Shown here piece by piece: positions 1 through 64,000 of a stretch of DNA of 64,000 nucleotides (position 1 is its first letter; each line of letters starts with the position of its first letter). Source of the stretch: Apostichopus japonicus (taxonomy: Eukaryota > Echinodermata > Holothuroidea > Aspidochirotida > Stichopodidae). A program made the translations under genes and the position numbers. The stretch lies in assembly GCF_037975245.1 (NCBI RefSeq), contig NC_092563.1, positions 3,791,001-3,855,000 on the forward strand, in the 5' to 3' direction. Below the pieces are notes generated by a model that saw only the letters and a program-made list of their open reading frames with translations, did no database searches and was not told the DNA's origin.

Positions 1-764
1 AATATATACCAATTTTAATTTTGAGAAATGACCCTTTAAATATCTGGGGCTCATCAATTAATGTGGCTGAACCACTTAGCCTAATGCATAGACTCTCAAG
101 CTAGTTCCTCAGTTGCAACACAAAATTCAATGGGAAAACACAACTTTTAATGGAACTCTTTATTATGGAACTCATATTTTTATTTTATTTTATTTTATGG
201 AAGACTTTATTATTTAACATGACCAGTGCATTATAATGTGAATGTTGGATGTCATCCAATCCTGCTCTCAACATAATTTGGTTGAATTATTAGGAATGTT
301 ATCACAAATGTTATGGCAAATGTATCACAAACTGAGTTCTCTATACAATGTATACAGTTGCTGGTTATATTATGTTGTATAGTATGTATTAAATTCGATG
401 TAAAGAAAATGATACATGAAATACCACTCTCAAATTTAATAAATCAATCATCATATGAAGGTCAATAATATTCCAAACTATTCACAAAAAAGATCACAAA
501 CTATTCACAAAAAAGATCACAACCAAAATAAGAATTGGCATTTTCATATTGAGAACTTACCCACTATAACTTCTTTATATTTTTGGACATCAAATTTTCT
601 ACTTCAAGAAAAATCTATACATTGGATAATCCCTTCACAGTTTCACCTTTCCTATTTAACTCATCTCCAAACAAAATGTCTTTGCATCCTTTGTCTAGAA
701 TCAGCAACAACAACAAGGGCACTGTGTACAATGCTTTCAATGGACTTCACACACAATACAATCT
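1..764. other. AT-rich flank of the DIRS insertion, no gene seen
   Basis: No convincing exon, RNA gene or element end is visible. The only structure is a 23-bp unit repeated twice in tandem at about 478-523. The last bases (ending ATCT before ATT at 765) are the left flank of the retrotransposon insertion. Confidence 0.6.
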
Positions 765-902
765 ATTCCCCAAACCTTAACCGGTTTGTGAATTAACGAG
801 CGACGTACTCACCTCATATAACCTATGCATTACCGTATTAACCTCGCTCTAGCATCTGGCAATTTGTCTGTATGTAAGTGTGGCCATCTCCCTTCCGTAA
901 TT
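765..902. repeat. DIRS left inverted terminal repeat
   Basis: From about 811 to 902 this matches the reverse complement of 6777-6868 without a difference. The outermost part (765-810) is specific to the left end and is instead complementary to the first half of the internal complementary region (1243-1300). Confidence 0.9.
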
Positions 903-1242
903 TCCAGGCCGCAATGGTGCGGCACCGGACGGAGAAGGGGGAGAGGATCGACCAAGGGGCGGAAACCCCGAGGATACAACCAAAAACATTCTCACCTGAA
1001 GAGGCCCTAGGTGGGCTGGTGTGGGTGACAGGTGGGTCCTGAGTGGGCCCGAAGTGGGTCCAGAGTGGGTCGTCGGTGGGTGTAGGCGGGACCCCACGAC
1101 ATCCCTCGAAAATTCCTGGGGGGAAAGGCCGACACATGGTCATATCTGCGTGGCCAGTTCCCCTAGTATCCGAGGAGGGTATCCGACGTGGTTGTATGGT
1201 TCCGTCCGCGAGGTCCCCCATAGTGGGGAGGCGGGTCGGGAT
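903..1242. other. DIRS 3' region with GTGGG-rich repeats, non-coding
   Basis: This stretch lies between the left terminal repeat and the internal complementary region, downstream of the recombinase frame on the coding strand. Between about 1029 and 1085 it holds several short GTGGGTCC-like units in tandem. Short open frames here show no family resemblance and are taken as chance. Confidence 0.5.
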
Positions 1243-1340
1243 GTTATATGAGGTGAGTACGTCGCTCGTTAATTCACAAACCGGTTAAGGTTTGGGGAAT
1301 TCACAGCGCGTACTCCCTCACCTCATATAACCTATGCATT
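1243..1340. repeat. DIRS internal complementary region
   Basis: The first half (to about 1300) is the reverse complement of the outermost left end (about 767-823). The second half (about 1299-1340) is the reverse complement of the outermost right end (about 6849-6889). This head-to-head copy of both ends is diagnostic of DIRS elements and is thought to template completion of the circular DNA intermediate. The recombinase frame ends inside it. Confidence 0.92.
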
Positions 1341-2402
1341 TGTGACACAGGAGCCCTGGCGGTGGGTCGAGGATCTCGCGGGCGGCGGACCTAGGGCCGC
1401 TCGGGCAAAATCCCCTTCCGTGGCAGGGGTGTTTGTGAGATAACAGGCGACAAAGGAAGACGGGGTCTTCCAGGCCGCCGCCTTCATAATATCTTCCAGG
1501 GGAACCCCCCGGAACCACGCCCTGGACGTGGCGTGGCCTCGGACGTCGTGCGCCCGGACGGGTTCCCCAGGCTGGGTGTGGGCACGAATTAAGTCGGCCA
1601 TCCACCGTGAAATGGTGTCCTTTGAGGCCGGGGTGTAGGGCGACCGCGGTAAAATGAAGAGCCTGTCCGAGGTACGTAGCTGTTTGGTCCTCTCTATGTA
1701 CCACTTAAGGGCTCGGACAGGGCACCAGCGCTTGTCTTCCGCGATTGACGAGGCTTGTGACAGACTCGGTAGGAAGATCTCGTTCGGGGTAAAGGTTACT
1801 GATTGGTTCTTTGGGAGGAAGTGAGGGTCAGGTAGTAATCTGACTCCTCCTGGTTCGAACCTCGTGAACCCCCGTTGGAGGGTGAGCGCGTGGAGACAGC
1901 TTCTGCGCCTGGCAGAGGCGGCCGCGATCAGAAACAGAGTTTTGTGTGTTAGTTTGTCCAATGGAGCATTGTGTAACGGCTCGTACGGAGAGCCCGCAAG
2001 GGTCGTCAGGACCTCGTGGAGGGCCCATGACGGGGCCAGGCGGCGCCTGGGAGGGCGTCTGTGGAACATGCCCCTTAAGACCTGGCGGAGGACCGGGTTG
2101 GTTCCTACTGAGGAGCCATCCGAGAATCCGCTGTGAACCGCTGCTATTGCGGAGCGGTAATTTCTAATTGTACTTATTTGCTTCCCTTCTCGGAAGAGTT
2201 CGAGTAGGAAGGCCGCCACCTGGTCTACTGAGGCCTCCACGGGATCAGCAGCGTTGTCCCCGGCCCAAACATAGTATCGGTGCAGTCTAGAATCGTATGT
2301 TTTAACCGTGGACTGCCGGCGGGCATCCACTGCAATGTCCGCAACCTCCGGTGGAAACCCCGCTGTCTGGAGCGAGAGCCGGAGAGTTTCCACGCAGCTA
2401 GA
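1332..2402 (-). CDS. DIRS tyrosine recombinase (integrase-like)
   Basis: This frame encodes the tyrosine recombinase that would insert the circular DNA copy. I place the meaningful part at about 356 residues, beginning near 2402, because upstream the same open frame runs antisense-like over the RT frame and loses family character. An SAM-like N-terminal core-binding part (about residues 20-115) is followed by the catalytic domain. The visible catalytic set is an Arg cluster (about 165-167, in ARRRS), His285-Asp-Val-Arg288, Trp311 where many relatives have a second His, and the nucleophile candidate Tyr321 in VACYL. The start overlaps the end of the RT frame by about 178 bp in another frame, so expression probably uses internal initiation, splicing or frameshifting; the exact start is not resolved. 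The stop lies within the internal complementary region. Confidence 0.88.
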   Translation of the reverse strand, partial: SSCVETLRLSLQTAGFPPEVADIAVDARRQSTVKTYDSRLHRYYVWAGDNAADPVEASVDQVAAFLLELFREGKQISTIRNYRSAIAAVHSGFSDGSSVGTNPVLRQVLRGMFHRRPPRRRLAPSWALHEVLTTLAGSPYEPLHNAPLDKLTHKTLFLIAAASARRRSCLHALTLQRGFTRFEPGGVRLLPDPHFLPKNQSVTFTPNEIFLPSLSQASSIAEDKRWCPVRALKWYIERTKQLRTSDRLFILPRSPYTPASKDTISRWMADLIRAHTQPGEPVRAHDVRGHATSRAWFRGVPLEDIMKAAAWKTPSSFVACYLTNTPATEGDFARAALGPPPARSSTHRQGSCVTNA

Positions 2403-4492
2403 TGGAGGCTCGTGATGTCGGGGTGGGTTATGTGGCCGCTCCGTTGGGAGAGGAGCTTGGCGGCCGGTGGGAATTTGTATGGTAGGTCTACCAGCATTTC
2501 GATGATGAGTGGGAACCATGCTTGATTGGGCCAGCAAGGTGCGATCAAAAGCATGTCCGCTTCCACGTCCCGAAGCATCGTGAGAATTCTGCGGAGTAAT
2601 CCCAGTGGGGGAAAGGCGTACATGGAGAGGCCCGCCCATGAGACGACTAGGGCGTCGGTCTTCCAGGCCTGCGGGTCGTGGTATCTGGAGCAGAACGTCG
2701 GGAGTTTGGCGTTCTTGGCCGTCGCGAACATGTCGACGGACGGCCTGCCGAACAGGTGGAATATGTGGTCGGACCACGTTCGGGAGAGCTCCCATTCCCC
2801 ATTGTCTAGATACCCCCTGGACAGTGCGTCTGCCAGTATATTGTCTTTCCCTGCTAGGTGGGACGCCCGTAGGCCGATCCGAAGGGAGTCGCAGAGGACG
2901 AGCAGGTCCCATGTCCTGCGTAGGAGGGCCAGGGATCGAGTGCCCCCTTGACGGTTGATATACGCCACGGTCGTGGTGTTGTCTGACCGGACCGTGACAG
3001 TGTGGCCCGTTAGGTGGGTTGCCCAGTGACGTACGGCCCTCAGGACCGCTTCCGTCTCTAAAATATTGATATGGAGACCCCTCTCGGGCTCCGCCCATTC
3101 GCCGGCAACTGTGTGTGTGCCCCATACCGCTCCCCAGCCGCTGAGGGAGGCATCCGTCGTGATCGACGTTGTAGGGGCTGGGTTCCGGAAAGGTCGCCCT
3201 GCCGCGATCCTGTCCGACTCTGCCCACCACGTGAGAAACGGGCGAAGCCCCGTTGGAAGTGGGATTGGCGTTGCCGCCGACGACCGATCCGGGGCATAGT
3301 GTTTGAGGAGGTGCCGCTGGAGCGGCCTCATTCTGAGTCTGCACAGGTCTAGAAGGTCTGTGAAGCTCGCCATCTTCCCCAATAGGCGCTGCCACGTGAG
3401 CGCTGGGGTATTCCGATTGCCTAGTATTTTTCTGGCCGTGGCCACTAGGCTTGCCGTTCTTTCGGCCGTCGGGTAGACCATGCCGCTGGCGAGGTCGAGA
3501 CGGGCCCCTAAGTATATGATCGATTGGGTGGGCACGAGGTTGGATTTCTCGACATTGATTAACCACCCCAGTTTCGTCAGGAGGGAGACGGTGGCGTTTG
3601 TACTGGCGAGAGCCCCTTGTTGGGAGTTGCCGAGTACTAACCAATCGTCTAGGTAGGCGAACACCATTACCCCGTTTCGGCGGAGGTGAGCCAGGACCGC
3701 CCTTGTTACCCTGGTGAAAACCCTGGGTGCCGTGGAGAGGCCAAATGGTAGCGCTGTGAAGCGGTAATCTATGGCCTTGTACCTGAACGCGAGGAACCGC
3801 TGGTCCTCGAGTCGGATGGGGATATGTAGGTAGGCATCCTTTAGATCGACGGAGGATGCCCACATCCCTGGGCGCAGTAGGTGGAGGATTGATGTGAGAG
3901 TCTCCATCCTGAACCTCTCCGGTCGGATGAACCTCCTGTTGAGAGGTCTGAGGTTCAGGATGGGCCTCCAAGTCCCGTTCTTCTTCGGCGTGAGGAAGAA
4001 CGAGGACCGGAAGAGGGGGCCGTCCGCGTTTGCGGTGGTGACCCGCGTAATGGCGCCTTTTTTGAGAAGACTGTTGATCTCGTCTTCGAGGGCGGCCCGC
4101 TTTTCCGGTATCTCGGGTACTGGCGTGGTTGCGAAGAGGCCATATTGGGGTGGGGTAGACGAGAACTCTATCTCGTAGCCCCTTTTTACCACGTCCAGTA
4201 CCCAGGCTCCTGGGTCGATTTTCTCCCAGTGAGCCCAGAAAACTCTTAGTCGCCCCCCCACCTTGGCCTTGGCCGCTACGGTGGGGTGGGCATCCCTAGG
4301 GCCGTTTACCGCGCCCGCGGCTTCCGCGGCTTCCGCGGTATTGCGGGCGGTACGGCCTGTGTTCGGGCCGCGAAGGAGCGGAATGCGTTCGCGGAGCGCC
4401 CCGACTCTGACTGTAGCTGGATCTTGAGCGGCTACCTTGTCTTGAGTCAAAACGTGGGCGCGAGGATGAGGTCGGGCGGGACATATGCTCAT
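2225..4492 (-). CDS. DIRS reverse transcriptase / RNase H polyprotein
   Basis: The 755-residue frame is intact. The RT domain spans about residues 105-330, with VDLKDAY (215-221), LPFGLSTAP (248-256) and the active-site YLDD (280-283). An RNase H domain follows (about 440-560), with the acidic residues Asp447, Glu479, Asp504 and Asp555 in TTDAS, ILETEA, RSDN and ADALS contexts. Residues 565-700 form a further conserved DIRS block (VDMFATAKNAKLP, then a WSWAGL-like and a PCWPNQAWF stretch); many DIRS elements place a Dam-like methyltransferase here, but I see no clear catalytic motif for it. The N-terminus overlaps the Gag frame by 197 bp, and the first about 85 residues are low in family signal, so the true start may be further in. 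Confidence 0.93.
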   Translation of the reverse strand: MSICPARPHPRAHVLTQDKVAAQDPATVRVGALRERIPLLRGPNTGRTARNTAEAAEAAGAVNGPRDAHPTVAAKAKVGGRLRVFWAHWEKIDPGAWVLDVVKRGYEIEFSSTPPQYGLFATTPVPEIPEKRAALEDEINSLLKKGAITRVTTANADGPLFRSSFFLTPKKNGTWRPILNLRPLNRRFIRPERFRMETLTSILHLLRPGMWASSVDLKDAYLHIPIRLEDQRFLAFRYKAIDYRFTALPFGLSTAPRVFTRVTRAVLAHLRRNGVMVFAYLDDWLVLGNSQQGALASTNATVSLLTKLGWLINVEKSNLVPTQSIIYLGARLDLASGMVYPTAERTASLVATARKILGNRNTPALTWQRLLGKMASFTDLLDLCRLRMRPLQRHLLKHYAPDRSSAATPIPLPTGLRPFLTWWAESDRIAAGRPFRNPAPTTSITTDASLSGWGAVWGTHTVAGEWAEPERGLHINILETEAVLRAVRHWATHLTGHTVTVRSDNTTTVAYINRQGGTRSLALLRRTWDLLVLCDSLRIGLRASHLAGKDNILADALSRGYLDNGEWELSRTWSDHIFHLFGRPSVDMFATAKNAKLPTFCSRYHDPQAWKTDALVVSWAGLSMYAFPPLGLLRRILTMLRDVEADMLLIAPCWPNQAWFPLIIEMLVDLPYKFPPAAKLLSQRSGHITHPDITSLHLAAWKLSGSRSRQRGFHRRLRTLQWMPAGSPRLKHTILDCTDTMFGPGTTLLIPWRPQ

Positions 4493-6212
4493 CCGCCTCC
4501 CTCAGAGACTTCATCCTCTCTGCCTCCTCCCGGAGTTTGTCATCGAACTTGCCGCCGAAGAGGTCGCTGCCCAGGATCGGTAAGTTGCGGAACGCGTCCG
4601 CCGTGGATCTGGACGACCAATTCAGGGAGTTCAGAACCAGGTCCCGACGTGTCAAGGTAGCCTTAACCGAGACGCGGGCGAACTGGTCTAATACCATCCT
4701 GGAAACGGGTCCCAGGAGGGCAATGATGGCGGCGGTATCTTTGCGGGAGATACCCGATGCCTGGGCCTGTTGGAACGATCTGTTCAATAGCTCGGCGAAA
4801 AGTAATAGGGCTGACGAGTACTTCATCCCTGCGCGGGAGGCCCTATCTACGTCGAACAGGGAGGATTCTAGGGTCTGTGCACCCTTCTCCCTGAACTTGT
4901 CTTTGCCGTCTAAGGCACCCGCCGACCGAAGTCTCTCCTTCACTTGAGGCGGGATTTGGGGTGGCGTGAAAAGACTTTCCCAGTCTTCGTCGCCCACGTG
5001 GAAAGTGCGATGGGCTGATCGCTGGAAGGCTGTCCAGCGTTTCGCCTGTGCCACCGCCTCGAACCGCTCTCTACATTCCACATCCACCGGGATGGAGGCT
5101 CGAGGCTTTTGGGTGGCCGCGTTCAAAGTGAGTTTGGATGCCGGCCCCTCGTGGGCCCGCGCATCCACCCTTTCCTCGAAGCCGAGGACTCTGCGGAGTA
5201 CTGCCGTCGCCTTCTCAAAGGCTTCCGCCGAAATTTCTGTACCCCGTAAGGGTTCTTCATCCTCCGCCTCGGAGTCTCCACTGAGGAGGCGGGCACTAGC
5301 TGCGATTGACAGCGCATCATCAGCTCTGGAGGAGACGTCGTCCCAGGGATCTGCCTGGGCCTCCTCAGGGGCGAGATCGTCCGTAACCGGTGCTGGCGGT
5401 GGCGCCGGTTGTGGTGGAATTGACGGAGCCCCTTGTTGTTCCGGGTCCTGTTGACTCGGCTTTTGTAGCAATTGTCCCAGGAGGTCTTTAACCTGGGAAA
5501 GGAGAGCCTGCCCCGGATCTGGGGATTGTCTCCTCTTTCGTTTCTTGGCCCTGTGTCGCCCAGAAGAATGTCCGCTCGAGGACGAGGGCGACGAGCCAGA
5601 CCTCGACCTGCGTCGAGGTCGCCGGTGTCTTTCCCGGCTCCTACCGCGGCTACGGCTGTGGGTACGGCTTCTGCTTCGGCTTTGGCGCCGTTCCGTACTC
5701 TCCGGGGAGAACCCCGAGAAATCTCTCCGGTTGTGGTCCCACGACCCCGGAGTTGAAGTAAATAAGTCCGCCACCGCTTGTCTTCGGGGGCTTCTGGACT
5801 CCACGTGGCCTGAAGTGGACGGACCCTCCTGGGGTCGCGGCCGTGGCTGAGCTGACGCCGCACGGGAATTAGCTCCATCTCGTATGGATACCCGTTCCTG
5901 AGGAGGGTTTGAGCCATCTCGTATGGCGCCCTCCGTTCCCCCATGTTTAGGGCTTATGCCATCTCTTATGGCCGCCTGGGGTTCCTTCGCCGGCGGCTTC
6001 TTTTTCCCCTGCTTTGAGGAAGCCGCCTTCTTTCTTTTTTCTGCGGCTTTATCCGCCAGCCAGGTACCGATCAAATCCCAGCGCTCCTGGGTCCAGTCCT
6101 GGCAAATGGAGCAGGTCTGCTTACTCCCGCATGGGCGACACTTTGGGCATAAATCATGCTTATCCCATGCTTTGAACGGACGGAACTGCTTACAAGAACG
6201 GCAGTTTTCCAT
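4296..6212 (-). CDS. DIRS Gag-like ORF1 protein
   Basis: This is the first frame of the element, 638 residues, starting 565 bp inside the right terminal repeat. The N-terminus carries closely spaced Cys residues (C4, C7, C22, C25, C28, C34, C37), suggesting a zinc-binding head. A Lys-rich stretch (about 55-75) follows, then three copies of an IRDG-containing segment (AIRDG, AIRDG, SIRDG) and a strongly Arg/Ser-rich zone. An acidic hinge leads into a more globular C-terminal half, and the last residues are Arg/Gly/Tyr-rich. The role, packaging element RNA, is inferred from position and composition. A run of about 20 T on the plus strand lies directly upstream of the start codon. Confidence 0.8.
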   Translation of the reverse strand: MENCRSCKQFRPFKAWDKHDLCPKCRPCGSKQTCSICQDWTQERWDLIGTWLADKAAEKRKKAASSKQGKKKPPAKEPQAAIRDGISPKHGGTEGAIRDGSNPPQERVSIRDGANSRAASAQPRPRPQEGPSTSGHVESRSPRRQAVADLFTSTPGSWDHNRRDFSGFSPESTERRQSRSRSRTHSRSRGRSRERHRRPRRRSRSGSSPSSSSGHSSGRHRAKKRKRRQSPDPGQALLSQVKDLLGQLLQKPSQQDPEQQGAPSIPPQPAPPPAPVTDDLAPEEAQADPWDDVSSRADDALSIAASARLLSGDSEAEDEEPLRGTEISAEAFEKATAVLRRVLGFEERVDARAHEGPASKLTLNAATQKPRASIPVDVECRERFEAVAQAKRWTAFQRSAHRTFHVGDEDWESLFTPPQIPPQVKERLRSAGALDGKDKFREKGAQTLESSLFDVDRASRAGMKYSSALLLFAELLNRSFQQAQASGISRKDTAAIIALLGPVSRMVLDQFARVSVKATLTRRDLVLNSLNWSSRSTADAFRNLPILGSDLFGGKFDDKLREEAERMKSLREADEHMSRPTSSSRPRFDSRQGSRSRSSYSQSRGAPRTHSAPSRPEHRPYRPQYRGSRGSRGRGKRP

Positions 6213-6289
6213 CCTTTTTTTTTTTTTTTTTTTCGAGAAATCTCCGAAAAAATTTTTTTTGAGAAATCTCCGAGACCTGAAGCTGTGAA

Positions 6290-6530
6290 AACTAAATTAA
6301 AAACAGTTACTTTACTGCAGAATGAAAACGTACACGGCTGCTGTACGTGAACAGCAAGAAATTCGTATCTAAACCAGTACGAAAAATAAACAAGGCAGTT
6401 ACTTTACTGCAAAGGGAAAACGTACACGACTGCTGTACGAAAACAGTATGAAGAACTAAACAAAGCAGTTACTTAACTGCAAGTAAGCCCACGTACACGA
6501 CTGCTGTACGTGGAAGTAAATAAACGCTAG
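6290..6530. repeat. Hairpin-bearing repeats in the DIRS leader
   Basis: Three diverged units about 70-90 bp apart each contain two small hairpins: one from a GCAGTTAC...ACTGC motif and one from CGTACA...TGTACG. They lie between the right terminal repeat and the Gag start, so they would be in the 5' leader of the element RNA. They could serve packaging, translation or promoter control; nothing in the sequence decides. Confidence 0.7.
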
Positions 6531-6776
6531 GAGAACGCTACACTAAGGTGCGGGCCTAGCCACGCTACGTGAACCACGTTCACGAGGTAAACCAAAAAAA
6601 CGTTCGAAAATCACGAAAGAAAAAAACGTTTCAAAGACAAAAAGCAGTTCAAACGTGCAGGACGTTGAATAGATGAAAAAGAATTACAAAAACAACGATA
6701 AACTTTAGACGAAGTAATTGAAATCTTAGGATTTAGTGAGAGCAATAAGAGAGCGATACTTGCGTAACAGCTGGCA
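6531..6776. other. DIRS 5' leader segment, no coding signal
   Basis: A-rich (plus strand) sequence between the hairpin repeats and the right terminal repeat. It probably contains the element promoter and start of transcription on the minus strand, but no distinct motif is visible. Confidence 0.4.
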
Positions 6777-6889
6777 ATTACGGAAGGGAGATGGCCACAC
6801 TTACATACAGACAAATTGCCAGATGCTAGAGCGAGGTTAATACGGTAATGCATAGGTTATATGAGGTGAGGGAGTACGCGCTGTGAATT
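6777..6889. repeat. DIRS right inverted terminal repeat
   Basis: This is the reverse-complement partner of the left repeat, identical over about 92 bp, with its own outer end complementary to the second half of the internal complementary region. It ends in AATT before the host sequence ACCACATC. Confidence 0.9.
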
Positions 6890-7323
6890 ACCACATCTGG
6901 ACTTTGATTTATCAATAGAACTTGATCCTGAAGATCTAAGACTTTGCTCAACATCCAAATGTGAGACGGTCTTCATGACAAAACAATTTACCTTTTGACG
7001 TAAAAATAATCAAAGAGCAGAGATCAATGGTTTAAATGGCTTGGATCCTTTTTACTTGTCTGTGTGTTTGGGTTTCTCATTATTATATTGTAATTAATAG
7101 TAAACTGATTTTGATGGTAAGATTTAAATATACAGAACAAAATAAACATACTTAAAGAGAGTTTTATCCCCAGTATTTGAGACTTTCTGAACGATTTAAC
7201 TGTTGGCATATGGTTACCAACCTCTGGAAATTTTTTTTTACAAAAACCAGGAAGAATTAGCCCAATTAAAAATATCATAATTACAATTTTAAAATTGAAA
7301 GAGATATCTTCAGAGACTTTTTC

Positions 7324-7567
7324 GCCAAGTGGATGATTGAGCCAGTGATTAAATGTGTAGCCCATAATAAGTTAATAAGCCATGCATTTTATTTCTACAA
7401 TTGGTATTAATCACACATGACAGAAAGCATCACCAAGTGGATGATTGAGCCAATAATTTGAAATGATTCTGTTTATGTGATTCATGATTCATGTGTAGCC
7501 CATAATATGTTAATAAGCCATGCATTTCATTTTTTCAATTGGTGTTAATCACACATGCCAGAAAGCA
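7324..7567. repeat. Two-copy tandem duplication (about 110-130 bp unit)
   Basis: The motif CAAGTGGATGATTGAGCCA, then TGTGTAGCCCATAAT and TTAATAAGCCATGCATTT, occurs twice in the same order. The second copy carries an extra short insertion with ATTCATGATTCATG. It is a local direct duplication with moderate divergence. Confidence 0.8.
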
Positions 7568-10500
7568 ACTTGTTTGTTAATCCTCTGTTTTATCATAATC
7601 TGAACAAAATTAGACTCTCGTACTAGCATATATATAGTATTCAAAATTAGGCACAAGGTGCACTGACCTGGGTCAACAACCACTTCCTCTTCCTTCCACC
7701 ATTCTCAATGAAGGCTTAGATTTCCCAGTGAAACTGAGCATGCTAAATTACATCTGGTGATGTGACAGATTTATTGCCTCTAGATAAAACTGACATCTGT
7801 TCAACACACCTCTGGGGTAAAGGTCGTACCTCAAAAAACAATATTTACTTCACTCCTCACTTACCTGTCTCCTTTACCTACGCACACCTATCTACCTTAG
7901 TCTAATACCTGGTAACATTCTTGCACTGTGCTTCCAGTAGTACAGTACAGTCTAAGGATATCAATGTCTTAAAATGCAGGCATCCATTGTGAGATCACAC
8001 GTGTTACCTTTCTCCATGGTTACCGGACCTACAGTTGTACTGTATCATAAATGGGAATAATTTACTAAATCATTTACTAATCATTTACTCTATTAATAAT
8101 AATTTACTAAAGAGAAACATGATACATTATAAAAAAGACTTCAAAGCCTTCAACACTTTACTTTAAGAACTATTACTAGCTTCATTTTTTTTACATTTTT
8201 CAGAAATAAGTGTACAGAACAGTACAGGTATTGATACTTTCAATGTTGGTTATAGATTTGGACGGTTTTGATGCCTAGTATTGACACCTCATTGTCTAAG
8301 TTTAACATCTGTCATTGTGTCTGAGAATAATTCCCAGGACATGAGAACCTCCTGAAATCTCACATTTCAAGATTTTTTTGGGGGGTGAGGGGGGAGGAGG
8401 AGGTTTTGGTGGGGAGGGTGGGACGGGGATGGGATGGTATTCAGAAATCTTGATTAGCAATGTATCACTGACTGGTTTATTCTGATTCCAATTGCTACAT
8501 GCTGAACCTAACAATGACAAGTAGGGCATCAAAAGGTTGCAGGTTACATGTAATCACCATTTAAGGACTAACTAGTACGCACGGATGTAATGATGTGTTT
8601 GCAGCCACGCCAAGACAGTTCTTTCAGTAGACTAAACAGTGGACTCTCCTTACATATTATTCATTACTGTTTATATCAGGTATAGTTAACATTGCATTTG
8701 TGAGATACTCTTGAAGTAAATGTAATCTAATCCTGACAGTGGCTTGCACTTAAAATAACTTGACCCAGAAATTTGGAGATCTTGGAACTTGTTCTCGGAG
8801 AAGCAGTTTTACATTACAATAGAGAAGGATATAATATGTAAGCAAGTGAAAATCAGAATGGTACAATTTCTGATCCAGCAAAGTTAATAAATGGCCAATG
8901 TTTGCTTGGTTGTTAGCAGGGTTTCTTGATCTTCGATCTTACTTAGTTGAATCATGGAGGTCTGTTTTTACCTCCATGGTTGAATTGTGTACACTGATGA
9001 GATAGGTGTACGGTTTGTTAGTGATTTAGTTATCCCGTCAAAATGATTTAGTGTTGGTTATTTACCAGATCTAATAGGATTTGTGTTTGTGCATTCTGTT
9101 AAAAGTGTGTACACAGAAGTACACACAATATCTAGTTTCTTAGTTCTTTTTCTTACTTCATTATTATTCTCACCTGATTATAATTTTACCCTTTCTTTCC
9201 TATATGAGAGAAAACTACTTTTTAAACTATGAGGGCTTCTTAGAACACTACCTTTCACAACTATGCATGCACTATAATACTATACATATATATCTAACCA
9301 ATTCAATTTTGTAAACATGTATATTGCTATGGATGAAACAAATACATGAAATGAAATTGTTCTGTTTATAATATCAAATCTGTTTGATTATTGGAATATA
9401 TGGAAATCAAATACTAACAGAGTTAATCATTTTTACAGAAATTTCAGTCGTCAATACAAAATAAGCAGAGGACCTAGAAATTGAATTATGAATTTAAAAA
9501 CAAAATTTGAAGGAAACCAACAGAAGTATTGACAAGTTTGCCAAGAGGGTATATTCTGAATTTTGTGACACATTTACATTAATTGGTAAGCTGTAAAACT
9601 GTAAAAATTACTCTCAAAACTCTAAATCTCACTATAAAGACAATTATCATTTATGAAAACAAACCTAACTAGTCTGACAGGTGTACAGTAATAATGGTTA
9701 GGCTAATAGGACAGCAGTACTATATTATAAATTTATAGTTTATGCAGAGACAGGTAAGGACAGATGCATTAATTGAGAAGGCTAAGTGGGTTTTTTTTTC
9801 TGTCTTTTCTTTTCTTGGTATGGGGGGTGGGAGGGGTAAAATGAGAGGGAATTTCATTCCTCCTAAAGCATCACAATGTATTCATTTATTTTCCATCATT
9901 TATATATCAACATGAAATTTCCATGATCAATCAATCAAGCAATCAATCCACAGTTAATCCTACACCAATTATTTAATGACAAGTACACCCTGCCAAACAA
10001 ACTTGATTTAATTTCCAATAAACAACTTTGTGAGATCATAATTTCCCTCCCCATGGGATAACAAAATTACTTCCTGTAAGGAGCCAAAAGTCAAACAAAG
10101 TATGCAGACAATTCATGCAAATAATGTCGGCAAGAGATCACGAAAAAAACGTACATCTATACTGGAGCATACACAAGACTAAAGCCAGCACAAGCATTAA
10201 TGAAAGGGAAACAAACAAGGCAATAGGAACTTTAATTAAGGGCAGCAATATTCGATAGATGCCATTAAGATGAAAGCTAATAGCACAATATATGCATATT
10301 ACATGACGCGTGTATATTCAATGGATGCTATTAAAACAAAATCTAATACCACAAAATATATACCGACTTTTAATATTAAGAAATACAGGAAATTGAACAC
10401 CATATGTACACTTTCGTTCGTTAAAGGAAAATGTTCACCTTTATTTGAGGAAATGGTACGGTACTTTCACAAACTGACTCCTTGACAGACTACTTTCAAA

Positions 10501-10826
10501 CAAATAAGAGGCACTCAGTGCTAATTTTGGAAATGTTTAAAGAATGATGGCAAAAGGTAAAATAAATTTACAAATTTGGAGTTACTCTTCCTCAGGAATT
10601 ATTTATTATCTAGAGGCACGACCGCACGAACGTGTGATGTTTTCTTCTGCCTGATATTTCTTCACGTTTTTTTTTTCGAATTGACAAAAGAACCTGTTGC
10701 ATGACTCATCTAAAATTTCTCTCGTCCACAAAGTAACTCTAATTATGGCATGAATCATGTACTAGCAAACCACCCCCCTGGGTTCCAATAATTGCTACAC
10801 CGTTCCTTTCTCGTATTCCTCTAATT

Positions 10827-10904
10827 ATGGAACTGCTGGTGGCAGGAAAGATTTTCATTATCCTTGCCGTCATTGTAACGGTCGCTTTTGGCCGGAGGGT
10901 TTAA
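10827..10904 (+). CDS. Possible 25-residue hydrophobic peptide frame
   Basis: A short frame starting ATGGAACTG encodes a polar start, then a hydrophobic run (KIFIILAVIVTVAFG), and ends RRV before TAA. It has the shape of a signal peptide or single membrane segment and sits in a locally GC-richer patch. A weak donor-like GTTTAAGT follows the Arg codons, so it might be a first exon. No neighbour supports it, and chance is a real alternative. Confidence 0.15.
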   Translation: MELLVAGKIFIILAVIVTVAFGRRV

Positions 10905-12333
10905 GTAGGTCGCAACTGGGTAAGGTCATTTATTATTAGGATTGGAAAAAATCTGGACTACAATTGCTTTCATCAGTTGGAAGTGTCTACAATATTAAAG
11001 AAAACATATTTTAATGGCAACTAAAAGATGCAGAAAATTTAAAGGAGATATTTAACAACTTTCTGCATTTTATTATATCACTAGTTTTAGAGGCAGGACA
11101 ATCTTTGCACTTGGTTACTTTCTGTACCAACAAACATGTTCACAAATGGTAAATATATTTCAGACTCCAGAGAAATAAATTTTCAGGTACTTTTTTTAAC
11201 TGAAGATTACCTTAATTTCTCTGTTTACTCACATCCCATATAATCAAACTCTTAAGTACTAATAGCTTTATGTACAAAAGTCAGGCTTTGGATGCAAAAA
11301 GGATTTAAGAGTACCACAATTAGCATTTTCCATGACATCTGGCCCTCTCTAACTATTACAAATTGTTTCTTTCTTCACTTCGTATTTGAAGTGAAACTTG
11401 AAAAGTCCAGACAGTGAATTCCATCATGAGGATTTATTACCTAGTTAACTAAGATACCAAAGATTTATCCAGATAAACCCCCAATAAACTCCTGAAAAGG
11501 GACTCATAGCAGCATAATCTTGAAGAACTCCAGTCTTTTCTTGTACTACTTAACATTCCCCTCACCCCCCCCCTCCCTCCCTCAAGCAGCCGTAGTACAG
11601 GGAGGCACAAGCACCAAATCCTTTTCTGGTTACTGTGGTATCTGTCACTGTTTACAAAAAAGCTTTTATCATGCTCATGCCAGGCAACCATGCATTCCAT
11701 GCTGTTATATTTCATGACTTTCAATCTCATATCCTATCATCTCCTATTACTAGATGCTTATTAGGCTAATTCCTGGTTCCTTATGGATCACCTCCACTTA
11801 TTGCTCTACTACACACATACTTGTACAAGTCTCTCTATTCAGTCTCTGCAAATAAAAAATAATGCTGGTGTTTCAAGGGAATTTATTCTCGACGGCGGAC
11901 CGAGACTTGTCTTTCATCCATCATAATGTGTGTAGTCAGGTACACCACATGACGACCTACTTCATGTTTCGATGTTTGTAAAGAAACATGACAACGACAA
12001 CGATTGAAACTGTTGTTTACCACAAAGACTTTGAAACATGAAACACTTAAAGTCGTAGCACAAACACAAATGAAACGTTAAATGAGAGTTTCCAGCAGAG
12101 TATCTACTGTTATGCCTTTTTTTAAGTACTAAATCTTCCTAGAGTGGGATCAAGTAACACATAACAATTGTGACAAGGATATCTCACAAAAACACTTACA
12201 CTGAAAATATGAATAATCAAAACATTACTATATCAAGAAGAGACAAGTTAAAGCAATCAAGAAATGCACAATTAGCAATGCAGACACAGACAAATGTACC
12301 CTTATGGATGGTATTTTTAATCAGGTCCAATAC

Positions 12334-15300
12334 CTGTCCGGGGACCTTCTTAGGGGAAGCTGAATGAAAACAAAACAAGTGTAAGAGAAAAAGTTAGATA
12401 GCATATACATATCATCATGGATTAATGGCAGGTAAAGTGATAGTTGTTATGGGTGGGTTTGTCCAACATGATACAACAATACAGGTAAGTAAACAAATAA
12501 ACATGCATATTCATCTCTTATTTCATTTGAAAATTTATGAACTAACCAAAGGCAGCAAATCAAATGAGAGCTTCTGTTGCTATATTTAGTTCAGTGGAAG
12601 AACTGGTTAACCTCATATGACCTTTGAACTACACACAGCACTTACAATGTACTTATGTTAAGGGGGTTGGTTGTGTCAAGTTATATTAAATAACTGTGAT
12701 CTTTGACCTTTACCTACAGTATATACTGTATCTCAATAGGTAGGGGAAAGTTTTATTCAGTAATAAATTAACAATAATGCACCATAGGAATTCCTGTGTA
12801 TTGAGTAGGTTACAGTATGTTTCTTTTTTACCTTAAGAATAGAATCTTCACTGGCAAGCTTGAACAAAAGCAAAACCGCTGAAAAAAAGGCTCGGCAATG
12901 TAGTCCAAAATAATTATATTACAAATTTACTCAACCTTTGTCCTGCTCAGAAGTTCACTTTTGGTATATTCTCACGCCTCCACAAATTCTGTAGTAAGAC
13001 TTACTGTACTACTATATGGACAAAATTGTATAAAAATGTCCAAACTTTCAATGCACTTGAATGTACAGTATAAACATTTTTCAACGCTCCCGCAGATATT
13101 GCTAATGTTATTTACTCACTCCGTTTGACAAATTGGTTTACAATGCCCAATTCTATTAAAGTGTGTTTTCATATTACACTAGGTAAACACTACCCTTACT
13201 GTGTACCACACAAAAGAATAACACTCAATATGGAAGGGTTTTTTTTCACTTCCAAGGTCATCCGAAATAGTAGCATACTTAAGGGTTGGGGAACTTTGAA
13301 AGTTTATACCGCAACAGTTTATCTATGAATACCAGTTTACAACTTAACCATGATATTTCTTGTATAAATGTGGATTCCCCTACATTTCATCATAAAAATT
13401 AAACAAAAAAAACATTAACCACTTCTCTATGAAAAGAATGTAATGGTCAATACAGAAGAATAAATAATAGTCATGGACATGAAACTAAACTAGATATACA
13501 CAGAAAACAAACATGCACATTATGTCAATGCAACCGTGAAAGTTGTCAAAGTTGCAATTATTTTAAATGAAACATGAAATTTTTCTCTATTATTTGCATT
13601 TTTGCATCCAAAGTAATCTGAAATGGCAGCATACTTAGAGGTTGGGGGAACTCGGGAACTTTATACCGCAACAGTTTATCTATGAATACCAGTTTACAAC
13701 TTAACCATGATATTTTTTGTATAAATGTGTAGATTCGTCAACATTTGATGAAAAACAAAATAAATCATTTCCATCTTCTCTATGAAAAGACTGTCAAGGT
13801 AAATACAGAAGAATAAATATTAGTCATGGATATGAAACTAAAGTTACTAAACTAAATATACACAGGAAACAAACATGCACATTATGTCAATGCAACCCTT
13901 ACAATTGTCAAAGTTGATCTTATTCTAAATAAAACATGAAATCTTTCTTCTATTATTTGCATCTATCTATAATCTTAACATTTTGAAGAGCATTCAGTAC
14001 AGTAGTCAGTATAACATTTACTCAGTACAGTACTTGCAAGGAATCTATTAATAATTTTATACAGTTTGCAAACTGTATAGATACTGTATGTTTCTTCGAC
14101 CTGTTACAGTAGTTTTGTGATAGAAGATATCAATCTTTTTATTTAAACAGTGTCTAAGTGAGGGCTGAACTAACATAGCAAACTATATACAGTAGTCCTA
14201 CTATAGTATGAATGATGCTCAAATATGATACTAAAACTTACTGATTCAGTCTACCATTTTCTGTATCAATATTAACACCAAAATAAAGCTTTGTATGTAG
14301 CATGCATTACTTTCTGGAGAAATATTCTTCTATATCAGCCACTAGTTAAAACCTATTTCAGTCAGAAAAGAATTTAATTAGATGGTAATACAATAGCTAA
14401 CGATATATGTGATAGCTTTTGTACACAGTAAAAGCACAATACTGTATATTGGAGTACATTCTTCTATTTCTGCAACTAGTTCACTTCAGTCAGAAAGGAA
14501 TTTAATTAGGAAATTGTTTCCAGTCAAATAGGAACACAATTTGGATTCAACTAAACATCTACTGTACTGTTAAACCTTGCAGTCTGTCGTCAAAACAATA
14601 ACTATTGTCACTAATTAGCCTTTGGTAGACAGCCAGCCAGCATGATTTTCTTGAGTAAATTCTTGTTTCTGCCACTAGCTAAAATTGTTTAACTAAGAAA
14701 GGAACTTAAATATATATTATATTTACATCTAGCAACTTGTATAGCAAGTTTGACCACTTTTGCATAGCATTTTGCAATTTGATACCGGATAAATTATTCC
14801 ATGAAACATAGTGACACTTAACCACAAAGATGACCAGAATTGATATTCATTGAAGATTTCTGTCCTAGAGTGTTTTGCTTTGAGATGTTCAAAATTACCA
14901 GAATTTCTACTCTGTTACATATTTAGCAACCAGAAAGTCAAAAGACTTAGTGATTCCTTGCCCATATGATAATAAACTTTAGGTAGAAGATTTTCTAACG
15001 ATCTAATGCTGAGCAGAAATGGCAAGTCTTACAGAATTGAGTAATGCAAACCTATGCAAAGAGGGTCGAAGGTCAAACAAACTTCACTTCTGTATAATTC
15101 TACTTATTCTGATTATAACCAACAATTGACCTTGAATGACCTTTGACCTCCATGAAAAACAATAGGGATTATCTGTTCATCAAAGGCTACCAACATACCA
15201 AGTTAAGTTTCATGAAACTTTACTTCTTGAGATATTGTATTTACAAGGTTTACAGCCTTTGACCTCTGGTGACCTCAAATAACCATTAACCTCCATGAAA

Positions 15301-18300
15301 AACACTAGGGATCAGCAGCACACCAAAGGCTACCAACATACAAAGTTTAAGCAACTTTTACTTTTTGAGATATCGTGTTTACACTGTTTTGACATGTGGT
15401 GACCTTTGATCTTCATGGAAAACATGAAAAACCATGTCGGACCCCATCAGTTGGAGTTTCACAAGTTATTGCCCCCAAGAGCCATAATTGACCTTTGGTG
15501 ACCTTGGATTACATAACGGTTATTTAGTAAAACGTGCACCTACTTCATTCACAATATGTCCCAATATAACAGCCATGCCAGACTTCGTCACTGGAAGTTG
15601 TTGCCAAAATTAACATAAGTGGGCATTTTTTTGCCCATAAGCAACCTTGAATGACCTTGGATGGCGATACGTTTTTATGAAAAGTGTTCCCAGTGATGAA
15701 GTGCACTCCATCCTAAAATTGTTATGCACTCCAATGTACATACACAATGTTATTGCTAAAAAGGTGTCAAATCCATCCTTTGGCACCTCATAACTTAAGA
15801 ACCAGGTGTCGGATCGAAGTGGGAGTTAGTTTCGTCTATAGAGCACACAGAGCTCTATCATTTATTAAAATATTGACAAACATTTTTTTCTTTGCCTTCT
15901 ATCTCCTAAAATGAGCATATTTATAAAAAAATACATGTCGGACCCTGTCAATGGGAGTTATTGTTTTCAGCCTTTGACTTCTGGTGACCCCAAATGACCT
16001 TTGACCTCCATGAAAAATAACAGGGATCATCAAATCACTAAGAGTTACCAACATACTATGTTTAAAGCTCAAGTCAACTTTACTATTTGAGATATCGTGT
16101 TAACATGGTTTTCAGCTTTTGACCTCTGGTGACCTCAAATGACCTTTGACTCCCATGGAAAACCATAGGGATTACCTGCTCACCAAGGGCTATCAACACA
16201 CTAAGTTTAAAGTTCAAGCATCTTTTACTTCTTGAGATATCGTGTATACAATTTTTTTAACTTTTGACCTCTGGTGACCCCAAATGACCTTTGACCTCCA
16301 TGAAAAAACAATAGATATTACTTGCTCACCAAGGGCTATCTACATACCAAGTTTAAACTTCATGCATCTTTTACTGCTTGAGATATCATGTTTACATGGC
16401 TTTCCGCCTTTGACCTCTGGTGACCCTAAATGACCTTTGACCTCCATGAAAAGGAGTTGGGATCATCTGCTATCTTAGGTCAATCCACAGTCTAATTTTC
16501 AAGTTGAAGCATCTTGTACTTCTTGAGATACCCTGTTTACAATTTTTCCCACCTTTGACTTCTGGTGACCTCTCAAATGACCCTTGACCTCCATGAAAAA
16601 AGATAGAGACCATCTACTTACTAAGGGCTACCCACATACTAAGTTCGAAATTCCAAAAACTTGTAATCCTTGAGATATTGTGCTTACAAGGTTTTCAGAC
16701 TTTGACCTCTGTTGACCTCAAATGACCTTTGAACTCCATGAAAAACAATAGGGATCATCTACTCACTAAGGGCTACCAACATACCAAGTTTGAAGTTCAT
16801 CCAACTTTAACTTCTTGAGATATCGTGTTTACAAGCAAAGCGTCACATACACACACACACACACGCCATCACCATCGCATAGATTCCTTTCGGCCTTCGG
16901 CAAGGAATCAAAAAATGTTTAACATAAAGTTGATTTCTCTACATGTTTGCATTAACACACTAGGAACTACAAGTTAAAATGAAAATTCCATCTCAGGCAT
17001 GACTGCATCAGAAATGGGATTTCCCTAAACTAAGACACATGCTTCAACCAGTAGCCTTGCTTTTAATATGCACAACACATTTCCAGGGAAAGCAAAATCT
17101 GAGGATTTTCTCTTAGTATTGTTTTTGTGTATGAATCATCTTAAAGCAGATTTTTTCATGAGTAATGAATTTTACCAATAATTGCAAGTTTTTCTCAAAA
17201 TAACATTGTTACTGATCAAACTAATGTATCCTCCCTAGATTGTTAATGAAAAATGAAGGTTAATGAGCCATAAAGTAATGAACTGAACTTGATTCTCTTC
17301 TCAACTTTTGCACGATGGTAATCACCACCATTCACATGTAAAGAAAACATAGGAAATTCTCACAAATTTTTACTTTTACTTATATAGTTATAAATGAAAG
17401 TTAATTAGTCAAGCTAAGGGCTTAGAAGTTTAGTAACAAGTAGCAATATCTTAGACTTAGTTTCAAGTATCAAGAACTACGTAGACCTTGTATCAAGTAT
17501 AGTACAACAATTTCTTAGTATCAAGTAATATGTAAGTTTATCTTAGCAACGAGTAGCAATATCTTAGTATCAAGTACTGAGTAGCTCTTAGCCTTAGATT
17601 GAATTTGATAAGTCAAAAGTAATCTCACTGGCAACTCTGAAGGCTATTTTAGTTAAAGATTTCCTCACAGAGCATATGTTACTCCCTTCCTTCAATTTTT
17701 CTTTGTCAAAATTAGACCAGCATAATTAGCAATGGTCTTCCAATGATCCTGAAATATATACATTTCTGTCATAAGCCTAAATATAGTACTGTATGATGCA
17801 TTGCTCATGTTAACAAAGTATGACAGTACAGTACCTAATGGGTTTGATGATTACAATGCATGGTTGTAGCTCTATGGTTTGATACACTACAGATATTTTC
17901 TGCCTGATTTTCATTATCAAAAGTGCATCAAGGCTGTTGTATTTAAGATAAAATCTACTTTACCCATAAATTACTATTCTGGAATTTAGTAAGAAAATCT
18001 AAATTTAAAATAAACATTCCTCCCCCCTTTGCGATGGATGTTTGGATAGATCCATATGACATGGTAGATTTAGATTAATGTGTGGTAAGCATGATACACA
18101 AAGGACCCATTTTGTGTTAATTCTTAATCATCCTAGATCTGTATGCATAGTTGATATGCACAGTTATATGTAAATGTTGGAAGTATACATAGCAGCATAG
18201 CCCAGACATATGAGTATAATATATTCATACTCATGTTCATACTCATGTTGGCTTAAAATGTAATGTGCAAGATGAAGAAACATTTCTGTATATATGCTAA

Positions 18301-21300
18301 AAAGATGTACATGAGCAACATATTACCGATAAAATACCTAGAGGTAACCTTCATTTGTATGACTTATACTATATAGCACATATGTTTTTAAGCAGGAAAA
18401 TGGGACATAAAAATATACTAAATACTGTAGTATTGTTAGCAAAGCCTTCCCCTTTGAAGTTTTTTGTACTTTTGTCCACTAAATTTAATTAAGTATGGCA
18501 AAACATCTCATTCTGCCCATAGGCCAAATCTTATGAACTAGCTGACACTTGATTCACCGTAAAGTTAGAAGGGTTGAACAGTTGAGCATCCCTCTACCTT
18601 CACCATGGCATCATTTTGGGCTTTTAAGGGCTCACCAAACACCATTAGCATACAACCCACCACATTAACACATTGTCTCTTAAAGAAAAAAGAAACTTAT
18701 TTCAATTTGCCTGTTATACTATAATGAGAAATATTTTTGAGTAGATATACCACCACAAGAATTATAGCCAGTATACACATTTCCCCAACACACACTAGCA
18801 ATGATACAGTATTCTTCAAATAACAACTAATTATGCCTCCACATAAGAAATCTCTTAAACCCCGGAAATGAGATGCAAGTTCCCCAAACTACTATAGTTT
18901 CTTGAAAGTGTAGAGTTGTCCCAAGAGAAGACAAGTGTAGGATACCCATGCAATTTATGAACTTATATAAATGGGACATGCTTGATTATCCAGAATACAT
19001 GAAAAATAAAGAAATTGAAAAAAAGCTAGTTTAAAGTTAGTCCACCACTTTCACCCAAGTTTTACCCAACTTCATATGAAGAAACAGAAGTATATAATGA
19101 ACCTGAATGCAACATCTAGTGTTAGTGGAGTAGTTGGTGAGATTAATTCACAGGAAGAATAATTATGTAGCTTTTGGGAGGAAGAGAAGGTTTTGCTTGC
19201 GGCATTTTCTTGAAAAGAGAACTTACGGTAGCTACGTCTCAGGCCGATGCCATCACCAATCAGTCTCACTGTAAACATAAGATAAGGTTGTGAAGCTGCG
19301 TAAAGTTAACCGAGGACGTGTAAATGGCATGCAAATGGTTATTGTTCATGGGAACTTCCTCTAACTGATAATGAAAGTTACTATGAAGTTACAGTAAGTA
19401 GTAATATAAAAAAAATTACAGAAAACAGGAAAAATATATATTAAAGAAACCCCATTTTGGAGGTACTGTACATTATTTTACGAGGCCGAGGCAGTAACAG
19501 TTACCAGTTGAATTGATGACAGAATGACCTTCTCAACAATATTATTAATTAATAATAATTATTAATTAATATTATTATTAACAAAGAAGTTAAACACACA
19601 CATGTGGATATAAATTGGTGAACACAGGCACTAGCCACTTATTAGGTTGAACCAGCTGGTGAAATAAGTTGGCAGTACAGTAGTAAGCTACTATGAATAT
19701 TCAAATAAAGACAAAACCTTGTTGTTTTAATACTGATCCTGCCCATTTATAAAGGTAAGGATTCCAAAATCATTTCTCTTAGTTAATGATTTTCTTGTTA
19801 CATATACAAAAAAATAGGGCTGTAAGGGATTTCAAATCCATGCCATTCTTTAAAGTTTCAAACAGCGAACCCAATTTGGCTAACAGTCAAGACTTTCAAA
19901 TATTTGGACTTAAAGCTGATGACTATCCCTTATATCATGATTATAAATTAATTTTTTAATTAATTAATTTTTAATTTTTGGGAAATATTTTATGTTATTG
20001 TAATTTGCTTTTTACATGGCTGTTCATACCCTTATGTCAATTTGAAAAAGCCATGAAGAGTTCACACATAACTGGATACAACCCATTCACCCCCCCCTCT
20101 CCCACCCCATGCCCAGGTGATACTAACAGCTCAGCTACAGACGTTCTTTAAGTACCTTTATTTTATCGAGCATGCTCAGTGATTGCTGTGCACTAAATAG
20201 ATTCTACATGTCTCATGCACGACTATAAAACTATCATTCATTGTTTGACGAGTATTCAAAGATGCACCATGGGATTTTAATTAAACATTAATTAGCCTAC
20301 AATGATTTAATTCTCAAGACTCTTAGTACTGTTAGTGGCAAGCAGTTTGATTTCATCGCCAATATATGATACCAAAACCAAAGGATACAAGTTTTCATTG
20401 AAGTACAAAATTGTCAAAACTGAATTTATTGATCATTAGTTTCTCCCTACAGTATTTAAGTTTTGTACAATCATGATATTTAATGTCGTCATGCAAATAT
20501 TCCTACCATTATTGGTTGCTATGTAGTTGTATTGAAGATGTGCCTGCTTATGACACTACGAATTACAATCAAGAAAGTATCAACTTTCAATGAACTTGGG
20601 AGAGTTAATGTTGACAGGAAGAACCTGATTAAATTATTTAATACTTCCCAAGATTATCCCAGTAAAGATGCCAACACAAGAATATGAAGTACGAAAGGCA
20701 AAAAGGACTAAATAGCAAGAATCATCACATTTAGTGCACTACAGAATAGTGAGGTTCTTAATGGGTTGATGTGTATTTCAAGGTTAGAATCATGTTTGAT
20801 ACAGAAAAAAATCAAAGTAAAAATGGGTGGCAACAAGTAACTGTGAAATATCTGTGATTTACAATGAAATGAAGTCAATGCAACTGAAAAATTGGGTCAA
20901 CTTGATAAATGATATAATCTGAAGAATTTTACATTTTGATCATCGTGGGGGGGGGGGGGGGTTGGGTGGCTGTACTGAAGAGACATAAATTTTCAGCAAA
21001 TGTCTTAATTTATCTAACAATAAGGATTTGACTACTTGAGGAGGTAACTCTTTCTGGAATCAGGCCTCTAAATTTAGGCTATGTATTTACCGGCTCAATG
21101 CCTATGATTTTCACAATTTTCCCGTAGAAGAAACAAAGCACTTGCACTTTTCTGCCAGTTGACATGTTGGGACTGACACTGGGACTGGAATTATGACAGA
21201 TTGCTGGATAATTCCAAAAGGTAAAAAAATCTTTTTGATGAAAATTGACATTCCTCAAGTTAAAAGTATGTCACTGCAAAGAGGATACTCGACAAAATGG

Positions 21301-24300
21301 AAATTGTCCAGTGACATTCATTGGGCAATGGGTCTTACTTTAATACTAATGCAGGCAAAATGGCTGGCAATAGTTATAAAGTTAAGATTTATGAAAAAAA
21401 AGGTTAAATAAAACTTATAAACACTCAAGCCTGTTAGACCTTTTGGGATCAGGTATTCTACTTCCATGCCTCCTTGATCGTGAGACTATTTTCAGGGCCA
21501 GTTTTGAAATAACTTTCTCTGCTTTTGTCAGTGGTGTGTTGAGCGATTGATATACTTGGTATTTGTGCATGGTAAACATAGTTCCTGATGCTTTTAAGCA
21601 AATGAAATGCCAGACTTTTTCAAGACCAATGATTTACCTCTAGTAGGCCTAACAATTGTAACTGTTGCATATAATGTATGGTAACCACTATGATTAATTT
21701 GTAATGAACCACAAATTTGTCACCACGGTTTGATATATACTGAATGTTTATCTCACCTTTCTTAAACAATGTGCTTGTGTAAATCTTATGACAGTGCACT
21801 AGTATGTGTAGTCGAACTGTAGCTGGGATATCCAGCGGAATGTAAGCCTAGTACAAGTGCTTTAACTAACTTGCATGATGGATGATCACAAATAAACTGC
21901 TCTGGTCATAATATGGCAAAATGTTCTTTTTGCAGAAAGAAAAAAACATTTTTATCAGTATGAAAATGCCAATTTAGAATGAATGTTCAAAGGGGAATTT
22001 CAGTAATTTCCTGAACTTCAAAATATTCCACAAGAGAGATTTTACCTTTTCTCTTTCTCCCAACTAATCCCCATTTTCCAGAATGCCTAGGAACCCAAGG
22101 GTACAGTACAGAAGTACTGTGTATCAGGGGACTTCCCCAGAAGAGAGACTTAGGTGTTTATACCTAATTGTGTAGAGGCTAATGTGACACCGCTTTTGGA
22201 ATAGTTGCACCATTCTTCGTTGAGTTAACACACACTAAACACAGTTTATAAGCTTTAGCAATGTAATTAAAAATTAGGTTTGGGCGATACAGGACCTCAT
22301 TTTATGACATTAATGATGTAGACTTTGCCATATTTTAAAATAACCAATGATATCCTTTACAAAAGAAGCTTCTTGAGAAAAGTTGCACAACTTTTGGTTT
22401 TGAAATCAAGTAAAAGTAGATCCAGAGAAGAACAAGCAAAGATTTACAGGGTCCTAAGTTCTATTAAATATGTGTACCAACTTTCTTCTTTTTTTCCATT
22501 CCTTTTCTTTTACTTTTAATCGTTTTCATGTATAAAATACCCAGTAAATTACACTTGCTTCATGTATGTATGCAACAATATATATAAAAAGTCACACAAT
22601 GAGCACTGGGCCAGCGAGCAATGGGCAATGACCTATAGATTAGGTAACAGTAACACATTGAATGGGACTTTTCTATAGACCCTTGAACATGGCATCACTG
22701 AGCAAATGATATGATTGGTTGACAGAATACACAAAAAAACTTGAAAAGTTGGTATTTTGTGCTTTTAAATCATTAAAACATCCAATTACTATGTGGTAAA
22801 TGTTCTTGTAACTCTCTTCCATCATGCACATAAGCATGTACTTCTTCTTATTTGCATATATATTCCATTATCTACTGTAAGTACTTTGATAAATCATGTG
22901 ACAAGTTAACTTGAAACTTCTGAAACCACTTTGAGTGAAATGATGCTACCAATCCAGAAACATGTAATCAATTGAAAGCACAATTTTCTAATTAATGTCT
23001 TTCTGTGTGGCAATAAAAACCTTTTATAGAGCATGTGTAAATACTTCATCCTCTTCTCAATCTTTTTAAATGATGTGTGTACATATTACTTTCCAAAGAC
23101 AGAAATATCTTCTTTTAATGTTGTTATGTGCATGATTATTGCAGGAATTGACAGAAAAGACAAAGTTTAGTGACTTGCTTTCTGGTCTTGCAGAAAGTTT
23201 AATGGTTATTGATTATAGATCAGACATTCTCATTAAATGCTCCCAAGAATGATTTAACCATCACAATAGTTTTCAGTTTTTAAAGGACTATGTCAGCTTT
23301 CATCTTTGATTTTCTTAGCTGCATCAAAGGTAGAAGAAGAATAACTTTTGAAGTTAAGATAATTAGGTAAGAATGAAGGTGAGTTATAAATATGAATATA
23401 TGGTTACATGCAGTGTTAAATATCTGTTTTTGAGCCTCTCGTCCTATTAAAATGCCCAAACAGTTCACAAAGTGACTTCTAAGTTCTACCAAATGGACTG
23501 TCTTCTATAATCACCGGGAAAAATGACCAGGGAGATACAAGTAACTTCTCTAAGTTAAGTTTTGGCATCGGACTGTGCAACGGCGAAGTTCATTAAACCT
23601 TAACTGGAGGGACAGGCAGGACTTCTGCTGCAGAACTGTATAATCTCCACAGTGTATTCTACATCCTAATTGTTACCACATAGTTACCGCTGACATAGTT
23701 GCAAATATTTTCAGGAAAGAAAGTATATTTAATCATGAAGAATTTTCATTTTCTATTGACTTCCCCAGTATGACTCTGACTCCAGCAACAAAATAAGCTG
23801 TTTGAAAAGCGTGAGGTATTCTTGAATTACTCCAAAATGTTGATGTCTGCTTTCCTTTGATTAAGTAAGAATTGCCCATCACACTACTGTTTAACGTTAG
23901 ACAGTAAGACTAGAGTAAGACTACTGTTACGCTAGTTACGCCAGGCTATGTTTCTCTGCGCTCCTGTCTAGCCTTGGCCTAACTCAGTTAAACATCTACC
24001 AAATATAGCCGAAGCTACGTTGCACTGACCAAAAAATATCTCACATAGGTTACGACGAGCCACGAAGTCCAAACGTTAACTTAAACTATTTACTTCAGTC
24101 AATGGCTTGTTAACACATGCAGTAGGTTACGTTCTAGGCTAGGCCTAATGTAGACTAACGTTGGTTATACATATAAATGTTGGCCTATGCTTAGCTTGTT
24201 TGTAGGCTAATTTTATTTTCTATGATTACCATATTTATTTGTGGTTCGGCCTTCATCGTCGGCAATAACTATATGCGATAAATCCTCATTTGCTATTTCT

Positions 24301-24356
24301 TCGTCAGTTTCCCCTTGCTCTTCTGCTTTTGAAACGGTAAACCGAACCGATGCCAT
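12334..24356 (-). CDS. Unrecognised spliced gene, 5' part (three coding exons)
   Basis: Three exons join in frame on the minus strand. Exon 1 (24356-24230) starts at an ATG in good context (AAAATGGC) and encodes 42 residues rich in acidic amino acids, beginning MASVRFTVSKAEEQ and ending GRTTNKY. Its donor is GTAATC. Exon 2 (19268-19227, 42 nt) follows TTTACAG, contributes RLIGDGIGLRRSY, and ends at GTAAGT. Exon 3 (12359-12334, 26 nt) follows CATTCAG, contributes PSPKKVPGQ, and ends at GTATTG. Phases match at both joins (1-1, then 1-0). The product starts as an acidic, probably cytoplasmic and disordered tail. I do not recognise the family; a start of the xxRFxV type occurs in some SLC12 transporters, but this is too weak to name it. 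Downstream exons were not found and may lie left of the window or of the DIRS insertion. Exon 3 is short and the least certain. Confidence 0.45.
13251..13968. repeat. Two-copy tandem duplication of about 358 bp
   Basis: The segment starting TCCAAGGTCATCCGAAATAG at about 13251 recurs at about 13608 with scattered substitutions and small indels. Both copies contain TTTATACCGCAACAGTTTAT and ACATGCACATTATGTCAATG. It is a direct duplication inside a presumed intron. Confidence 0.85.
14300..14710. repeat. Three diverged copies of an about 170-bp unit
   Basis: Copies near 14320, 14455 and 14655 share a block with TTCTTCTAT or TTCTTGTTTCTGC, CACTAG, then TCAGTCAGAAAGGAATTTAATTA or a variant. Divergence is high, so the boundaries are approximate. 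Confidence 0.5.
15138..15150 (+). promoter_or_regulatory. Perfect DR1-type nuclear receptor motif (one of several)
   Basis: TGACCTTTGACCT is the reverse complement of AGGTCA-A-AGGTCA, the consensus bound by HNF4/RXR-type receptors. The same 13-mer recurs at 15995-16007, 16285-16297 and 16431-16443 in this array, and in inverse orientation at 61214-61226 and 61604-61616. The motif is seen directly; binding is inference. Confidence 0.4.
16120..16145 (+). promoter_or_regulatory. Three AGGTCA half sites in DR4-DR4 spacing
   Basis: TGACCT occurs three times with 4-bp spacers (CTGG, CAAA). The same arrangement is present at 16703-16728 and, as a single DR4, at 15260-15275. DR4 is the classical spacing for LXR/thyroid-type receptors. 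Function is not shown by sequence alone. Confidence 0.35.
16851..16910. repeat. CA microsatellite and terminal hairpin of the locus A repeat
   Basis: An ACACAC tract and CGCCATCACC follow the array, then a hairpin with 8-bp perfect arms, GATTCCTT (16882-16889) and AAGGAATC (16902-16909), around a TCGGCCTTCGGC loop. The hairpin may mark the true end of the repeat element. Confidence 0.6.
16911..19226. other. Intronic AT-rich stretch, no exon seen
   Basis: Presumed intron of the minus-strand gene. The only feature is a cluster of TATCAAGTA and TAGCAATATCTTAG words at 17420-17590, a degenerate short repeat. Confidence 0.45.
19269..24229. other. Intronic stretch, no exon established
   Basis: This would be the first intron of the minus-strand gene. 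It contains an AT palindromic tract (19541-19582, made of ATTAATTA words) and a 15-G run (20947-20961). No reliable exon was found. Confidence 0.45.
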
Positions 24357-25676
24357 TTTTGTCCGCAAATGGCACACGTACTCAGTAAGTCAGTACTGTA
24401 CGTTCGTAAATAATGTACGTATCTAGCCTATAGTTTGCAGGCGAAGATTGTGCAATCTTCGACGTGGGCTAGGTGTGGGCTGATCATAGAAATTGAAGTA
24501 GGTATGGGGCTGATACTATAAGTGCTAAAACTTCATTGAATAGAAAATTGACATTGGTTGCATTGAAGCCCTCTCAAACTGTCCATGGAAACTGATCAGT
24601 AAATAGAAATATTCCCTTTGCAGAAAAAAATTGTACTTTGTATGTAACGGTATTGCGTCCGTTAATAATATTAAATTTAATTCAGTACCTCTACATTTAC
24701 TGATATGATTTCTCTTATTAATTGCGGATAGAGAGCTTTAAGTTCGTATCGGTTTTAGTTTTATTGAATCCTATGAATCAGTTCATTTGAAACCGTATCC
24801 TTTTCCATGTTAAGATCCGGGATGAACTCGAGTTCCACTAAGTTTCTTTCAAGATTACAATCTCCGAGTCAAACTTAACAACACGTTTTGCTACGGAAGA
24901 TAGTTTTTAGTGATAACAGTCAATAATTGAGAGACTAAAGTGAAGGTTGTGATCGACGTTCGATAGACATTCGCGGCTCCACAACACACCACCATTGAAA
25001 GTCCCAATTCGAAGGACGAGAGTGTTCTTCTGCATCTGACCATTAGTTCTGGTCCTACTGTTTTTTTATTTTTTTTTTCAACTTAGAGTCTACTAGCCTA
25101 TATATGGGGGCATAATTGCACCGGGCCCCCTGAAGTCGAGCAATGCAATTGTCTAGCCTCCGTCATGAAGATAAAAAAAATGCAGTTTTGCCGTATAATA
25201 AACCTATAGGCCTACAAAAAGGTTTTATTCTTGCTTTTTCTGCACCCAATTTTGGAAAAAGGTTTGCGTAATATGTGGAAAATGTCCGTATTTTCCCTCG
25301 CCAATGAAAAATTCACTAAAGGGCACGATAAGAGAGAAACTTATATAGGCTATGTAATTTAATAACATACTTTGGCCTATCATTATTTCAGAATGAGAAG
25401 TTGAGGACACCTCTAATACGCCAGATATACAATATGCCACTACACATTTAACTTGTTGTCAAACGGAGGAATCGGGAGCCAGATCGGCCTTGTGGGACAG
25501 CTATGCCACTAGGCTAAGTTTTGAAGTCTTCATAATGCTGATTGACGCCAAAAAAAAAAGGTTGTGACCCATTCATGACTCGTCGCCTCTCATCATGAGG
25601 CCTGCTGCCATAGGCTAAGTTGAATTTACAATTTAACACACGTTAATTTAATCCGTCAGTACGGTGCTTTTTTTAG
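24357..25676. other. Upstream region of the minus-strand gene; possible shared promoter region
   Basis: This region separates the minus-strand first exon at 24356 from a possible plus-strand exon at 25677. It is slightly richer in CG dinucleotides near 24360-24480 and 24950-25020. No TATA box or other fixed element is evident. Confidence 0.3.
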
Positions 25677-25969
25677 ATGATCCGCCCAGCGGAACCCACT
25701 TGAAAACGTCACGACGGACCAAATCGGGCCTAAAAACCAAACCCGATGCCCACCGTGACAAACTGAACTATCAACAACAATCACTCCCCAGCACACGTCA
25801 AACAACCCTCACCCGAGCCGAACCACATCTACCAATAGTACAAACGGGCGGCTCGCAAGCAGGCCCGCCACCAGCCCCAACCCCAACACACGAACGACCC
25901 GAGAAACATATGGACACCAACGGTGAAATCGGCTTCAATGTGAAACCGTACATTTCTCAGCATAAATAT
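25677..25969 (+). CDS. Possible internal coding exon of an unknown plus-strand gene
   Basis: A 293-nt open stretch begins after an acceptor with a poly-T tract (TTTTTTTAG) and ends at a consensus donor (GTAAGT). Read with two bases completing a preceding codon, it gives about 97 residues rich in Pro, Thr, Gln, Arg and Lys, with segments such as TRAEPHLPIVQTGG and PPPAPTPTHERPEKH, ending VKPYISQHKY. It looks like a disordered linker. Base composition is C-rich and unlike the surroundings. I do not recognise a family, and no partner exon was found, so a chance frame or part of an old element remains possible. Confidence 0.35.
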
Positions 25970-28345
25970 GTAAGTAGCGCATCGTGAGGTATAGATGATA
26001 TTATTACCACTCGTTATATACAAACACGCCAATGCATATTGCAGAATATGAAAGTAACTTACATATGAGAGGGCGCACTTTCTATTTTATCTTGTTTTGG
26101 GCGGTGATTATATCCTAAATACTATTTATTTTTTTGGGTCAAATCCTCATGAAAATAGGGTTATATATATTGCAAAGGTTGTCTTCAAAGTTGCATGGGG
26201 GGGGGGGGGGGTGCGGGAGAAAGGGTTTACCCTCTCTAGCTTTCCAAAAACTAATGTAGGTAGAGGCATGAAGCATTATGGAGTGGCCAGAGAGGAATAA
26301 AGGATTTCATAAGAGTTGGCTCTGGGATCATTGATGCTGACTCCATGTGGGGACCAGGTGTGGCAAAAAGAAAAGAAACATTTATACATGAAATGCTGCA
26401 TTCTGAGGCATATTTAGATTAAAATTAGGTCTATAATTAAGCCTTACCACAAGCTTGAGCTGGTAAATACTTTTTAATTTTTGTGTGAAGTTGAAGAGAT
26501 TGTATCTAAAACCTAGAGAAGTGGTATTATTATTGATAACATTTCTAAACTGAACCATGTCCCCTCAATTGATGATGGGAGTTGGGCCGTCCCCTTTGCA
26601 GACACTACTGTGTAGGATTACTTAGTTGATCTCCCTCACCTATGTGGACTGTCCCCAGGTACTCCATTGAGACAGTAGGTATGTTCTTCCCAGTGGCATG
26701 TGCAATGAGGCTGGGGAGCACCCCCCCCCCCCAACCTGGCATCATCTAACATGGTGAAAATAGTTCAGCATGGGGATTTTCCATGTTCAGCCAAACTGTG
26801 CGAGATGCATTGATAAAAATCTGGCCTAAAAATTCTGGACTAAACCATTCCCCTGACTGAAACATGAAGGTGGGTGGCCTCCTCCCCTCCCCACCCTTTT
26901 GCATATGCCACTGTACACAGATAAGAGGTGCTGTCTATTGGGTGTCCAGTCTTTATAGTTTGAAGATTAAAATTGATGTCTTCTTCAGAGAATCACATCC
27001 AGAAAATCATTCTTTTTTGTTCCAACAAGAAACATTAAGACACAAAGATGTTGTTTGTAAACTCCTCTATTTATGAGATGTGAATAAATTGTATAATACA
27101 CAAATGATGAGCCTCTGTACAATAAATTTACCTCATCTAGAATATGACCTTTGAACTCCGCTGCACGATAGATAATACAATAAGTCCATTTGATGAACCA
27201 TCGATGAAGCCAGCACAAAACAGCACTTCAAATGTGTACACATGCAATAACACTACTGACATAATGGAAATTATAAGCATCAAAACTTGATTTAATCCTC
27301 TGAACAAAATAGCATCAAGAACAGAGTGGTCACATGATGAAGGAGTTCATAACTATCAATATATCGGACAAAAATAGTTTTCAGTTTATTCAGTTGAAGA
27401 GCTGTTAAAGAAATTTGCCTCCATTCTCCTATCCTTCCTTCTTATAAATGATGTTACCAAAATAAGATATCATTCAGTTTTCAAACAAAATAATAGTTAC
27501 CAATATGCTGTCGTGCCATAACTTTAGAAGACTAATGTTTTGTATTTTGAAGGTTTAAATTAGTACCCAATTGCATCGTTCTTTCCCCACGTCCCTTCCT
27601 TTCCTGTCACAAACTCCCAAAAGTGAATTCACTTGGCATTCTAGGTTTTTCATCCTTAAACAAATCAAACAAAAAAGGAAAAATATAACCAGAGGTAATT
27701 CTAGTGAAGACTTTAATTGAGGTGCAATCCCATGCTCGTACCATTCGAGACGGATGGATTCTGTGACTTTTTGCATTAAAGGTAAGTACTGCGTTATGTG
27801 CATAATCTTTGCAGGGTGAATGAGATCAGATTTGTCCAAAGATAAAAGTATAAAGCAATTGCTAGATATCGAATTTTGTGGATTCTTGGCAGGATCGAAA
27901 TTTGCTTATGATTTCAGTACAATCCATACAATCCCACCTGGACCTCAACTTTTGACGTGAAATGCAAATAGGTAAATTTTAACACAATGTCTATACCGAG
28001 TTTCCTATTAAACTACTACTAACAGGAATTAAGCCATACACTACTACAGAAGAGGAAAAATAAAAATAAATGACAGCAAAAAAGAAAAAGAAAAAAAAAG
28101 AAGAATAAAATGGGGTAGACATGGATTAATGAAAATGAGTACAAGTGAAATAGGAAGAAGATATAGGTAAGATTATATCCTATCAATTGTACCATTTGGA
28201 GGGAGTGGCTAGGTCGCTAGACCCTCTTAGAGTAACTACCCATTGTCTACCGAATAGAAGTGTCCTCACTATTGTTACAAATCATTTCAAAACTGTTTCC
28301 TCATGATGAAATGCTTCAACTTTTCAAGACATATCACAACACGTT
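25970..28345. other. Intergenic or intronic stretch without recognised genes
   Basis: It contains a 15-G run (26197-26211), a 12-C run (26721-26732) and a segment at 26397-26445 related to one at 48122-48172. No supported exon. Confidence 0.4.
26397..26445 (+). repeat. Fragment of a dispersed repeat shared with 48122-48172
   Basis: Both places contain TGCATTCTGA(A/G)GCATATT, then a few variable bases, and TTAGGTCTATAATT in the same order. The copies are diverged and short, so the family and its ends are unknown. Confidence 0.5.
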
Positions 28346-28705
28346 TCAATACAACACAACATAATGTTTGATATATAACACAAAATGTGTGATATATAAC
28401 ACATGATTGATATCAAACTGAATATGTTTGGATGTGACACAAACATGTTCGGATATAACACGTTTGGATACAACGAAACACAATGTTTGATATATAACAC
28501 AACATGTGTGATATATAACACATGCTTGATATCGAACAGAATATGTTTGGATGTGACACAACGTGTTTGGATATAACACGTTTGGATACAACGCAACACA
28601 ATGTTTGATATACAACACAACACGTGTGATATCTAACACAACATGTTCGGATGTGACACAACATGTTCGGATATAATACATGTTTGGATATAACGCAACA
28701 CAATG
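28346..28705. repeat. Minisatellite, about 3 units of about 120-130 bp
   Basis: Each unit contains CAACACAATGTTTGATATA, ACACATG(A/C)TTGATATC and GAATATGTTTGGATGTGACAC. The long open frames on the minus strand (alternating Tyr/Ile/Cys/His words) arise from the repeat and are not taken as genes. Confidence 0.85.
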
Positions 28706-30220
28706 GTTCGAGTAGAAACAACACTTTGCTAAGTTTTACTAGGAAGGATTTTTAACAGATGGAACAAACAAAGCTTCTTGGTATAGTATTAACTGAAACA
28801 AAACAAAATTGAAAATGACATGCAGAATACTATGTGAAGAGCAATCGATTCTGGTGGTCTATTGGCCACTCTGAAAAGATGTGAATATGTCAGTTTCAAT
28901 TTATTTTTCGACTCTAAAAAATTCACACACATGATAACAACTTGGAAAAGCTTCAAGGTGATTATGAAACACACACAAGAAGAGTCTCAAAAGTTGGTCG
29001 AAAAGGTGTCGCAAAGGGATGCGAAAAAACGTAAGTGGAGCATCTTTTAGAGCTTTAAGAGACAATTTGATTCCCAGGTTCCAGTGACATGGGTAGTTTA
29101 ACTGCATGATGCTGCTGAGATTGAATGAAACCCCAAAATGAACGGCAAATTGTATTTGACTTTATAGACGCTTTTGATGAGAAAAATTAGGGGAAAAAAA
29201 TTCAGGGTTTTAAATTTGATATCCAAATAAACCTAAGGATTAACAAGTGAATGCGACTTTTTCTTGTGAACACATTCTTGTAAACCTTAGTCTAAATTGT
29301 GACACACACCTAGATTCCTGTTTTATCTAAAAGAATTTACACGTGAGTCACACAATCTGCAAAGCACCGACAGGTCAATAGAGGTAGGAGGGTTCGATTC
29401 CTGAAACATCTTCAAAACAGTTACAAGTACAACAATAGAGGAAAAGAGGCCTGACATGGAAATTGCGGTTGAATTTTCCATCAAAATTCGGACAGGGAAC
29501 AAACAATGGCAGAGAAATTCATGATCTAGTGTCATAATAACATAAAACCAACTGACTGTAACATCAGTTTCATGGCAAAGTGATTTGGTCACCTTGCAAG
29601 CAATACATCATCACATAAAAACGAGGCTACAGAATGAAAGAACACAGAGCAATGAATTGAAGTTTTTTTTTCCCCTTCAAATTTAGGTCTTCTTACCTGT
29701 CTCATATCATTTCTCTCCAAGATATATAAAAAGTAAGACCTTGATTTTTTGTTAATGTCAAAACTAAGGGCAATGCTCCAGGGAAGGGGGGGGGGGGAAT
29801 GGCAACATTTGTTGAGTCAGTCACATTAAGGAGATTATGAGAGCAGGATGTCAAGTGAGTTAAGACAAAAGACATCTCTGAACATGAAATGAGATTGCTA
29901 GGACAAAAGCCTTCCAGAAAAGATGAACCCCTCTTTTAAATGTTTCATTAACACTTTGCACCTCATCTCTTTCAAATGCACTCCCTCCAAAAAAAAAAAA
30001 AAAAACGAAAAATTAGAAAAAACAAAGAAGAAAAAAGGGAGGAACAGTTAAAGAGGAAAGAAATTGGAAGAAGCAAAGTTAAGATGAAAATGAACTGTGT
30101 AAATTTGTTTTTCCAATAATTGTGTTCTTCATTGGTAATATTTCTCATAAGTGTAGTACTATCCCGTCCAAAATTCTGTACAAACTAAACAAGAAACTAA
30201 ACTATGTGTGTTAAAGCAGT
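28706..30220. other. Intergenic stretch, no gene seen
   Basis: AT-rich with A-runs (29988-30030) and a 12-G run (29786-29797). A lone GGTTCGATTCC word at about 29388-29399 resembles a tRNA B box but lacks a partner A box. Confidence 0.45.
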
Positions 30221-30226
30221 TTTATT
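30221..30226 (-). terminator. Probable polyadenylation signal of the minus-strand RRM gene
   Basis: TTTATT on the plus strand gives AATAAA on the minus strand, about 160 bp after the stop codon at 30386. Confidence 0.45.
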
Positions 30227-30385
30227 TGATGTGTAATTTTGTTGAGCAGTAATTGAAGAAGCAAAAGTTCAAGATTAGATCTACTAAAGTCATGCATGCG
30301 ATTTTAGACGTTAACAGCTGCTCTTGAATTAGTGCTTTAATAAAGAATACAGAAAGATATAGCTCTATTACTGGGTTAGTTCCTT

Positions 30386-33300
30386 TCATTGTTCCATATT
30401 AGTCTGTTGGTATTCTTGATTTGTAAGGTATATTTGAGTCTGATGAGAGACAGTGGCATGCTTCATCAGTTCCCAGGCAGATGGAGACTCTCCTTGGCAG
30501 AAAGCACAGATCCACGAGACGGGTTCTATAAGAACAATCATGGCACGAGATAAAAGTTAATTGCTAATATCCCAAATACTTTGAAGGTAACAGATCAAGT
30601 TTGAGAATGACCAAGTTCGTAAGCACAAAATCGAACCTACCAACAAATTATTGCTCGCAGGGTATGTGGTATCCCCCATGTCCTCTTCCACCATCCTCAA
30701 CCCCCCACCACCCCCCCTCAGCCCCAACCCTCTCCAACAGACTATCAGTGTACATCATTATGAGAATGCATCTCAGATTGTGGAATTTGTATGTTATAGA
30801 CTGCTATGAAAGTGTTAACAACTGAACTAAATATAATCTCTAAATAGATGCTGATTAACTGTCATTTCAGTGAAAAATTTTACCTTTAAGCTCATTTGTA
30901 AACTTACTCTGAGTATTGCCAGACACATTCAAAAAAATGGTTGGCTGAACTAAAAAATATTGCTTTAACCTCCATTTTCAGATTTGAATAAAACTTAAGG
31001 ACAATGTTTTAACAAATGCCTACAATCTGTTATATTAATTCTACGCAGTAAAATTAAAAGGAATTATGCAATAAACTTTGACCTGGTTATCTGATTGATA
31101 ATTAATTAAAAGTATATATATAAAATAATATGTAAAAACTTATGTTGACCTCCATACCTAACCTAGTCTAAATTTTACTGGTTATTATCAGCAACTATTA
31201 TTGGGCTGCTCCCTAATGCCAGCACAGTATATAATGTGTGCCTTAATTTAGGAAAAGGCCAGTGGCAAAGTGATTTTAACCAGATGACTTGTAAGCACTT
31301 GGAGATTTAAACAAGTGGCTAAAACTGTGAACTCTAGGCATATAGTATCATCTCATATCTACTATGGTACCATATGGCACCATGAGAGTGTTTGTAATGG
31401 CTAAATAATCAGTATTTTTGCTAGAAGCATCTAACCTAACTCCACTTGATAAGGCAAATCAGCTTACCATCACCACTTATCGGTTCATGGTGGGTTTGGT
31501 CCGTCATGTTCTTGTTCTGCATCTGCTGGTATGGTTGTCGTCCAGATCCTGGATAGATTGGCAAGACTTTAGGGTCAACGTAAGGTCTGTAAAACAAAAT
31601 AATTAATTAATGGGAATTGTTTGAAATCATTGATGCTCATGGAAGAAGATTATGAAGCGGCAGCTTGAAATAGGCCACCAGTTTCCAGCATCGAACCTAC
31701 CAATTGTGACTGGCAACATTATTCCTTTACATTTTCCACCACTGGAATGCAAGTGGGTTTTGATTCTAAAAACATTTTTCTTGCAGGGTGTAAAGACATT
31801 TTTAATATACACACAGGGAAGTGAGCATTTTTAAAATATCTGACATTTTTTGTCACATTATGACATGGACCTCGACCAGCAACTCAATGAATTACATTGA
31901 TGTCTATGTGATTCTGTTATCCAAGTGGTATATAGTTCCCCACAATCAATGCATAACTGATTTCTGTGATATCTCTGTAGGGCTGAGAATCTTTAAATTG
32001 TCAAGACATCGGATGGGGCTTTGAGATTTGAGTATTTTTTAGGACTTATCAACATTAATCAACCAGAATGCTAAAATGCATTGTGGTTTCGATATGTAAA
32101 ATGAACAGTTTTCTTCATGTATCTGACGTAATGAATAGTGAGGATGTACATGTTTACAAGGCTTTCACGATTTGACCTGTTGTCCCCATATGACCTTTGA
32201 CTTCCACCAAAATCAGTAGGCTTCTTTTTTACTCAATGTTTAACACCTTCATACCAAGAATGAGATCTGCCCAAGCTTCCAATATTGGGATGTCATGTTT
32301 ACACAAATTGACCTTTGATGACCCCAAATGACCTGCAGCAAACACAATAAACTTCTTGTACTCGATGTGGTACTTCTACACACTAAGTATGAAGTTGGTC
32401 CGACCGTCCCATCTTGAGATATCGTGTTTACAAGGTTTTCACAATTTCACCCCTGGTGACCCCAAATAACCTTTGACCTCCACCAAAAAAACAATAGGCT
32501 TCTTGTACTCGATGTGGTTCTTCTACAAAGTAACTATGAAGTTGGTCCGACCTTCCCTGCTTGAGATAGCGTGTTTAAAAGGTTTTCACAATTTGACCAC
32601 TGGTGAACTTTGACTGCCACAAAAACAATAGGCTTCTTGTACTCAAAGTGGTACTTCTACACACTTAATATGAAAATGGTCTGACCTTCCCTTCTTGAGA
32701 TATCGTGTTTACAAGGTTTTCACAATTTGACCCCTGGTGACCCCAAATGACCTGTGACTGCCACCAAAAACAATAGGCTTCTTGTACTCAAAGTGGTACT
32801 TCTACACACTTAATATGAAAATGGTCTGACCTTCCCTTCTTGAGATATCGTGTTTACAAGCTGGGCGTCACAAACGCAATCACACACACACCTGCATACA
32901 CACACACGCCATCATGAATGTAAAGGTTAAGATTATCATCTTAACCAAATATGAAAACAAAATCTGGTCGAGAACCTTCAAGAAATACATTTTGAGACTT
33001 ACTGAAATCCAAATTGCTGGGTTACTCGCTTGTATCCTTTAGGACGTGTTGGATTTGGATCGTTGGCAACCCTCAAATCTAAAAGGAGTGAAACAATGAA
33101 ATGCTTAATCATTCCACTACCTTTTCCCAGGTTTCATGAATAGAGCACTATAATATGATAACTTTCTCATGTGGAATTATGTGATAACAACATGAACAAC
33201 TCTCCCAAACAGATAGGAAAAATCTTGCAAAGTTTGGGGAGATTATCTTGGTTTAAAATTTCGTCTTGCGGATGGCTGCCATCTCGTAAATCTTTTATGT

Positions 33301-34124
33301 CATAGGATGCCACTAGTATCTGAAATCTTTTAAGCTTTCTCTGTTTTGCTTTTCATATTTTCATGGTAGAGTATTAACAAGGTGCTCACTTAAAGTAATC
33401 CTATTTTTAAGTCATATTCATAGCTTCGGTATTTTCGATTCAGCATTTGCAAAGCACCATCCCATTTACAGAAAATAAACAGTACAGCACATAAACAAAA
33501 ATGAAGCACACATGGCTCAATCATGTCATATTTGGTCTGAGTCTTGGTACAATGGCACACTAGACCCGTAGTATCTCACAAACAGAAGGATAATTTTCTT
33601 AGCATTTATTGGAAACTGATCATCAGTTGTCTCTATCACATAGAGCAATGACAGTGGTCAAGGTTTTGTGTCTCCTCTACACTTTGTTTTCATGTAGCTG
33701 AGAAATGGACGATGTTGCATATATACTGCAAACACATCCAGTCTTTGATTTCTGTCACACGAGCATCATCATAAAACAGATTATTTTCTGATCATGTGAT
33801 GGTACTAATTGTAAACAAAATCTTACCAATTGGTTGGAAACCCAACACGTGTCCATGCTCAGCGTTGACCGCTTTGCGAGCATGGTACTCGTTGGTGTAC
33901 TGAATAAAGCCATAGCCTCTCATCAAAGACACTGCTGCAATGACACCATACTTGCTGAATATGCTAATCAATTCTTGTTCCTTCACCATTCCAGTATTGA
34001 GATTTCCCACAAACACTCTTGCTGCTTTGGCCTTCGGATCCTGACTGTTGGTCATCTTGCCAATAGGATGATACCCCATAGGGGGATTAATGTAGGGCAT
34101 ACCGTAAAAAGGTGGGCGTTGCAT
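30386..34124 (-). CDS. hnRNP C/RALY-type RRM protein with C-terminal C2H2 finger (paralogue 1)
   Basis: Four coding exons join in frame: 34124-33827, 33078-33003, 31586-31468 and 30525-30386, giving about 210 residues. All introns are GT-AG and phases match. The start is chosen at MQRPPFYG, 28 bp inside an exon that opens after a TTTTGCAG acceptor, so there is an upstream 5' UTR exon. One RRM lies in exon 1: RNP2-like VFVGNLNT and RNP1-like GYGFIQY, preceded by TNSQDPKAKAARV, close to the hnRNP C/RALY/RALYL family. The middle exons are Gln/Tyr/Pro-rich. The last exon holds a C2H2 finger (CAFC, then SAWELMKH and SH) whose spacing and SAW motif recall BCL11-type fingers. The family role is RNA binding in the nucleus; the finger's partner is unknown. 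An array of locus B repeats lies in its second coding intron. Confidence 0.88.
32150..32860 (+). repeat. Minisatellite related to locus A (locus B)
   Basis: About five units of roughly 135 bp carry TTGACC, CTGGTGACCCCAAATGACC, CAATAGGCTTCTTGTACTC, GTACTTCTACACACT and TTGAGATATCGTGTTTACAAG. The half sites are more degraded than in locus A (for example TGACCTTTGACTT). The array lies inside an intron of the minus-strand RRM gene. Confidence 0.87.
32861..32920. repeat. GCGTCACA plus CA-repeat tail of locus B
   Basis: GGGCGTCACAAACG is followed by two short CACACA tracts and CGCCATCATG, the same module that follows locus A and precedes locus C. Confidence 0.75.
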
Positions 34125-34679
34125 TGTGGAGCAAAGGGTAAAAAAAAAAAATCTGCAAAAGCAATGAGAGAAATAGTTTACAGTGAAAACAAATCTTGTT
34201 AAGCTTGGTAAATTCAAACAACTTGTTATACATTTAATATTTTGACATCAGAAAGACACCAGAGCAGGACTTATTTGGTTAAGTATAATATGTTCCAGAT
34301 GCTGTGCTCTTAGTCCTTAGCCAACAAACCATGCTGCAGGACCAAAGTGGGGGGGGGGGGAGAGGGGGGGGGAGAATTTTTTTTTGAGTGCATCAATTTC
34401 ACAAAACAGTAACATTTTAGCCAGCGATGATTTCTCATCTGATGTTCATTTTCAGAAAGGTTACACAAGTGCAGAAATGATTGATAGCAGTTTATATCAT
34501 ATTGTATTTCATAAGAAATAGCCTTAGAAACTGCTACACAAACTTTGAACACTATACTTTTTAGAGTTTGCACAGGGTATCCAGGTACCCTGGGTACCCA
34601 CCCGTTGCGATACTACCCGGTTCCTATTTTATTACCCGAATCCTATGCAAAGTGTGATTTTCTTTTTTTTTGGATACCA
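34125..34679. other. 5' UTR/intron of the minus RRM gene; no further exon seen
   Basis: The exon start at about 34152 is set by an acceptor (CTTTTGCAG on the minus strand). Beyond it lie G-rich runs (34349-34360, 34365-34373) and a GGTACCCTGGGTACCC segment. Nothing coding is visible. Confidence 0.4.
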
Positions 34680-35120
34680 ACGGTTAAGCAAGATCTTCCC
34701 ATTGACTTAGTGTGGTGTTAGGCTACCATGTGGTCAAAGATAACATCATTAATGAAAGTAATCCATGGATACCTTATAACCGCATCACAATTTCAGCAAA
34801 AAAACAGATGGTTAGGCTAGGTTTCCCCAATTGACTTAGTGTGGTAATAGGCTACCATGTGGTCGAAGATCCCAGCAATAATGAAAGTATTCCATGGATA
34901 TCTTATAACTGCGTCACAATTTCAGTGAATAAACAGATGGTTAGGGTAGATTTCCCCATTGACTTAGTGCGGCATTAGGCTACCATGTGTTTGAAGATCA
35001 CAGCAATAATGAAAGTATTCAATGGAAATCTTATAACTGCGTCACAATTTCAGCGAATAAACAGATGGTTTGGGTAGATTTCCCCCATTGACTTAGTGTG
35101 GTGTTAGGCTTCCATGAGGC
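34680..35120. repeat. Tandem repeat of about 129 bp, 3.4 units
   Basis: TTGACTTAGTG recurs at 34702, 34831, 34959 and 35088. Each unit also carries AGGCTACCATGTG, AATGAAAGTA and CACAATTTCAG then AACAGATGGTT. Units 2-4 are closer to each other than to unit 1. Confidence 0.9.
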
Positions 35121-36189
35121 AGAAATTTAAAGAATTCTCACACTTAATATTTTCATTCGTTTATTTCATAGAAGGAAAGACTAACAAGGAAAAAAAATTA
35201 CGAGATGTTACTAATGGATTATAGACGGGATAACTAAAAAATAATAATCGCAAGTGGCTTTTTACAAAACGTTTATTCCAAATGCGATCAAATTGCGGGA
35301 ATCGCTCAATCTCGCTAATGCAAACCCTGGGCCTGCATAATAGATAGTAGTAAAGACTCTTTCAGAGCTAATTTATATGGTCTAATCCAATAGAGGTGGA
35401 GAGCAAACATAAGCAGTGGCAGCAGTGCAATGTTAGTAGTGATGTTAATAAAATAAAGTTATTGAAAGATATAAAAGAAACATAAGCAAAAAAAATTATT
35501 GAGGTTTTATACCTTTGATTTTTCACCTATTTGAACACGAAAAAATTGTCAGTGGAGAACATAATTCATATAGTATAGCATCCAATATGTAATATCTTGA
35601 AAATCGCGATACACGATGGTAAACCATTTTTCTTCAGGTACCCGACAGGTAACAGCTCTTGGGTACCAGTCCTCGATTTTTGGACCTGTGTAAACACTTA
35701 TATTTTTCCATGCATGTTGCATTTAATCACCAGTCAGCCCAGACCTCCCCCTTTGGCAGACACTTTGCTCCCCAGGACTACTGTTCCCTGCATCTTAGGG
35801 TCAGATGGTCTCTCACAACAAGTACTGTAAGATTGGTAGTACCTATTTGGTCAATCTGGCAGTACATTTACTCAAATTACTTGAGGAAATTCGAATTTGC
35901 AAATCAATCTTATATTATCATATTACGTTGCTCAAATCTGGCAGGAGAGCTTTCAATAATCTTTACTTTCCATGTAGGAACCAATACTCACCAACAGGAA
36001 AAATCTGTTTCAAAAACTGCTGAAAAACTTCACAAAAAGTTGAGAAAAAACCTCAAAAAAGTTGTCTGAAAGAAAAGTGAAGAAAGGAATATGAAATCAC
36101 TTTTATTCAGCAAAAGCCCAGGTTATACATCACGTACATTGCAGCAACATAAATGAGCATTCGGTATGCCCACATGCACAGTATAGTAC
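35121..36189. other. Non-coding stretch with GGTACC-rich patches
   Basis: No exon seen. Segments near 34566-34610 and 35636-35695 both contain GGGTACC words and mirror-image GTTTGCACAGG / CCTGTGTAAAC words, which may bound a degraded element around the 129-bp repeat. Confidence 0.35.
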
Positions 36190-36715
36190 TGCTTACACGT
36201 TGTACTCCAGCTAGCTTGTCATCCCTATGCCAGAACAAGGAAAAAACAGTTCTGCCGTTCTTTATCAGGTGTTAAACTGTGGAATTTACTTGAAAGCTCA
36301 TTAAAAAATTGCAAAACTCTTCGTTCTTTCAAAAAGGCATGTAAGGAAAAGTTATTGATGGTTTATGGAAGCTAATTATTTTTTTCTTGGGATAAAAGTT
36401 TAGTTGTTATTTGCGTGTGTGTGAATTTTTATTTAGATTTTGTTTTCTTGTATTTGTTAGTTGATGCAAAAAAAAAATATATATGTATATTTTCCAGAAA
36501 AACATATATTCAACAATCTGGGGGAAAATTGTTCATAAGTATTTTACTTCTTTTTTGCTCCCTTTCCATGCATTGGTTATGTTGTATTAACATTTATGTA
36601 TATGTACTGTACAAATATTTTGTTCACCTTTATACAGTTATATCCTTGCATCATTTTGTACCTGTACTTACAGTTTATGATGGAAATAAAATGTTTCATT
36701 GTCATTGTCAGAAAG
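36190..36715 (+). mobile_element. 5'-truncated LINE: last part of ORF2 and 3' UTR
   Basis: An open frame to a TAA at 36373-36375 reads HPYARTRKKQF, GVKLWNLLESSL and RSFKKACKEKLL. This is the typical C-terminus of non-LTR retrotransposon ORF2 proteins (RxxGxKLWNxLxxxL...SFKKxLK). About 340 bp of 3' UTR follow, ending in AATAAA and a tail of TCATTG-type words (about 36697-36712), as in CR1/L2-like elements. No upstream RT domain is present, so this is a dead copy. The exact clade cannot be fixed from so little protein. Confidence 0.75.
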
Positions 36716-37985
36716 CAAGCGTGGTCACAGCCACCAGATTCTGTAGTACAAAGTATACATTACTTTGCTTAACCATTAGTGCATATTTAAAACTGTCTTT
36801 ACAAATAACAAAACGTGCTTACTGTAAGTTAACAATGTGAAGGGGAGTGCATACAGCTTAAGTGTAGGATTTCCGCCTCAATAAGGAACGTACCAAATGG
36901 TTATTTATTGATTACATTTTTTCTAATAGGAATGGAGGGGGAACCTCAAGCAACTATCACTTTTTGGGGGCACATATTCATTTTAAGGGGAATAGGGTTT
37001 TTCCTAGGTTTGTACTATTGAACCCTTATGTGGAATAAGCTACTCATCTGTCGGACAACCTAAGCAGGGTTTGAGGTTGTACGACATGATTTTTGGTCGT
37101 CTCGGATGAATGTGAACAAGTTTGTGACATTTTTGAAGACTTACAACCTGTTACAAGTAGTTGGTCAAACAGTTACAAATCATATAACAGAAGTTATCAG
37201 CAGGATGGCTGGTATTTTTACAAATAAATTGCTGGCACATTGCTAGGCGACTGTGTAACCATATGGTACATGCAGCAGAGTTCCGTTGCCTTAATCTTGC
37301 ACAGTGAAAACCCCCACATTAGAAATGATAAGGGCAATTGAAAGAGGTGCAAGGTGCGGAAAAAGATAAAAAAACATTGATGATGTAGCAGAAAAGAGGA
37401 TTACCACTAGTAGTACTAGTTGCTGCTGTGCATTAAATACAAGATAGATTGTAATATGAGCAGCAAAGACACGTCCAATGCCTTCAGAATATTGTCAGAC
37501 TAAGTCTACATAACACTTAACAGCATTGTCACTGTGTCAGTACAAGTTGCAACTGCTACACAGTGGTAGTAGTACTAGTAGTACTCGTAGGCTTGGCCCA
37601 CCCCTGAAAATTGCACCAGCTCAAGAACATGCACTCGGTCTTACCATTAATATCTAATTTGCTAACTTCTGTCTAGATATTGCATATTTTAAATCAGTTG
37701 ACAGTATTAGCAGCATTCATTAACAAAACTACTTTATGGAAGTAACCGTAACCGTGCAGCTAGCGGCTGGGAATAGGACTACGACAGTATGAGTGTTACA
37801 TTTGGCCTCACGCCTAGTGTTATATTCACTATGGTAGGCAAACGAGGTGACAAAAGGCTTTCTTCGGTTTGTGCAGCTTTTTGCACATTGATCAATTTCG
37901 GCGCTAATGAACACTTACTCAACAGGTTTAGGCCAATGTAGATCAATGCAAATCATAAATTTACTATTCCTTCTATGATACTCAC
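36716..37985. other. Non-coding, presumed 5' intron of the minus RRM gene
   Basis: No exon identified; short direct repeats of AGTACTAGTAG type near 37400-37590. Confidence 0.35.
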
Positions 37986-38200
37986 CTCATGTGCGCCAAA
38001 GACGGAAAATACTAAATATGAGGATAAATGGGTATCATGGTGACTGATTCACAGTTACCAAATTTCGCATGTGCGACAGCGCTTCAAATTTGCCTGAACT
38101 GACCAGAATGGTATCGGACATTTCAGCTAGAATATCCCCACGCTAACCATTTGACTACACAAAGGTAATGCAAGGCGCGGCAAGTACTCTGCATGTACTA
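37986..38200 (-). other. Possible 5' UTR exon of the minus RRM gene
   Basis: On the minus strand a donor of good quality (ATGAG then GTGAGTATC) ends at 37986, within a locally CG-richer stretch (about 37980-38300) midway between the two RRM genes. It could splice to the acceptor at 34152. The right-hand boundary is arbitrary because the transcription start cannot be read. The same stretch could serve a bidirectional promoter for both RRM genes. Confidence 0.25.
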
Positions 38201-41200
38201 GAAAACTATTCAGCTCGTGCTCCGATCGTACTGCCCGGTAATCATACGAACGTCATTCACAATCCAAGAAAAATCGAATCATCCTTTATTACTCCTCTGA
38301 ATTGGTGGTGAGTTCGGAAGTTGAAAGACTACACAACGAAGCACATCTGTTATATGCGAGGTCTCCTGTCGATTTAATGAATAATTTTGTCGCGTTTCTA
38401 TCGTTCCGTTATGCTACATAAGAATGCTTAGGACTATTATATGGCTATTACAATTGATACGAAACAATAAGTCTAGGCTAGTCATACTGTTAGTACTGTG
38501 TGAAGCCTAACCCTAACGTTAATCATGGTTTTTAATATTAAACATTCATCAGACGTGTATCGCATTCGACCTAAGTTAAGTACTACAATTTATACAAGAT
38601 TAATTTATTTTCACCTATGGTTTATCCTGGTAATTATCACACAGCATCGCTGCCCATCTTTTACGATAACTATATGTAACAGCCTAGTTTGAGAGTAATT
38701 TTTGTTTCTTAAAAATGTATCTCAAGGAGGCTAGTACTTTAGTAATTCTAATGTTAGTAATAGTAGAACTAGCCAAACTTATCATATTTAGAAAGGATAT
38801 TTAATGCTACCTACATTTTGTATGAACATCTTAAATTCATCTCATCAGTAAGGATACTCTTATTAGTAAAACTAACAGATTTTATGTTTAGCCTAGTATT
38901 TAGTAGTGCATGTGATTCCAATCAGTCAATTTTTACGGAGTACGACAGTTTCTGCAATTAAGTGGTGTGTTTCTACAATGGTGGAAACGCATTGTATTTA
39001 ATGGCAAAAAATTCCACTTTGTTGGTGCATAATAACTTTCTTCAAAGAAAGGCATTTTCCAAAGCTTTTAGTTACACTCAAGTCTAGAAGCTTGGTTTAT
39101 GATACCATATAATGTCATGTTTTGCAAAACCTTCTTGCAGTCAGAGAACTTGATATAATTTATGGCCCTGATAAATTTATTCATTCAAAGTTCTTTTCAT
39201 TATCAAAGATTTTGTAGACATTCATTTATTGTACATTCATTTATTTTAGACATTCATTTATTGTACATTCTTAAGACTATTTTCATAAATGCAATAAACA
39301 GAGCAAACATAAACACAGTTTTCTCCATTATTTATGTCCATTTATTTGCAAAAGTTATCATATTATCTTTTTTTTTTTTTTTCCTAGACTTCTTTTTTGC
39401 AAGTTTTGACGTTTTTCTGAAGTTTTTTGAAAACAGATAGTCTTTGGTGAGTAATTTTTTTCACCATGCTTGGTGATTTTTTATTTTTTACATTCAAACA
39501 AAGAACCTCAAATTCACAGATTGATTTCATGAAATATTGGTACTGTTTTTTTTTTTTTTTAAAGTAATCAAGCAACAACATATGTCAATTGCACTTTCTT
39601 TATACATTTCCACTTTTTTTTTTTTTCCTAGACATCTTTTTTGAAAGCCTTTCCAACTTATTTCTGGTTTTTTGAACTTCTTTTTCCTGTGGTAAGTATT
39701 TTTTTCTTTTTTCTTTTTCTGTATTTTTTGTGAGCATTGATGTGACATACTAAGGAGATTACAACACTTTTGAGAAATGTCAATAGCTTATAGCTTTCCA
39801 TATATTATAATGAATACTTTGGGACCCTCTTCCCGCTCTCATACCCCTCCATCCCTCTGCTAGCATAAACAATATTTTGAAGTGTTTTCTTGCATTTTTT
39901 TGTGACTGATCTCCAAAAATAGAAAAGAAGAGCTCTTTTCATATTAAGTAAAAGTCAGCTTGATATTGTGTTTAAGTTTGGTTGTGGATTGTGACTCTTA
40001 AATCTTTGTTATCTCCACTTAAATAATATATTGTCATCTACAATGCAACAGACACTGCAAATATTAATGGTTTCCTCTTTATAGTACTACAAGTAGAATT
40101 GATAATTCATTCTTATCTGACCCTTTTATGTCATAAAGTAGTTCATTAGTTTGGTAATACATCTTTCAAATAATAAAGTTTTGTTGTAAAAGTTTGTAAA
40201 TTTGATGAAATTTAGATAGACATGGAAACAGTTTCATCAACTATGAAGAGATTCATCATCAACTTTAAGAAGATAGGATTTGTCTGGTCTTTTGTTAGTC
40301 TGGCACTGTAAAAAATGCTCCACAGACTACAAGATATAATGATGCAGAATGATATACTTTTAAGAAAATTGTTGATTTTGTTTCTAAGCATTGCAAAAAG
40401 CATTGTTTTAGCAAAAACTATTGTCAGCTGTAGTCGATTAACATAATCCAATGATGACGTATGTGTTACTGACATTAGAACTGTCATTTTAAACATCAAT
40501 CATTTTCTTTGTAAATATGCTCTCAGTTATAATATGTGCTCTGTCTGTTGTGAGGATGTGTGTAACTGATAACTGTGGAAAGCAATGTAAAACTTATATT
40601 AAAAGAGAGCAGTTCTATACTACTTTAAAGCCCCTCTAAGTATGTTGGCCCTAACTTGATATATGATTTGGTATGTTAAATTAGCTGTCAATGATCACTG
40701 TATTAAGAATTTCATCCAAATGCAACTTTTTTGTAGGAACGATTCCCTCCCTCCCCCCTCACTGTGATGATAAGTGATTGAAATATTATGAATGTATATA
40801 AACACATTTACATATAGCTCAATTGCCATGGTGACATCATTCACTCTGCTTTTGCCAGATGCCGTCACAAACAGCACATTTCTAAAAGTCGATTCAGTGC
40901 CATACGAAATGTCATTTGGATGAGCTTCTTATGTAGAGCATTTATGTTTAAAAAAAAAAGGAATTTTGTCCCAAAATATTCTTTTGAGACTTTCCATGAA
41001 ACTGAACATCTTAATGGAGCTGTAAATGTGTTTGAAGATCCTTCACTTGATCGTGTGTCCTAAAAACAAAAATGATTAGTTTTATGGTGGCATCGTGAGT
41101 CATTAGAGTTACATTCCACAAGTAGCAAAGTGTGGGTCATAGAGATTCATTTGCACAAATGTTTCCTAAGATCAGAAAGAAAGTACTCCTTAATTCTTAT

Positions 41201-41703
41201 GATAATCCTCTCCTTCCCAACCACTCACCTGCCCCTTGCAGCAAAAGATGGGGAGGAAATGTTGGCTAAACATTAAGTAGTGCAGATGCCTTAGACTCTT
41301 TGCATATGCACCAGTGAATTCCAACCAACCCATCCTTAACATAAAAGATGAGTTTGGTTATGACCATGCCCCCTCATCACCACCACACTTGACTTGTCAT
41401 ATTGGAGACTTGTCATTTAGTACTATTTCTCAGAGTTAGTGCCCCACATTTATCACTCAAGAAATTTACTTTGGTGGGTTTCATATCTAAAATGTGAGTA
41501 AATGAGAAATCACTAGAGTTAACAATATTTGTGTAGACATGCATGTTCATTACGGGAAGGAATTTTAGCCTGTGCTGTCTACTCAAAAAGTGTAAACTTA
41601 ACTTGATTCAGCCAGATCTTGTGAACTTAATGTTGCACACTCACACTGGAAAAACTGATGGAACGACAAAGTTTTTTTTTATAACTTTTATTTTTTGGTT
41701 CAG
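38201..41703. other. Non-coding region upstream of the plus-strand RRM gene
   Basis: Presumed promoter, 5' UTR exon(s) and first intron of the plus RRM gene; the exon(s) cannot be placed. A diverged direct duplication of T-rich sequence sits at 39366-39715. Confidence 0.4.
39366..39715. repeat. Diverged direct duplication with poly-T
   Basis: A run of T, then TTCCTAGAC(T/A)TCTTTTTTG and, later, TGAA(G/C)TT and GGT(G/A)AGTA, occurs at about 39366-39470 and again at about 39606-39715. The copies differ clearly. Confidence 0.5.
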
Positions 41704-41737
41704 TTTTTTAAACCAATATTTCAAAGTGAATCCAAAT

Positions 41738-44700
41738 ATGAATCGCCCACCATTCATGGGGATGGCAGCCAGAAATGCTGGTGTAGGCTACAAAGCTCCT
41801 GTTGGGAAAATGACAAATAACCAGGATCCAAAGTCCAAAGCATCTCGTGTGTTCGTCGGGAACCTGAACACGGGGGAAATTAACGATCAGCAGCTGTACA
41901 AGATCTTCGCAGTGTATGGAATGATCACAGATGTCTCTACCATCAACGGCTTTGGATTTGTCCAGTTTGACAAAATAGAGGATGCTCAAGAGGCGGTTCG
42001 TAGAGAGCAAGGACGAGTGGTGGGAGATCAACCAATGGGTTAGTAGCAGTTATCAATTTCATTTCCTAGAGGTTTCTCTGTGAGGGTATCCAAACAGCAT
42101 GGTGCGAAGTGTACCATCAGCCACGTGTGTTTTCTTGTGGACATTTCCACAAAATTTCGGTGGGGGATTTTTACATTCGGTCTTGGAAGCATTAGACCCC
42201 TCCAACATGCTTCCATAAAGGTTCATTAGTACCATTTACCATGTATGTTAAGAAGTTTGTCAACTGTATTTTTAAGTGATATTTACATTGTTTTGTACGC
42301 TGTTAGTATTAAAAAACGTGGTAGTTGATTGAACTGTCAGTACTCAAAGACAAAGGAATTCTAATCACGCTCGTTATCTTCACTATGTATGAATTTGGTT
42401 TGCAGATTTGAGCATTGCTAACAACCCAAATCCGACAAGACCCAAAGGTTATAAGAGAGTTAACCAGCAGTTTGGATTCACGTAAGTGCAACTATTTAAT
42501 ATTCTCAGGGTTTACATCAACTTGAAAATGTCCCTGTGATGCATCTTCTCCTAGTATTTGACCGGTGTATTGACTCTATTGATGTACAATGCTTGCATAA
42601 TGTGTCTACTGGCTACCTGTATTAGATGTGAAAACTATAAAAAAAAAAAATATTGAAATATATTTTTACCTAATTCTGTATCTGTTAATATATTTACTTT
42701 TTTTTGGCAAATTGTGTCAGTTAGATTAACTTTAAGGTTATAAAGTGTTTTCATGAGTGGGGAGGTTCTGTACAAGTGAACTTTCGTTTGCTTTTCCAGG
42801 TTGGAAATTATAGAATATGATTTGAATAATCATTTCTGAAAACAAGACATTTCTTCCAAAAGTCATTGTCTTTCAATCAATAATTATTCATCATTAATTA
42901 TGAAAGTTGTAAAAGAGAAGTAGTTCACGTTGTGTGTTTCATCAAAGCTAGGTTTACTTCGTATCGTGTGACAGTGTAGAACTCTTGACTTTCAACAGGT
43001 TAATCGATCAAGTTGTTTAATGTGCACATGTGAATTTTGTGAGGAAATTTGTTCATCCCATACAATATAATATATACTTTCTATATCTCATCAGGCCTGT
43101 CCAGAGGACGAATACACCAAGTGGCACTTTTGTGTAAGTTTTGCTACAGGTTTTGCCTACACTAGTAATGAATCATGTACCCAATTGATCAAGCAGTTCT
43201 GTGGAAATCGAATGCTGTGAAGATGACATTCCATAACAAAGCATTCAAACAAGTTCATCAAAAGTGAATTCTTCATTTTCAAAAGTTTTAATAAATTGTC
43301 AATGTAGAAAATCAGGCAAAGCAACTTAAATGCACACCATGAGTTGTCAAAAGGGAAATGTTGATATTTGTGAAGATTGCTTTTGAACCATTAAGGTTCC
43401 AATTTAGAAACTGATCAGATATTAACATTCTTCTTAAACTTTCAATACTATTTGGTGAAGTTACAATTTAGTTAAATGGTAATTGTTTATTTTATTGATA
43501 TCTTCCGTAGGCCATATGTGGACCCGTCACTGTTACCTGTGATTCCAGCTGCTAATTATGGTAACACCCAAAACAAAAAGATGCGATTCCAGTCAAATTC
43601 TCAAGTTGGCAAGGAACAGATAAGTGGAGATGGTAGGTCTAGTTTACATATTTATAAATATTTATGACTGGCAGAAACTCTCCACATTTTGTGTAAGTTT
43701 ATCAATTTAATCCTGTTTAGTGGAGGAGTAATGCTGTGGTCTATTTAAAAGAATAATTCAGAATACAATAGACCAAACTGCATTGCTTATCTGATTTACA
43801 GTTGGGGGAGAAATTTGACTCTTGAGGTAAAATTCCCAACCCTTAGAAATTATGAGAAGTATGAGTATACTTGAGTCATCATTCATTTTGTCTGAATTGT
43901 TCAAACTATGATAGAAGGCATCTCTCTATGGGTGCCTTTTGAAAATATTAATTAATTGCCCATTTTCCGAGACAAGAAATTCACCTAATTACCGTTTCTG
44001 CTAAGTTCGTCTGTGCGATCCACTGTTTACATGTGACATGAGGTCGTGTTATGTAGCAATACAAATTTAAATAGTTCATACAGATGTTAAAGCATCCATA
44101 GTGCTTGCTGTTGCAGAAGGTACCTTCTTCTAGAGACCTGTGACACTAAACAATAGTACAGTTTACAATCAAAAGGGTCATGTGTTACCTAACTTGATAC
44201 TGAAAGAAAGAACTGCAAGAGTGGATGAACAACATTTTGAAATCAATTTCCAAAAAATTTTATTTTCAAGTAATTTTACATGGTAAGAAATTCCGCAACT
44301 CACAGACGTCCCACTTCTGGTGGAATTATGTTGTGACTATAGTCGTCGTATGTAATCTGTTATTGGATTAAAGTTTGTTCATTGCAAGGATTACTGGAAG
44401 CATTGTAGTGAAAGAATGAAACTAGTTTTTCCTTTGGTCCCTGAAGAGGGAAGCGCAAAGAAAGAATCATGTTCAAACAGCCCGTTTGAATTGTATGGTG
44501 GCTTAATAGGAACATTGCAAAGGAAAAACATTTCAGAAAAATAGTCAAAATTTTGACTTATGAGGTATAAAATAAGTCACAATTTTGAAATAAAAAGTCA
44601 CTGTAGAATTGCAAGTGAAATCTGATGATGATTTACTTACTTATACTGGAGGTTGAACAGATAATTAAATCTTACAATTTATCTTTCTTTCTTTCTTTCA

Positions 44701-44840
44701 TCATAGAACCATCATCCTGGGTTTGTGCATTCTGTCAGAACAAGTCTCAGTCTGCTTGGGAGCTGATGAAGCATGCTTCGCTCTCCCACCAGACGCAGAT
44801 CTACATCGCAAATCCTGACTTTGAACAAAAAGCAGAGTAG
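41738..44840 (+). CDS. hnRNP C/RALY-type RRM protein with C-terminal C2H2 finger (paralogue 2)
   Basis: Five coding exons join in frame: 41738-42038, 42406-42481, 43095-43133, 43511-43632 and 44707-44840 (672 nt, about 223 residues). All introns are GT-AG. The start MNRPPFMG lies 34 bp inside an exon opened by a GGTTCAG acceptor. Exon 1 holds an RRM (VFVGNLNT and GFGFVQF) after a TNNQDPKSKASRV segment. Exon 2 is 76 nt in both paralogues with nearly the same peptide (NNPNPTRPKGYKRV). Exon 3 (39 nt) has no counterpart in paralogue 1 and preserves the frame whether present or not. The last exon encodes a finger, CAFC, then SAWELMKH and SH, followed by TQIY and a short acidic tail. Exon order, sizes and phases mirror the minus-strand gene, so the two arose by duplication. 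Confidence 0.9.
43095..43133 (+). other. Frame-neutral 39-nt exon, candidate cassette exon
   Basis: The exon starts after CATCAG and ends at GTAAGT. It encodes about 13 residues, from PVQRTNTPSGTF. Both flanking introns are in phase 2. Skipping it joins exon 2 to exon 4 in frame, exactly as in the minus-strand paralogue, which lacks this exon. Confidence 0.65.
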
Positions 44841-45998
44841 ATGGCCCCACGTCTTCAAAGATACCAAGACAAACACACGTGTACCCTCGATATATCTTGC
44901 AGCTACTATGTTTGGCATTGAGTTCCAAGGGTTAAAGACTTTGCTGGCGACGTGCCATAGTGTATTATATCAGACACTTCTATGGATGATTTTCCAAGAG
45001 TCCTTCATTACACTTCTGTGAATCAGACTGTTTTTATTTTTTGATGTACAAAGACCCGTGTGAATCAATGTAATCATTCATCAATGTCCCTTCTCCGAAA
45101 AGTGGGTGTATAAATAGAGAGAGAGAGACTTGCTGCGGTTGTTTTTTGAAGGAGTTCTTGAGAAGAAATGAAACTTTTATGAAGTTTGAAATTGGAGCAG
45201 TTCCCAGTTTTGGGGATTAGGTAGTCATCTTGACTGGCTCAGCTATCAGATTGAAAGTGATGTGTTAGAAGACCTAAATTAAATAGTTGTATAAACTTTG
45301 ACAAAGTTTGAAATTGAAGTTTCTTTTAGTTTGGGGGGGGGGGGGGCTTTGGTAGTCATCTCATCTGTCTGGACTGGCTTGACTATAAAATTCAAATGAC
45401 TTCTGGAGCCGTGGTATTCAAAGTGGAACGTAAATTAGACTTGAAAGGTCTCAAACTATGACCATTTTCCAATTTTGTACCTGTAACTGTATACAAATTT
45501 CTCAGAGGTGCAGGGTACCTCATAACCCAGCCAAATCATCTGTGACTGGAGAGTTGCCAAGATGATGATGATGATGAAAATGGGGGTCACCAAGCAAATG
45601 AAGAATACCAGGGCACTAGAAGATGAAATCAGCAGTTGTTTACCAATCTCTTTTTATTTTTGGTTACATGATTTGCCAATAATATACAGGATGAGTAGTT
45701 TATTATAGTTTCATGTTTTTGCTTTTTATTTTGGTAGGGAGGATTTTTTTGATTGTTTGTTCATATTTTTTTCCTCATTTGTTTACCACTGTTACAGTGA
45801 ATTTAAGTGTTGTTGTTGTTCCCATCACTGAAAAAATTGTCAAAGAAGAAAAAAAAATGTTTTTCTCCTCATTTCTCCAAATAACAGGAAATAGTTGAAT
45901 TACTTATACCTTAAATGTGAGTTTATACAGAGTTGAAGAGTTGCATACTTCGACTGGGCTAATTTAGTTTTGTTGGGAATTGAAATCTGCAAATAAAA
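44841..45998 (+). other. 3' UTR of the plus RRM gene
   Basis: After the TAG at 44838-44840 no further frame has support. AATAAA at 45992-45997 is a candidate poly(A) signal. The stretch includes a GA microsatellite (45114-45126), a 14-G run (45333-45346) and a GAT run (about 45561-45577). Confidence 0.4.
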
Positions 45999-48721
45999 CC
46001 ATTTAATTCGGTGTTGGGTTATCTACCCAATAGGCAGATGATGCAAATGCCGTGGGGGGGGGGGGGTGGCAAGGTTGTTGTTCCTCCTCATGAAAAATTC
46101 CAGACAAGACAACCAATTTCTATTTTGGGGCTGTACCCGTGAAAGATAAATAAATTGGTGGGGGGGGGGGCAAGAACAATGTGTCTTTGGGTTACAGATT
46201 ATCAAACCAATTGTTTCGGGGCAGATCAGATAAACAATAATTGACAAATAGCAGATTCCTCTCTTGTCTACAGGTCACATAAAAAATATCGACATCGACA
46301 TAAAGTAACGAATATTCATATAATGTACATTTAATTAATATGTTAAGAAAAAGTTACCATAAATAAAACATTCCATACAGCCATTTTAGATTGTGAAATG
46401 GTCAATGCAAAATACAGTTTAATCATTTGACTGGCAGTCAAGTTCAACCACATCTTCCTGTGCAATGACTGAAAATACTTCAAAGATCAAAATGGTCACC
46501 TTATTGGGAATCATTCTGCCACTTCAAACCTGAATCAGCAAATGACAAATTTACTTGCTAGTCTTCAGAATTCAAATTCATTCTAGATTTTAAGAACCCT
46601 ACAGAAATAAACTGCAATGCCAAATTCTGGTTTAAGGGATTATGGTAAGTTTCAAATGTAATTTTCTCTCAACTTGGAAATCAGATAAGCTTATAATTTT
46701 GGTAAAGTGTTGTTTTGTATTTTTCAGGTTATCTATGATTATTATGGAAAACTTCTGAACTATTATTTTAAACATTCTATCTGCATATTTAAATCTATTT
46801 CTAACTTCACAACACAATAAGTTAAATACTGGGTTAACCTTCCTCTGCATCCTTCGTCCTCACTGGTGTTGTGGAATGTTACTTTCATAGTTCACATCTA
46901 ACAAATATATACATAACAAATCATATTAAATATCTTGATAAACATTTCTAGATTTTCACAAGTACATTCATTGGCATGGTCATCAGTAGTATTACCTCTA
47001 CGTATTGATAATGCCAAATTGATGAAAATCTTGCAAAAACTTCTTTCCTTGAGGTTCTAATCCTGCAAGTTCTTCCTATGCATTTATATGTGCTAAATTA
47101 AATGGTTGAATGGAGTTAAATACACTTTTGATGGAAAGGTGGGGGGTAGTAGTAAAATGCTTGTTCAAGGTTAAAGTTAAAGTTTGGGTGACCATTGGTT
47201 CATACTGATGATCTGCTACTCACAAATACATGAACAACAATAACAAAATGAACTGGTAAGGAGAAATTCCTAATGAATAAGTACAGGCTTTACACTGACA
47301 TCGCTATTTTCTCCCTACATGTTAAATATCTACTAACAGCAATTAAGTATTTGCAGGTCTACAGTTGGTACTGTACCTCCCATGCAGTTGGCTGAGCTAC
47401 TCAAGAAGACTAAATTAGTATAGAATTGCAGGAAGCTATTGATTTGATATTTTACAACAATTTGATGATTTTGGTTAGCAATTTTTGCTATGCAATACCT
47501 AGATAACTATTGCTCAAAGCTGTTCTGCCTCAATTCGGATGAAGTACAATGACGGTATGTTTTTCAGTTTTATGGTATTATATACTACACACTTATCTTT
47601 GTTTAATTATTAGATATGCCTTTCTGCATTCTCAATCCCTGGTGAAGGAAAGGCTAAGTATATAACAAGAACTGAAATGAAGCAGAGAAAGAAAGAGTGA
47701 TATGATTCCTTGCAGAATCAAATCATATCTGGCAGTGACAAATATTCTCCATCATAAAGATAAATATGCTGCTCCCATCCCTCCTACCTCTCAGCAAGTG
47801 TCAGTTAAGGTTCCTTCTCCTGAAGACTGCATGTCCAATCAAGGATGCACCAATTGAATACACCCTTTGAAGCAATAGCCTTGCTGATATGCTCCATCCA
47901 GCGAAGGGTATCCCCTTAAAGCAGCTGGTTGTGTTTGCAATGTAACTTCTCTCACCATGATCAAATATGCAGGAGACCAGCATTTGCATAGAGCATCTAG
48001 AGTCATGTGTCAATGTCAATCACTAAAGTTTATGATCTAGAGTCTTCCAGTAACCAATGTAGGTGGTTGATTAGCAGTGACGTGCATATGATTTCTAATC
48101 TCAAAGTGCAGAGGTCAAATGGTGCATTCTGAAGCATATTAAGACTATAAGTTAGGTCTATAATTTGATTTTAACGGTGGCTTGTGGTGATAAGTATTTT
48201 GAAGAAAAAAATCCCAACGTACTTTCTCTGCAACTTACGGTATATTTGACGGAACTGCTCATGTGATTTTGAAGCCAGTAGCCTGCAGATTCCTTAACCA
48301 CCAAAAATAAATATTTGTCGAGTCTAGACAGTTTGTTGCTGTACCCAATTGTTGACAACATATGCCTGAGCCCCACCCCACCTACCCAATAAATGCTGGA
48401 ATTGTTGTATGACTGTCAAACAGATTGTTTAATATTGTGATTGTCTGTTCCTTTTACAAACTAAACATCTTTCATTTTAAACTTTCCGAGCTTGAATGAC
48501 TTTACATTTAAGTGTCATTTTCACTGATGGTTTGGGCTGAGAAGCAGCTTATTGCACCTTTCTATATAATAAGAGAATTTCATACATTTGAATTTTGTTT
48601 ATACCGTCGTACTGGTTAAAAAGGTGACTAAATCTGGTGGGAAAGGCGGAATACGGATACGAGATGCAACCACCTTCTTTGAGCCAAACAACATAATTAT
48701 TGCTGATGAAATTTTGAAGTT
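45999..48721. other. Intergenic stretch between convergent genes, no gene seen
   Basis: The plus RRM gene and gamma-SNAP converge here. Two G runs (46054-46066, 46160-46170), an imperfect hairpin (47699-47731, TGATATGATT against AATCAAATCATATC) and a repeat fragment at 48122-48172 related to 26397-26445 are visible. Confidence 0.45.
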
Positions 48722-51700
48722 TCATCGTAGGTCAAACCCTTCATCTCCTTCATCCTCGTCATCTCCTCCAGCCGCAACCTCTCCTTCCGCATCATTTGTG
48801 GATCTGGTTGATCTAGATGCGCCTTGATACTGACTGGCGAGTGTCTTGGCAAGCTTTGCGTACTGAAACATATCAGAGGAAACGAGTAAAATCTAGCTCA
48901 TGTTGGACTACTACATCAAACTGCCTGTCTTTTTGTTTTTCTATAGTTTTCTTACACCAAGTATGCTAGAAAGTCACACAATGGTCACTCACACTGGCGG
49001 ATCCAAGGGGGGCCATGGCCCCCCCCAAGGTGAGCCAAAAAGTGTTTCCGAACATCCGCTAAATCATATGATTGGAAATTAAAAAAATCGAGAGGAATAG
49101 TAGTGGTAGACTAGTCTAAACCTTTTCGTTTTCGGGTTTAAAATTAAATGCAGAGCTCCCAACTGACCCGCAGTTCGCGGGAATTAGACCCGCATTCTAA
49201 CACCCAAACCCGCTGACCCGCACAAGCGTTCGAAAAAACCGCATTGTAATTGTCAAGTATACATAAAAAATTTGCATCAATTTTTGACTTGGCAACCATC
49301 ATTTCTTTAGCATTTAGCATAATAGAGTATAAAACCTCCTTTACAGCATCATTTGAACCTCAAATTAGCCTATATTTCTTTTCATTGGGGCGAGCAGCGA
49401 ACATTTTCATGCCACGGGAAAGAATGAATTATCACCTACTATTCAATTTATTGATGTTACACACAAAAAAATGCATATTTCTCAGAAAATTTTGGGGTGA
49501 CAAAAGCCTTTCTAAGTGCCACCATTTTACATGTAGGCATCACCAGGATTCCAAAAGAAATTACCCCCTCCCACACCCCCTCCCCTTATACCCCTCCCCC
49601 AGGACGGCGATTCGTGGCATGGACCAGCATTTGCCTTCTCAAGAGTTGGGAGCTATGTAAATGCATGAGCATGAGTATTTACAGTTTAACACCATTTTGC
49701 AGTTACAGGCTGGTTGTAAGAAATTTATAACCTATGAGAAATAAAATTTCTTGAGAAAGATGATCCCAACTTTGTTTTATAAATATTTTAGAAAATTACA
49801 CCTGGGAAACATTTTTTTTAGAAGTAAATTAACATCACCATTGTACACTTTTGTCGCACCAAATTGCATCTGAGGGCATTCAGCAATAGAAAATTTTCCT
49901 AAGGGGAAGGGGGCACCCCCTCCCCTTAGACCCCTCCCCCATATCACTCTAATGCCACTTTGGCCCCTCCCAAACAAAGGCCCTGGATCCGCCAGTGGTC
50001 ACTCATCTTATTGAACTTGCTCAAGCATTTTTGGTTGCCAACCTCAGAGCCCTTTTCCCTCACTGAGACATTTGTCTAATTGAACACTCTACGGTGTATG
50101 AGTGAGAATAACGATAATTTGTAGGGTCAGAACCTTCAGGAATGCACTTCTGAATTTCAGTGCTCTATCAGTCTGGACCTATAGTGTTGTGTTCTGGCTA
50201 AATTTTTCAACAAGGTTGAGGTTTTAGGCATCATTATGGGTTATGAACTAAATGATCAATGTTTACACTTTATCTGTATGTATACATATCTGTGCACTGC
50301 ACAATGTTAACATTGGCAGTAATAGTAGACTAGTGGTTAATAGTTAGCCTATTTTTATGCATGAAGCATGGCAATTCGTTCAAACTGATGGCATTAGACT
50401 TTCTGTGGTCAAGAGCTATGGGGTGGGAGGTCCTGGATTGGTGTAATGTTTGTAAACAATTATTGTTGTATCATAGAATTCCCATGAAGTGACTGATCAC
50501 TGACCGTCATACAAACCCGTAATCTAATTTGCTGCAATTTTGGAAATGGTTGTAACTTGATGCAAATTAATACTATCACTTCCGAAGACACAAACCCAGA
50601 TCAATTTTTGAGAGAGAAACCAAAAGCAACATGCAGTACAATCAAATAAAGCGTTTAAATGAAAGCATTTCTATACTGTAAATGATCACTCTGTCCTCAA
50701 ACATATAAGTCCTTTCCATAAACATAAAAGATTTCTCGTAAGTAACTATTAAATGTAAAAGTATGAAATGAAGATAACTGCCATCACCTCATTATGCCAC
50801 AGTTTGGTAGTCTTTCATAATGACAGCATATTTTTTGTGTTTAATATGGAGCTTTTCAATTTACCACACTGGGATCAAAAAGGAAAGAAAAAAAAACGTA
50901 CGTCATTATCGAGATATTTGAAGAGTGGTAAGGATAAAATTTTCGATGTCTGTTCACCATCTTGCTCGTCAATTGCCTTTAAGAGTTGCTCCAAAACTGC
51001 ACCACTTTCACTGTCTGTGAAACCTTCATACCTGACAGAAATTGAAATAATAAACAATTAGTGAGAAATGTTTGTCACTGATTTTCAAAGATTTGTTTAT
51101 TTCTAACTTCAGAAGTTGGACAAAAATTGCTATGAAAACTCTATAGACCTTTCATTTGACAAGCTTTGAATTTAAAATATTTGAAGTCATTTTCTAAAAG
51201 CCAAGGAAAGGTCTGTCAAATGTCTTTTCAAAGTCTATCATCTTGCTCAAATCAAGGTATCAAAAGAGCAGAGTTAAATGTTCTCCCTTGATCCACCCAG
51301 TCCCTTCATAAACTGCCATAGCAGGTACATAACGATTTGGCCCTGTTCTGGAATAGGCCTACCCAGATCTGGCTGTAAAATACATACATTGCTGAAACTT
51401 AGTACTGCTTGTTAAGATGTACCTGAGTGATGCATGGACTACTTTATCAGCGGCAACTTCATCTGATCGTGCTAGATGTACTAACACCATCAATAACACC
51501 GCCTGAGAACAAAACGCGAAAACGAAAACAGATATTACAATGGTGGTAAAGTAACAAATGAAAACGTGTTAAGGAGTGGGAGGGTGTTAAGGAGAAGGAG
51601 GGTGTTGGGGACAGTGAGGGTGTTGAGCAGAGGGAGGGTGTCAGGGACACGGAGGGTGTTGGGGAGAGGGAGGGTGTCAGGGACAAGGAGGGTGTTGGGG

Positions 51701-54700
51701 AGAGGGAGGGCATTGAGGAGAGGGAGGATGTTGGGGACAGGGAGGGTGTTAAGGATAGGGAGGGTGTCGGGGAAGAGGGTGTTGAGGAGAGGGAGGGTGT
51801 CAGGAACAAGGAGGGTGTTGGGGAGAGGGAGGGCATTGAGGGTGTTGGGGACAGGGAGGGTGTTGCAGGCAGGGAGGCTGCTGAGAAGAGGGGGATGTGG
51901 AGAAGAGGGAGGATGTTGGGAAGAGGGAGGTTGTTGGGGTTTTTGTTGTGGAGAGAGGAATGTTCAGGAGGGGAGGGTGCTGGAGAAAGGAAGGGTATTA
52001 GATAGAGGGGAGCAAAGTCATCTGATTGTGTTACATGTACCAACACCATGAATAACACCACCTGAAAAAGTGAAGTGAAGAGAAGTGAAGAGAAGTGAAG
52101 AGAAGAGGGTGCCAAAATAACTTATGAGAGGGTGTTTGTGAGGGTTAATCAAACTGCTTACTTTCCTTGTATGCATTAATGAGGCTGGTTGTTTTGTATA
52201 AGCCTATTCCACTTCACAGCTGATTTACTCAAGTTTCTTGGGTAACGTCTAATGTGTTGTCTATTAAACTTCCCTTTTTGTTAACACCATTAACAATTAG
52301 CCAGCACTAAGCCTGAACAATTCATGGCAAACACTACTGCAACTCTGATACTTAATGCCAAGTGGGGTATGCTAGGTAGCTGTACTACTTAAGTGTGTCA
52401 GGGTTAAAGCTTAATTCTGTTTTTCTTTGTTTCAAAAAGAGCAATTGGCTTTTTGCTAAAAAATTTAAAAAAAAAAAAAAACCAGAATAGTTTCAGTTGA
52501 AGGGTATTTGGTGGTTGGTGAAATTATGCAACAAATGCTTGCAGGGATTCTAAACTGTTCTTGTTTTGATTTGCAGAAAAACTATGAACCTTTAAAAGGG
52601 GACACTCATCAGTGACGAACTTACTCTGTGAATTGATGACCAGTTTTCCGCCTCAAAATATAAATCTCGTTCCTTCTGGATGGTTTCTATGGCTTTGTCA
52701 TATTTCTTCTGTCTCACTAGTAACCTGGCAGCAGCAGCCATTGACTGCGCAGCTTGCCTTGGTCTGTCCTCTATCTATATAAGAAATAATATGGCCGTGT
52801 ATGAACAGAGATCCATTCGTGCATGAGAATCACCTAATAAATGGCCATGTGATGTTTCAATGGAGTATTAACAATATAGCAAGGTGAGAGAAAGGCATCA
52901 ACACTTACTGGAGGTTACAAATGTATTGTTGGGGAAGATTTTTCTTTGAATGTTATAACATTTAGGGATATGAAACATCATTTTTGAACAGGTCTATATT
53001 ATTGCTCCCCACTTCAAAGTTTATTGTGTTGAAGGTTTCCAAATTGATTGGTGCCTTCTCACCAGTTGCACACCATCAAATCATTTCTAAACATTGAGCA
53101 GACTTAAGATAAATATATTAGTGGGCATAAAATTAAAAATAATTTGAGGATGGTAAATTTTAGTCTTTCTAGCTGGCATACTTGAGGGAAAAGTCTTGTA
53201 TTCCCCTGCAACTTTTATCATACTAAAAAGTTCTTAAAGTTTCCAATCTTTTTCCTAATGGCACTGTTTCTAAAAACTATTCCCAGTGTTTGAAGTGGGC
53301 TAAATTAGCAGCATAAATACCATAATGACATAAGATGTGCTAAAGAAGACAGTTAAAGGAGAAGGTACTACTTCTCTCAAACGACGTCACATGATCCTGA
53401 TAGCAAGGAAATGCTGACCAATTAATATTTCTTACCATGACGACATCGACTGCCTCAAGATACAAGTCGATGGCGGCGTCCATATTAACAGCCTCAACAA
53501 ATCTGCAAAATAAAAAGGATATATATGAAATTCTATATATGTTAATAATTAAGTAGAAATATTGACATATTTCTCTGTGCTTGACATGGTTTTTAAAGCA
53601 GAAATCACTACAGAAGAAGAGGGCTTAGCGAACACTTTGTCACAAACTTAACTCGCTCATATTTCTTGGAATTGTGTTATTATTTGCACATCAAGTATGA
53701 ATAAGAAAAACATGAACCCTACTTTGCTGTTTTTTCTAGGGTAAGCGCAGCTGTATCTGGTGTTCCATTTTCTCTGTAAAGCTTGGCTGCAAGCTTCATG
53801 AAATGAACGGCTTCTTCAAACTCTTTCTGTTCCTAAAGGGAAATATTAAAGCAGGGAATTGTTTGATTCATGTTAACACTGTTGCATGAGCAACAATTTA
53901 CAAATTGACTATTAAAATACTAATTCCAAGGAAATGTATCTACTCCCTCTTTATTTCAGTGCTTTTCTGATTTTTTTTCCAAAGGTACAAATCAATTTAA
54001 ACCTTCAAAGCTTTGTACTTCAATTGTTACAACAAAATTTTACAGGAATGTATATTTCTTATAAACAGCAGAGCACTCTAAAATGAATTCCAAAGCCATT
54101 TGTCCTCACAGATTTGCAATACATTATAAGCACAATCTGTGAGGCCGTAAAGATTATGTTCACCCATGACTGCTCGTGCTGATGAGTTTAGTTAACGGAA
54201 CATGCTCAAAGGTATGCTGTGTCCACCACAAATATGCTAGATATTCAAATATGTTCACCTTTGGTCAACATTCTTAAAACTGATTTTTATTACCACCCTG
54301 GAGGAATTTTACCTCACTGGAACATTCAGGCATCTTGTGTGTTCGTTTAGAATGTCTGAGAAAAATTTGGAGGGTAGAGGTAAGTACTTTTTAAAAACTT
54401 CTAGCAATCATAGAGTGCTACAATTTGGGGCTTATACTGACTACCTTTAATGAAGTAGTTCAAAAATAACTATTGGCAAGACTAGCTGACTTAAATAAAG
54501 TTCTCAACAGGTAAATCTAAAGAAAAAAGAAGAAAACATTTAAACATACAAATTTATTGATTTAATTTGTGCCTACAAGTCATCCTTTAAAGTAAAAACA
54601 GTTCCAGGGTTCATTAACCTGAAATTATTTACAAGTATATGTAACATGTTTTGAAATACCTTCAACAGCATAGCTGCTTGCTCGTAATTCTTGGCAGCAT

Positions 54701-57379
54701 GGTAGTAGCTGAAATTAATAAATGCATTTTGACATTAATTACTGTTCACAGTGGCTTGGGGAGGGCCTTAGGGTGTGACATTTACAAGACACATTTTTCT
54801 TCTGTAGTTTATTTTGTGTTAGATATTCCTAACAATTACTCACAGATGGTAGAGATGGAAGTTTATGTTTTGCTCCCTTTTGCACATAATAATGAAGAAA
54901 GGACATTCATAATAAGTAGAATCGATAAATCAAGTTTTGAAGGACATCATTATTATCAATATGCATTTCTTAATGCATTTCAAATGGTGAAAACTTTTAT
55001 CCATAACCCACCAAAATTTCTTCAATTTAAAGAAAATAAATACATAAATATGGTTTTTTAATTCTCTTTCCCCTTGAAGATGGGATATTTTTCCTTTCAT
55101 GCATCATAGCAATCCAAGTGTAAAATTGATAGCAGTTGTCTCAATGTGAATGAAAGTGTTCAGTTTAAAGAGTAAACATATCTGACGATAAAACCAACAA
55201 CGATACCCCTTATTGTTGCGATGTGCCTCTGCTGCCTTAACGTAAATCTCCTTTGCTTCTTTAACTTTCTTTGCATTCCGTAAACAGACCCCTAAAATGG
55301 AAAGCAATGACGGGCAAAAGCATAAGACTTCTAATAGGATTTCATCTTAACCATCAACATATATCTGCAACTCTGCAAGGAATTTCAACGTTTTGGGGGG
55401 ATTATTTTTTATTTAGTTTTCCATAAAATGAATAAATATCATTTATTATTCATTGATGAGCTTGAGATATCAGAATATATTGTGCAGGGTATATTTGACA
55501 CTTGTAATATAAAACAAAAAATTTGACAGGGGACATTTACTTAAATACTGCAAAACCTTAAACAAACATCAAGAATTCTGATAAAAGCCAAAAATCACAA
55601 AGTGCACAAGATTTGACAAAGTTTTGAAGAGTTGTTCTGATTCTAGATGATCAGTCAATTTATAATTAAGTACCTACTGTAAATACCTAATAGTTTACCA
55701 CTGATAATAGTGTTAATTCAATAATAAAGAGCCACTTAATGGAGCACATTAAACCCTTGTTGTTAGTAAATTGTCCTTTACATACCAGAGTATGTACATG
55801 CACATATTTGCTTGGTTTCTGTTGCTTTCAATTGGTTTATCTCCAAATTCTGTCTTGATTCAAATCACAATGAATAATAAAACTTCAATGATTTCAATGA
55901 TATCACCACCAAATATAGACACATTACTTAAAGTATTAAAGTATTCTAGTACTTACAGTATTTAATGCACTTAAAGTACTAAAAGTACTTAGGTGCTTAA
56001 AGTGTTCTAGTTGTATTAAAGTTGGTGTGTGATAAATTGATGCTTCTCAATATGGAATTGACAAGACATACAGTTTGACAGACTTACCAGCCTTTTCATA
56101 TGCATATGCTGCACTGTCATAATCAGGTTGCCATTTGAAGAAAGACGTTTTTAAGCTGAAAAACCGGACAGGATCAGAAGTATATTGGAACATCTCAGAA
56201 CATTGCAAACAAAGTGTCATCAAGTGGATACTAATTCACAACAAAATTGTTTCAAAATTTATCATTAAGATTAGTGAAAATAACATTTTCGTTGTAACTA
56301 TCTTGATGGCTAACAAGTGAAATTATGGAATGACTTGGCATATTCTTTGTTACACATATAACATTCAAAATTGTCATAGAAGTGACATGTTCTGTTAAAA
56401 GTAAATATATAACTATTATTTATCAATATCACTACCAATGAAACTACAGTATGGTAAGTGGTACAAAGGTAATTCATGGTTCTCTTATAAGGAATGCAGC
56501 AAGTAAGATCAATATCCAGTGACGGCACCAGTTGAGGCAAACTGGGAGGGGGGGGGGGGGCAACTAGGGGCAAGGCACAATATATTTTTTTAGGGGGGGA
56601 GGACAAGAATTTAACACTGATATCATGGGAGAGGGGTCTAAAGGTAGGGGTTTCGATCCTCTCCCCTTTTGGAATTTTTCTACAAATAAAGTTTTTGCAT
56701 TAATACATGCATTGGAAGCTGTTTCTAATACAAACGATTAGCCTAGTTCAATATATTTTGGATAAGTAGCAGATCTGATTGGGTGGCAACTGGGGTGGGG
56801 GGGGGGGGTGGGGAGCAAGGGAGAAACTGGGCACAATTGCCCTGGTTGGTATCCACTCTGGAATGATTTACTACATAGTCCTATAGGCAGAATCTATTTT
56901 TTTAAGATTAGGTAAAATTTTGCACCAATCATTATTCTAAATCCATTTAAACATACTTTTCTTACTTTGCTGGCTGCCAGGCAAATAGGTGTGACCTTTA
57001 CTGTAGTTAAGTATAGGCCCTATATCTCTTATTTTGCAGCAAACCTTTTTGCAACTTTGCTTAAACTGACAGTTCACATGAAGTTGTATAGCCTAACGTC
57101 AGGGCTTAGCCAATGACTAAGTACAATTTCAAGTCCCCAAAGTTAGCCTAGCCTAGTGAATAATCTAACCTGAGCGAGCCTAGGCCAACAACTAGGACTT
57201 TTTGCACACAATACACCTGATACCAGTTTAGCGAGAAACTTTTCAGCAGCTCCAGTAACTATTATGCTCTGCGCTATCATTATCAGTTTAAAGCAATTTA
57301 ACAATTGGAAAATAGTGTTTTACCTCTTTTCCGCTTGAGCTATATGTTCCTTTGCTTCTGCTATTCGCCTTTCTGTCAT
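48722..57379 (-). CDS. NAPG: Gamma-SNAP (NSF attachment protein gamma), complete ten-exon gene
   Basis: Ten exons join in frame to 311 residues, close to the usual length of gamma-SNAP: 57379-57324, 56155-56088, 55291-55207, 54708-54660, 53832-53723, 53502-53436, 52774-52625, 51502-51423, 51031-50902 and 48862-48722 (936 nt with stop). All splice sites are GT-AG with matching phases. Family signatures appear in order: FKWQPDYDSAA, RNAKKVKEAKE, HAAKNYEQAAMLLK, ENGTPDTAA, a helical-repeat body, VLVHLARSDEVAA, LPLFKYLDNDYAKL and an acidic C-terminus. SNAP proteins are cytosolic adaptors that bring the ATPase NSF to spent SNARE complexes for disassembly in vesicle fusion; gamma is the more divergent, ubiquitous form. 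The last intron holds a hAT-like MITE, and intron 7 holds a minisatellite and a decayed exon 8 copy. The start codon lies about 200 bp from a foldback element. Confidence 0.95.
48992..49997. mobile_element. Non-autonomous hAT-like element with 8-bp target duplication
   Basis: The ends are inverted: CACTGGCGGATCC on the left and GGATCCGCCAGTG on the right. They are flanked by the perfect 8-bp direct repeat GTCACTCA (48984-48991 and 49998-50005). Eight-base duplications and CA-starting ends fit the hAT superfamily. The 1006-bp interior has no transposase; it contains C-rich stretches (CCCCTCCCC words) twice. It lies in the last intron of gamma-SNAP. Confidence 0.85.
51570..51960. repeat. G-rich minisatellite of 18-bp units
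   Basis: About 20 units of the GGAGGGTGTTGGGGACA type run through this part of gamma-SNAP intron 7. Read on the minus strand they give an open frame of repeated six-residue Ser/Pro/Thr/Leu words (for example LTPSLS, PTPSLS), which I regard as a by-product. Confidence 0.9.
52005..52061 (-). pseudogene. Decayed duplicate of gamma-SNAP exon 8
   Basis: On the minus strand, after a TTTTTCAG acceptor, the sequence reads VVLFMVLVHVTQSDDFA, close to the true exon 8 start AVLLMVLVHLARSDEVA (51502-51423). The copy then runs into unrelated sequence and the minisatellite, and lacks the second half and donor of the exon. It is most likely a broken tandem duplicate. A functional alternative exon is unlikely without a donor in register. 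Confidence 0.75.
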
Positions 57380-57578
57380 GGTCGGCGTAAAAAAGGTGGC
57401 GGAAAGTGAAGTGCTATGTGGAAGAGATTTGTTATGGTAAATGTCGAGGGCGCTATGAAGAAACGATGATCAGAGCCGTATCTCTTTATACCGCTCTGAC
57501 GACGATGCTTATCGCTGGGTTATGTTGTAGACATATATTTGTACTCTGGAAAAGCTTCTTGTTTCATTGGCATGACCG
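57380..57578 (-). promoter_or_regulatory. Short upstream region of gamma-SNAP
   Basis: Only about 200 bp separate the start codon from the foldback element, so the core promoter and 5' UTR probably lie here or the element has intruded into them. The stretch is richer in CG dinucleotides than its surroundings; no TATA box is evident. Confidence 0.35.
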
Positions 57579-58485
57579 TATGGCAAGCCGTTTTACTTTT
57601 TATTCAATATTTAATGGTATCTTTAATTATTTGATGATATCATTAAATCAATTGTTGATATCAAGAATTCGAATTGTTGATATCATTAAATCAATTAATG
57701 ATATCATTAATTCAATTCATTTCTTGATATCAATAATTCATTTAATGATATCATGAAATGAATTAGTGATATCAAGAAATGATTTAAAGATATCTTTAAA
57801 TGTATTTGTGATATGTACATATCACTAATTCGAATTATTGATATGTACATATCACTAATTCGAATTAGTGATATCATCAAATATGACGTCATATTTATTG
57901 ATATCACTAATTCGAATTAGTGATATGTACATATCATTAAATCGAATTAATTCGAATTATTGATATGTAAATATCATTAATTCAATTTAATGATATCAAC
58001 AAATATGACGTACATATCAAGAATTCGGCCATATTTAATGATATCATTAAATATGGCCGAATTCGTGATATGTACCTCATATTTGATGATATCATTAATT
58101 GGAATTTATGATATCATTAAATATGGCCGAATTCGTGATATGTACGTCATACTTTTTGATATCATAAATTTAAATACAGATATCTGAAATTGAATTTATG
58201 ATATCTTGAATTGAAATATTGATATCTATAAAAGTTCATCTATTTTAAGATATCACATATTCAATTCTTGATATCAGAAATTTTAATTATGATACCATCA
58301 AATAAGATAATGATATCAATAATTTCCTTGCACCAATTAAAGATATCTTTAATTAATTTAAGATATCATTAAAACAATTTCAGATATCATGAAATAATTC
58401 ATGATATCATTAAATAATTTTTGATATCATTAAATAATTGTTGATATCAATAAATACTGAATAAAAAATAAAATGGCTTGCCATA
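57579..58485. mobile_element. Foldback element built from GATATC palindromes, 6-bp target duplication
   Basis: Inverted ends of about 45 bp start TATGGCAAGCC on the left and close GGCTTGCCATA on the right, flanked by the direct repeat TGACCG (57573-57578, 58486-58491). The interior contains about 27 GATATC words, often 20 bp apart, plus AATTCGAATT, GATATGTACATATC and TGACGTCA palindromes. Around 58042 the two halves are reverse complements of each other over long distances. There is no coding capacity. The family is not one I recognise. Confidence 0.85.
58005..58080. repeat. Near-perfect 76-bp palindrome at the core of the foldback element
   Basis: 58021-58064 is a perfect 44-bp palindrome without spacer, running from GAATTCGGCC to GGCCGAATTC. 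It extends to 58005-58080 with two mismatched pairs, and with more mismatches to about 57971-58114. Confidence 0.92.
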
Positions 58486-58532
58486 TGACCGAAGCTATCC
58501 TGAAGTGAGGGAAGAAATGAGGTGGGGTGTAG

Positions 58533-58547
58533 TATGGCAAGCCGTTT
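58533..58547 (+). repeat. Solo copy of the foldback element end
   Basis: TATGGCAAGCCGTTT repeats the left end of the foldback element 48 bp beyond its right end. No matching second end was found to the right, so it may be a remnant of an earlier insertion. Confidence 0.6.
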
Positions 58548-59013
58548 AAACTTTGCCTCTCTATTTCGAAATATCGCCATTTCATTTTTTCAACCTACAA
58601 TTTCAATATGTACTTATTTAGGCTCAAACATTTTACTATATTGTCACCCACATTACAGTAACCTCTCAAAATATGCCCTTCTCTTCAAATGTCGACCTTG
58701 TCTCTCCAGCGATTTCGTTCCTTTTTTCTAAAGATATCACTTGGTTATTTCGAAAGTGTTGCGTTGCATATTGTGAATGAATATTTCAAGAGGATCACGA
58801 CATTTGCACATTAACTAATGAAATTTTGGCCTTCCTTGCAACATTTAGTAAAATTAATTTTCCCCATGCCCGCGGAGGATAAACAGCTACACAATTTCGT
58901 ATAATTATAACAATACTTTAAAGGTCTGAAATCGCGTTTTGTACCTAACGTGTGTCTAGAGAGGTCAAAACTATGTATCGAGCCGCCTGTACAGAGCCGC
59001 CTGTACAGAGATC
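58548..59013. other. Non-coding stretch, no feature seen
   Basis: Nothing coding; a short direct repeat GAGCCGCCTGTACAGA occurs twice at about 58980-59010. Confidence 0.4.
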
Positions 59014-59921
59014 TTGTTTGAAAATATAAATGTTAAGCACAAAGGTTTAATGAATGTTAAAGAACAGAGAACTATAATTCAGGGCTCGTGCGTTGAACGT
59101 ACCTCTTGCACTATGTATCTAGGAGTGTGCATTGACGATAAGTTAACTTTTAAAAATCATATCTCGAAAATGTTAGCTAAAGTGTATTATATTGTTTCGA
59201 CATTAGCATTCACTGTCCCATACTTTTCCAGTTTTACAGTAGAAAGGGTGTTCGCGGCGTCTGTCTTGCCGATCCTAGTATATGCGGTTCCATTATGGTA
59301 CCATTTTAAGCACGATAAGAGAAGAATAAGAAGTTTTCTTAAATTTTGTTCAAAAATTTTCAGGCTTAGGCTAATTATGAGAATCTTGTACATAAAGTCA
59401 ATGAATCTGCTAGGAATGAATTTATACGAGTTGTCAAAAATATTCAAACTTCTAACGAACATCCTCTACATTCCAAGCTCAACTCTCTGTGCAATAGGAC
59501 AAATTTTTACAATTTGAGAAATCCAAATATTACGCCATCTTTTAGAATTATACTCTTTAAGAACTCGTTTATTTACAGAGCAGCCATATTTGTACAAAAC
59601 GGCTCCTTAGATCCTTTATTGTAGCTTTTTGATAATGTTTTAGAATTTTACTATTTAAGAACTCGTTTTATTTACAGTGCAGCCCCTTTTTGTAAACTGG
59701 TAAAGACAGCTTCTTAGATCCTTTGTTGTAGCTTCTTGATAATTTTGATAACTTTTGTAACGCTTTTTATGTTTTCACTATTAACTTAGTCTTATAAACT
59801 TTTATATGTCTTAACCTGTATTTTTGATGTTTTGTATATTGTTATATTTTTATCCTATTTATAAATTTCTCTGTAAATTTATACTGGAATAAAGAAATGA
59901 AAAAAAATGAAAAAAAATGCA
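59014..59921 (+). mobile_element. 5'-truncated, frameshifted LINE copy (ORF2 C-terminus and 3' tail)
   Basis: The first frame reads TMYLGVCIDDKLTFKNHIS, a typical post-RT thumb/connection motif of non-LTR retrotransposons, and continues to about 59400. The conserved C-terminal part (HPLHSKLNSL, FYNLRNPNITPSFR, FKNSFIYRAA) continues in another frame from about 59403 to a TAG at 59622, so there is at least one frameshift. The end of the ORF and following bases are duplicated in tandem. AATAAA and two GAAAAAAAT words near 59890-59920 form the 3' end. The RT core is missing, so the copy is dead. Confidence 0.8.
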
Positions 59922-60800
59922 GATGAAAGGTCAGTTCCAATAGTGGTTGTATGGCTCGCCGTGCAGGCCTAAAGCCCCGCTCACAATACGACAAGATACG
60001 TTTTCACATTGCAACCGATAATTTCATGCGATAAATGCATCGTCGACGTACGGTTGGGAAGATCTTGTTGTCGTGTCTTGTAAACATCATAGTGTCATGG
60101 TATAGAGTACGCTTCGATGAACGAAATTCATACATCATGTAGGCAACGGTACAAGGTGTGTTGAACACCAATTGAACCAGTTTGTTTCTCTATTTGGACC
60201 AACACTGAGAAGGCGGGAGGGGTCGGGGCGGTATGGGTACATCAATTGAAGAAAAGAAAAGCATATAGTGGATACCTGGCAGAACGCGTACTAGACCTCG
60301 ATATAGGGGATATGGACATTAATTTCGTGTTGAGTAGCCTGGTTATGATTGAGAAGTATTCAAAATAAGACATCGCAATCCGATGAGTTATCGTACTAAA
60401 CAATATTGTGGTTATTTGATCTATTGAACGTGTCTTATACCGGCATCGTATCGCTTCGTCTCATATAATTTAACACTTACTTTTGTATAATCGTACGTAG
60501 TGTGCACGGGGCCTTCACCAGTACGAAGTACTATTCTAGCCTATAGTTGTAATTGTTACTTTAAAATTTCGTATTACAGTAGCTATCATTTTCGTCAACG
60601 CCTCATTGCAGAAAATTTCTTTTTTCGAAGGTCATAATCGATGAACGGGATTTGACACGTCGATTGTGCTGTTTTAAAGATTATGTTGAATGCTTCAAAT
60701 GTGTTTTCAGCTGTTTTCCCAGTGATTACTTTTACTTACCGATACGGTACGACTACGACTTTTTTTTTCATTTTTGGTCTCGATGATAATCGTAATTTAT
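59922..60800. other. Intergenic stretch, no gene seen
   Basis: Mixed-composition DNA richer in CG than the average of the window; no exon, element end or RNA gene identified. Confidence 0.4.
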
Positions 60801-60814
60801 GCAGTCATGCAGGC

Positions 60815-60860
60815 GAAGAGTGTGTGTATGTGTGTGTGTGTGTGTGTGTGACGCCTCGCT
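60815..60860. repeat. TG microsatellite and TGACGC module of locus C
   Basis: A TGTGTG tract followed by TGACGCC is the reverse complement of the GCGTCACA plus CA tail seen after loci A and B, placing the same module at the same side of the array. Confidence 0.75.
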
Positions 60861-62180
60861 CGTAAATACGATATCTCAAGAAGGGAAGCTTGGACCGGTC
60901 TAATATTTTGTATGTATGTATGTATGTATATGTGATCTTCCCGCAAGCAGGAACTCGCGAAAGAAGCCATGGAGGCTTATAGACTCGCAAGCTGACCGAA
61001 GCCAATCTCTCGGCACACATCCATTTAACGTCCATGTCAGGAAGTTGTTATTGAACAACACCCTTGCCAGACGACACACATTGCTGTCGGCGGGGAATCG
61101 AACCGGGGATCTCATGACTGGGAGACGCCGGCGTTAACCACTAGGCTATACACTCCGCCTATTTTGTGTATACGAGTATCACATTGAGTAGAATAACCCT
61201 ATTGTTTGTGGGGAGGTCAAAGGTCATTTGGAGTCACCAGGGGCCAAATAGTGAAAACCTTGTAAACACGATATCTCTAGGAGGTAAGCTTGGACCAATA
61301 TCATATTTCGTGAGTAGGAGGACCACATTTAGGAGCAAACGGGGTCACCAGGGGGCAAATTGTGTAAACATTGTAAACACAATATCTCAAGAAGGAAAGC
61401 TTGGATCAATCTCGTATTTCGTGTGAATAAGTACCACATTGAGTTCAAAGTCCCTATTGTTTTTAATAGAGGTCAAAGTCCATTCAGGGTCACTAGAAGT
61501 CAAATTGTGAAAACCTTGTTAACTCGATAACTCAAGAAGGAAAGGTTGGACGAACCTCATATTTAGTATGTAGTTGTGACACGTTCAGTACAAGATTTAA
61601 TTGAGGTCAAAGGTCATTTGGAGTCACCAGACGCCAAATTGTGGAAACCTTGTTTTATAAGCAACCGTATCTCCCACCGACCAGCCTATCATATAACATG
61701 TGCGTAACGCCTAATACGAATAGGAGGCTATTCGCAGTTGGAAATGAGCTTATGGGCATCCGTAGAATCTAAAACTCAAAACTTGAACATATTTGCATTG
61801 GCTTCAACGTGCTGCTCGGAAGCCTTACTTTGCGTGCAAAGGGGTGTACTCTTTGTAGTACAGCGGTTATATAGAGTAGATGTTAAGTCATGGTCGCCAA
61901 ATAACGAGTACTTTTAAAAATATATGTTGAGGCCTGAATACCTTGAAAACATAATTTCTGATGGTAGAAATCATGGACACTTTTCATACATGGTATATGA
62001 ATTTGCCATATTGAGTACAAGAATCCTGTTGCTAATTTGAGGTAAAATCTCCTTTGAGGTCACCAGAGGTCAAACTCTGACAAACCGTTTACATGATATC
62101 TAACGATGGAAATCGCGGATACCTACTATACTTGGGTGTGGATTTATAACATTGAGTACAAGACCCCTAGTGTTTTTGGT
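60861..62180 (-). repeat. Minisatellite related to locus A, opposite strand (locus C), split by a SINE
   Basis: Units contain CACGATATCTC(A/T)AG, AAGCTTGGACCAAT, GAGGTCAAAGGTCATTTGGA, GTCACCAG and AAACCTTGTAAAC. Perfect AGGTCAAAGGTCA words are at 61214-61226 and 61604-61616. Units right of about 61680 are more diverged. A SINE occupies 60912-61159 inside the first unit. Confidence 0.85.
60912..61159 (-). mobile_element. tRNA-derived SINE with 8-bp target duplication
   Basis: On the minus strand an RNA polymerase III promoter is complete: A box TAGCCTAGTGG (61148-61138) and B box GGTTCGATTCC (61104-61094), 44 bp apart as in tRNA genes. About 150 bp of unrelated body and a CATA-repeat tail (about 60912-60930) follow. 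TATTTTGT flanks both sides (60904-60911, 61160-61167) and the host minisatellite unit continues across, so the insertion is clean. The head is not a folded functional tRNA. Confidence 0.9.
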
Positions 62181-62210
62181 GGAGGTGTGTATAGCCACGT
62201 ACAGTAGACC

Positions 62211-62287
62211 ATGGAGCTATAAGCGTTTATAGCTCCATGAGTACCTGTGAGCTCCATGAGTACCATGATAAACCTGTGTTTATCATG
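62211..62287. repeat. Two perfect hairpins at the edge of locus C
   Basis: ATGGAGCTATAA-GCGT-TTATAGCTCCAT (62211-62238) has 12-bp perfect arms; CATGATAAAC-CTGT-GTTTATCATG (62264-62287) has 10-bp perfect arms. AGCTCCATGAGTACC occurs twice in this stretch. They lie directly beyond the last recognisable minisatellite unit. Confidence 0.85.
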
Positions 62288-63438
62288 ACAAAGTTTAACT
62301 GTATCAAAAGGGTGGTTCGTGCCATTTCTATTGTAACAGCTAGTTTTGGTTATACTAACAAGCAGAAGTCTAGTGCACTGAAGTCATCGAAACCCCAATG
62401 CATTTTGCATTCTAGTTTGTAACTTCAACAGTTAAGAACAGTATTGATAATGCATGATGTTAGCATAAATCGATAATGATGTCAGCTGCGTCATTTTACA
62501 GAACTATTGACTGATTGTCATATAAATTGTCACACATAAAAATATGTCAAAAATCAGAGTATCAATGGATGATTTTAAACACCGTTTGTCTCACACAGTT
62601 GTTATTTATTAAAAGCATGTTTTAGGAGCTCAATTGATTACATGTTTACGAGTCTGTTAGACTTCTCTACGGTCGTTTTGATTTGATGAACACAGTACGA
62701 AGTGTGAAGACTCGCGCACAAAGAAACGTCTCATGCCTGTAATCTGACCTAGTTTCGAATGAGGTGTATCAGAAGTGTTAGACACCACCATCGACCCCAG
62801 AAAATACACAGCTTGCTACCGTCGGTAATTAGACACTAGTGTACAGTCAATACATACAGCTACGGTCAATACCCACAACACATTGTACATAGCAGCGTGG
62901 ACTTCCCAGGTCTAGATAAAAGATAACAGGGTATCACGTTTCATTACTGTCTGCATTTTGTAGCGACAAGAAGAAAATGTCATTTGCAAGCAACGGAAAG
63001 GTAACTTTTTCAGAGCGGCACGCGGTTTGGGGCGAGTTTTCAATGCCTTTAAATGATGTAAGAAAACTGAAGAAAAACAAAACAACAGGCAGTTTAAAAA
63101 TACAATAAAGGCTGGAAACGGTGGGATTTAACTGTCTTCAAATATGAAAATTAACGTTTAGACAACATTTATCATCTTAAATCTTTTGTTGAAATATGTA
63201 ATATCAAATTATGCATACTGTAAGCGAACGGGCCAAATTTTAGCTTTCCCACTCTGCCCGTCCCTATCCCCTGCCCCCCTTCCCAACCCTCGATCCCTAG
63301 AAATGTACCCGTTTGCTAGTCAGTTGGTATGACTCATCTATAGATACGTCACCGAAATGGATTCATGATATCTAACATCTGTGCAGAAAGAACCTCGCCT
63401 TGTTTACATCCGGGCATTTTCGCCAATAGCGAAACAAG
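62288..63438. other. Upstream region of the dynein light intermediate chain gene
   Basis: Presumed promoter and 5' UTR of the gene starting at 63439. No exon or fixed promoter element is identified. Confidence 0.4.
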
Positions 63439-63682
63439 ATGGCGCGGAACGTAGATCAGCACTCCACCGTGTCTCAGACAGGAAATGGTGCAGAAAATGT
63501 GGAAGATGAGCAACAAAATCTATGGTCAGTTTCATCCCAATCTTACAGCGTTCTTGACAATATCATTGTTTTAGTTTGCTGTACATATTGTTTTTCTTTA
63601 TGTTGCAGGTCATCGATACTGAGTGAAGTGTCATCGCACACAAGTTCGAAGTTACCGACCTGTAAGACGGTTATTGTATTAG
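63439..63682 (+). CDS. DYNC1LI1/2 orthologue: Cytoplasmic dynein light intermediate chain, first two coding exons (partial)
   Basis: Exon 1 (63439-63524) starts at AAGATGGCG, a strong initiation context, and encodes an acidic, variable tail ending QQNLW. After an 84-bp intron (GTCAGT...TTGCAG), exon 2 (63609-63682) encodes SSILSEVSSHTSSKLPTCK and TVIVLG, ending at GTAAGT. The NLWSxILSEVSxxxxSKLP block followed by a beta strand just before the P-loop is the conserved N-terminus of dynein light intermediate chains. This subunit binds the dynein heavy chain through a Ras-like G domain and cargo adaptors through its C-terminus. The G domain and everything after lie beyond the window. Invertebrates usually have one gene for the vertebrate pair, so the paralogue number cannot be assigned. 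Confidence 0.9.
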
Positions 63683-64000
63683 GTAAGTGTGTAGGCTATT
63701 CGCCTTGTACATCATAAGTGAACGTAACACTAACAGTATACAGACAGTACTGTGTTACTGCTACTAACTTCAGTTGTGCTACTGCTACCAACGTAAAATT
63801 GCCACTGTTACTGACGCAGTGATACCAGACCAGTCAAAGTCTAACGTCAGGAGACATGTAAATTCAGAGTTAGACTTCTTCATTGATAATAATGATAGCA
63901 AAGGATAGGATCAGCAAATATATGCCTAACAAATATTAATATGACGTTGATGCTATTATGTTAGGCACATTTGATTCAAATTGAATTTTAAGGACGGAAG
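63683..64000 (+). other. Second intron of the dynein gene, no further exon in the window
   Basis: The sequence after the GTAAGT donor shows no acceptor followed by a P-loop-type exon before the right edge. Confidence 0.5.

Follow-up and report, generated by a model that had tools for sequence, protein, structure and literature searches.

Phased palindromic arms in a foldback element of Apostichopus japonicus and its probable affiliation with IS3EU/GingerRoot-type DNA transposons

Introduction

Where does a short, gene-less foldback element come from, and what are its palindromes for? Foldback elements often have no known gene-bearing partner, and their origin and movement are therefore unclear. 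One such element lies in the window, i.e., the whole stretch of 64,000 nucleotides of A. japonicus DNA analysed here (C3:3791001-3855000). A first-pass annotation, made from the letters alone, had described it as a 907-bp insertion with a TGACCG target duplication and inverted ends, all of which were borne out by re-reading the sequence (Table 1). In this case a partner is present in the same genome, a superfamily can be assigned, and the arms lend themselves to an explanation as rows of probable transposase sites.

Table 1 Features of the window element (positions in the window) and of its gene-bearing partners (positions with contig or locus)
Feature	Location	Strand	Description
Mobile element	57579..58485	.	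907 bp; arms-only, non-autonomous, probably IS3EU-type
Target duplication, left copy	57573..57578	.	TGACCG, 6 bp
Target duplication, right copy	58486..58491	.	TGACCG, 6 bp
Left terminal sequence	57579..57595	+	TATGGCAAGCCGTTTTA
Right terminal sequence	58469..58485	-	reverse complement TATGGCAAGCCATTTTA
Left arm	57579..58145	+	aligns to left arm of C12 element (element 1-567, 84.6%); overlaps right arm
Right arm	58035..58485	-	aligns to right arm of C12 element (element 457-907, 94.5%)
GATATC words	57636..58448	.	n = 27; 16 of 26 spacings 20-22 bp
Perfect 44-bp palindrome	58021..58064 (element 443-486)	.	at or adjoining the presumed arm junction
GATATC-class gene-bearing element	C12:2785093-2802660		17,568 bp; both termini TATGGCAAGCC, flanked by CGCGCG left and right, a GATATC arm at either end
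CTTAAG-class gene-bearing element	C1:12260970-12283636		22.7 kb; flanked by CGGCCG, a CTTAAG arm at either end
HECT-domain ORF in CTTAAG-class C1 element	L041:1896-2981	opposite to integrase	PF00632 at 1.4e-11

Anatomy of the window element

The element begins with TATGGCAAGCC on the left and ends with its complement, in inverted orientation, on the right. The number of GATATC words (about 27 in the first-pass annotation, 27 by count) compares with a mean of 1.1 and a maximum of 5 in 1000 runs of order-1 resampling. Their regular phasing at about two helical turns is real; the step of 20 bp proposed for it is not the main one, as 21 bp occurs ten times among the 26 spacings, 20 bp four times and 22 bp twice. 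The perfect palindrome reported from the middle was located as well, and it sits at the start of the overlap (element 457-567) between the left-arm and right-arm matches to the C12 element.

The two halves are largely complementary, as had been noted: complementarity reaches 86% in the outermost 64 bp and is about 71-74% further in. As single-stranded DNA the element has a predicted folding energy of -250.5 kcal/mol, versus -90.5 (sd 4.2) in 20 shuffles. The idea of a single long hairpin holds for the two ends, which pair together in the predicted fold, but not for much of the middle, where pairing is local since every unit is complementary to itself. None of the nine open reading frames of at least 150 aa in the window overlaps the element, in agreement, for frames of that size, with the earlier statement that it codes for nothing.

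Related copies, target duplications and empty sites

The genome searched comprises 671,581,487 bp in 35 contigs. Full-length relatives of the window element were found on several contigs by DNA search (40 of 607 candidates scored), and the window copy shares 94.8-96.7% identity over aligned bases with the six copies that were aligned to it end to end. The copies carry flanking duplications of their own, namely CGTCCG (L002), ACGCCG (L003), CAGCCG (L007), CGACCG (L006) and AGGCCG, the last with an additional TA on its left side (L004); the flanks of L005 differ (CTCCCG vs CTCCCA), and the copy at L008 is without its other end.

The end pattern GTATGGCAAGCCRTTT has 424 exact matches genome-wide and none for the reversed control, and a longer pattern including the flank has 427, again with none for its control. 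Duplication and class counts rest on 100 ends listed of the 427 matches. These ends can plausibly be paired in 24 cases; the two copies of the 6-bp duplication are identical in 19, differ at one position in three and do not match in two, while mismatched end pairings, taken as control, gave identical 6-bp flanks in 8 of 552 cases. The 82 unique flanks of the listed ends have G at -5 in 66 and C at -2 in 68, and these preferences point to CGNNCG-like targets. Judged from the bases adjoining the end, 33 of the 100 listed ends are of GATATC type and 67 of CTTAAG type; one end sequence is common to arms built of GATATC units and arms built of CTTAAG units. Other copies with the same ends, by which the first-pass annotation had proposed to check its reading, are thus numerous.

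Empty sites were sought with the joined flanks of 13 elements (40 of 1462 candidates scored, 44 rows). For L013 (GATATC class), eight rows matched the complete joined junction at 93-100%; for L014 (CTTAAG class), 33 full-length rows did so at 96-99%, with a single base missing in one. The junction of L009 was spanned by one row at 92%, and no row among the candidates scored corresponded to the remaining 10 elements, the window element included. Because the empty junctions of L013 and L014 match, insertion is precise in the family of the window element; the proposal to look for empty sites was therefore answered by two related copies and not by the window copy itself. The mobile nature of the insertion had been made to depend on other copies or empty alleles with these ends, and since they exist it stands: the window element is a mobile element of a large family in its genome.

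Gene-bearing partners

A transposase gene with these ends, another thing that the earlier annotation had suggested looking for, is found in the C12 element, which combines the same ends with an rva_4 integrase. On one strand it has N-terminal, helix-turn-helix and middle exons together with an integrase core, which matches PF24764 (rva_4) at 3.3e-71; the matches of the helix-turn-helix exon to HTH models are all below cut-off. The core of the C1 element matches PF24764 at 3.1e-75, and HTH_7 is above its cut-off in the exons of C1 and L045. The D-D-E triad is present in all eight integrase cores examined, with a D2-E offset of 35. Comparison of the C12 core with solved structures returned two matches, both chance-level. 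The genome search with the integrase gave 90 rows, 38 of them on contig C17, where many contain stops.

The HECT ORF of the C1 element may be equivalent to the second gene found in IS3EU elements of rust fungi. Within the C12 element, a stretch of 69 aa from the second gene of C1 is matched at 32% (E 3e-10, 13 loci searched); a HECT domain was found there neither in the ORFs scanned nor by tblastn with the C1 HECT ORF.

Two further elements of about 9 kb, L009 and L010, have GATATC arms and an internal repeat of ~1 kb and are mutually 96.8% identical over 8.5 kb. We rejected them (9.1 kb) as the gene-bearing form, as the eight L009 ORFs scanned yielded one sub-threshold Pfam match only. A remnant of the N-terminal exon is kept in both.

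In its ends, its arms and its kind of duplication the window element is the same as the gene-bearing element, i.e., it almost certainly consists of the two arms joined.

Superfamily affiliation

An IS3EU/GingerRoot placement agrees with the termini, with the length of the duplication and with the partner's integrase. In complete IS3EU families the termini are always TA..TA and the duplications are usually of 6 bp, according to the part of the source available (PMC10045372), and rust-fungal IS3EU elements are described, in the accessible portion of the text, as having TAYGG..CCRTA ends and a transposase gene oriented oppositely to an alpha-kinase gene (PMC12730594). The window element and its relatives have TATGG..CCATA ends, the duplication is 6 bp long at the window element and in the identical pairs counted above, and both partners encode a DDE integrase-like transposase. 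As far as the accessible portions of these sources go, the likeness extends to a second gene in opposite orientation, an alpha-kinase in rust fungi and a HECT gene in the CTTAAG-class element here (PMC12730594), and may extend to an N-terminal helix-turn-helix in the transposase (PMC10045372, PMC12730594). The N-terminal region of IS3EU/GingerRoot transposases is helix-turn-helix-like and lacks an HHCC zinc motif. The window element itself has the properties of a MITE, being short and non-coding, with inverted ends and a duplication common to the gene-bearing partner. We conclude that it is very probably an arms-only non-autonomous derivative of an IS3EU/GingerRoot-type DNA transposon. The IS3EU-like fungal element Styx bears neither for nor against this reading in the part of its description that was available (PMC10853768).

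The first-pass annotation knew no described family of this make-up. At the level of superfamily this fails, since termini, duplication length and integrase fit a known one; the unusual part of the window element is its phased palindromic arms. Such arms and arms-only foldback derivatives, present here, are not mentioned for IS3EU in the accessible parts of two descriptions (PMC10045372, PMC12730594). No description of phased arrays in IS3EU was found in the open-access texts searched.

Several other affiliations were considered. Polinton/Maverick elements have 6-bp duplications too; a Polinton as source is unsupported by the rva_4 integrase, and no polymerase or capsid gene was matched among the subset of ORFs scanned. 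The TU foldback elements of sea urchin, also an echinoderm, carry short subrepeats in their arms and differ from the window element in having 15-bp repeats and 8-bp duplications. Tetris, a foldback element of Drosophila virilis, resembles the window element in being non-coding and in its long inverted ends with internal tandem repeats, and differs in having ~220-bp repeats, 8-10 bp duplications and no autonomous partner found by its authors, as far as the available text tells (PMC4079207). A Mutator-type foldback element of the Tetris kind was rejected, as duplications of 8-10 bp and a Mutator-type transposase would be expected, whereas we found 6 bp and an integrase-type partner. Galileo, in the accessible parts of its descriptions, is a foldback-like element of Drosophila from the P superfamily, with several THAP-domain binding sites in its long repetitive inverted ends (PMC3688188, PMC4079207). 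It belongs to another superfamily and has another transposase, in contrast to the window element with its 6-bp duplication and 20-bp palindromic unit; a P-type origin was rejected, as the C12 core is rva_4, the exons match HTH models and no THAP match was found in the C12 exons scanned.

Repeat unit of the arms

In seven arms (classes A1, A2, A3 and B) the unit has the form TT-nn-(8-bp palindrome)-nn-AA, the palindrome being TGATATCA in A1 and A2, AGATATCT in A3 and ACTTAAGT in B, and the mean unit step is 20.5-21.0 bp. TT and AA are kept in 83-100% of units and nn in 37-79%, with the exception of two nn positions of the A2 arm (96% and 85%). When spacer letters were shuffled within units (2000 runs), the result was never as uneven as observed in any of the seven arms. 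Mismatches to the majority in seven aligned copies amounted to 16/1240 in words, 5/411 in word-flanking bases, 19/827 in TT/AA and 20/825 at unit edges, compared with 49/823 in nn and 84/2270 elsewhere (word vs nn, p = 7e-9; TT/AA vs nn, p = 0.0002; TT/AA vs elsewhere, p = 0.055).

Near-invariant positions beside variable neighbours are read as the mark of sequence-specific contacts, and because of them we consider it moderately probable that the array units are family-specific transposase binding sites. Some of this unevenness could also stem from homogenisation of units. A role in mobilisation through protein binding, one of the two kinds of role that had been suggested from the helical spacing and the nested palindromes, is the best-supported reading in view of unit conservation, word excess and phasing, with the sites themselves being putative.

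Arrays in related integrase families

Fifteen regions were read: the C12 and C1 elements and L044-L056, the latter 13 upstream of the integrase only, over 6-9.6 kb. Independent families are fewer than that, because L045/L046, L054/L055 and C1/L050 are within-family pairs. Related families have phased subterminal arrays of other words, two of them with palindromes other than GATATC. Arms with 16-28 exact palindromic words occur in six of the 15 regions (C12, C1, L044, L045, L046 and L050); the words are GATATC in L045, in L046 and, as AGATATCT, in L044, and CTTAAG in L050. ACGCGT words were seen in L049 (four at 21 bp) and in L047 (two, 21 bp apart), and L048 has a near-palindromic array with a 22-bp step. 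The arrays of L053 (20 bp) and L054/L055 (18 bp) are non-palindromic, in L054/L055 lying directly behind the TATGG end. The 18-bp arrays rule out exact two-turn spacing as a rule. An array in every IS3EU-like integrase region is refuted by L052 and L056, where none was found on the side upstream of the integrase, and by L051 with its short 21-bp remnant. Ends beginning with TATGG were recognised in L044-L050, L054 and L055, and not on the upstream side read in L051, L052, L053 and L056.

The helix-turn-helix segments differ among families and are much alike in the two ACGCGT families. The two are close relatives (67% core identity), and for this reason the evidence for coevolution of the recognition helix is weak. 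At L047:5835-5960, upstream of the integrase, two outward-facing TATGGCAAGCCGTC ends lie 55 bp apart and are 97% inverted over 60 bp.

Alternative explanations of the arrays

The arrays might have no function in mobility at all: a short unit inside the ends may have multiplied in the manner of a satellite, the result being tolerated or else homogenised through unequal exchange. Such expansion comes easily to short tandem units, and unit number does differ among copies and families, but it would not by itself account for position-specific conservation in 7/7 arms and between copies, for the arrays that C12 and C1, the two gene-bearing elements examined at both ends, carry at either end, or for their presence in several families of unlike sequence, and we regard it as rather unlikely. 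Still less probable is that the palindromes act as structure, with single-strand hairpins or cruciforms driving excision or amplification and the words not being protein sites. The nested palindromes and the predicted fold, far stronger than in shuffles, would suit this explanation, as would the snap-back model of Izsvak and others for foldback elements and MITEs, in the part of the source available (PMC8268682). Base pairing alone, however, would not require an invariant TT/AA beside freely varying nn, and the arrays of L053 and L054/L055 are non-palindromic, those of L054/L055 lying at the end of the element.

Another possibility is that the element matters because it gives rise to small RNAs or long double-stranded RNA. 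If transcribed, it would fold strongly (as predicted with DNA parameters), but this leaves the position-specific constraint and the arrays in gene-bearing elements unexplained and appears very improbable. Rows of transposase binding sites, the reading preferred here, would make the hairpin potential a by-product of the palindromic form of the sites.

Proposed origin and movement

On this binding-site reading, the integrase would recognise the TATGGCAAGCC ends, and its helix-turn-helix domain would allow it to recognise the palindromic units as well. With a step of ~20.5-21 bp, successive sites would share one helix face, and dimers might line up along each arm; by analogy with what is reported for the Galileo THAP domain, binding to the arm units may be cooperative. 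Precise insertion at CGNNCG-like targets would leave the 6-bp duplication, as the duplications and empty sites of relatives suggest. The window element would have arisen from a gene-bearing element of 17-18 kb whose two arms became directly joined, perhaps by an internal deletion that used the microhomology of the units. As each unit is its own reverse complement, units that lie in opposite arms also repeat one another in direct orientation, and a deletion between them would account for the existence of arms-only copies as well as for the 44-bp palindrome close to the junction. We give this deletion route about even chances.

More tentatively, and with chances somewhat below even, IS3EU-type transposons may carry palindromic operators that are specific to the family and recur every two helical turns, in which the TT/AA frame is common to the GATATC and CTTAAG families and the central 8-bp word varies with the recognition helix of the transposase; a palindromic word would then give rise to foldback derivatives, as the arms come to share direct homology. 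Several related families with different words in one genome would make the coevolution of transposase and DNA site directly testable.

Other features of the window

A lone TATGGCAAGCCGTTTAA end lies at 58533-58549, 47 bp past the window element; it is most like the CTTAAG-class end, and no partner for it was found within the window. A retroelement at 1332-6212 on the minus strand has a reverse transcriptase (2.3e-21), an RNase H-like domain (5.5e-5) and a phage-integrase SAM-like domain just below threshold (1.8e-4), and it looks DIRS-like. The ORF at 41543-42043 on the plus strand encodes an RNA recognition motif (RRM_1, 2.3e-13).
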